A stretch of 37,302 nt of DNA from the NCBI RefSeq assembly GCF_003148475.1, contig NZ_QGGG01000026.1, forward strand, positions 1-37,302, read 5' to 3'. Each line of letters starts with the position of its first letter. Position 1 is the stretch's first letter. The DNA comes from Pseudaminobacter salicylatoxidans. GTDB lineage: Bacteria > Pseudomonadota > Alphaproteobacteria > Rhizobiales > Rhizobiaceae. The notes below the pieces were generated by a model that ran no database searches, was not told where the DNA came from, and worked only from the letters and a program-made list of their open reading frames with translations. A program made the position numbers and the translations under genes. This document shows positions 1 to 37,302 of the stretch, in pieces.

Positions 1-29
1 AGCGTTGCCTCGATCGATGCTCCTGCCAT
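1..29 (-). CDS. possible start of a gene leaving the left edge
   Basis: On the minus strand an ATG at 29 opens a frame reading M-A-G-A-S-I-E-A-T before the window ends. A perfect GGAGG lies six bases upstream (rc of 36-40), which is good Shine-Dalgarno spacing. A second ATG at 33 lies only two bases from that GGAGG and is less likely. Only nine codons are visible, so no product can be named. The claim rests on the ribosome-binding site alone. Confidence 0.3.
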
Positions 30-108
30 CCATGACCTCCAAATCATGGAAACCTATGGATTCAGAAATCGTAAAAATACGCAACTGTAATGCTAAGCCG
101 GCGCTCTA

Positions 109-279
109 AGCTGCCCCCCTCTGGCCTGCCGGCCATTCTCCCCCACAAGGGAGGAGATTGGCAGTTTCGCTCGCATTACCCATTCTGCAACGCTGACGTT
201 TGGCGAAAGCCGTGATGACAGCTGATCTCCCCACCTGTGGGGGAGATGGCCGGCAGGCCAGAGGGGGGCGCGACGGAGC
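109..279. repeat. long palindromic intergenic repeat (RIME/MITE-like)
   Basis: The outer arms 113-147 and 236-269 are inverted copies of each other. Both contain CTGGCCTGCCGGCCAT or its complement flanked by runs of C or G, and they differ mainly by one single-base indel. Inner segments around 149-163 (GGGAGGAGATTGGCAG) and 220-235 (AGCTGATCTCCCCACC) are also partly complementary, so the whole unit could fold into one long hairpin with a loop of about 55 bases. No open frame in it looks real. This fits the family of Rhizobiales intergenic palindromic elements; that assignment is from general knowledge, as copy number cannot be checked here. It lies just downstream of the rsm22-like gene and may act on its mRNA 3' end. 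Confidence 0.8.
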
Positions 280-304
280 GTAGGTCGTGCAAAGTTGCGA
301 TCCC

Positions 305-1276
305 TCACTCACCCCACACAGCATCGCCCCAATCGAGCTTGCGCGCGGCCTTGAAGGCCGCGCCGTCGCGGCGGGTCAGCAGGCGTTCGCCGACGCTGCC
401 TTCGGCATCGCACAGTTTCAGCCGCACCATGCCGGAGCTTGCCTGCGGCGGCGCCAGAACACGTGCCGGTGCGCTCTCGCCCGCGTGTCGTGAAGCGGCG
501 ATGTAGATGAATTTCTCGTCCTCCCACGGCACCTCGCCGCCCTTGGCCAGCCGGTGCAGGCGCGAGCGGGCGACGCGGCGTGAAAAATGGCACCAGTCGG
601 GCGCAATGAGCGGGCAGGCATGGCTGCGCGGGCAGGGCGCGACGAGATGCGCGCCGGCCTCGACCAGCCGTGCGCGAACGCGCAGAATGCGCTGCCAGCC
701 GGCAGGGGTGCCGGGCTCGACGATGACCAGCGTGTCGGTCGTCAGCGTCCACAGCCGGTCGACCAGTGGCTCGATTTTTTCAGGCGACAGCTCGTCCAGC
801 ACATAGGCGAGCGTGACGAGGTCGGCGGACCGAAGGTCCGGGAATTTTTGTCCCACATCGGCGGCAAGGTAACGCGCGGTGATTGGCTCGGCGTGGCGGG
901 CAAGGTCCGCGCCCACGGCACGAATGGCAGGGCTGGCCTCGACCAGCACGGCATCCTCAAGACTGTCCCAGCAGTCGCGCGCCGCCCAGAATGCCGTGCC
1001 GGGGCCTGCACCGACATCCAGCAGGCTGCGCGGCGCAAAACCTTCCCGCATCCCGGCCACGGCATCGAGGCAGGCGCGCACCGCCGCATAGGTGGCGGGC
1101 AGGCGCGTCGCCAGATAGGCTTTTGCGGCCAGATCGTCGGACAGGTGCAGCCGCCCGTCGCGGGTCTCGGCGCGGTAGCGGCGCGACAGCACATCGGCCG
1201 CCTGCCTCAGCGTCGCCAGCGGCACGCCTTCGAGCGCCTTGTCGACCGCCTGGCGAAGGACTGCGGGAAGTTCCAT
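305..1276 (-). CDS. Rsm22-family small-subunit-associated methyltransferase
   Basis: A 323-residue protein. A Rossmann SAM-binding domain carries motif I, LLDVGAGPG, at residues 85-93, and the family-typical LAYVLDEL near 157-164. The C-terminal part has cysteines C215, C221 and C229 (CPRSHAC and WCHF) plus C289, matching the four-cysteine pattern that Rsm22-family proteins use for an Fe-S or zinc site. Family members associate with the (mitochondrial) small ribosomal subunit; the bacterial substrate is not established. The start is placed at MELPAV because a longer frame to 1561 runs antisense into the Hsp70-like gene and through a palindromic repeat. It follows the Hsp70-like gene on the same strand with a 95-base gap, so it may be co-transcribed. 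A generic class I methyltransferase is the alternative call. Confidence 0.85.
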   Translation of the reverse strand: MELPAVLRQAVDKALEGVPLATLRQAADVLSRRYRAETRDGRLHLSDDLAAKAYLATRLPATYAAVRACLDAVAGMREGFAPRSLLDVGAGPGTAFWAARDCWDSLEDAVLVEASPAIRAVGADLARHAEPITARYLAADVGQKFPDLRSADLVTLAYVLDELSPEKIEPLVDRLWTLTTDTLVIVEPGTPAGWQRILRVRARLVEAGAHLVAPCPRSHACPLIAPDWCHFSRRVARSRLHRLAKGGEVPWEDEKFIYIAASRHAGESAPARVLAPPQASSGMVRLKLCDAEGSVGERLLTRRDGAAFKAARKLDWGDAVWGE

Positions 1277-1307
1277 GCCTGTTTGTGTGCCCCTCTTCGT
1301 TCCTGAG

Positions 1308-1370
1308 GCACGATCTTGTCCGGAAGGTCTCCAGCTTTTCGCTGCGCGGACCTTCGGTTCCGGATCGTGC
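1308..1370. repeat. short Rhizobiales-type palindromic element
   Basis: The outer arms GCACGATC (1308-1315) and GATCGTGC (1363-1370) are perfect inverted copies. Inner arms CCGGAAGGTC (1320-1329) and GACCTTCGG (1349-1357) pair with one bulge, leaving a loop of about 20 bases. The element abuts the stop codon of the Hsp70-like gene and fills most of the gap to the next gene. Elements with GCACGATC or GCATGATC ends are scattered through rhizobial genomes (general knowledge). It could act as a 3'-end processing site or weak terminator. Confidence 0.75.
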
Positions 1371-1371
1371 T

Positions 1372-2634
1372 TTAGGCCGTACCGAACTTGCGGTCGGCGT
1401 CCAGCGCAAGCCCGAGCCCGACCGAGCCGAACATATCGCCTTGCACGACCGTTGCATCCGGGAAAAGCGACAGCACGCGGCTTTTGAGCAGCGGTATCGC
1501 CGTCGAGCCGCCGGTGAGGAACAGCGTGGTGATGCGCCGGGCTTCCACGCCGGCGTCGCAAAGCGTCTTCTGCACCGTGTCGGTGACGCGCTCGACGGCG
1601 GCGTCGATGGCCTCGTCGAGCCCGGTGCGGGTGACGGGAAGCGACAGATTTTCGTCGGTGAGCGCGATGTTCATCATGGTCGCGTCGCTGTCGGTCAGGT
1701 CGATCTTGGCGCGCTCCACCGTGCCGGCCAGCGCATGGCCCTGGCGGTGGGTGACGATGTCGATCATGCGCTCGACCAGTTCAGGCCGCGCCGCCTCGTA
1801 GCGGATCTGGCGCAGGTCCGTCATGGCCTTCGGCGTGTAGAGCATGTTGATGCGCTGCCATGTGGCGAGGTCGTTGAAATAGCCGGCGGGCAGGTTGCGC
1901 TTGCCATCCCTGGTCAGCGTCTTGTAGCCGAGTTCGGGCATCAGATGCGCGACCGACAAGAGCCGGTCGAAGTCGGTGCCGCCGATATGCACGCCGGTGC
2001 TGGCCAGGATGTCGTCCTTGCGGTCGGCCGCACGCGCCCGCTGCGGCGAGACGCGCACGATGGAAAAGTCGGAGGTGCCGCCGCCGATGTCGATGATCAG
2101 CGCCAGTTCCTCGCGCGTCACGCTCTGCTCATAGTCGAGCGCCGCCGCGATCGGCTCGAACTGGAAGGCGATGTGCTTGAAGCCCTGGGCGCGGGCGGCG
2201 GCTTCGAGCTGGCCTTGCGCGTCGCGGTCGGCGGCCTCGTCCTCGTCGACGAAATGCACCGGACGGCCGAGCACGACATGGTCGATGTCCTCGCCCAGCT
2301 CATTGTCTAGCCGTTCCTTCAGATAGCCGATGAAGGTGCCGATGATGTCGGAAAAGGCGAGGTAGCGCGCCTTGATGCGCGTCTTCTCATGGATCAGCGA
2401 GGAGCCGAGCACGCTTTTCAGCGCGCGCAGCAGGCGGCCTTCGGCGTTTTCGGTGTAGTCGGCGATGGCGCGGCGGCCGAAATAGGTGTTGTTGTCCTCG
2501 AAATTGTAGAAGACGGCGCTGGGCATGGCGACATGCTCGCCTTCCAGCGGCACCAGCCGCGAGCGGCCGCCTGCGATATAGCCGACGGTGGAGTTGGACG
2601 TGCCAAAGTCGATGCCACCGCTGATCGGTTTCAT
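1372..2634 (-). CDS. Hsp70-like ATPase without substrate-binding domain
   Basis: A 420-residue actin/Hsp70-fold protein. Phosphate-1 motif IDFGTSNSTVGY lies at about residues 8-19, phosphate-2 motif IIDIGGGTSDFS near the middle, and the adenosine motif LTGGSTAIPLL near the C-terminus. The chain ends soon after the last motif (DADRKFGTA), so the beta-sandwich peptide-binding domain and lid of DnaK (about 640 residues) are absent. This is the architecture of the YegD-like Hsp70 family. The start is supported by AAGGA six bases upstream of ATG. It probably binds and hydrolyses ATP as an unusual chaperone or regulator, but the client is unknown. It lies upstream of the Rsm22-like gene on the same strand and diverges from glnD across 218 bases. 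Confidence 0.9.
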   Translation of the reverse strand: MKPISGGIDFGTSNSTVGYIAGGRSRLVPLEGEHVAMPSAVFYNFEDNNTYFGRRAIADYTENAEGRLLRALKSVLGSSLIHEKTRIKARYLAFSDIIGTFIGYLKERLDNELGEDIDHVVLGRPVHFVDEDEAADRDAQGQLEAAARAQGFKHIAFQFEPIAAALDYEQSVTREELALIIDIGGGTSDFSIVRVSPQRARAADRKDDILASTGVHIGGTDFDRLLSVAHLMPELGYKTLTRDGKRNLPAGYFNDLATWQRINMLYTPKAMTDLRQIRYEAARPELVERMIDIVTHRQGHALAGTVERAKIDLTDSDATMMNIALTDENLSLPVTRTGLDEAIDAAVERVTDTVQKTLCDAGVEARRITTLFLTGGSTAIPLLKSRVLSLFPDATVVQGDMFGSVGLGLALDADRKFGTA

Positions 2635-2852
2635 GGGAATTCCTTATGTATGAGATGACGCCCGGCGCGGGGGAGGTGAGGCGGTTACACAAGCTGGGCG
2701 GCAATGTCGAGGCGCAGGCGGGACTTTTTTGCCGCCGGGGCGGAAGCTGCGACAAAGCTGCCCAGCCAAAAACCGCCGCAAAGCGTCCCCATACCCAGCG
2801 AAGCAAAAACGCGCTATAGACGCCGCCTTGAACGCGAGTCCCTTACGCACGC

Positions 2853-5657
2853 ATGGCCAAGATACCCCTGAAGCTCGAGGAACTGATCGACGGCGTGGCG
2901 TTGCGCCGTGACCTCACGGCACTGACGGACGAAACCGACGGTGACGGCTCAGGTCTTGAAGTGCGCGGCCGCGTGCTGCAACTCCTCAAGGAGCGCCGGG
3001 CGGCGGGCCGCGCGGTGGCCGAGCGGATGTTGCGCGAGGATGGCGGCGGCACCGCCTGCGCGGCGCGCCTGTCGCATCTGATGGACGAGATCATCCGCGC
3101 GCTCTACGATTTCGCCGCCACTCACGTCTACCATGCGAGAAATCCCTCGTCGGCCGAGCGCATGGCGGTGGTGGCCGTAGGCGGCTACGGCCGCGGCACA
3201 CTGGCGCCGGGCTCCGATCTCGATCTGCTGTTCCTGCTGCCCTACAAGCAGACCCCCTGGGGCGAGCAGGTGGTCGAATACATGCTCTACATGCTGTGGG
3301 ACATGGGGCTGAAGGTCGGCCACGCCACCCGCAACGTCGATGAATGCCTGCGGCTGTCGCGCGAGGACATCACCATCCGCACCGCGATCCTCGACGCCCG
3401 TTTCCTGTGGGGCGAGGAAAAACTCTATCACGAGCTTCTGACCCGCTTCGACAGGAACGTGGTGAAGCACACCGGTCCCGAATTCGTGCAGTCCAAGCTT
3501 GCCGAGCGCGACCAGCGCCACGCCAAGGCCGGCGAAAGCCGCTATCTGGTCGAACCCAATGTCAAGGACGGCAAGGGCGGCTTGCGCGACCTGCACACGC
3601 TGTTCTGGATCGGCAAGTATTTTTACCGGGTGCGCACCGGTGATGAGCTGGTGCAGAAAGAGGTCTTTACACGCGCCGAGTACAACCAGTTCCTCAAGGC
3701 GGAAGACTTTTTGTGGGCGGTGCGCTGCCATATGCATTTCCTCACCGGCAAGGGCGAGGAGCGGCTGCATTTCGATATCCAGCGCGACATCGCCGAACGG
3801 CTCGGCTACACCAGCCATCCGGGCCTGTCGGCGGTCGAGCGCTTCATGAAGCACTATTTCCTCACCGCCAAGACGGTGGGCGACCTGACACGCATCTTCT
3901 GCGCGGGGCTGGAGGAGGAGCAGGCCAAATATGTGCCGGGCTTCGACCGCATCTTCGTCACCTTCTCGCGCCGCCAGCGCAAGCTTGCCGGCACCAGCGA
4001 TTTCATCGTCGACAATCACCGCATCAACGTGGCCGGCGATCAGGTATTCGCGCGCGATCCGGTCAACATGCTTCGCCTGTTCTGGTTTGCCGACAAGCAC
4101 GGGCTGGAGTTCCATCCCGACGCACTGAAGCTGCTCACCCGCTCGCTCTCGCTGGTGGACAAGGCCCTGCGCCGCAACAAGGAAGCCAACCGGCTGTTCC
4201 TCGACATCCTCACCTCGGATCGCAATCCCGAGCTGAACCTGCGCCGCATGAACGAGGCCGGGCTGCTGGGCAAGCTGATCCCGGATTTCGGCCGCATCGT
4301 CGCGATGATGCAGTTCAACATGTACCATCACTATACGGTGGACGAGCACCTGCTTCGCTGCATCGGCGTTCTGTCGGAACTGGAGCGCGGCGACGGCGAG
4401 AAAATCCACCCGCTGTCGCACTCGCTGATGGAGGGGCTGAGGAAAAAGCGCGAGGCGCTCTATGTCGCCGTGCTGCTGCACGACATCGCCAAGGGCCGCC
4501 CCGAGGATCATTCCGAGGCGGGCGCCAAGATCGCCCGGCGCATCTGCCCGCATATGGGGCTTTCGGCGGCCGAGACCGAAACCGTGGCCTGGCTGGTGGA
4601 AAACCATCTGGTGATGTCGATGGTGGCGCAGTCGCGCGACCTCAACGACCGCAAGACGATCGAGGATTTCGCCGGCGTCGTGCAGACGGTGGAGCGCATG
4701 AAGCTGCTGCTCATCCTGACCGTGTGCGACATTCGCGGCGTCGGCCCCGGCGTGTGGAACGGCTGGAAGGGCCAACTACTGCGCACGCTCTATTACGAGA
4801 CCGAACTGCTCCTGACCGGCGGATTTTCCGAAGTGTCGCGCGCCCAGCGCGCCGGCGAGGCGCGGACCGGGCTTGCCGGAGCCCTTGCCGACTGGCCGGA
4901 CGCCGAGCGCAAGCGGCTGTTGGATCTGCATTACGAAAATTATCTGCTCGCGGTCGATCTGAAGGATCAGGTCAGGCATGCCGAATTCATCCGCACGGCC
5001 GATGCCGACAAGCGCAAGCTTTCGACCATGGTCAAGACACATGAGTTCGAGGCCGTTACCGAGATCACCGTGCTGGCGCCCGACCATCCGCGCCTTCTGT
5101 CGGTCATCGCCGGCGCCTGTGCGGCCGCTGGCGGCAACATCGTCGATGCGCAAATCTTCACCACCTCGGACGGCCGGGCGCTCGACACCATCCTCATCAA
5201 CCGCGAATTCGACCGCGACGAGGACGAGCAGCGGCGCGCCGAGCGTGTCGGTGCGCTCATCGAGGACGTGCTGTCGGGCAAGTCCTGGCTGCCGGAGATG
5301 ATCGAGAAGCGCACCAGGCAGAAGCGTGGCGCCAAGGCTTTCCGCCGCGAGCCGCGCGTGGAAATCCGCAACACGCTGTCGAACCGGTTTACCGTCATCG
5401 ACGTTTCCGGGCTCGACCGGCCGGGTCTCCTGTCGGAGATCACGGGCGCGCTGTCGGACTTGTCGCTCGACATCGCCTCTGCCCACATCACCACCTTTGG
5501 CGAGAAGGTCATCGACACCTTTTATGTCACCGACCTGACCGGCCAGAAGGTCGAGAACCCCACCCGGCAGAAGGCGATCCGCGACAAGCTGCTGGCGACA
5601 TTGCAGGGCGAAGCCGCCGCGCAGCGCGGTGCCAGGGCAAAGGCGACCGTGTCGTGA
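2853..5657 (+). CDS. glnD: [Protein-PII] uridylyltransferase/uridylyl-removing enzyme GlnD
   Basis: A 934-residue bifunctional nitrogen sensor that uridylylates PII proteins when glutamine is low and removes UMP when it is high. The nucleotidyltransferase site [15 protein letters not shown] starts near residue 110, with metal ligands D122 and D124. The linker contains [15 protein letters not shown]. The HD uridylyl-removing site (LLHDIAKGR) has H543 and D544. Two C-terminal ACT domains start near residues 736 ([17 protein letters not shown]) and 846 ([19 protein letters not shown]) and should bind glutamine. Length and order match alphaproteobacterial GlnD. No clear ribosome-binding site precedes the ATG at 2853, so the start is less certain than the identity. 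murJ follows 31 bases downstream, a common rhizobial pairing. Confidence 0.97.
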
Positions 5658-5688
5658 TTTCTCGCCCGCATAAATCGGAACGGCGCGC

Positions 5689-7299
5689 ATGAGCCTCGTC
5701 AGGAAATTCGCCACTGTCGCATCCGGCACGCTGATGAGCCGCGTGTTCGGCTTCATGCGCGAGATGCTGATGGCGGCGGCGATCGGCACCGGACCGGTGG
5801 CGGACGCCTTCTACGCGGCCTTCCAGTTCCCCAACACCTTCCGCCGGCTGTTCGCCGAGGGCGCTTTCAACGCCGCCTTCGTGCCGCTCTTCGCCAAGGA
5901 GATCGAGGCCAACGGCACCGAGGGCGCCAAGCGCTTTTCGGAAGAGGTGTTTGGTGTTCTGTTCACCACGCTGCTGGCGCTCACCATCGTCATGGAACTG
6001 GCCATGCCGCTGCTGGTGCGTTTCCTGATCGCGCCAGGCTTTGCCGACGATCCGGAAAAATACGATCTCACCGTGGCGCTCGCCACGATCATGTTCCCCT
6101 ATCTCATCTGCATGTCGCTGGCGGCGATGATGAGCGGCATGCTGAATTCGCTGCGCCGCTATTTCGCAGCCGCGATCGCGCCGGTGTTCCTCAACATCAT
6201 CCTGATCGCGGTGCTGGCCAATGCATGGTACAGGGGCCATGATGGTCTGACAGTCGGCTATGCGCTGGCCTGGGGCGTGCTGGCGGCGGGCATCGTGCAG
6301 CTTGCCATCGTCTGGGTCGCCGTGCGCCATGCCGGCATCGTTGTCGGCTTTCGCCGGCCGCGCCTGACGCCCAACGTCAAGCGGCTCTTGATCCTTGCCC
6401 TGCCAGCGGCGATCACCGGCGGCATCACCCAGATCAACCAGCTTATCGGCACGGCAATCGCTTCCGGGCAGAACAGCGCGGTCTCCTCGCTGGCGCTGGC
6501 CGACCGCGTCTACCAGTTGCCGCTCGGCGTGGTTGGCGTGGCGGTCGCCATCGTGCTCCTGCCGGAACTGTCGCGGGCGCTGAAGTCCGGCAATCTCAAC
6601 GAAGCCGCCAACCTGCAGAACCGCTCGGTCGAGTTCACGCTGTTCCTGACCCTGCCGGCGGCGGCGGCACTTCTGGTCATGTCCGAGCCGATCGTGCGCG
6701 TGCTCTATGAGCGCGGGCAGTTCGCCGCCGGCAACAGCACGCCGACCGTGGCCGCTATCCTCGCCATCTTCGGCCTCGGGCTGCCGGCCTTCGTGCTCAT
6801 CAAGGCGTTCACGCCCGGCTATTTCGCGCGTGAGGACACGCGCACGCCGATGATCTTCGCCGCCATCTCGGTGGCGGTGAACATTTCGGTGGCGCTGACG
6901 CTCTTTCCCGGCATGGGCGCTCCGGGCATCGCGACGGCCTCGGCGATTGCCGGTTGGGTCAATGCGGCGATGCTGCTGGGCGTTCTGGTCAGGCGCGGTC
7001 ATTGGGGCGCCGACATTGCGCTGCTCACCCGCATTCCGCGCCTGCTGATCGCAGCCGGCGTGATGGCCGGGGTGCTCTATATCGCGGTTGGGCGGCTGCA
7101 GCCTTATCTCGCCTCATCGGCGCCACTCTACACGCAGGCGCTGACGCTCGCCGCGCTGGTGGTCGTCGGGGCGGTCATCTATTTCGCCGTTGCCTTCGGC
7201 ATAGGCGGCGCAAACCTCGGCATGGTCCGCCGCAGCATCAAGCGCGGCTCCACGCCGCCGCAGCAGGCCCCGGCCCCCAACGCCACCGTGGACGAATGA
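5689..7299 (+). CDS. murJ: lipid II flippase MurJ
   Basis: A 536-residue polytopic membrane protein of the MviN/MurJ branch of the MOP exporter superfamily. It moves lipid II across the inner membrane for peptidoglycan synthesis. The N-terminus ([19 protein letters not shown], then [15 protein letters not shown]) and the segment [19 protein letters not shown] are family hallmarks, including arginines lining the central cavity. About fourteen hydrophobic segments follow to a short polar tail rich in Pro and Ala. The start has GGAACGG upstream. It follows glnD closely and precedes trpS by 112 bases, so it is probably transcribed with glnD. Confidence 0.96.
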
Positions 7300-7411
7300 T
7301 TTTGGCCGCGGTGACTTCAACGCGATCTTGCTCTTGTCCGCGCCTTCAGCCATAAGCGCGCATCGATTTTCGCCGCGCGCGAAACGGCCCTCCACAAGCC
7401 ACGAGGATATT

Positions 7412-8479
7412 ATGAACGAATTCCAGCCGCTCGTCTTTTCCGGCGTCCAGCCCACGGGCAATCTCCATCTCGGCAATTATCTCGGCGCTATCCGCAAGTT
7501 CGTCGCCTTGCAGGAAACGAACAATTGCATCTATTGCGTCGTCGATCTGCATTCGCTGACCGCGCAGCTCGTCCATGATGACCTCGAGGGCCAGACGCGC
7601 TCGATCACCGCGGCGTTCCTGGCGTCGGGCATCGACCCAAAGAAGCACATCGTCTTCAACCAGGCCCGCGTGCTGCAGCACGCCGAGCTTGCCTGGATTT
7701 TCAATTGCGTGGCGCGCATCGGCTGGATGAACCGTATGACGCAGTTCAAGGACAAGGCCGGCAAGGACCGCGAGAATGCCTCGCTTGGCCTGCTCGCCTA
7801 TCCGAGCCTGATGGCCGCCGACATTCTGGTCTACCGCGCCACCCATGTGCCGGTCGGCGACGACCAGAAGCAGCATCTGGAACTGACGCGCGACATCGCC
7901 CAGAAGTTCAACAACGACTTTTCCGACCGTATCGCCGAGCTTGGCCTTGGCGTCGAGATGATGATGGGCGAGGAAAAGGTGAACGGCTTCTTCCCGATCA
8001 CCGAGCCAATCATCGGCGGCCCGGCGGCGCGCATCATGTCGTTGCGCGACGGCTCCAAGAAGATGTCGAAGTCTGACCCGTCGGACCTGTCGCGCATCAA
8101 CCTGACCGACGACGCCGACACGATCTCGAAGAAGATCAAGAAGGCCAAGACCGATCCGGAAGCCCTGCCGAGCGAGACCGACGGCCTTGCCAGCCGCCCC
8201 GAAGCCGAAAATCTCGTCGGTATCTATGCCGGCCTGGCGGAAATCTCCAAGCAGGACGTACTCAACGAGTTCGGCGGCCAGCAATTCTCGGTGTTCAAGC
8301 CCGCACTTGCCGACCTGGCGGTGGAGAAGCTCGCGCCGATCGCCGGCGAAATGCGCCGCCTGATCGCCGATCCGGCCTATATCGACAGCGTGCTGCGCGA
8401 TGGCGGCGACCGCGCCCGCATGCTTGCCGAAGGCACGATGAAGAGCGTGCGCCAGATCATCGGTCTGCTCGACAACTGA
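7412..8479 (+). CDS. trpS: tryptophanyl-tRNA synthetase
   Basis: A 355-residue class Ic aminoacyl-tRNA synthetase that charges tRNA-Trp. The HIGH-type motif is HLGN at residues 19-22 within [13 protein letters not shown]. The KMSKS loop is intact at 217-221. [15 protein letters not shown], typical of TrpRS, lies between them. The frame stays open 28 codons further upstream to 7328, but that part shows no similarity to TrpRS. ATG 7412 follows GAGGATATT and gives the usual family N-terminus. It sits between murJ and the stress-protein gene on the same strand. Confidence 0.97.
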
Positions 8480-8561
8480 CAGCTTCCGGCGTCGACCTGC
8501 TTGCGGGCGGCCGGCGCCGGTGGCAGATTGCGCCCTGGGGGAACGCCAGCAGGGATGGAAC

Positions 8562-9053
8562 ATGGTTTCTAAGCGTCTCAGTCGCGAGGCGGGGCATCGC
8601 CGGAAATTCCTGACGATCATCGACGACACGCCCGAATGCGAGCGTGCCGTCGCTTATGCCGCGCGCCGCGCCAAACACACGGGCGGCGTGGTGGTGCTGC
8701 TCTATGTCATCGAACCGAGCGACTTCCAGCACTGGCTGGGCGTGGAAAAGATCATGCGCGAGGAGGCCATCGCCGCCGCCAATGCCGCACTCGACACCTA
8801 CGCCACCAAGGTGCGCGAAACGCTGGGCATCGAGCCCGAGCTGGTGGTGCGCGAGGGCAAGACCACCGACCAGATCCACCAGCTCATCGAGGAGGACCAG
8901 GACATCGCCATCCTGGTGCTTGCCGCCAGTTCCTCCAAGGAGGGGCCGGGGCCGCTGGTGGCATCGATCGCCGGCAAGGGAGCTGCCTTCCCCGTCCCCG
9001 TCACGGTGGTGCCGCAGAATCTCTCCGAAGAAGACCTTGAAAGTCTCGCCTGA
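8562..9053 (+). CDS. universal stress protein (UspA family)
   Basis: A 163-residue single-domain Usp. The chain opens with a short basic tail, then RKFLTIIDDTPECERAVAYAARRA (first strand and helix), the central LLYVIEPSDFQHW, and the C-terminal nucleotide-binding strand ILVLAASSS, followed by glycines near GPGPLVASIAGKG and PVPVTVVP. The spaced glycines resemble the ATP-binding pattern G-2X-G-9X-G, though not exactly, so nucleotide binding is plausible but unproven. The start is at ATG 8562 because AGGGATGG lies just upstream; an in-frame GTG at 8520 is possible. It lies 82 bases after trpS and 132 before the nfu gene, which has its own promoter. Confidence 0.92.
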   Translation: MVSKRLSREAGHRRKFLTIIDDTPECERAVAYAARRAKHTGGVVVLLYVIEPSDFQHWLGVEKIMREEAIAAANAALDTYATKVRETLGIEPELVVREGKTTDQIHQLIEEDQDIAILVLAASSSKEGPGPLVASIAGKGAAFPVPVTVVPQNLSEEDLESLA

Positions 9054-9118
9054 ACAGATCATCTGTCCGGCAGGCGGGGCCTGTTGATCCTGCCCGGCTT
9101 CAAGGCGCGTCGGTTTTG

Positions 9119-9161
9119 CTTGAATATCGTCGGCGCAGAGCCTATTTAGAATTGTTCCAAA
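9119..9161 (+). promoter_or_regulatory. promoter with overlapping Irr-like iron box
   Basis: CTTGAA (9119-9124) and CTATTT (9142-9147) are separated by 17 bases, close to the alphaproteobacterial sigma-70 pattern CTTGAC-N17-CTATAT. An inverted repeat, TTTAGAA (9145-9151), TTG, TTCCAAA (9155-9161), covers the end of the -10 element and the start region. It differs by one base from the perfect palindrome TTTAGAA-N3-TTCTAAA expected for Irr in Rhizobiales. Binding here should block transcription, which fits repression of an Fe-S assembly gene when iron is short. The site ends 24 bases before the ATG of nfu. Confidence 0.7.
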
Positions 9162-9185
9162 CTATCTACGCGCGGAGAAGCGGCC

Positions 9186-9764
9186 ATGTTTATCCAGACC
9201 GAGGCGACCCCGAACCCGGCCACGTTGAAATTCCTGCCGGGCAAGGAAGTTCTGGTGGAAGGCACTGCCGATTTCCGCGAGGCCGAAGCCGCCGGCCAGG
9301 CTTCGCCGCTGGCTGGCCGCCTGTTTGCGATTCCCGGCGTGACGGGCGTGTTCTTCGGCTATGACTTCATCACCGTCACCAAGGAAGAAGGTCCCGACTG
9401 GCAGCATCTGAAGCCGGCGATCCTCGGCGCCATCATGGAGCATTTCATGTCGGGCGCGCCGGTGATGACGGCCGGCAGCCATGCGGCGCATGCCCATGCC
9501 GACGAGCATGGCGAGTTCTACGACGAGGGAGACATCGAAATCGTCGCCACGATCAAGGAACTGCTGGATACGCGCGTGCGCCCGGCCGTGGCCCAGGACG
9601 GCGGCGACATCACCTTCCGCGGCTATGAGAACGGCACCGTGTTCCTGCATATGAAGGGTGCCTGCGCCGGCTGCCCGTCGTCCACCGCAACCCTCAAGCA
9701 CGGCATCCAGAACCTGCTGCGCCACTTCGTCCCCGAAGTCGAGCATGTCGAGCAGGTCGGGTAA
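9186..9764 (+). CDS. Nfu-type Fe-S cluster scaffold/carrier (NifU C-terminal domain)
   Basis: A 192-residue protein with two domains. The N-terminal Nfu_N domain (about 1-90) starts MFIQTEATPNPATLKFLPG. The NifU-like domain (about 117-190) contains RPAVAQDGGDI and the cluster-binding CxxC at C160 and C163 (CAGCPSS). A histidine-rich linker, SHAAHAHADEH, lies between them. Family members bind a labile [4Fe-4S] cluster between two monomers and hand it to client enzymes. Length and layout match the alphaproteobacterial and mitochondrial Nfu1 type. The upstream promoter carries an Irr-like box, and a rho-independent terminator follows 31 bases after the stop, so it is probably a single-gene transcript. 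Confidence 0.94.
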   Translation: MFIQTEATPNPATLKFLPGKEVLVEGTADFREAEAAGQASPLAGRLFAIPGVTGVFFGYDFITVTKEEGPDWQHLKPAILGAIMEHFMSGAPVMTAGSHAAHAHADEHGEFYDEGDIEIVATIKELLDTRVRPAVAQDGGDITFRGYENGTVFLHMKGACAGCPSSTATLKHGIQNLLRHFVPEVEHVEQVG

Positions 9765-9788
9765 GCGACCGCGAAATCACGCAGGCAT

Positions 9789-9818
9789 AAAAAAACCGGG
9801 CCCCCAGCCCGGTTTTTT
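9789..9818. terminator. bidirectional rho-independent terminator
   Basis: The stem CCGGGC (9796-9801) and GCCCGG (9807-9812), with loop CCCCA, is preceded by a run of A and followed by six T, so it can work on both strands. It separates nfu (plus) from the convergent L,D-transpeptidase gene (minus). Confidence 0.92.
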
Positions 9819-9884
9819 ATTGCGGCGTCCTGTTGCCGAGACGGCTCGCATGAAAATCGTTCCACCCCGCGTGGGGGCGACGTG

Positions 9885-10505
9885 TCAGAGCACGATCACC
9901 TTGGCGCCGGTGTCGGCGCGATCGTAGAGATCGATGATGTCCTGGTTCATCAGGCGGATGCAGCCCGACGACATGGCTTTGCCGATGGAGAACCATTCCG
10001 GCGTGCCGTGCAGCCGATAGCCGGAATCGCCGCCCTTGTTGAACAGGTAGAGCGCGCGCGCGCCGAGCGGATTGGTCAGGCCGGGCGGCATGCCGCCGCG
10101 CCACTTGGCCAGCTCCGGCTGGCGCCCGATCATCGCCGAGGGCGGCGTCCAGGTCGGCCATTCGCGCTTCATCGCCACGCGCGCCGTGCCGCGCCATTCA
10201 AAGCCCTCGCGGCCGACGCCGATGCCGTAGCGGACGGCCTTGCCTTCCGGCAGCACGAAATAGAGGAACTTGTTGGCCGTATCGACGATGATCGTGCCGG
10301 GCTTCTCGTCTGTGTCATAACGCACGACCTGACGATGGTATTTCTTGTCCACCTTGTAGATCGGAACCGCCGGCAACTGGTAACCGGCATCTGCCCGCGC
10401 CCCGTAATCCGACGAGAACATCTTGAAGGTGCCATCGCTCGTACAGCCGACAAGGGCCGCCGCAAGTGTAAGGCTGGCGGCGATGAAAAGTGGTTTCATG
10501 CGCAT
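9885..10505 (-). CDS. L,D-transpeptidase (YkuD domain) lipoprotein
   Basis: A 206-residue exported protein. A lipoprotein signal peptide ends in the lipobox LVGC with lipidated Cys21. The YkuD/ErfK domain fills the C-terminal two thirds, and its catalytic motif runs from HGTPEWF (His166) to MSSGCIRL (nucleophile Cys182). Such enzymes make 3-3 cross-links in peptidoglycan or attach outer-membrane proteins or lipoproteins to it. The lipobox predicts membrane anchoring in the periplasm. Rhizobiales carry many paralogues, so the exact role is open. It is convergent with nfu across a strong terminator, and pncB lies about 200 bases upstream on the same strand. Confidence 0.93.
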   Translation of the reverse strand: MRMKPLFIAASLTLAAALVGCTSDGTFKMFSSDYGARADAGYQLPAVPIYKVDKKYHRQVVRYDTDEKPGTIIVDTANKFLYFVLPEGKAVRYGIGVGREGFEWRGTARVAMKREWPTWTPPSAMIGRQPELAKWRGGMPPGLTNPLGARALYLFNKGGDSGYRLHGTPEWFSIGKAMSSGCIRLMNQDIIDLYDRADTGAKVIVL

Positions 10506-10712
10506 AAGAAGATCCGCAGCTCCGTCCCGACCGCACGCGGCCCGAATCGGGCCACATAATCGCCGTTATTTGTAGAAGTGCGATTCGTTTCTTGCCAAGT
10601 GCTTGTTCGGGTCAGCCCGCCGGCAAGCCTCGCATGTGCCCGTTGCTATGGCTTTTCGGCAACAGTCCGGGGGTGCCAGCGCCCGGCGAAGCCGCCGGCA
10701 GCGTGGAAACGC

Positions 10713-12017
10713 TTACACCTTGACCAGATGCTCCACCCGGTCCTTTTCGCCGAAGAGGCGCAGATAGCGCTCCATCTCATGGCGGTCGCCGGTGGCCTTG
10801 GCGGGGTTGTCGGAGAGTTTTATGGCGTCGCGGCCATTCACCTTGGTGACCTTGCACACCAGCGAAATGGCGTTGAGGCCCTTGGTTTCCATCGGCGCGC
10901 AGCCTTCGAAGTCGTTGGTCAGGTTGGTGCCCCAGCCGAAGGAGAGGCGCACCTTGCCGCGAAAATGCCTGTAGGCCTGCTCGATCGCATCGACCTCCAG
11001 ACCGTCGGAGAAGATCAGCAGCTTCTTGCGCGGATCGACGCCCTTCTCGCGCCACCAGGCCATGATCTTTTCGCCGCCCTCGATCGGCGGGGCGCTGTCG
11101 GGGCGGAAGCCGGTCCAGTTGGCCACCCAGTCGGGCGCGTCGCGCAGGAAGGCGCTGGTGCCGAACGTGTCGGGCAGGACGATCAGCAGGTTGCCGCCAT
11201 AATAGCGCTGCCAGTCGAGCAGCACCTGGTAGGGCGAGCGGCGCAGTTCCTCGTCGCTGTTGGTCAGCGCGGCCAGCACCATGGGCAGTTCATGCGCGTT
11301 GGTGCCCAGCGCCTCCAGATCGGTGTCCATCGCCAGAAGCACGTTGGACGTGCCGGTGAAGGCCTCGCCGATGCCCTCCTTCAGCGCCTCCACGCACCAG
11401 CGCTGCCACAGGAAGGAGTGGCGACGGCGGGTGCCGAAATCGGAAACTTTCAAGTCGGGAAGCTGGCGCAGCCGCTCGGTCTTGGCCCACAGCTTGGCCT
11501 TGGCGCGTGCATAGAGCACATCCAGCGCGAAGGGACCGAAGGGCCGCATCGCCGAGCGCGAGCGCAACTCGTTGATGATTGCGAGCGCCGGGATTTCCCA
11601 CAGCGTCGTGTACATCCACGGTCCGTGGAACTCGAGCTGGTACTGGCCGTCGCGCTTCGTAAGCTCATATTCGGGAAGCTGGAAATTCTCCAGCCAGGCC
11701 AGGAATTCCGGTTCGAAGATCTGCTTGCGGCCGTAGAAGGTGTTGCCGCCCAGCCAGATCATCTCCTTCTTGGTGAAACGCAGCGTGCGCGCATAGTCGA
11801 GCTGCTCGCGCAGCTCCTGCTCGTCGATCTCGTCGGCGAGCCGCACCGAAGTGGTGCGGTTGATGAGCGAGAAGGTGACGTCGACATCCGAATACATGCC
11901 CCAGATCATCTGCAGCATGAGCAGCTTGTAGAAGTCCGTGTCGAGCAGGCTTCGAACGATCGGATCGAGCTTCCAGGTGTGATTGTAGACGCGCCGCGCA
12001 ATATCGGTCTTGGTCAT
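10713..12017 (-). CDS. pncB: nicotinate phosphoribosyltransferase
   Basis: A 434-residue enzyme that converts nicotinate, PRPP and ATP to nicotinate mononucleotide in the Preiss-Handler branch of NAD synthesis. The N-terminal [16 protein letters not shown] and the segment [10 protein letters not shown] are diagnostic; His200 in the latter is the expected phosphorylated histidine. [11 protein letters not shown] and [12 protein letters not shown] form the phosphoribosyl-binding side. Length matches the proteobacterial enzyme. The pathway partner pncA lies 3.5 kb away on the same strand, with a MATE exporter and an FGGY kinase between them. Confidence 0.97.
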
Positions 12018-12154
12018 TCACGAGAGCCTTTTTCGTGCCGCATTCCGCTTTTTCCGACAGCCTCTTAACATCGAAGAACAGCGCATGTCCCGTCAATGCG
12101 CGGCTGGACCGACAAAAAATGACGTCGCGGCAGGGCAGGCGCGGGCGCCCCGGC

Positions 12155-13561
12155 TCAGCCGGTGGCGCCCGTCCGCGTCAGGTCCAGCCGGTCGCGCCGC
12201 AGCCAGCGCCACAAGAGCAGCAATGCCACCACGGCCAGCCCGCACGACAGACCGATCCAGATGCCGATACCCTTGAGGCCGAGAGGGAAAGCCATCAGCA
12301 CGCCGAGCGGCAGGCCCACGCCCCAATAGCCGATGGCCGCGAGGATCATCGGTATCTTGGTGTCGTGCAGGCCGCGCAGCATGCCCGATGTCACCGCCTG
12401 CGCGCCGTCCACCACCTGGAACAGCCCGGCAAAGGCGAGGAAGGAGACGGCTAGCCCCACCACCGTCGCATTGGCCGGATCGGTGAGGTCGATGAAGGCG
12501 CTGATGAGCAGGTGCGGGAAGAGCACCATCAGGAGCGCGGCAAGCGCCATGAAGCCGACGCCCATGGCGAAGGCCGTCCAGCCCGCGCGGCTGATGCCCG
12601 CGGCGTTGCGCGCGCCGAAGGCGAGGCCGACGCGCACCGTCGCCGCCTGGCTCAGGCCCAGCGGCACCATGAAGCTGATCGAGGCGATCTGCATGGCGAT
12701 GGCGTGCGCGGCCAGCGAGGCGGCTCCGATCATGCCCATGAACATTGCGGCGGCATTGAAGATGGTGACTTCGAAAGCCATGATGCCGGCAATCGGCATG
12801 CCGAGCTTCAGCAGGCCGAAGAAGCGCGGCCAGTCGGGACGCCAGAAACGTCCGAACAGGTGATAGCGCCTGAACCTGGGCTGGAGCGTCACCACAGCGA
12901 CCATGCCGATGAACATCAGCAGGCTGGACAGGCTTGTGGCGAGGCCCGAGCCCGCTATGCCCATGGCCGGGAAGCCGAGATTGCCGAACATGAAGGCCCA
13001 GTTGGCCAGCACGTTGAAGGCAACGGCGGCAAAGACGATGAGCAGTGCCCAGCCGGGCCGTTCCAGCGCCGAGATGAAGGAGCGCAGCACGATATAGCCG
13101 TAGAAGGGCAGCAGGGCCCATTGCAGCCAGTGCACATAATGCGCCGAAAGCCTGGCAAGCTCCGGGTCCTGCCCCATCGCCACCAATATCGGCTCGGCCT
13201 GCCAGAGCGCGGCCCAGATGGGAATGCACACGCACACGGCCAGCCACAGTCCCTGGCGCACGGTGCGGCGAATGTCGCGCACCGAGTTGCGCTTGCGGCC
13301 AAGCTCGGTGGCCATCATCGGCGAGGTCGCCAGGATGAGGCCGAGGCCGAAGATCAGCGGCGCGAAATAGAGGCTAGAGCCCAGCGCGCCGGCAGCCAGC
13401 GCATTGGGGCCGATCCTGCCCATCATCATCACGTCGGTCGCCGTCATCGCCGTCTGGCCGAGATTGGTCAGCACCATCGGCCAGGCGAGAGCCAGCATCG
13501 CACGAATTTCGTGACGCCACGGACTTGCCGGCGCCAGGGCGTCGACTTGTATTGCAGTCAT
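12155..13561 (-). CDS. MATE family efflux transporter (NorM-like)
   Basis: A 468-residue membrane protein with about twelve hydrophobic segments in two homologous halves. The N-terminal half contains LAWPMVLTNLGQTAMTATDVMMMGRIG, the usual first MATE repeat; the second repeat begins near LKLGMPIAGIMAFEVTIF. Family members export cationic drugs or metabolites in exchange for Na+ or H+; the substrate is not evident. The frame extends 51 codons upstream, but that part is basic and non-hydrophobic, so ATG 13561 is preferred even though its ribosome-binding site is weak (GAAAG). It lies 137 bases upstream of pncB on the same strand. Confidence 0.94.
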   Translation of the reverse strand: MTAIQVDALAPASPWRHEIRAMLALAWPMVLTNLGQTAMTATDVMMMGRIGPNALAAGALGSSLYFAPLIFGLGLILATSPMMATELGRKRNSVRDIRRTVRQGLWLAVCVCIPIWAALWQAEPILVAMGQDPELARLSAHYVHWLQWALLPFYGYIVLRSFISALERPGWALLIVFAAVAFNVLANWAFMFGNLGFPAMGIAGSGLATSLSSLLMFIGMVAVVTLQPRFRRYHLFGRFWRPDWPRFFGLLKLGMPIAGIMAFEVTIFNAAAMFMGMIGAASLAAHAIAMQIASISFMVPLGLSQAATVRVGLAFGARNAAGISRAGWTAFAMGVGFMALAALLMVLFPHLLISAFIDLTDPANATVVGLAVSFLAFAGLFQVVDGAQAVTSGMLRGLHDTKIPMILAAIGYWGVGLPLGVLMAFPLGLKGIGIWIGLSCGLAVVALLLLWRWLRRDRLDLTRTGATG

Positions 13562-13780
13562 CTTTTCAACTTTCAGGAGCGGGCAGCGGCATCGGCCTGC
13601 CTGCCTTGTTCTTGACGGAATGCCGCAACGGGCTTCCGCTTTCTTTGCGCCTTTTTGAACGAAACGCTCTCGTCGCACAAGCCTTTCGCTCACCCAACGG
13701 TTGAGCCAGCGCAAGGAGCGATGGCGCAGGCCGCCGTGAAATTCGGCGGACGGCAGCCAAAATGACGAATGGTGAGGGGG

Positions 13781-15364
13781 CTAGATAGTTTCCAGAGCCT
13801 GTCGCTGGCGGTGCATTTCAAGGAATATGCGGTAGTCGCGGTCGAAGCCGGCACGCGTGGCCGGATCGGGGCTGCGCGCGCGTTCGCGCTGGCGCATGGC
13901 GATGCTGGCGGCGGCCAGCGAAGGGTGGAGGCCGGCGGCGCTGGCCGCCGCCATGGCGGTGCCCAGAAGCACCGCGTCGCTGCCGGCTTCCGGTTCCAGA
14001 ACCGTGCAGCCGGTGGCGTTGGCATAGAGCTCCATCAGCAGCGGATTCTTCGTATGCCCGCCGGTGACATGGAGCGTGTCGATGACATAGCCGCCAGCGT
14101 TGAGGGTGTCGAGAATGTGCCGCACGCCGAGTGCAATGCCCACGGCTGTGCGCCAATAGAGCCGGCACAGGCCGTCGAACGAGGCGTCGAGCGTCAGTCC
14201 CGAAATCACCCCCACGGCATTGGGATCGGCCAGCGGCGAGCGGTTGCCGTGAAAATCCGGCAGCACGTGCAGGCGGCGCGCAAAGGCCTCTCCCTCGACG
14301 GCCCGCAGCTCCGTGATCCGCGCGGCGATGCGGCGATGCAGGGCCGCATCCGGTTCGCCGCCCGCGCCATGCACGCGGATGACATGGTCGAGTGCGGCCC
14401 CGGTGGCCGATTGTCCGCCCTCGCTCATCCAGCAATCGGGCAGGGCCGCGCCGAAATAAGGACCCCAGCCGCCGGCGAAGGGGCGCGGCTCGGGCGACAT
14501 CGCCATGACGCAGCTTGACGTTCCCGCAATCAGCGCCATGTGCCGTTCCATGCCGGCAAGGTCGGCCGCGAAGCCGCCCAGAACGCCGAGCGCGCCGGCA
14601 TAGGCATCGATCATGCCCGTGCCAACGCGGCAGTGTGTGGTGAGGCCGAGCGCGGCGGCGGCCTGCGGAAGCAGCGGCCCCAGGTCGCTGCCCACGGCGC
14701 TTGCCCGCCGTGGCAGGTTTCCGCGTTCCAGCAGGTCGCCAAGCGAGACGGCGTTGAGGAAATCCATCCGCCAGCCCCGTTCCTCATGCGCCAGGAAGGT
14801 CCATTTGCACATGAGCGTGCACTGCGAGCGCGCCAGCGATCCCGATGCCTTCCACGACAGGAAGTCGGTGAGGTCGAAGAAATAGCCGGCGCGTGGCCAT
14901 TGCCGGGGCAGGTGCCGCTTCAGCCACATCAGCTTGGGGATCTGCATTTCCGGCGACATCACGCCGCCGACATGGTCGAGCACGCGATTGCCGGTGGCGG
15001 TGCATTCGGCCGCTTGCGCAATGGCGCGGTGATCGAGCCAGACGATCGTGTCCCAGCGGTCGTCGCCGTCTTCCGAAACCCCGAGCGGCCTTGCCTCGGT
15101 GTCGCGCACCACCAGCGAGCAGGTGGCGTCGAAGGCGATGCCCGCGACATCCTGCGGCGCTATGCCGGCTTCCTCGCGCGCGGCGCGCACGGCCGCGCAC
15201 ACCGCCTGCCAGATGTCTTGCGAATCCTGCTCGGCATGGCCCGGTTGCGGCTGGCGCATGGCGATGCGCCGTTCCGCCCGCGCCAGCGACCTGCCGCCGG
15301 CGTCGAATATGCCGGCGCGGGCGCTGCCGGTGCCGACATCGACGGCGCAGACGAACGCGGCCAT
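13781..15364 (-). CDS. FGGY-family carbohydrate kinase, D-ribulokinase-like
   Basis: A 527-residue sugar kinase of the FGGY family. The N-terminal phosphate loop AVDVGTGSARAGIFDAGG, the central WMSEGGQSATGAALDHVI and the C-terminal ATP-binding VTGGHTKNPLLMELYANATG are all present. The GGQSATG and GGHTKNPLLM variants resemble the ribulokinase/FGGY-domain branch that phosphorylates D-ribulose or another pentulose, rather than glycerol or xylulose kinase. The start is at MAAFVCAVDVGTG; seven more in-frame codons exist upstream but precede the natural first strand. No sugar transporter or isomerase lies beside it, so the substrate is unproven. It sits between the MATE gene and pncA on the same strand. 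Confidence 0.87.
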   Translation of the reverse strand: MAAFVCAVDVGTGSARAGIFDAGGRSLARAERRIAMRQPQPGHAEQDSQDIWQAVCAAVRAAREEAGIAPQDVAGIAFDATCSLVVRDTEARPLGVSEDGDDRWDTIVWLDHRAIAQAAECTATGNRVLDHVGGVMSPEMQIPKLMWLKRHLPRQWPRAGYFFDLTDFLSWKASGSLARSQCTLMCKWTFLAHEERGWRMDFLNAVSLGDLLERGNLPRRASAVGSDLGPLLPQAAAALGLTTHCRVGTGMIDAYAGALGVLGGFAADLAGMERHMALIAGTSSCVMAMSPEPRPFAGGWGPYFGAALPDCWMSEGGQSATGAALDHVIRVHGAGGEPDAALHRRIAARITELRAVEGEAFARRLHVLPDFHGNRSPLADPNAVGVISGLTLDASFDGLCRLYWRTAVGIALGVRHILDTLNAGGYVIDTLHVTGGHTKNPLLMELYANATGCTVLEPEAGSDAVLLGTAMAAASAAGLHPSLAAASIAMRQRERARSPDPATRAGFDRDYRIFLEMHRQRQALETI

Positions 15365-15504
15365 CAGGGCGCGGCCTTCGCGCAAATGCGGCCGGTCGGC
15401 GATGTCGGGTGCGGCATCATGTCAGCGAGCATAATGGCGGCGGCAAACCGTGCAAGTGGCGCTGAAGGCAGCTCTCTCGCCGGTTCACGACGCCGGGCGG
15501 AAGA

Positions 15505-16104
15505 TCACGCCAGCGTCACCCCGGCATCGCGCATCCTGCCCAGCATGGTCTCCAGCGAGCCGCCGAGATCGATGGCGCGGCAGGCATCCAGCCGCACCGT
15601 GACATCGAAGCCGAGCGAGACCGCATCGAGCGCCGAATAGGCGACGCAGAAATCCGTCGCCAGCCCCGCCAGCGTGATCTTGCCGATGCCGCGCTCCCTG
15701 AGATAGCCGGCAAGGCCGGTCGGCGTCTTGCGGTCGTTCTCGTGGAAGGCGGAATAGCTGTCGATGCCGCGGCGGAACCCCTTGCGGATGACGAGTTCGG
15801 CCTTGGCCCATTTCAGCGCGGGATGGAAGGCGGCGCCGCCCGAGCCCTGCACGCAATGGTCGGGCCACAGCGTCTGCGGTCCATAAGGCATTTCGATCGT
15901 GCCGAAGGGCTCCTTGCCCGGATGCTGCGAGGCGAAGCTGGAATGGTTGGCCGGATGCCAGTCCTGCGTCAGCACGACATGCTCGAAGCCGGCGATCATC
16001 TCATTGATGAGGGGGACGATCTTGTCGCCCTCCGTCACCGCCAGGCTGCCGCCCGGACAAAAGTCGTTCTGTACGTCGATAACGATCAGCGCTTCTTCGG
16101 CCAT
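15505..16104 (-). CDS. pncA: nicotinamidase
   Basis: A 199-residue cysteine hydrolase that deamidates nicotinamide to nicotinate. The catalytic triad is visible: Asp10 in VIDVQNDFCPGG, Lys108 in VIRKGF, and Cys153 in LATDFCVAYSA. Metal ligands fit Asp48 and His50 (TQDWH) and His83 (WPDHC). The start at MAEEALIVIDVQ gives the family length; the longer frame to 16290 has no similarity. Its product nicotinate feeds PncB, encoded 3.5 kb downstream. It diverges from fpr across 385 bases. Confidence 0.96.
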   Translation of the reverse strand: MAEEALIVIDVQNDFCPGGSLAVTEGDKIVPLINEMIAGFEHVVLTQDWHPANHSSFASQHPGKEPFGTIEMPYGPQTLWPDHCVQGSGGAAFHPALKWAKAELVIRKGFRRGIDSYSAFHENDRKTPTGLAGYLRERGIGKITLAGLATDFCVAYSALDAVSLGFDVTVRLDACRAIDLGGSLETMLGRMRDAGVTLA

Positions 16105-16489
16105 GTCGAATCCATCCCCAATTCCAGCGCAGAAATTCGGCCAGAAGGGGGACGGCGTCAACAGGCTTTGGGAGACGCGCATCGCGCGGAACGTCGCGAA
16201 AGGGGTGCTGAACGCTGCGCGAGCGGCGTTGCCGCCGGTCATATTTCGCGGGCCTGCCTGTTTGTGCTCACGCATGGCCTGCGCCCGCAATGCTGGACCA
16301 TGTATCGCAGGCAGTTTGGAAAGCTGTTTCCGGCCAATATCTTGACGTTGGAGGGGTGCCTATACTACTTAATCGGCCACACGACAGTTTACCGTTTTCG
16401 GTATTTTTCGGCGGTGCGCGGGCATTTGGTCCGGCTGCGCGACAGGCGGAGTTTCAGCGCTGCCAATTGGCGAAAGGTCCGGTTCTTTC
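16105..16489. other. divergent intergenic region pncA/fpr
   Basis: These 385 bases hold no convincing gene; the frames that cross them are chance frames. A CTTGAC (16341-16346) lies upstream of CTATAC (16360-16365), but the spacing of 13 is too short for a normal promoter, so this is only a candidate. A small hairpin TACCG-TTTT-CGGTA (16390-16403) followed by five T lies about 80 bases before the fpr start and could attenuate a leader transcript. Neither signal is strong. Confidence 0.4.
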
Positions 16490-17317
16490 ATGACTACCGC
16501 AGCAGCGATCAACACTGCCGAGGCGAAGCCGCTTGCCTTCCCCATCCCGGCCAATGTCTATGCCGAAACCGTGGTTTCGGTGAAGCATTACACCGACCGG
16601 CTGTTTTCCTTCCGCATCACGCGGCCGCAATCGCTTCGCTTCCGTTCGGGCGAGTTCGTCATGATCGGGTTGCCCAACGCCGAAAAGCCGGTGTTCCGCG
16701 CCTATTCGGTTGCAAGCCCGGCCTGGGACGAGGAACTGGAGTTCTTCTCCATCAAGGTGCCGGACGGCCCGCTCACCCAGCATCTGCAGAAGATCCAGCC
16801 CGGCGACACGGTGCTGATGCGCCAGAAGGCGACCGGCACGCTGGTGCTCGACGCGCTGACGCCGGCAAAGCGTGTGTTCATGATCTCGACCGGCACCGGC
16901 ATCGCGCCGTTTGCCAGCCTGCTGCGCGACCCCGACACCTATGAAAAATTCGAGCAGGTGATCGTCACCCACACCTGCCGCGACGTGGCCGAGCTGACCT
17001 ATGGCAAGGAACTGGTGGCCGCGCTGGCGCAAGATCCGCTGATCGGCGAGCTGACGCATGGCCGCGTGACGCTGTACTCGACCACCACGCGCGAGGAATC
17101 GCCCTATATGGGCCGCATCACCGCGCTCATCGGCTCGGGCAAGTTCTACACCGATCTCGGCATCGACAAGCTCGATCCCGCGAACGACCGCGTCATGATC
17201 TGCGGTTCCATGCACATGCTCAAGGATGTGAAGGAACTGGTCGAGGGTCTCGGCTTCGAGGAAGGCTCGCTCAGCCAGCCCTCCACCTTCGTGGTGGAAC
17301 GCGCCTTCGTCGGCTGA
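16490..17317 (+). CDS. fpr: ferredoxin-NADP+ reductase
   Basis: A 275-residue single-chain flavoprotein of the bacterial FPR subclass that passes electrons between NADPH and ferredoxin or flavodoxin. The FAD-binding RAYSVASP and FRSGEFVMIG fall in the N-terminal half. The NADP-binding half has STGTGIAPFASLLRD, VTHTCRDVAELTYG and MICGSMHMLKD. The terminal FVVERAFVG resembles the extended C-terminus of alphaproteobacterial FPRs. Such enzymes support oxidative-stress defence and Fe-S and iron metabolism, and in other bacteria reduce Bfd for iron release from bacterioferritin. A Bfd/Bfr pair lies 6-7 kb downstream. A weak AAAGG precedes the ATG. Confidence 0.95.
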   Translation: MTTAAAINTAEAKPLAFPIPANVYAETVVSVKHYTDRLFSFRITRPQSLRFRSGEFVMIGLPNAEKPVFRAYSVASPAWDEELEFFSIKVPDGPLTQHLQKIQPGDTVLMRQKATGTLVLDALTPAKRVFMISTGTGIAPFASLLRDPDTYEKFEQVIVTHTCRDVAELTYGKELVAALAQDPLIGELTHGRVTLYSTTTREESPYMGRITALIGSGKFYTDLGIDKLDPANDRVMICGSMHMLKDVKELVEGLGFEEGSLSQPSTFVVERAFVG

Positions 17318-17330
17318 CGACAGCGCAACG

Positions 17331-17355
17331 GTGCCGATGCGGTCCGCGTCGGCAC
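17331..17355. terminator. possible hairpin between convergent genes
   Basis: GTGCCGA (17331-17337) and TCGGCAC (17349-17355) pair across a GC-rich loop, starting 14 bases after the fpr stop. There is no following T run, so intrinsic termination is doubtful. It lies between fpr and the convergent RlpA-like gene. Confidence 0.35.
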
Positions 17356-17465
17356 GCTTTCAGGAAAGCTTCTTATCTGTGTGATTGGCGCGCCATGGGC
17401 ATGGCGCCATGCCGGATCGGCTGCCGGCCACCGCCGCAATGGCGGCGGGGTCGGAATGGGGAAGC

Positions 17466-17825
17466 TCAGCTCTCGCGGCTGAGGCAGACGGCGGTGTGAC
17501 CGGCGCTGATGAAGCCGAGGCGCGCGGCGGCGCCCTTCGACAGATCGAGCACGCGCCCGCGCACGAAGGGGCCGCGATCATTGATGCGCACGACAACGCT
17601 GCGGCCATTGTTCTGATTGGTGACGCGTACCTTGCTGCCGAGCGGCAGGGTGCGGTGGGCGGCGGTCATTGCGGAAGGATTCATCCGCTCGCCGGAGGCT
17701 GTCTTGGAGGTGAGGGCGTACCAGGAGGCGCGGCCGCATTGGGCCGAGGCGGTTCCGGTGGAAATGGCAAGCATCAGGCCAGCCGTCATCGTTACCGCGG
17801 CGATCGCGGTCTGGGTCTTCTTCAT
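17466..17825 (-). CDS. RlpA-like double-psi beta-barrel secreted protein
   Basis: A 119-residue protein with a Sec signal peptide ([20 protein letters not shown], ending at TASA) followed by a compact double-psi beta-barrel. Motifs [67 protein letters not shown] and LGF match the RlpA septal ring lytic transglycosylase domain, including the conserved Asp in the NDRGP and VLDLS regions. The C-terminal SPOR domain of full RlpA is missing, so it is a short single-domain version. It probably acts on peptidoglycan glycan strands in the periplasm, but catalysis is not proven for this subgroup. It is convergent with fpr. Confidence 0.88.
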
Positions 17826-18041
17826 CTTTGAGGGTTAGCTCCGTTGATCGTGGAACCAGCGGTTACGGAGCAAATAGGGCGACAAATGCGGCAAGCGGCC
17901 AGCGGTTCCATGGCTGCTGGACAACTTTGGAGTCTCTTGGAAACAGTTTGTCAGAAGCCTGCGCGCTTTTGCTCCAGCGCGCGGGGGAATCCGATAATCT
18001 TTCGTTAACCTATGGATAGACTCGAGAATAGCGAGTTTCCG

Positions 18042-19286
18042 TTACGGAAGCGCTTGTCCTGCGCGCCTGTTGGCCTGCCGCGCCACGGCCCAGCCAAGCA
18101 GTGCCGCGCCGAGCAGCACCAGCGAGGCGATCAGGAACGAGGCGCCCGGATAGGGCAGCCACGAGCCCTCGCGCAGGGTGAAGGCATAGACCGCGCCGAA
18201 GAACAGCGGCGACACCACGCCGGCAATGCTGGCCACGCTCATATTGGCGCCCTGCAACTGGCCCTGTTCGGATTCGGAGACGCGCTGCGTCATCAGCGAC
18301 TGCAGCGTCGGCATCGCAAGCCCCCAAAGCGCATTGGGGAGCATGGCGAGCGTGAACATCACGCCGGTGGGCGCCAGGCCCATCCAGGCAATGCCGATCG
18401 CGCCGCCAAACAGGCCGAACACCATGGTGGCGCGGTCGCCGAAGCGCTTGACCATCGGCCCCACCAGAACGCCCTGCACCGTCATGTCGAGCAGGCCGAC
18501 CAGGGCCAGCAGCGTGCCGACTTCCCATGCATGCCAGCCGAAGCGATAGCCGGCATAGAGCACGAAGACGGCAGAGAAGACGTGGTGCGAGAAATGCAGC
18601 AGGAAGGTCACGACCGCGAGACCCGACAGTTCCGGATGCGAGCGCAGGAGCATCATTGCGCCGAACGGATTGGCGCGCTTCCACGAAAACGTCATGCGCT
18701 TGGCCGGTGCCAGCGATTCCGGCAGCACGAACAAGCCGTAGAGGAAGGCGATGCCGCTCATGCCCGCCGCGAACCAGAAGGGCGCGCGCGGCGAAATCTC
18801 GCCCAGCACGCCGCCCAGCAGTGGCCCGGCCACGAAGCCGGCGCTGAAGGCCGCACCGATCAGCCCGTAGCCACGCGCACGCTCTTCCGGCGCGGTGATG
18901 TCGGCCATATAGGCAAAGACGGTGGTGAAGCTCGACGAGGTTATGCCGGCGATGATGCGGCCCAGCGCCAGCCACCACAGGTTGGGCGCCAGCGCCATCA
19001 GCACATAGTCTGCGGCAAGCCCAAGGGTGGAAAGCAGGATGACGGGCCGCCGGCCATGCTGGTCGGACAGCGAGCCGATGATCGGCGAGGCGACGAACTG
19101 CATGCCCGCCCACAGCGCCACGAACACGCCGTTGATCCAGCCGGCCTCGGCGTTCGAGCCGGCGAATTCCTCGATCAGCGGCGGTAGCACCGGAATGATG
19201 ATACCCATCGCCACGATGTCGAGAACGGCCGTGACCATGATGAAGGCGATGGCTGCCTTGCGGCGGGAGCCGGAGAGAATGGACAT
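18042..19286 (-). CDS. MFS transporter, TetA/TCR-like multidrug exporter
   Basis: A 414-residue major facilitator protein with about twelve membrane segments. MFS motif A is GSLSDQHGRRPVIL in the loop between helices 2 and 3. A motif-C-like glycine-rich stretch, GAAFSAGFVAGPLLGGVLGE, lies in helix 5, typical of drug/H+ antiporters of the TetA (TCR) group. Substrate and true resistance function cannot be read from sequence, and no tetR gene adjoins it. A good promoter sits 34 bases upstream. It diverges from the aldehyde dehydrogenase gene. Confidence 0.92.
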   Translation of the reverse strand: MSILSGSRRKAAIAFIMVTAVLDIVAMGIIIPVLPPLIEEFAGSNAEAGWINGVFVALWAGMQFVASPIIGSLSDQHGRRPVILLSTLGLAADYVLMALAPNLWWLALGRIIAGITSSSFTTVFAYMADITAPEERARGYGLIGAAFSAGFVAGPLLGGVLGEISPRAPFWFAAGMSGIAFLYGLFVLPESLAPAKRMTFSWKRANPFGAMMLLRSHPELSGLAVVTFLLHFSHHVFSAVFVLYAGYRFGWHAWEVGTLLALVGLLDMTVQGVLVGPMVKRFGDRATMVFGLFGGAIGIAWMGLAPTGVMFTLAMLPNALWGLAMPTLQSLMTQRVSESEQGQLQGANMSVASIAGVVSPLFFGAVYAFTLREGSWLPYPGASFLIASLVLLGAALLGWAVARQANRRAGQALP

Positions 19287-19319
19287 GGCTGTCGCTCGAA
19301 ATTTTCGCGGGGGAGCGGA

Positions 19320-19347
19320 CTTATACAGGGTGTTTTACTTTGTACAA
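19320..19347 (-). promoter_or_regulatory. promoter of the MFS exporter gene
   Basis: On the minus strand TTGTAC (19342-19347) and TATAAG (19320-19325) are 16 bases apart and end 34 bases before the ATG at 19286. The stretch is AT-rich against GC-rich surroundings. The -35 element lies in the 8-bp palindrome TTGTACAA, which could be part of a repressor site; that is speculative. Confidence 0.55.
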
Positions 19348-19544
19348 GCTTGCCGCATAAGTCTCCTGACAGCGGCATGTCGGAGCGGTGCGGCTGGACC
19401 AGTCATTTTTCACGCGCGCGTGGTTTGAACCGCGGCTTCATCGTTGCTAACTAGAGCACGATTTCATCAGTCTGGCCGCAATCGTTGCGGAAGGATGGGC
19501 GGCGCCAGCCGTTCGCCGTCGACAGGCATGCAAGGGAGAGTTTT

Positions 19545-20990
19545 ATGCTGCGCAAGACCGATTTCTTTATCGATGGCCGCTGGGTCGCGCCGGTTACGCC
19601 GAAGGAACTGGAGGTCATCAACCCGGCCGACGAGCAGCCCTTCGCGGTGATCTCGCTGGGCTCGTCCGCCGATGTCGACAAGGCGGTCGCCGCCGCGCGC
19701 CAGGCCTTCGAGAACTGGAGCCGCACCGGCCGCGAGGAGCGCCTAGCCTATCTGGAAAAGCTGCTTGAGGTCTACAAGAAGCGCATGCCGGAGATGTCGA
19801 AGGCCATTTCCAGCGAAATGGGCGCGCCGATGAAGCTCGCCACCGAGGCGCAGGCTTCCGTCGGCGCCTATCACATCAAGAACTTCATCCGCGAGCTGAA
19901 GGAATTCGAGTTCGAGCATCAGCTCAGCGAGATCGCGCCCAACGACCGCATCGTGCATGAGCCGATCGGCGTGTGCGGCCTCATCACGCCGTGGAACTGG
20001 CCGATGAACCAGGTGACGCTGAAGGTGGTGCCTGCCATTGCCGTCGGCTGCACCGTGGTGCTGAAGCCTTCCGAGATTGCGCCGATGTCGTCCATGCTCT
20101 TTGCCGAGATCATGGAAGAGGCGGGCTTCCCGGCCGGCGTCTTCAACCTCGTCAATGGCGACGGCCCGTCGGTGGGCGAGGCGATGTCGCGTCATCCCGG
20201 CATCGACATGATGTCGTTCACCGGTTCCACGCGCGCCGGCGTCGCCGTCACCAGGGCCTCGGCCGAGACGGTCAAGCGGGTGACGCTGGAGCTTGGCGGC
20301 AAGTCGCCCAACATCGTCTTCGCCGACAGCGACGTGCCGGCTGCGGTCAGGCGCGGCGTGGCGCACTGCTTCGAAAACACCGGCCAGTCGTGCAACGCGC
20401 CCACCCGCATGCTGGTCGAGCGTTCGATCTACGACCAGGCCGTCGAGGTGGCCCGCGAGGCGGCGGATGAGACAAAGGTCGGCAATCCGGTGGAGGATGG
20501 CGGCCATATCGGCCCGGTCGTCTCGGCTGCCCAGTTCGACAAGATCCAGGGCCTGATCGAAGCAGGCATCAAGGAAGGCGCGCGGCTGGTGGCCGGCGGC
20601 ACGGGCCGTCCGGAGGGCTTCAACCGCGGCTATTTCGTGCGTCCGACCATCTTCGCCGATGTCTCCAACGACATGCGCATCGCGCAGGAAGAGGTGTTCG
20701 GCCCGGTGCTGGCGATGATCCCCTTCGACACCGAGGATCAGGCGATCGAGATCGCCAACGACACGCCCTACGGTCTCTCCGGCTATGTGCAGACCGGCAG
20801 CCAGGAGCGTGCTCACCGCGTGGCGCGCCGCCTGCGTTCGGGCATGGTGCAGATCAACGGCGCCTCGCGCGGCCCCGGCAGCCCGTTCGGCGGCTACAAG
20901 CAGTCCGGCCTCGGCCGCGAGGGCGGCAAGTGGGGCCTTGAGGATTTCCTCGAGGTGAAGTCGGTTTCCGGCTGGAACACCGGCGCGTAA
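19545..20990 (+). CDS. NAD(P)-dependent aldehyde dehydrogenase
   Basis: A 481-residue ALDH superfamily enzyme oxidising an aldehyde to a carboxylate. GVCGLITPWNWP and VVLKPSE form the cofactor site. FTGSTRAG follows, then the general-base Glu249 in LELGGKSP and the nucleophile Cys283 in NTGQSCNAPTR. EEVFGPV and FGGYKQSGLGREGG complete the family pattern. The start at ATG 19545 has a strong AAGGGAGAG; an upstream in-frame start at 19485 lacks one. The physiological aldehyde is unknown and no pathway genes flank it. A rho-independent terminator follows 17 bases after the stop. Confidence 0.95.
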   Translation: MLRKTDFFIDGRWVAPVTPKELEVINPADEQPFAVISLGSSADVDKAVAAARQAFENWSRTGREERLAYLEKLLEVYKKRMPEMSKAISSEMGAPMKLATEAQASVGAYHIKNFIRELKEFEFEHQLSEIAPNDRIVHEPIGVCGLITPWNWPMNQVTLKVVPAIAVGCTVVLKPSEIAPMSSMLFAEIMEEAGFPAGVFNLVNGDGPSVGEAMSRHPGIDMMSFTGSTRAGVAVTRASAETVKRVTLELGGKSPNIVFADSDVPAAVRRGVAHCFENTGQSCNAPTRMLVERSIYDQAVEVAREAADETKVGNPVEDGGHIGPVVSAAQFDKIQGLIEAGIKEGARLVAGGTGRPEGFNRGYFVRPTIFADVSNDMRIAQEEVFGPVLAMIPFDTEDQAIEIANDTPYGLSGYVQTGSQERAHRVARRLRSGMVQINGASRGPGSPFGGYKQSGLGREGGKWGLEDFLEVKSVSGWNTGA

Positions 20991-21007
20991 CCAAAAGCCG
21001 GTCGAAT

Positions 21008-21038
21008 AAAAAATGCCCCGCTTGCCGGGGCATTTTTT
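21008..21038. terminator. bidirectional rho-independent terminator
   Basis: The 12-bp perfect stem AAAAAATGCCCC (21008-21019) and GGGGCATTTTTT (21027-21038) has loop GCTTGCC, with T runs for both directions. It ends the aldehyde dehydrogenase transcript and the convergent reductase transcript. Confidence 0.94.
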
Positions 21039-21086
21039 GTGTCGGCCGTTTCGGCGAACCGTCATCCCCCGGTGGGGAAAAGCCTG

Positions 21087-22328
21087 TCAGGCCGCGGCGC
21101 TCTTTTGCGAGGCGGCGAAGGCGGCCTTCAGCGCATCGGCCCCTGCGGTCACGGTTTCGGGATGCGGCGAGAAGCCCGCGCCCAGCATCTTGCGGCCGAG
21201 CATATGGTCGGCGGGGCGGTTGACGGATTCGATCGCGATCAGCCGGTTGCCGCCATAATGGTAGACGGAGAACTTGTTGTCGGCCATGTCACCCACGACG
21301 ACGGTGCTGTCGCTTGCCCCGGCAAGGCCGACCATCTGCAGCTTCATGTCGCCGATGTCCGACCAGAACCATGGCACGCTGTCATAACGGCCTTCGTGGC
21401 CAAGAATGGTGCGTGCGGCCAGGCGCGCCTGATCGGTGGCGTTCTGCACCGATTCGAGCCGCACGTCCGTGCCTGAAAACAGGTGGCGATAGTTGGCGGC
21501 ATCGCCGATGGCGAGGATTTCCGGCTGCGAACTGCGCAGGCTGCCGTCCACGCGAATGCCGTTGGAGAGCGTCAGGCCGGCGGTCTGCGCCAGTTCGACA
21601 TTGGGCACCACGCCGATGCCCACGATCACCATTTGCGCCGGCAGCCGCTCGCCGGTTGAGAGGATGGCAGCGGTGACATGGCCGTTGCCGCCCTCCAGCC
21701 GCTGGATCGTGGTCTGCGTCAGCACGCGCACGCCCGTGCTTTCCAGCCGGTGGCGCACATGCGCCGAAATGGCGGGCGCGACCGCGCGGCCGAGCAGGCG
21801 CTCCTGCGCCTCCACCACCGTCACGTTACGGCCGCCAAGCCGCAGCGTGGCGGCGATCTCCAGCCCTATGAAGCCGCCGCCCAGAACGACGACATCGCCG
21901 GTGGTGGCGCTCAATTCGCGAATGAGGCGCGCATCCGCCACCGAGCGCAGCGACAGCACGCCGCCGAGTTCCGCGCCGGCAAGCTTCAGCTCGCGCGGTC
22001 GCGAGCCGGTGGCGAGGATCGCGGCATCGAACGGAATATGATCGCCACCGACCAGATCGAGACGCCGGCCGCCAAGGTCGATGCGCTCAACCATCGTGCC
22101 GGGCCGCAGGTCGATCCGGTTGTTGGAATAGAAGACGTCGGCACGCAGCATCTGCGGCTGGGCGGCAGGGTCCTTGATGAAGGTCTTCGAAAGCGGCGGC
22201 TTGTGGTAGGGCAATTCCGCTTCGTCGCCCACCAGCGTCACCGGCCCGTCATAGCCTTCCTCGCGCAAACTGGCGGCCGCCTGCACCCCGGCATGCCCCG
22301 CACCGACAATAACCACGCCGTTCTTCAT
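21087..22328 (-). CDS. FAD/NAD(P)H-dependent ferredoxin (rubredoxin) reductase-like oxidoreductase
   Basis: A 413-residue two-dinucleotide-binding flavoprotein. The FAD-binding fold opens the chain (VVIVGAGHAGVQAAASLRE). The NAD(P)H-binding fold is VVVLGGGFIGLEIAATLRLGG in the middle, and ILAIGDAANYRHL is the second FAD contact near the C-terminus. This is the putidaredoxin/rhodocoxin/rubredoxin reductase type that feeds electrons to small iron-sulfur proteins. The start is ATG 22328 (MKNGVVIVGAG); a longer frame to 22508 covers non-conserved leader DNA with direct repeats. It diverges from the bfd-bfr series across an Irr-type box, so it is a candidate reductase for Bfd. That partnership is inference; a ferredoxin of another pathway is the alternative. 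Confidence 0.92.
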   Translation of the reverse strand: MKNGVVIVGAGHAGVQAAASLREEGYDGPVTLVGDEAELPYHKPPLSKTFIKDPAAQPQMLRADVFYSNNRIDLRPGTMVERIDLGGRRLDLVGGDHIPFDAAILATGSRPRELKLAGAELGGVLSLRSVADARLIRELSATTGDVVVLGGGFIGLEIAATLRLGGRNVTVVEAQERLLGRAVAPAISAHVRHRLESTGVRVLTQTTIQRLEGGNGHVTAAILSTGERLPAQMVIVGIGVVPNVELAQTAGLTLSNGIRVDGSLRSSQPEILAIGDAANYRHLFSGTDVRLESVQNATDQARLAARTILGHEGRYDSVPWFWSDIGDMKLQMVGLAGASDSTVVVGDMADNKFSVYHYGGNRLIAIESVNRPADHMLGRKMLGAGFSPHPETVTAGADALKAAFAASQKSAAA

Positions 22329-22347
22329 GGCACCCGGACTTTTCTCT

Positions 22348-22380
22348 TTCGATCCAGAATAACGCTTCGACCCAGAATAA
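22348..22380. repeat. pair of 15-bp direct repeats in the reductase leader
   Basis: TTCGATCCAGAATAA (22348-22362) and TTCGACCCAGAATAA (22366-22380) differ at one base and repeat with an 18-base period. They end 20 bases upstream of the reductase ATG (minus strand). The spacing of nearly two helical turns suits two protein subunits bound to one DNA face, or it is a chance tandem duplication. I do not recognise the motif. Confidence 0.7.
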
Positions 22381-22529
22381 AGCGCCGCGCTATCGCCAAA
22401 TTGTCCCGTTCCGACAAGGCGATAGCCTTCTGGGTCGCACTTGGGACAGGCCGCTGTCAATAAGGCCGATCGCCGCGCGAAGGAAAGTGGCGACGCCGGT
22501 GACGGCATTGTGGCCGACCTGCCATAAAC

Positions 22530-22563
22530 TTGACATATATAGTTTAGAATAGTTCTAAACTAT
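22530..22563. promoter_or_regulatory. Irr-type iron control element with promoter elements
   Basis: A perfect inverted repeat with 11-bp arms ATAGTTTAGAA (22539-22549) and TTCTAAACTAT (22553-22563), and spacer TAG, contains the Rhizobiales Irr box pattern TTTAGAA-N3-TTCTAAA. A plus-strand -35 element TTGACA (22530-22535) lies immediately before it, so the palindrome covers the expected -10. On the minus strand CTATAT (rc of 22537-22542) resembles a -10 for the divergent reductase gene. Irr accumulates when iron is short and typically represses iron-storage and iron-using genes, which fits the bfd-bfr genes downstream. Confidence 0.82.
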
Positions 22564-22766
22564 TGATTTATAAGGCATATTCTGTCGGATTCCTGTTGAC
22601 TCCCCGCGCCAGTCTGGTTTTATGCATCATGCCTCGATGGGGCAAACCTTTGATGTCTGGGCCTTGAACCCGTTCGATTGGAGGAAGTGGTGTCTGTTTC
22701 TGCCTGCCTGCGCGCTCGCGCGCATCGTTTTTCCCTGCATGTCGAAAGCCTGCCGGTGTCGCACTG

Positions 22767-23273
22767 ATGTCGCTGCGGATCACCGATCATGACGGCCATC
22801 AGGGCTGCTATTTCGAGCGCACGCCGGAAAAGCTGGTTCTGGAAGGCTATCGCCACTGGCTGGCCGGCTTCGAAACCGGCTCCGTCGCGCCCTGGGAGCT
22901 GACGCTTACGCTCTACAGCGAACTGCTCGGCCCCGCTGCGGGTCGGCGCGCCATGAGCGAGCTTTCGCATTTCGTGCGTACGCTCAGGCAATGCGCGGCG
23001 TGTCCGCTGCGCAGCTTCCCCTTCGGTGCGCATCATGTCTGCCGCGACGAATGTCTCGCGCTCGGCCTCATTGCTGCCTTGCAGCACGGGCAGGAGCAAA
23101 CGGCGCTTTTGTGCCTGGACGCCATGGCGTGTCGTCCGCTGCAGCAGGCCGTCGGCGCGGCGGCCGGCGATTTTGCCCAAACCCTTTCGGGCCTGGATCA
23201 GCATCTCCTGCCCATTCCGCAAGGCGCGATCGAAGACGTGCTGTCGCGCGCAACGGCCAGGACGATCCATTGA
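22767..23273 (+). CDS. uncharacterised Cys-rich protein of the iron-storage locus
   Basis: A 168-residue protein I do not recognise. It is predicted soluble, with no signal peptide or membrane segment. Seven cysteines occur (14, 76, 79, 92, 96, 116, 122). Four cluster as C76-x2-C79 (RQCAACP) and C92-x3-C96 (HHVCRDEC), with His89 and His90 beside them, which could bind a metal or Fe-S cluster. Aromatic residues are dense near the N-terminus (CYFERTPEKLVLEGYRHWLAGFE). The ATG at 22767 lacks a clear ribosome-binding site and the frame is open upstream, so the start is uncertain. It is the first gene downstream of the Irr box and is followed after 8 bases by a small exported peptide, then bfd and bfr, suggesting an iron-linked role. 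Coding style matches its neighbours. Confidence 0.72.
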   Translation: MSLRITDHDGHQGCYFERTPEKLVLEGYRHWLAGFETGSVAPWELTLTLYSELLGPAAGRRAMSELSHFVRTLRQCAACPLRSFPFGAHHVCRDECLALGLIAALQHGQEQTALLCLDAMACRPLQQAVGAAAGDFAQTLSGLDQHLLPIPQGAIEDVLSRATARTIH

Positions 23274-23281
23274 CGAGGCAT

Positions 23282-23467
23282 ATGATGAGACCAGCAGTAA
23301 TGACGGTTCGCAATGCCCGCCTGGCGGCAGTGGCAGCCACGGCGGCGCTGACGGCGGCGGCTTTCATCCTTCCGGCCAAGGCGACGGTTTCGACGGTGCA
23401 GAAGCATGAGGTCTTCGCGCCGAAACCCGAGGTCAGGACGGCATCTTCCAATGTGTCCTTTCACTGA
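23282..23467 (+). CDS. small exported peptide (61 aa)
   Basis: This frame encodes 61 residues. A basic start with several Met (MMRPAVMTVRNAR) is followed by a hydrophobic stretch rich in Ala (LAAVAATAALTAAAFILP), then AKA, a good signal-peptidase site. The mature part would be about 27 residues (TVSTVQKHEVFAPKPEVRT and onwards), without Cys. It starts 8 bases after the upstream stop and ends 64 bases before bfd. A weak GAGG (23275-23278) precedes the ATG. No known family is recognised. The signal-peptide shape and operon position support a real gene; it could still be a chance frame. Confidence 0.55.
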   Translation: MMRPAVMTVRNARLAAVAATAALTAAAFILPAKATVSTVQKHEVFAPKPEVRTASSNVSFH

Positions 23468-23531
23468 GGAAAGCGCATAAGAATTCCAGCCAAGCGGCGC
23501 AACAGGACGCCGCCAGCCAGCAGAGCAAGAC

Positions 23532-23843
23532 ATGCTTGTATGCCACTGTAACCTGATAGCCGAGAAGGAGATCGAAGACGCGATCATAGAGCTTCTCCAA
23601 GCCGATCCCTGGCAACTCGTCGTGCCGGCGAAGGTCTATCATTCGCTGAAGAAGCGCGGACGCTGTTGCGGCTGCTTCCCAAATGTGGTGGAAACTATCA
23701 TTCGGGTCACCGAGCACTACCATCAGAGCTTGGTCACGAGTGAGATGGATGTCGTTTCACACCTGGACCGCGTGAGGGATTTGCGGGTCCAATATGGGAG
23801 CAGAAGCCATGAAGGGCGAAAAACAGGTCATCGAGCGGCTTAA
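23532..23843 (+). CDS. bfd: bacterioferritin-associated ferredoxin-like [2Fe-2S] protein
   Basis: A 103-residue protein with the BFD-like Fer2 fold. [18 protein letters not shown] gives cluster ligands C4 and C6, and [16 protein letters not shown] gives C45 and C48 as the second C-x2-C, with an extra C46. In E. coli and Pseudomonas Bfd reduces bacterioferritin to release stored iron. About 64 residues are typical; here the domain ends near residue 68 and about 35 further residues follow. The last 35 bases overlap the start of bfr in another frame, implying translational coupling. The extension carries no recognisable motif. Position beside bfr and downstream of an Irr box supports the call. 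Confidence 0.88.
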
Positions 23844-24294
23844 CGAAGCTCTGTTTCTGGAGCTTGGCGCCGTCAATCAGTACTGGCTCCACTATCGCCT
23901 GCTTGACGACTGGGGCTACACCAGGCTCGCCAAGAAGGAACGCGAGGAATCAATCGAAGAGATGCACCACGCAGACAAGCTGGTACAGCGTATCATCTTC
24001 CTCGAAGGCCATCCCAACCTGCAGTCGGTTGCGCCGCTGCGCATCGGCCAGAATGTGAAGGAAGTGCTCGAGGCCGACCTTGCCGGCGAGTATGATGCCC
24101 GCACCTCCTACAAGAAGTCGCGCGAAATCTGCCAGGAACTCGGCGACTACGTGACCATGAAGCTTTTCGAGGAACTGCTGAAGGACGAGGAGGGCCATAT
24201 CGACTTCCTCGAAACCCAGCTCCAGTTGCTGAACGAGATCGGCGAAGCCAAATACGGCCAGCTCAACGCCGACCCGGCCAACGACGCCGAATAA
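23809..24294 (+). CDS. bfr: bacterioferritin
   Basis: A 161-residue ferritin-like four-helix protein forming a 24-subunit haem-containing iron store. The haem ligand Met52 is present, and so are all six ferroxidase residues at E. coli numbering: Glu18, Glu51, His54, Glu94, Glu127 and His130. Segments [20 protein letters not shown] and [14 protein letters not shown] are diagnostic. The start at ATG 23809 has GGGAG upstream and matches the family N-terminus; an ATG five codons earlier is possible. It overlaps the end of bfd by 35 bases. Irr control from the box at 22539 would raise expression when iron is plentiful. Confidence 0.97.
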
Positions 24295-24458
24295 TGTGAC
24301 ACCGGCGGCGTCGCCGATGGCGGCGCCGTCTTCAGCGTCGGTACGCTTCCGGAAAATCCGGCGAGGGTTGATTGCCTGGGCGGTTCCAGCCAGTCCAATC
24401 CACCGCCATTTTCGCTGGCGAATTGACGAAACCCGCAAAGCGGCGATAGATCGCGGCC

Positions 24459-24932
24459 ATGAACACGCCCTCCCAAAACTCCCCCATTGTCGGCGTTGTC
24501 CGACTTCCCGAAGCCGGCGGTCTCGAATTGCCCGCCTACGCCACCGCCGGCGCTGCCGGTATGGATCTGCGCGCGGCGGTGCCGGACGACCGGCCGCTTC
24601 TCATCCTTCCCGGCCGGCGCGCGCTGGTGCCGACCGGTCTGATCTTCGAAATTCCCGAAGGCTTTGAAGGTCAGGTGCGGCCGCGCTCCGGCCTTGCCTT
24701 CAAGCACGGCATCACCTGCCTCAACACGCCCGGCACCATCGACAGCGATTATCGCGGCGAGGTGAAAGTGCTGCTGGTCAACCACGGCGACGAGGATTTT
24801 TATGTCGAGCGCGGCATGCGCATCGCGCAGATCGTCTTTGCCCCGGTGACGCAGGTGAAGCTCGAGGAGCGCGGCCTTTCAGGTGCGACCGGGCGCGGCG
24901 CGGGCGGCTTTGGCTCGACGGGGCACGCATGA
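24459..24932 (+). CDS. dut: dUTP diphosphatase
   Basis: A 157-residue trimeric dUTPase that hydrolyses dUTP to dUMP and pyrophosphate. All five motifs are in order: GAAGMDLRA (1), [10 protein letters not shown] (2), [11 protein letters not shown] with the catalytic Asp (3), RIAQIVF (4) and [11 protein letters not shown] (5). Its stop overlaps the start of the HAD gene as ATGA, so the two are translationally coupled. It lies 164 bases after bfr and probably has its own promoter. Confidence 0.97.
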
Positions 24933-25588
24933 CGCCGCCGAAACTCGTCATCTTCGATTGCGACGGCGTGCTGGTCGATACCGAAAATACCGTCAACAAG
25001 GAATTGTCCGGCTGGCTGCGCAAGGCCGGCCTGGACGTCGATTATCAATATTGCCGCAAGACCTTCTCCGGTCGCAGCATGGTGTCGGTGCAGAAGGAGG
25101 TCGAGGCGCAGGGCTACAGTCTGGGCGAGGATTTCGTCGAGCGCTGGAATGCCGGCCTGCCGGACCTGTTTTCCACCCATGGCGTGGAAGCGATCCCGCA
25201 TGTGCGCGACTTCATCGAGGCGGTGCGGGCACAGGAGATCGCCTATTGTGTTGCCTCCTCGGCGCGCGTTTCCAAGATGCATGTGACGCTCGGGCGAACC
25301 GGCCTGCTGTCCTATTTCGAGGACGTGCTGTTCAGCGCCACCATGGTCGGGCGCGCCAAGCCGTTCCCGGATCTTTTTCTCCACGCTGCGGCCACCATGG
25401 GTTTTGAACCGGCCGATTGCATCGTCATCGAGGACAGCGTGCCCGGCACGCAGGCCGGCATCGCCGCGGGCATGCGCGTCTTTTCCTACCATGGCGATCC
25501 GCACACCAATCGTGACGGCCTGGCGGCTGCCGGCGGCATTTTGTTCGACGACATGCGCCAATTGGCAGGAATGATCCCGCTCGGCTGA
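24929..25588 (+). CDS. HAD-superfamily phosphatase (subfamily IA)
   Basis: A 219-residue HAD hydrolase. Motif I is [13 protein letters not shown] with nucleophile Asp10 and acid/base Asp12. Motif II Ser lies in VASSARVSK, the motif III Lys in [10 protein letters not shown], and motif IV in [14 protein letters not shown]. The cap lies between residues 17 and 90. The sequence resembles the sugar-phosphate phosphatase/beta-phosphoglucomutase-like group, but the substrate cannot be assigned. It overlaps dut by four bases and is followed by the PEP-mutase-family gene after 69 bases. Confidence 0.92.
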
Positions 25589-25657
25589 AACGGGTTTGCG
25601 GCGCCATCCCGTCATGGCTAGTATGGCGCCGTTCCACCCTGTTTCGAGGTCGATGCA

Positions 25658-26467
25658 ATGGATAAGGGCGCGGTCTTTCGCAAGCTCCATGAGGCGCCCG
25701 GCGCCTTCATCATCCCCAATCCCTGGGACATCGGCACGGCGAAGCTTCTCGCCGCCGCCGGCTTCAAGGCGCTCGCTACAACCAGCGCCGGCTTTGCCTT
25801 CTCGCGCGGCCTGCCCGATGGCGGCGTGCCCTTCGACGTGATGATCGCGCATTGCAAGGAGTTGGCCGGGGCCACCGACCTGCCGGTGTCGGCGGATCTG
25901 GAAAAGGGCAAGGGCGATACGCCGGAAAGTGCCGCCGAAACCGTTTTCGCGGCGGAGGCGGCCGGACTTGCCGGTTGCTCGATCGAGGATTTTTCGGGCG
26001 ATCCCGACAAGCCGATCTATGATTTCACGCAGGCGGTCGAGCGTGTCGCGGCGGCAGTGCAGGCCGCGCGTGCGCTGCGGTGCGACTTCGTCTTCACTGC
26101 CCGCGCCGAGAATTTTCTGCACGGCCGGCCCGATCTGGACGATACGATCAAGCGCCTTCAGGCTTTCGAGAAGGCAGGCGCCGATGTGCTCTATGCGCCG
26201 GGCATCACCGATGTCGAGACCGTGCGCACCATCTGCTCGGCCGTGTCGAAGCCGGTCAACGTGCTGGCGGTGCCGGGTTTCAGCGTGGCTGCCCTTGCCG
26301 AAGCCGGTGCCAGCCGCATCTCGCTCGGCTCGAAGCTGACGACCTATGCCTTCGGCATGCTGCAGGACGCCTCGCGCGAGATGCTCGAAAAGGGCACTTT
26401 CGATTTTTCGCGCGACGGCCTGCCCTTTTCCACGCTGCAGGACATGTTCTCGGCTAGCCGCGCATGA
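25658..26467 (+). CDS. isocitrate lyase/PEP mutase family enzyme
   Basis: A 269-residue TIM-barrel protein of the PEP mutase/isocitrate lyase superfamily. PGAFIIPNPWDIGTAKLLAAAGFKALATTSAG opens the barrel, and SADLEKGKGDTPE, CSIEDFSGD and FTARAENFL supply Mg2+-coordinating acids. The KKCGH signature of isocitrate and methylisocitrate lyases is absent; the equivalent loop reads EKGKGD. So a C-C bond lyase or decarboxylase acting on a small oxoacid is more likely than a glyoxylate-cycle enzyme. This subgroup is often only named 'PEP mutase family'. Its stop overlaps the next gene as ATGA, so the two are coupled. Confidence 0.9.
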   Translation: MDKGAVFRKLHEAPGAFIIPNPWDIGTAKLLAAAGFKALATTSAGFAFSRGLPDGGVPFDVMIAHCKELAGATDLPVSADLEKGKGDTPESAAETVFAAEAAGLAGCSIEDFSGDPDKPIYDFTQAVERVAAAVQAARALRCDFVFTARAENFLHGRPDLDDTIKRLQAFEKAGADVLYAPGITDVETVRTICSAVSKPVNVLAVPGFSVAALAEAGASRISLGSKLTTYAFGMLQDASREMLEKGTFDFSRDGLPFSTLQDMFSASRA

Positions 26468-27471
26468 AGGATCGCATCACCGTCACCGACATGCACACCG
26501 GCGGCGAGCCGCTTCGGATCGTCACCGGCGGCTATCCGGCGATCCCCTCCGGGACCACCATTCTGGAAAAGCGCGCCTATGTGCGCGATCAGCTCGACCA
26601 TCTGCGCAAGATGCTGATGTTCGAGCCGCGTGGCCATTACGACATGTATGGCGCGCTGCTGGTCGAGCCGAACCTGCCGGGCGCCGACCTCGCCGTGCTG
26701 TTCATGCACAATGAAGGCTATTCCACCATGTGCGGCCATGCGGTTATCGCGCTTGGCCGCTATGCCGTCGATCAGGGGCTCGTGGCGGCGCGCGAACCGG
26801 TCACGACCGTCAACATCGAGTGTCCGTGCGGCATGGTGATCGCCTCGGTGGAGGTGAAGGACGGCAAGGCGGGTGCGGTATCGTTCGAAAGCGTGCCGGC
26901 GTTTCTGTTTGCGCGCGACCAGAGTGTGGATTTGCCGGGCCGTGGAAAAATCGCCTTCGACATTGCCTATGGCGGTGCCTTCTACGCGCTGGCCGACTGC
27001 CGGCAATTCGGGTTGGAATTCGGCAAAAGCCGCGCGCGCGATTTCGTCGATGCCGCGACCGCGCTGACCGAGCGGGTAAAGCGGGATTTTCCGCTCGCCC
27101 ATCCCGATCACGACGATCTTGCCTTTCTCTACGGCAGCATCCTGACGGATGGTGGCGACGGTTCAGGCGGCGTGGCCACGAAAAATATCTGCGTCTTTGC
27201 CGAGGCCGAGGTGGACCGCTCGCCGACCGGCTCGGGCGTGACCGCGCGGCTGGCCGCCATGCACGCCAAAGACGAGTTGGCTGTGGGCGAGACGCGCCTG
27301 TTCGAAAGCATCGTCGGCTCGCGCTTTACGGGCGCGGTGGCGCGCGCAACGACGACGGGGCCGCATGACGCGATCGTCGCGCGCGTCGGCGGCCGGGCGT
27401 TCTATTCGGGCAAGGCCGAATTCTTCCGCGAGGAAGACGACGAACTCGGCCGCGGCTTTCTGGTGGTTTGA
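26464..27471 (+). CDS. proline racemase family, Cys/Thr type: trans-3-hydroxy-L-proline dehydratase
   Basis: A 335-residue member of the proline racemase fold. The first catalytic cysteine is Cys90 in STMCGHAVIALGRYA. The second catalytic site, DRSPCGTG in racemases and 4-hydroxyproline epimerases, reads DRSPTGSG, with Thr255 replacing Cys. In this family the Cys/Thr pair marks trans-3-hydroxy-L-proline dehydratase (EC 4.2.1.77), which forms pyrroline-2-carboxylate; human L3HYPDH has the same pair. The N-terminal VTDMHTGGEPLRIVTGG is typical. It overlaps the PEP-mutase-family gene by four bases. No pyrroline-2-carboxylate reductase or hydroxyproline transporter adjoins it. Activity is inferred from the residue pattern. 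Confidence 0.88.
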   Translation: MKDRITVTDMHTGGEPLRIVTGGYPAIPSGTTILEKRAYVRDQLDHLRKMLMFEPRGHYDMYGALLVEPNLPGADLAVLFMHNEGYSTMCGHAVIALGRYAVDQGLVAAREPVTTVNIECPCGMVIASVEVKDGKAGAVSFESVPAFLFARDQSVDLPGRGKIAFDIAYGGAFYALADCRQFGLEFGKSRARDFVDAATALTERVKRDFPLAHPDHDDLAFLYGSILTDGGDGSGGVATKNICVFAEAEVDRSPTGSGVTARLAAMHAKDELAVGETRLFESIVGSRFTGAVARATTTGPHDAIVARVGGRAFYSGKAEFFREEDDELGRGFLVV

Positions 27472-27505
27472 GCCTGAAGATTGCCGCTACGGCGGACCAA
27501 CGTTC

Positions 27506-28246
27506 TTATCCCGCTCTCGCAGTGACGCGCTCGGGCCGCGCCAACGAAAGCTCGCGCGCCGACACCGCCTTGTGCAGATGCACCATCATGGCCGCCGCAA
27601 ACAGCGGGGTGACCAGGTTAAGCAGCGGCACGGCAAGGAACGCCGCGACCACCAGTCCCGCCAGAAACACCGTGCCGGCATATTTGCGGCGCAGCGCCCT
27701 GGCCTCCGCTTCCGGCCGGAAGCGCATGGCGGCGAATTCGAAGAATTCGCGCCCCAGCAGATAGCCGTTCACGAGGAAGAACGCGCCGATATTGATGCCA
27801 GGCACCAGAAGCAGCAGCAGGGCGAACAGGTTGGCTACGACGACCACGCCGAAGAATTTCAGCGCCATGATCGTGGCAGGCCATATCGGCAGGGCGCGGC
27901 CGGGCGGATCGGCCGGGTAGTCGGTTCGCTCCACCACCTCGGCGATGTCGTCGAGGAACAGGCCGGCGACCAGCGCCGTCACCGGCGCGATCAGCAGCGC
28001 CAGGGCCAGCGCCAGCCCGATGCCGGCGAAGATCGCGGCAATCAGGCCAAGCCAGCCGGCCCAGGCGGGGAAGCCCGGCAGCAGCGCATCGATCCACGGC
28101 AGCGCGAGCAGGTCGAACAGTTTGTAGAGGCCGATCCACAGCGCCGCCAGCGCCAGCAGCGTTATGCCGAGCGTTTTCAGGAAGACCGCACGAAACTCGG
28201 GCGTGAACAGCCTTGCGGCGGCGGCGCGGGCGGCGTCGAAGATCAT
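27506..28246 (-). CDS. EI24/CysZ-like integral membrane protein
   Basis: A 246-residue protein with an N-terminal amphipathic part (MIFDAARAAAARLFTPEFRAVFL) and about four to five strongly hydrophobic segments. The segments VNGYLLGREFFEFAAMRF and LLVPGINIGAFF match the EI24 domain family, which includes the sulfate transporter CysZ. Rhizobial members are usually annotated only by domain. Sulfate transport is possible but unsupported here, as no sulfur-assimilation gene adjoins. It is convergent with the dehydratase gene and divergent from the adenosine kinase gene. Confidence 0.85.
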   Translation of the reverse strand: MIFDAARAAAARLFTPEFRAVFLKTLGITLLALAALWIGLYKLFDLLALPWIDALLPGFPAWAGWLGLIAAIFAGIGLALALALLIAPVTALVAGLFLDDIAEVVERTDYPADPPGRALPIWPATIMALKFFGVVVVANLFALLLLLVPGINIGAFFLVNGYLLGREFFEFAAMRFRPEAEARALRRKYAGTVFLAGLVVAAFLAVPLLNLVTPLFAAAMMVHLHKAVSARELSLARPERVTARAG

Positions 28247-28417
28247 CGGCGGCGGTTCCTTTCACGTCGGGGCCTTTGCAGCGTCTCAGATAGGCAGGCG
28301 CCGGCTGGCCTGCAAGAATTGGGTCTTTTGTGGGGTTTGCAAAATCCACCCGAACGGCTAGACCCGCCAGCGGCCAGCGTGCCAGAACGTCCATCTGCCC
28401 GGTTCCGCGGAGATATC

Positions 28418-29410
28418 ATGAGCCAATATGACGTGCTTTGCATCGGCAATGCGATTGTCGACATTATCGCCCAGTGCGACGATGCCTTCCTTGTCGAAAA
28501 CAGCATCATCAAAGGCGCCATGAACCTGATTGATGCGGAGCGCGCCGAACTGCTCTACAGCCGCATGGGACCGGCGGTGGAAGCGTCCGGCGGCAGCGCG
28601 GGCAACACGGCGGCCGGCGTGGCAAGCTTCGGCGGGCGCTCGGCCTATTTCGGCAAGGTCAGCCAGGACCATCTGGGCGGTATCTTCACCCACGACATCC
28701 ACGCTCAGGGCGTGGCCTTCGATACGCGGCCGTTGACCGGCACGCCGCCGACAGCCCGCTCTATGATCTTCGTCACGCCCGATGGCGAGCGCTCGATGAA
28801 CACCTATCTCGGCGCCTGCGTGGAGCTTGGACCCGAGGATGTCGAGGCCGACAAGGCCAGTGGCGCCAAGGTGACCTATTTCGAGGGCTATCTGTGGGAC
28901 CCGCCGCGCGCCAAGGAAGCCATCCGCCTCACCGCCGCCCATGCCCACGCAGCCGGCCGCGAAGTGTCGATGACGCTGTCGGACCCGTTCTGCGTCGACC
29001 GCTACCGCGACGAGTTCCTCGACCTCATGCGCTCCGGCACGGTGGACATCGTCTTTGCCAATGAGAGCGAGGTGAAATCGCTCTACCAAACCGAATCCTT
29101 CGACCAGGCGCTGGACCTGATCCGCAGGGATTGCAAGCTTGCCGCCGTCACCCGTTCGGAGCTGGGTTCGGTCATCGTGCGCGGCGACGAGACGGTCGCG
29201 GTGGACGCCATCGAGATCGATGAACTGGTGGACACCACCGGCGCCGGGGACCTCTACGCCGCCGGCTTCCTGTTCGGCTACACCACCGGGCGCAGCCTGG
29301 AAGATTGCGGCAGGCTGGGTTCGCTGGCGGCCGGTCTCGTCATCCAGCAGATCGGCCCGCGCCCGCGCCAGAATTTGCGCCAGCAGGCCGAGCAGGCGGG
29401 TCTGCTGTAA
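28418..29410 (+). CDS. adenosine kinase (PfkB family)
   Basis: A 330-residue ribokinase-fold kinase. It opens YDVLCIGNAIVDIIAQ. The substrate-binding GGSAGNTAAGVASFGGRSAYFGKVSQD lies near residues 63-90. The PfkB signature 2 is DTTGAGDLYAAGFLFG, with catalytic Asp278 in GAGD. This arrangement matches the adenosine kinase group common in Alphaproteobacteria, which phosphorylates adenosine to AMP. The frame is open for another 350 codons upstream, but that part is antisense to the membrane-protein gene; ATG 28418 with GGAG eight bases ahead gives the family N-terminus. Confidence 0.92.
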   Translation: MSQYDVLCIGNAIVDIIAQCDDAFLVENSIIKGAMNLIDAERAELLYSRMGPAVEASGGSAGNTAAGVASFGGRSAYFGKVSQDHLGGIFTHDIHAQGVAFDTRPLTGTPPTARSMIFVTPDGERSMNTYLGACVELGPEDVEADKASGAKVTYFEGYLWDPPRAKEAIRLTAAHAHAAGREVSMTLSDPFCVDRYRDEFLDLMRSGTVDIVFANESEVKSLYQTESFDQALDLIRRDCKLAAVTRSELGSVIVRGDETVAVDAIEIDELVDTTGAGDLYAAGFLFGYTTGRSLEDCGRLGSLAAGLVIQQIGPRPRQNLRQQAEQAGLL

Positions 29411-29472
29411 AGATTGCGTCCTGTGCTTTGAGGCCGGGGCTTTCGGTCCCGGCGCCGGCTCCGCTGGAGCCG

Positions 29473-29973
29473 CTACTCGCTTTCGTTCTCCAGCGCCGGC
29501 ACGGACACGCCGGCCAGTTCGGCGGCAAGCAGGCGGGCGGCGCCTGCGCGCGCGATCCTGAGCATCAGCGCCTTGCGCGTCGCCGATGCCAGCCGGTGCT
29601 CGGGCGCATCGCGCAGGATTTCGGCGCCATAGCCGTCGGAGAGGATGAAGCCGCATTCCTGCGGAAAGATTTCAGCCGGCACTTCCGGATGCGTGGCGAA
29701 GAAGAAGCGGTCCGAATGCAGCCGATAATCCGGCCATTTGCGGTCCACGCGAAAATCCTCGATGGAGGATTTTATCTCGATGATCCAGATGTCGCCCTTG
29801 CGCGTCAGCGCGACGAGATCGGCGCGGCGGCCGCTCGCCAAAGACAATTCCGGCAGCACATGCGCGCCCATTTGTGAAAGCAGGCGTTGCACGCCCCGGC
29901 GCACCAGCATGGCGCGCTCCGACTGGCGCCCATCGACAAGCGGATTGGTGGAAACAGGAGAAACGATCGGCAT
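29473..29973 (-). CDS. mmcB: MmcB-family DNA repair protein (putative nuclease)
   Basis: A 166-residue protein with a PD-(D/E)XK-type core: Asp52 in GRRADLVAL and Glu66-x-Lys68 in DIWIIEIKSSIEDF. RKWPDYRLHSDRFFFAT and LSDGYGAEILRDAPEH are typical of MmcB, found in Caulobacter among DNA-damage genes and proposed to act with the ImuB/DnaE2 pathway. Nuclease activity is inferred from the fold. The start at MPIVSPVSTN is preferred; a 31-codon extension to 30066 is basic and non-conserved. It is convergent with the adenosine kinase gene. Confidence 0.87.
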   Translation of the reverse strand: MPIVSPVSTNPLVDGRQSERAMLVRRGVQRLLSQMGAHVLPELSLASGRRADLVALTRKGDIWIIEIKSSIEDFRVDRKWPDYRLHSDRFFFATHPEVPAEIFPQECGFILSDGYGAEILRDAPEHRLASATRKALMLRIARAGAARLLAAELAGVSVPALENESE

Positions 29974-30034
29974 CGGTGCACAATGCCACGTTATGTTCTC
30001 GTTTTGAACCCGTTTTTGCCGTTTCCTGCCAGTC

Positions 30035-30388
30035 TCATTTCCGGCGATGCCGGACGATTGCACCATGGGCTGGGTCTATCGCCGTGTCGATCTCGCTGAC
30101 ACAGTGCTGGGCAAAGCCTTCATAGACGCCCCGGTGCCACTCTCCCTCATGCAGGAGAACGCCCTGCAACCGCGCGAGTTCGAAGCAACGCCATGCGCCG
30201 CCGCGCGGCAGGCCCTTTTCCGAGCTGCCGGCGAACTGCCAGCCCAGCACTTTCCAGACGCCTGCATGCGTGCCGAGAAAATGCGCGCAGAAAGCGCGAT
30301 CATGCCCGTCATAGCGGGCGATCACCTGCTGGCGGGCGGCGATTGCCTGGCGAAGCAATTCTATCTTTCGCTCAAGCTCCATCCGCAT
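30035..30388 (-). CDS. small conserved-looking protein, WYL-domain-like
   Basis: A 117-residue protein starting MRMELERKIELL; a second ATG two codons later is equally possible. The pattern RQAIAARQQVIARYDGHDRAF, then HFLGTHAGVWKVLGWQF, then WRCFELARLQGVLLHEGEWHRG resembles the core of WYL domains, Sm-like ligand-sensing modules of bacterial regulators. Here the domain stands alone without a DNA-binding part. Similarity was judged by eye and is tentative. It starts 14 bases after the aglK stop on the same strand, so it is likely the last gene of the agl transcript. Its frame continues far upstream only as a shadow of aglK. Confidence 0.7.
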   Translation of the reverse strand: MRMELERKIELLRQAIAARQQVIARYDGHDRAFCAHFLGTHAGVWKVLGWQFAGSSEKGLPRGGAWRCFELARLQGVLLHEGEWHRGVYEGFAQHCVSEIDTAIDPAHGAIVRHRRK

Positions 30389-30402
30389 CCGCTTTCCGCG
30401 CG

Positions 30403-31521
<1,119 letters not shown>

Positions 31522-31542
31522 GCGAATCCTCCCATTGCGGCT

Positions 31543-33201
31543 TCAGGCCCTGCGGCCGAACCATGCGCCATAGGCGCCGAGCCGGATGGCGCCGGCGCCT
31601 GCGTCGCCAGAAAAACCGTAGCCGGCGAGCGGCTGTGGCGCGGCCGGTCCGCCAAGATCGATCGCCGTCGGGTGCGCGCCGAGATTGAAGGCGCAGACGA
31701 TTTCCTCATTGCCGAGGCGACGCGTGAAGGCGACCGTGTCTTCCTGCGTGTCGAGGAAGGCAATGTCGCCCTTGGCGAGTGCCGGATGGGCGCGGCGAAA
31801 GGCGAGGAAGCGGCGATAATGTTCCAGCAGCGAGCCCGCGTCGCCCGTTTGCGCATCCACCGCGCGCGGCAGGTGTTCGGGCGGCACGGGCAGCCACGGT
31901 TTCGCGGCCGAGAAGCCGCCATTTTGCGCCTTCTCCTCCCACACCATCGGCGTGCGGCAGCCGTCGCGGCCCTTGAATTCCGGCCAGAAGCGGATGCCGT
32001 AGAGGTCTCGCAAATCCTCGAAGGCAAGCTCTGCTTCCGTCAGGCCCAGTTCCTCGCCCTCGTAGAGGCAAACTGAACCGCGCAACGACATCAATAGCGC
32101 CGACAGCACCTTCAGATAGGCAGTGCGGTCGGCTTCGCCCGCGCCCCAGCGCGTGGCGTGACGCACCACGTCATGGTTGGAGAAGGCCCAGCAAGCCCAA
32201 CCATCGCGCGCCTCGCGGCCGAAGGTTTCCAGCACGCTGCGCACCTTCTGTGCCGTGAGCTTTTCCGGCGCGAGAAAATCGAAGGCGTAGCACATATGCA
32301 CGCGGCTGTTGCCCGCCGTGTAGGCCGCGACGATTTCCAGCCCGCGCTGCGCGTCACCCACCTCGCCGACCGCCGTGGCCGCCGGATATTCGTCGAGCAG
32401 CGCGCGGAAGCGTTCGAGGAACGCAAGGTTTTCCGGCTGGCTCTTGTCGTGGAGATGGTCCTGGTAGTTGTAGGGATTGACCGAGGGCGCGATGGTGTCG
32501 TTGCGCTGGTCCGCCGGCAAAGGCGGGTTGTCCTCCAGCCCGGCCGAGTGGAAATAGAAATTGATCGTGTCGAGGCGAAAACCGTCCACGCCGCGTTCCA
32601 GCCAGAATCGGGTGGCGTCCAGCACTGCGTCCTGAACTTTCCTGTTGTGGAAGTTGAGATCGGGCTGCTCGGCGAGGAAATTGTGCAGGTAATATTGCTG
32701 CCGGCGCGTGTCCCATTGCCAGGCCGAGCCGCCGAAGATCGACAGCCAGTTGTTGGGCGGCGTGCCGTCCGGTTTTGCGTCGGCCCACACGAACCAGTCC
32801 GCCTTCGGATTGTTGCGCGAGGCGCGGCTTTCCCTGAACCAGGGGTGCTCGTCAGAGGTGTGGGAGATGGCCTGGTCGATCATCACCTTCAGCCCCAGCC
32901 GGTGTGCTTCCGCCACCAGCACGTCGAAATCGGCGAGCGTGCCGAACATCGGATCGACGTCGCAATAATCCGACACGTCATAGCCGAAATCCTTCATCGG
33001 CGACCTGAAGAAGGGCGATATCCAGATCGCGTCGACGCCGAGCGCGGCGATATAGGGCAGGCGCTGGACGATGCCCTTGAGATCGCCGATGCCGTCGCCA
33101 TTCGTGTCCTGATAGCTGCGCGGATAGATCTGGTAGATCACCGCGCCGCGCCACCAGTCGCGATCGGCGGCGGGCTTCTGGTTGCCGGTATCGGTCTGCA
33201 A
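31543..33201 (-). CDS. aglA: alpha-glucosidase, glycoside hydrolase family 13
   Basis: A 552-residue GH13 enzyme that splits alpha-glucosides such as maltose, sucrose or isomaltose. The GH13 regions are clear. The first barrel strand reads VIYQIYPRSYQDTNGDGIGDLKGI. The nucleophile is Asp211 in DGFRLDTINFY, the acid/base Glu280 in AVGEVGD, and the transition-state Asp344 in FSNHDVVRH. There is no signal peptide, so it works in the cytoplasm on imported sugar. Its place between aglG and aglK, 4 and 21 bases away, matches the aglEFGAK order of Sinorhizobium meliloti. Confidence 0.95.
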   Translation of the reverse strand: MQTDTGNQKPAADRDWWRGAVIYQIYPRSYQDTNGDGIGDLKGIVQRLPYIAALGVDAIWISPFFRSPMKDFGYDVSDYCDVDPMFGTLADFDVLVAEAHRLGLKVMIDQAISHTSDEHPWFRESRASRNNPKADWFVWADAKPDGTPPNNWLSIFGGSAWQWDTRRQQYYLHNFLAEQPDLNFHNRKVQDAVLDATRFWLERGVDGFRLDTINFYFHSAGLEDNPPLPADQRNDTIAPSVNPYNYQDHLHDKSQPENLAFLERFRALLDEYPAATAVGEVGDAQRGLEIVAAYTAGNSRVHMCYAFDFLAPEKLTAQKVRSVLETFGREARDGWACWAFSNHDVVRHATRWGAGEADRTAYLKVLSALLMSLRGSVCLYEGEELGLTEAELAFEDLRDLYGIRFWPEFKGRDGCRTPMVWEEKAQNGGFSAAKPWLPVPPEHLPRAVDAQTGDAGSLLEHYRRFLAFRRAHPALAKGDIAFLDTQEDTVAFTRRLGNEEIVCAFNLGAHPTAIDLGGPAAPQPLAGYGFSGDAGAGAIRLGAYGAWFGRRA

Positions 33202-33205
33202 GCGG

Positions 33206-34360
33206 TCAGCCTCCCTTGACGGAGCCCGCGAGCAGGCCGCGGACGAAATAGCGCTGGAGCGAGAAGAAGACGGCCAGCGGCACCAATATGGTGACGAAGG
33301 CCGAGGTGGTGAGAATTTCCCAGTTGCCGCCGCGCGAGCCGAGCAGATTGTTGAGCCTGGCCGTCAGCACCATCTGGTCGGCATCGGTGCGCAGGAACAC
33401 CATCGCCACCAGAAGGTCGTTCCACACCCACAGGAACTGGAAGATGGCGAAGGAGGCGAGCACGGGGAACGACAGTGGCAGCACGATTTTCACGAAGATC
33501 TCAAAATCGCTGGCGCCGTCGATGCGCGCCGATTCCATGATTTCGCGCGGCAGGCCGGCGATGTAGCTCCTCAGCAGATAGATGGCGAAGGGCAGGCCAA
33601 AGCCGGTATGCGCCAGCCAGATGCCGAGATAGGTTTTTGCCGGCACGCCGAAAAAGGCGCCGACGCCGTTGTACATCTTCAGCAGCGGAATCAGCGACAT
33701 TTGCAGCGGCACCACCAGCAGGCCGATGATGGTGGCGATCAAGAGCGCGCGGCCGGGAAAGCGCATCCAGGCCAGCGCATAGGCCGCGAAAGTCGCGATC
33801 AGGATCGGAATGACCGTGGCGGGTATCGTCACCGTCAGCGAATTGATGAAGGAACGGCCGATGCCTTCGGAAAACAGCACCGTTTTGTAATTCCCGGCGG
33901 TGAAGCTGGGCGGGATCGACGCCGCATAATAGACGCGCCGGCCGCGATCTCCCTCGAATGCGACCGGCGAGGACATGACATAGGAGCCGTCATCGTTGAC
34001 TTGCAACGTCGTGCCTTTGCCGAGGTCGGCGACCGTGCCGGCCGGAAACTCCGCCGGGGCCTGCGCCCTGATGCCGAAGGCAGTCAGCTTGCGGCCGTCG
34101 CCGGCGCCGAACAGATTGCCCGTGATGAGGAACCTGCCGTCCTTTTCCACCTGATCCGAGCCGCTGGCGAGACGGCCAGCCTCCATATGCGTGGACGTGG
34201 TCAGTGCCGTCCACCAGCCGGAAGCCACGATCTGGTCCTTCTCGCGCAATGACGAGACGAGAATGCCGAGCGTCGGGATCGTCCAGAGGATGACGAAGGC
34301 GGCGACGGCGAGATGGACGCCGAAGCGGCCGAGAAAGGATTTTCCGGGTGCGCGCGCCAT
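33206..34360 (-). CDS. aglG: alpha-glucoside ABC transporter permease
   Basis: A 384-residue inner-membrane protein. One N-terminal membrane helix (VAAFVILWTIPTLGILVSSL) is followed by a polar, probably periplasmic segment of roughly 130 residues, then the binding-protein-dependent permease domain with about five helices. The EAA loop reads REIMESARIDGASDFEIFVKIVLPLS, the contact point for AglK. The frame extends 32 codons upstream to 34456 as a shadow of aglF; ATG 34360 lies one base from the aglF stop. It pairs with AglF. Confidence 0.93.
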   Translation of the reverse strand: MARAPGKSFLGRFGVHLAVAAFVILWTIPTLGILVSSLREKDQIVASGWWTALTTSTHMEAGRLASGSDQVEKDGRFLITGNLFGAGDGRKLTAFGIRAQAPAEFPAGTVADLGKGTTLQVNDDGSYVMSSPVAFEGDRGRRVYYAASIPPSFTAGNYKTVLFSEGIGRSFINSLTVTIPATVIPILIATFAAYALAWMRFPGRALLIATIIGLLVVPLQMSLIPLLKMYNGVGAFFGVPAKTYLGIWLAHTGFGLPFAIYLLRSYIAGLPREIMESARIDGASDFEIFVKIVLPLSFPVLASFAIFQFLWVWNDLLVAMVFLRTDADQMVLTARLNNLLGSRGGNWEILTTSAFVTILVPLAVFFSLQRYFVRGLLAGSVKGG

Positions 34361-34361
34361 G

Positions 34362-35372
34362 TCAGTGGCCCCCGTCCTCGCGGGTCGCCTGGCGGATGTT
34401 CCAGACCATGATCGGCACCACGGCCAGCATGATGACGATGGCGATGGTCGCGCCACGCCCGAAGTCCGTGCCGCGGAACATCCAGTCGAACATCAGGTTG
34501 GCCAGCGTGTTGGTGTTCCACTGCCCGTTGGTCATGGTCAGGATGATGTCGAACACTTTCAGCACCAGTATGGTGATGGTGGTCCACACCACCGCGATGG
34601 TGCCCCATATCTGCGGCACCATGATCTTCCAGAAGATCTGGAAGGGGCTTGCGCCGTCGATGGTCGCGGCCTCGATGGTTTCCTCCGGAATGCCGCGCAG
34701 CGCAGAGGACAGGATGACCATGGCAAAGCCGGTCTGTATCCAGATCAGGATGACCATGAGGAAGAAATTGTTCCAGAACGGGGTCGATACCCAGACCTGC
34801 GGCTCGCCGCCGAAAAACTGCACCAGCGCGTTGAGGATGCCGATCTGCGTCTGGCCGTCGCCGCGATATTCGTAGACGAATTTCCAGATCACGCTGGCGC
34901 CGACGAAGGAGATGGCGAGCGGCATGAAGATCAGGCTCCTGGCGAGCGTGCCCCACCAGATGCGGTCGGTCAAAACGGCAATCACCAGCCCGAGGAAGGT
35001 GCAGGCCGCCGGTACGACGAGCAGCCACAGCAGATTGTTGAAGATGGCCTGCCGGAATTCGCGGTCGCCCAGCGCCCAGGAATAGTTGGACAGGCCAACG
35101 AAGTTCTGCCCGCCACGGTCATGGAACGAATAGTAGAAGGTCGCGATGACCGGATAGATCAGATAGACGCTCAGGACGATCAGCGCCGGGCCGATGAACA
35201 GCCAGGGCCGGATGTAGCCCTGCCGGCGCAGATTGTCGATTGCGGTGGCACCGGAGACGCCGCGCGCGGGAAAGACGAGGTCGAGCAGCCGGTTGGCCCC
35301 CCAGAAGTAGACCACGCAGCCGCCGACGCCGATGAGCACCGTGACGATTGCCGAGACTATCTGTGCCGTCAT
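34362..35372 (-). CDS. aglF: alpha-glucoside ABC transporter permease
   Basis: A 336-residue MalF-like permease. An N-terminal hydrophobic helix (IVSAIVTVLIGVGGCVVYFWG) precedes six core helices starting near WLFIGPALIVLSVYLIYPVI. The EAA loop reads EETIEAATIDGASPFQIFWKIMVPQ. It forms the membrane channel with AglG. The stop is one base before the aglG start, so the two are probably co-translated. It follows aglE after 143 bases. Confidence 0.93.
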   Translation of the reverse strand: MTAQIVSAIVTVLIGVGGCVVYFWGANRLLDLVFPARGVSGATAIDNLRRQGYIRPWLFIGPALIVLSVYLIYPVIATFYYSFHDRGGQNFVGLSNYSWALGDREFRQAIFNNLLWLLVVPAACTFLGLVIAVLTDRIWWGTLARSLIFMPLAISFVGASVIWKFVYEYRGDGQTQIGILNALVQFFGGEPQVWVSTPFWNNFFLMVILIWIQTGFAMVILSSALRGIPEETIEAATIDGASPFQIFWKIMVPQIWGTIAVVWTTITILVLKVFDIILTMTNGQWNTNTLANLMFDWMFRGTDFGRGATIAIVIMLAVVPIMVWNIRQATREDGGH

Positions 35373-35515
35373 GGGGTTCTTTTTCCCTGTTCAATGACGT
35401 TTGGGCAGAAGGAGATCCCCTTTCCGTCGCGAAGCGAGGCTGAGCCAACCTCTCCCAAGGTGGCCCGCTAAGCGGCTGGATAAGCGGCATCAGGACGCGG
35501 CGACGCTGACTCCCG
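35373..35515 (-). other. aglE-aglF intercistronic region
   Basis: These 143 bases follow the binding-protein gene and hold short inverted repeats, including GAGGTT/AGCCTC on the minus strand (about 35439-35455) and TCGC-TTC-GCGA just after it. A structured spacer after a binding-protein gene often stabilises its mRNA relative to the permease genes. No T run follows, so it is not a classical terminator. Confidence 0.4.
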
Positions 35516-36871
35516 CTACTTGATCGCATCCCAGCTTTTCTGGATTTCGGCCGCCACGTCGCCCGCCGGCTTGCCGCCGACCAGATCGATCATGCCGGTC
35601 CAGAAGGCGCCCGCGCCGATCTTGCCGGGCATCAGGTCCGAGCCGTCGAAGCGGAAGGTCGAGGCGGTGGCGAGGATTTCGCCCTGCTTCTTCAGCGCGT
35701 CGCTGGCATAGGCCTCCTGGTTGACCGATTTGAACGGCGTGACGAAGCTGCCCTGCGCCATCCACAGCTCATGCGCCAGCGGCATCTTCAGGAAGTCGAT
35801 GAAGGCGCGCGCGGCCTTCGAATCCTTGGTGATCATGGCCAGCGTGCCCGCGCCCAGCACCGGGTTGCCCAGCTCCGGCTTCGAGGCATAGGGCGGGAAG
35901 TAGAAGAAGTCCGCATCCTGTCCCAGCTTCGTGCCTTCAGGGAAGAAGGACGGGATGAACGAGGCCTGATGGTGCAGATAGCACTTCGGCGGAACGGCGA
36001 AGAGGCCCTTGGGGCTGTCGCGGAAATCGGTCGCCGCCACGGCGGAAGCGCCGCCGTCCACCAGTTTGTCGTCGGTGGCGATCTTGGAGAAAATGTCGAG
36101 CGCACCGACCACGGCCGGATCGTTGAACGGAATGTCGTTCGTCACCCACTTGTCGTAGGTCTCGGGCGGCTGCGTGCGCAGCATGATGTCCTCGACCCAG
36201 TCGGTCGCCGGCCACCCGGTCGCACCGCCGGAGCCCAGCCCGATGCACCAGGGTTTGCCGCCGTCGGCCACGATCTTGTCCGACAGCGCCTGCAGTTCCT
36301 CCTGCGTCCTGGGAACCTCGTAGCCGGCTTCCTCGAAATTGTCGGGCGAATACCAGACCAGCGACTTCACGTCGGCCTTGTAGGGGAAGGCATAGAAGCC
36401 GGGCTTGCCGTCCTTGTCCTTGTAGGTGCCGAGATCGACCCAGGATCGGCCCGCGCCGTAATTCTCCTTCACCCATTCCGCCGTTTCATCGCCGAGTGGG
36501 GTCAGGAAACCCTTGGAGGCAAGGTCCTGTATCAGGCCCGGCTGCGGCAGGATGGCGATATTGGGCGGGCTGCCGGCCTGCGTGTCGATGACGATCTGCT
36601 GCTCGTAGTTCTCGGAGGAGGAATATTTCAGCTCCACGCCCGTGGCCTGGACAAAATATTCCAGCACGTTGCGTACCAGCGCCTCGTCCTCGCCGCGCCA
36701 CGGGCCGAAGATGGTCAGCGTCTCGTCCTTGAGATCGACCTTCTGGAGGTCGTCGAAATCCTGCCAGTGGAAACGGGCATCCTCGCCCGGCTTGAACTTC
36801 AGCTCCGCATGCGCGGGTGCGCCGAGCGCAAGTGCTGCCAGCGCCGCGCCCAGAAAAAGGCCTTTGTGCAT
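35516..36871 (-). CDS. aglE: alpha-glucoside ABC transporter substrate-binding protein
   Basis: A 451-residue periplasmic binding protein of extracellular solute-binding family 1. A signal peptide ([22 protein letters not shown], cut after AHA) leads to the mature start [51 protein letters not shown] and [22 protein letters not shown] are typical of the AglE group. The start is fixed by GGGAGG just upstream of ATG 36871; the frame runs 51 codons further without signal-peptide character. It is the first gene of the operon, preceded by two LacI-type palindromes. Confidence 0.94.
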
Positions 36872-36977
36872 CGAGTGTCCTCCCGTTCGGTCATTTTCCC
36901 GGACGAACCTCCCTTCGTCCCGCCGACACCGCCCAGGGCGCCCCGCTTCAGGCGGGATCGCAAGGCTTCCGAAAGGA

Positions 36978-37009
36978 ACTTTCTTTCGAAAGTCTCCAAA
37001 GCGCTTTGG
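36978..37009. promoter_or_regulatory. two LacI-type operator-like palindromes upstream of aglE
   Basis: CCAAAGCGCTTTGG (36996-37009) is a perfect 14-bp palindrome with a central CG. CTTTCGAAAG (36983-36992) is a second perfect palindrome with a central CG, nested in ACTTTC-TTTC-GAAAGT (36978-36993). Their centres are 15 bases apart. Central-CG palindromes are the usual form of LacI-family operators, and agl operons in rhizobia are controlled by the LacI-type AglR. They lie 107-138 bases upstream of the aglE start; no clear promoter was found between. Confidence 0.65.
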
Positions 37010-37144
37010 CTCGGGGCGCATCATCGCCGTGGAAAAGCGCGGGTGTCAAGCGAAGGGCAGGTGGCGGGGAGCGGCAGGCTATCGACATTCGCGCCGGGGG
37101 GCTTTAGGGCGAGGCAGACGACGTCAACGCTGAAAGGCCCGCCC

Positions 37145-37302
37145 ATGACCGCAAAGACCCTGATTGCCCCTTCGGTCCTGTCGGCCGATTTCTCCCGCCT
37201 CGGCGACGAGGTCGAGGCGGTGGCAGCCAGCGGCGCCGACTGGATCCATCTCGACGTCATGGACGGCCATTTCGTCCCCAACATCACCTTCGGCCCGCCG
37301 GT
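37145..37302 (+). CDS. rpe: ribulose-phosphate 3-epimerase (5' part, runs off the window)
   Basis: The first 52 codons are visible. They encode [19 protein letters not shown], then [23 protein letters not shown], the unmistakable N-terminus of Rpe with its metal-binding His and Asp (HLDVMDG). The enzyme interconverts ribulose 5-phosphate and xylulose 5-phosphate. AAAGG lies about ten bases upstream of the ATG. It diverges from aglE across 273 bases. Confidence 0.95.

Follow-up and report, generated by a model that had tools for sequence, protein, structure and literature searches.

The window, that is, the whole 37,302-nt stretch analysed here from Pseudaminobacter salicylatoxidans (contig NZ_QGGG01000026.1), carries an iron-gene cluster at 21087–24294. 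Open reading frames and family profiles agree with the gene order and strands described in an earlier note made from the sequence alone. On the minus strand, a flavoenzyme (21087–22328) diverges from the other genes; its assignment to the putidaredoxin-reductase type holds, as it matches PF07992 (Pyr_redox_2) and PF14759 (Reductase_C) and has 3fg2, 3lxd and 1q1r as best solved relatives. Its frame at its longest begins at 22508, and the in-frame ATG at 22328 was taken as start. The plus strand encodes a cytosolic, Cys-rich protein whose family has no name (22767–23273), a microprotein that descends from an imelysin signal peptide (23285–23467), a Bfd-like [2Fe-2S] ferredoxin (23532–23843) and a bacterioferritin (23794–24294, with a second ATG at 23809). 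The bacterioferritin matches TIGR00754 with 183.6 bits (cut-off 125.55). The Bfd-like protein has the C-x-C and C-x2-C motifs and scores just under the PF04324 cut-off (22.5 against 26 bits, E 1.5e-4); a search of PDB sequences gave no match to it at E ≤ 1. Ahead of the Cys-rich gene lie an Irr-type box, a candidate promoter, a variable hairpin P0 (22630–22644, plus strand, from the minimum-energy fold), a conserved leader hairpin (22647–22685, plus strand) and a putative short frame of 25 codons with a GTG start (22690–22767, plus strand). This short frame is headed by the Shine-Dalgarno sequence of the leader hairpin and ends in a stop codon that overlaps the Cys-rich gene's start; a second GTG lies at 22687. 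Inverted repeats like P0 were seen by eye at other loci.

The palindrome that the earlier note had placed between the divergent genes is present. A pattern search of window and genome located TTTAGAATAGTTCTAAA at 22543–22559, and by eye the symmetry extends to 22540–22564. When up to three mismatches are allowed, the window has three matches to the Irr-type pattern, where 0.10 would be expected. In the genome the perfect 17-mer is found at two sites, here and 16 nt upstream of where the gene for MbfA (582 bits, cut-off 450) is listed to start; mbfA belongs to the known targets of Irr. A single IrrA gene is present in the genome (219.8 bits, cut-off 150), the cluster shows the ICE regulon trait of a TTTAGAA-N3-TTCTAAA palindrome near the promoter, and ICE-like boxes with 0–3 mismatches stand upstream of most related loci. 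The proposal that the cluster is under an Irr-type box is hence supported by the 17-mer shared with mbfA, the encoded IrrA and the recurrence of the box. The candidate promoter consists of TTGACT (22596–22601) and TTTATG (22619–22624) with a 17-nt spacer, on the plus strand, so that transcription would start near 22631, about 15 nt ahead of the leader hairpin. In agreement with this layout, 104 of 121 non-redundant copies have TTGAC between the box and the hairpin, 25–80 nt upstream of the latter, versus 3–10 copies for six other 5-mers. An Irr box with at most two mismatches precedes the hairpin in 64 of the same 121 copies, versus 0, 1, 0 and 0 for four decoys, usually at a distance of about 100 nt. 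Irr is described as binding ICE boxes whose location decides between repression and activation (PMC7762939). Since the predicted binding site lies upstream of the promoter, Irr more likely activates than represses the cluster; the position appears activator-like and differs from where a box that represses iron storage would be expected.

In the conserved leader hairpin, CCUUUGAU and AUUGGAGG form the outer stem, an inner stem with GGG/CCC follows, and CCUUGAA forms the loop; a Shine-Dalgarno sequence, GGAGGA (22680–22685), sits in the 3' strand. The hairpin lies downstream of Irr box and promoter and ahead of the first cluster gene. Among 96 loci with the Cys-rich gene, 67 carry the 39-nt block nearly unchanged (at most five mismatches), and in 36 non-redundant loci it holds 1.83 bits per site, versus 0.15 and 0.38 in its flanks. 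The scan of relatives kept 80 of 102, and the layout of 96 loci left out L030–L033, of which L030 and L031 share contigs and region with L058 and L061, and L032 and L033 are without the flavoenzyme.

Base pairing is indicated by covariation. In copies found by sequence, 23 double-change cells fall on base pairs, versus 11.5 (sd 2.6) in shuffles that leave relatedness in; none of 500 shuffles reached 23, and versions of the pairing slid along the block scored lower. In a larger alignment of 83 copies, double changes occur in 10 of 15 pairs (85 cells versus 29.1, sd 7.6), but 55 of these copies were found with a model that includes structure, so that this set leans towards structure and the sequence-found set is the fairer test. 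The 83 rows were drawn from 38 distinct early copies (28 used) and 71 distinct later ones (55 used), after near-duplicates had been dropped by eye and matches shorter than 40 nt omitted. RNAalifold recovered the same core structure unasked in both alignments. Three inner pairs (columns 15–17) are often open in the main type (34, 29 and 12 of 38 unpaired), and several outer pairs are weak U-G pairs in the 83-copy alignment. Taken by itself, the window copy is not more stably folded than shuffled sequence (z −0.90 for the 39-mer; z +0.48 for the 73-nt leader, with 133 of 200 shuffles as good). Of 86 copies, 78 have GGAG in place, and in 62 it is followed after 6 or 7 nt by a start-like triplet. 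Rfam 15 at gathering scores returned only tRNAs in sets of 8 and 20 loci, and the interval 22440–22800 of the window gave zero matches up to E 10. We found no report of the hairpin in the literature searched, which took in few subscription papers.

The element keeps constant gene company. A scan for the core pattern that used no gene information found it in 33 of 297 genomes, and all 37 places precede iron genes. A model built from 38 distinct copies matched 97 of 397 sampled Hyphomicrobiales genomes, in 49 of 142 genera; the other 300 genomes gave no match. Among 86 further model matches (80 loci), a tally that leaves out about 20 weaker ones (E ~0.002 to 0.01), 82 are followed on the same strand by an iron-linked gene; the four others, with no iron gene assigned, are L218, L250, a match at a contig end and a 21-nt partial match. 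The genes led by the hairpin belong to unrelated families, namely FbpA, FeoAB, FTR1, an ABM/IsdG-like monooxygenase, imelysin/DHOR, bfd-bfr and the Cys-rich protein. The hairpin thus has a fixed leader place on one strand before functionally related genes (37/37 and 82/86). In a scan beyond Hyphomicrobiales of 385 genomes drawn from the class, each model picked up just the window genome plus two weak matches, and the two weak ones of one model have none of the iron gene set downstream; the stricter filters of Infernal used here may have missed weak copies. Conservation, base pairing, position, gene association and the link to the Irr box are accordingly properties of the hairpin established by computation.

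The Cys-rich protein (168 aa) has no match in Pfam, NCBIfam or PHROG. Its AlphaFold2 model (pLDDT 89.4) is all-helical, and none of the 146 PDB fold matches listed reaches E ≤ 0.001. Of the 397 Hyphomicrobiales genomes, 132 have a member of the family, and the gene keeps the company of iron genes in many genera, a point on which the earlier note is supported. Only R29 and E95 are invariant (48 rows), and with cysteines that are not invariant an Fe-S reading is less convincing. Element and Cys gene co-occur strongly across those 397 genomes: both are present in 65, the element only in 32, the Cys gene only in 67 and neither in 233 (odds ratio 7.1, relatedness left in). Since 32 genomes have the element but no detected Cys gene, the Cys-rich protein as sole partner of the RNA was ruled out. 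For such families of uncharacterised function the hairpin may serve as a signature of iron genes.

The gene that follows had been described as encoding a small exported peptide with an accessory role. The reading frame itself stands; the role does not, since the peptide is the leader of a lost imelysin gene. Compared with 24 imelysin leaders, it scores 83–98 with eight, as high as none of 2000 shuffles, and at most 38 with the other 16, and its DNA is 78–84% identical to five of seven imelysin leaders compared. The M75 imelysin body is absent from its 60-residue frame, which has zero Pfam matches. An independent accessory factor was rejected on the grounds of this homology and of the shared place after the Cys gene. 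Imelysins have been described in operons with EfeB-like or DHOR peroxidases (PMC3143127). Relatives of the cluster match this arrangement, carrying imelysin, DHOR (PF06537), imelysin and DUF1513, whereas the window genome has lost DHOR and the cluster imelysin and retains only the leader peptide; its own imelysins sit in an efe-like operon. Of 70 loci that lack imelysin, 57 have a PEP-like frame after the Cys gene. Their dN/dS is about 0.14 (16 loci) and 0.22 (21 loci) in the N-terminal 25 codons and 0.54 and 0.33 in the tails (equal-length pairs only), values in which amino-acid conservation is partly built in because the frames were chosen by a sequence regex. These comparisons show an imelysin signal peptide kept as a microprotein and still under selection, i.e., a gene shrunk to its signal peptide yet maintained.

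The earlier note had combined these genes into a possible, self-contained alternative iron-release chain from flavoenzyme to Bfd to Bfr, with the uncharacterised proteins as accessory factors. Divergent flavoenzyme, Bfd and Bfr indeed adjoin in the window and four other loci, and, judged by the criterion that the earlier note itself had set, the grouping of reductase, Cys gene, bfd and bfr is not unique to the window (5 of 96 Cys loci: the window, Mesorhizobium zhangyense, Pseudaminobacter, Corticibacterium and Oryzicola). However, the same window encodes an Fpr-type ferredoxin-NADP reductase at 16490–17317 (best solved match E 1.8e-103; 2qdx 2.8e-73), and the flavoenzyme is missing from 91 of 96 Cys loci within the flanks examined, being found with the cluster only in Mesorhizobium-like lineages. 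At seven Mesorhizobium-like loci it stands beside imelysin with no bfr within 1.5 kb; 17 of the 96 Cys loci have bfr close to the Cys gene. With the supposed accessory peptide also accounted for as an imelysin leader, this chain is unsupported and seems very unlikely.

We consider it probable that the hairpin is a new cis-regulatory RNA that adds translational control to an Irr-linked iron regulon including the window cluster. From the layout we infer Irr activation, translational switching and the kind of signal sensed. Irr would bind the palindrome and likely activate the promoter; in the resulting transcript, the outer stem would hide the Shine-Dalgarno sequence, and the near-constant loop capping the inner stem would probably be the part that is recognised. 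A factor or ligand reporting the iron state might then bind or leave, whereupon the hairpin would open and the next frame be translated. At FbpA, FeoA and the cupredoxin before FTR1, the switched frame would be the iron gene itself; at the Cys-rich protein, imelysin and bfd loci, it would be a short upstream frame coupled to the iron gene.

Direct pairing with the Shine-Dalgarno sequence and the weak U-G outer pairs would equally suit a plain hairpin without iron signal, e.g., an RNA thermometer or a device that lowers translation. Such a hairpin has no need of a 7-nt loop that hardly varies (56 of 83 copies have CCTTGAA) or of near-exclusive iron-gene company, and we regard it as unlikely, although clearly less so than two readings in which the RNA shape is not what is conserved. 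One of these, to which we give very little weight, takes the block as coding, either for a conserved short peptide (frame ...FDVWALNPFDWR...) or for a minimal, ribosome-stalling M-x-G-P-stop frame. The FDVWALNPFDWR frame is open at many loci and some changes are synonymous, and the M-x-G-P place has a start-like triplet in 57 of 83 copies; it has none in 26, and only 36 of 83 combine the triplet with the CCTTGA needed for the stop. Moreover, length changes break the frame in 6 of 83 copies, paired positions co-vary, and the GCC and AAC codons of this frame are almost invariant despite free third sites. Just as improbable is a DNA operator of a second transcription factor. It would explain why each leader has one block whose spacing to the Irr box is fairly constant, but the candidate promoter precedes the block, there is direct overlap between the block and the Shine-Dalgarno sequence that serves the next frame, the block is itself not a duplex palindrome, and double changes preserve base pairs across a loop.

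The regulatory RNA that we favour can be set beside several known systems. With the Irr/ICE regulon the cluster shares the Irr-type box, an encoded IrrA and the 17-mer common to mbfA; unlike at mbfA, the box lies upstream of the promoter. Alphaproteobacterial iron control by Irr and RirA is described as transcriptional in PMC7762939, and the leader hairpin would here be an extra layer. Structured RNA candidates from the same order comprise Rhizobiales-1, Rhizobiales-2 and flg-Rhizobiales (PMC2864571). The latter two are in Rfam, where the hairpin has no match, whereas Rhizobiales-1 has no Rfam number in its table row and is marked there as not cis-regulatory (PMC2864571). If real, one RNA common to the leaders of unrelated iron genes would add a translational layer and a new sensor.

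Leader RNAs that hide the Shine-Dalgarno sequence include translational riboswitches, RNA thermometers and protein operators. The hairpin resembles them as a short-leader structure with the Shine-Dalgarno sequence in its 3' strand, but it matches no Rfam family and forms one sequence class across unrelated iron genes. In eukaryotes, the iron-responsive element, read by IRP, is a small hairpin with constant loop on several iron-gene mRNAs. Small size, near-constant loop and several iron genes are common to both; the bacterial hairpin differs in loop, sequence and pairing with the ribosome site, and we do not claim homology. By analogy, and more tentatively than for the cis-regulatory role itself, we may speculate that it is a convergent bacterial counterpart, in which one RNA-binding factor or iron-derived ligand would read the CCUUGAA hairpin and switch translation of a regulon for iron uptake, mobilisation and storage across Hyphomicrobiales, atop Irr-driven transcription.

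Our analyses showed that the leader between the Irr-type palindrome (22543-22559) and the gene of the Cys-rich protein (22767-23273, +, 168 aa) contains one block, CCTTTGATGTCTGGGCCTTGAACCCGTTCGATTGGAGGA (22647-22685, +), which stayed almost unchanged among related leaders while its surroundings drifted. When its core was scanned in 297 genomes of the order, ignoring genes, 37 places in 33 genomes were found, and all 37 precede iron genes, i.e., the Cys gene, imelysin, bfd-bfr, FbpA, or cupredoxin followed by FTR1. At E ≤ 0.01, a covariance model made from 38 distinct copies had hits in 97 of 397 genomes, spread over 49 of 142 genera. For its strongest matches (L170, L173-L201), many of which are the same places as in the core scan, iron-set genes lie downstream in 30 of 30. 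Further matches were followed up in 80 loci containing 86 matches; 74 have a member of the iron set on the same strand. Another eight precede FeoA-FeoB, cupredoxin plus FTR1, or an ABM (IsdG-like) monooxygenase, five of them with Pfam support and three (L220, L258, L279) assigned by likeness of their translations. The remaining four, lacking an assigned iron gene, are L218, where an ABM gene appears only 1.3 kb downstream, L250, a match at a contig end and a 21-nt partial match. Behind the L250 copy lies an uncharacterised gene (2413-2997), whose sequence on visual inspection is faintly similar to the Cys family. Within our sample, the element seems confined to Hyphomicrobiales.

The block is predicted to fold as a single hairpin in which CCUUUGAU pairs with AUUGGAGG, followed by a bulge and an inner stem with GGG(CCUUGAA)CCC at its tip. 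In the 38 copies found without reference to structure, 84.4% of cells pair, and both sides changed in 23 cells, compared with 11.5 (sd 2.6) after shuffling; none of 500 shuffles reached this value. With 83 copies, double changes occur in 10 of 15 pairs, and 85 such cells compare with 29.1 (sd 7.6), in a set that leans towards the structure as 55 of its copies were found using the model. RNAalifold predicted the same core from the alignment. Folding z-scores of single copies range from about -0.9 (the window copy) to -3.1, and in the 73-nt window leader the hairpin comes out as the minimum-energy fold, yet is no better than shuffles (z +0.48). The case for the hairpin is hence comparative.

The 3' strand of the stem embeds a Shine-Dalgarno sequence. 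GGAG is in place in 78 of the 86 later matches, with the next start-like triplet 6 or 7 nt off in 62. At six FbpA loci this Shine-Dalgarno is FbpA's own; at other loci a short frame follows it and stops close to the main gene. Upstream, 64 of the 121 non-redundant copies have an ICE-like (iron control element) box with at most two mismatches, in most cases some 90-116 nt off; four decoys gave 0, 1, 0 and 0. TTGAC lies between box and hairpin in 104 of the 121 (other 5-mers, 3-10), and a weaker TTTAT-like hexamer follows about 23 nt beyond. If TTGAC marks a promoter, the spacing would put the box about 35 nt upstream of the -35 element. Such a position would be consistent with Irr acting as an activator when iron is low. 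In contrast, at the MbfA site the box adjoins the start codon.

This MbfA site is the only other perfect match to TTTAGAANNNTTCTAAA in a whole-genome scan; the gene behind it is classed by NCBIfam as iron exporter MbfA, and a passage in a review (PMC7762939) gives MbfA as an Irr target. One-mismatch boxes lie at 9145-9161, just ahead of an NfuA-like scaffold gene (9186-9764), and, elsewhere in the genome, between cysteine desulfurase and hydrolase genes; a two-mismatch ICE-like box precedes an efe-like iron operon. The genome encodes three Fur-family proteins, IrrA among them. The earlier note had read the palindrome as an Irr site, and at the level of sequence this holds because further sites precede MbfA, NfuA-like and efe-like genes and IrrA is encoded. 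The palindrome and all five genes it had described were recovered in the window. We also agree that the divergent flavoenzyme (21087-22328, -) is of the putidaredoxin-reductase type. An Fpr-type ferredoxin-NADP reductase is encoded at 16490-17317, and the known partner type for the Bfd-like protein (23532-23843, +) is therefore available. Mesorhizobium-like lineages retain the flavoenzyme in its divergent position beside the cluster, also at seven loci where imelysin alone follows within the 1.5 kb examined. In the same window, an MFS transporter (18042-19286) scores high against Tet(A/B/C)-type models, though below their cut-offs (323 vs 475 bits).

For the Cys-rich protein we found no named family. 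It was detected in 20 of 61 relatives and, across the order, in 132 of 397 genomes. The family is all-helical and linked to iron genes; R29 and E95 are invariant in the 48 rows of its alignment, and many members carry a CRDEC motif. Some genomes (L263, L264, L270) hold two diverged copies, and the RNA elements ahead of them have diverged as well. Among 96 loci, the Cys gene is followed by imelysin in 26; the flanks contain bfd or bfr in 19 loci and the flavoenzyme in five. The fullest arrangement reads Cys, imelysin, bfd, bfr, DHOR, imelysin, DUF1513, and more distant members are flanked by FbpA-like and FbpB-like genes, which belong to an iron-type ABC transporter. One locus, in a public record titled Bacillus subtilis (JAHREI010000001.1), is nearly identical to Pseudochrobactrum, so that label looks wrong.

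The window genome has no DHOR, and its only two imelysin domains are both in the efe-like operon (L051 4378-8703), which encodes a permease, a cupredoxin-imelysin protein, a Dyp-type peroxidase and a second imelysin. In relatives, the imelysin gene begins about 11 nt past the Cys gene, where a 60-residue ORF (23285-23467, +) begins in the window, ahead of bfd and bacterioferritin (to 24294, +). Its leader scores 83-98 against eight of 24 imelysin leaders, a level reached by none of 2000 shuffles, and ≤38 against the other 16; of the seven leaders compared at the DNA level, five are 78-84% identical to it. Of the 70 loci that lack imelysin, 57 retain such an ORF. Start position, leader alignment and retention indicate that the small peptide is what is left of an imelysin gene reduced to its signal peptide, the rest lost. 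Its leader is apparently still under purifying selection, most clearly in the membrane part.

Most likely, Irr would switch transcription, and the hairpin would gate translation. It is less likely that the block is coding sequence, a DNA operator or a plain thermometer. In the favoured scheme of Irr switch and gating hairpin, a factor or ligand would probably contact the CCUUGAA loop, which is unchanged in 56 of 83 copies. The genes under the element combine uptake (FbpA, FeoAB, FTR1, imelysin and the ABM protein, which could act in opening heme) with bfd-bfr, a mixture consistent with a signal of iron need. Rfam 15 holds no match to the element, and our search of open-licence papers found no description of it. 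We regard it as a new class of leader RNA, and, if its iron response is confirmed, as a new kind of iron control.
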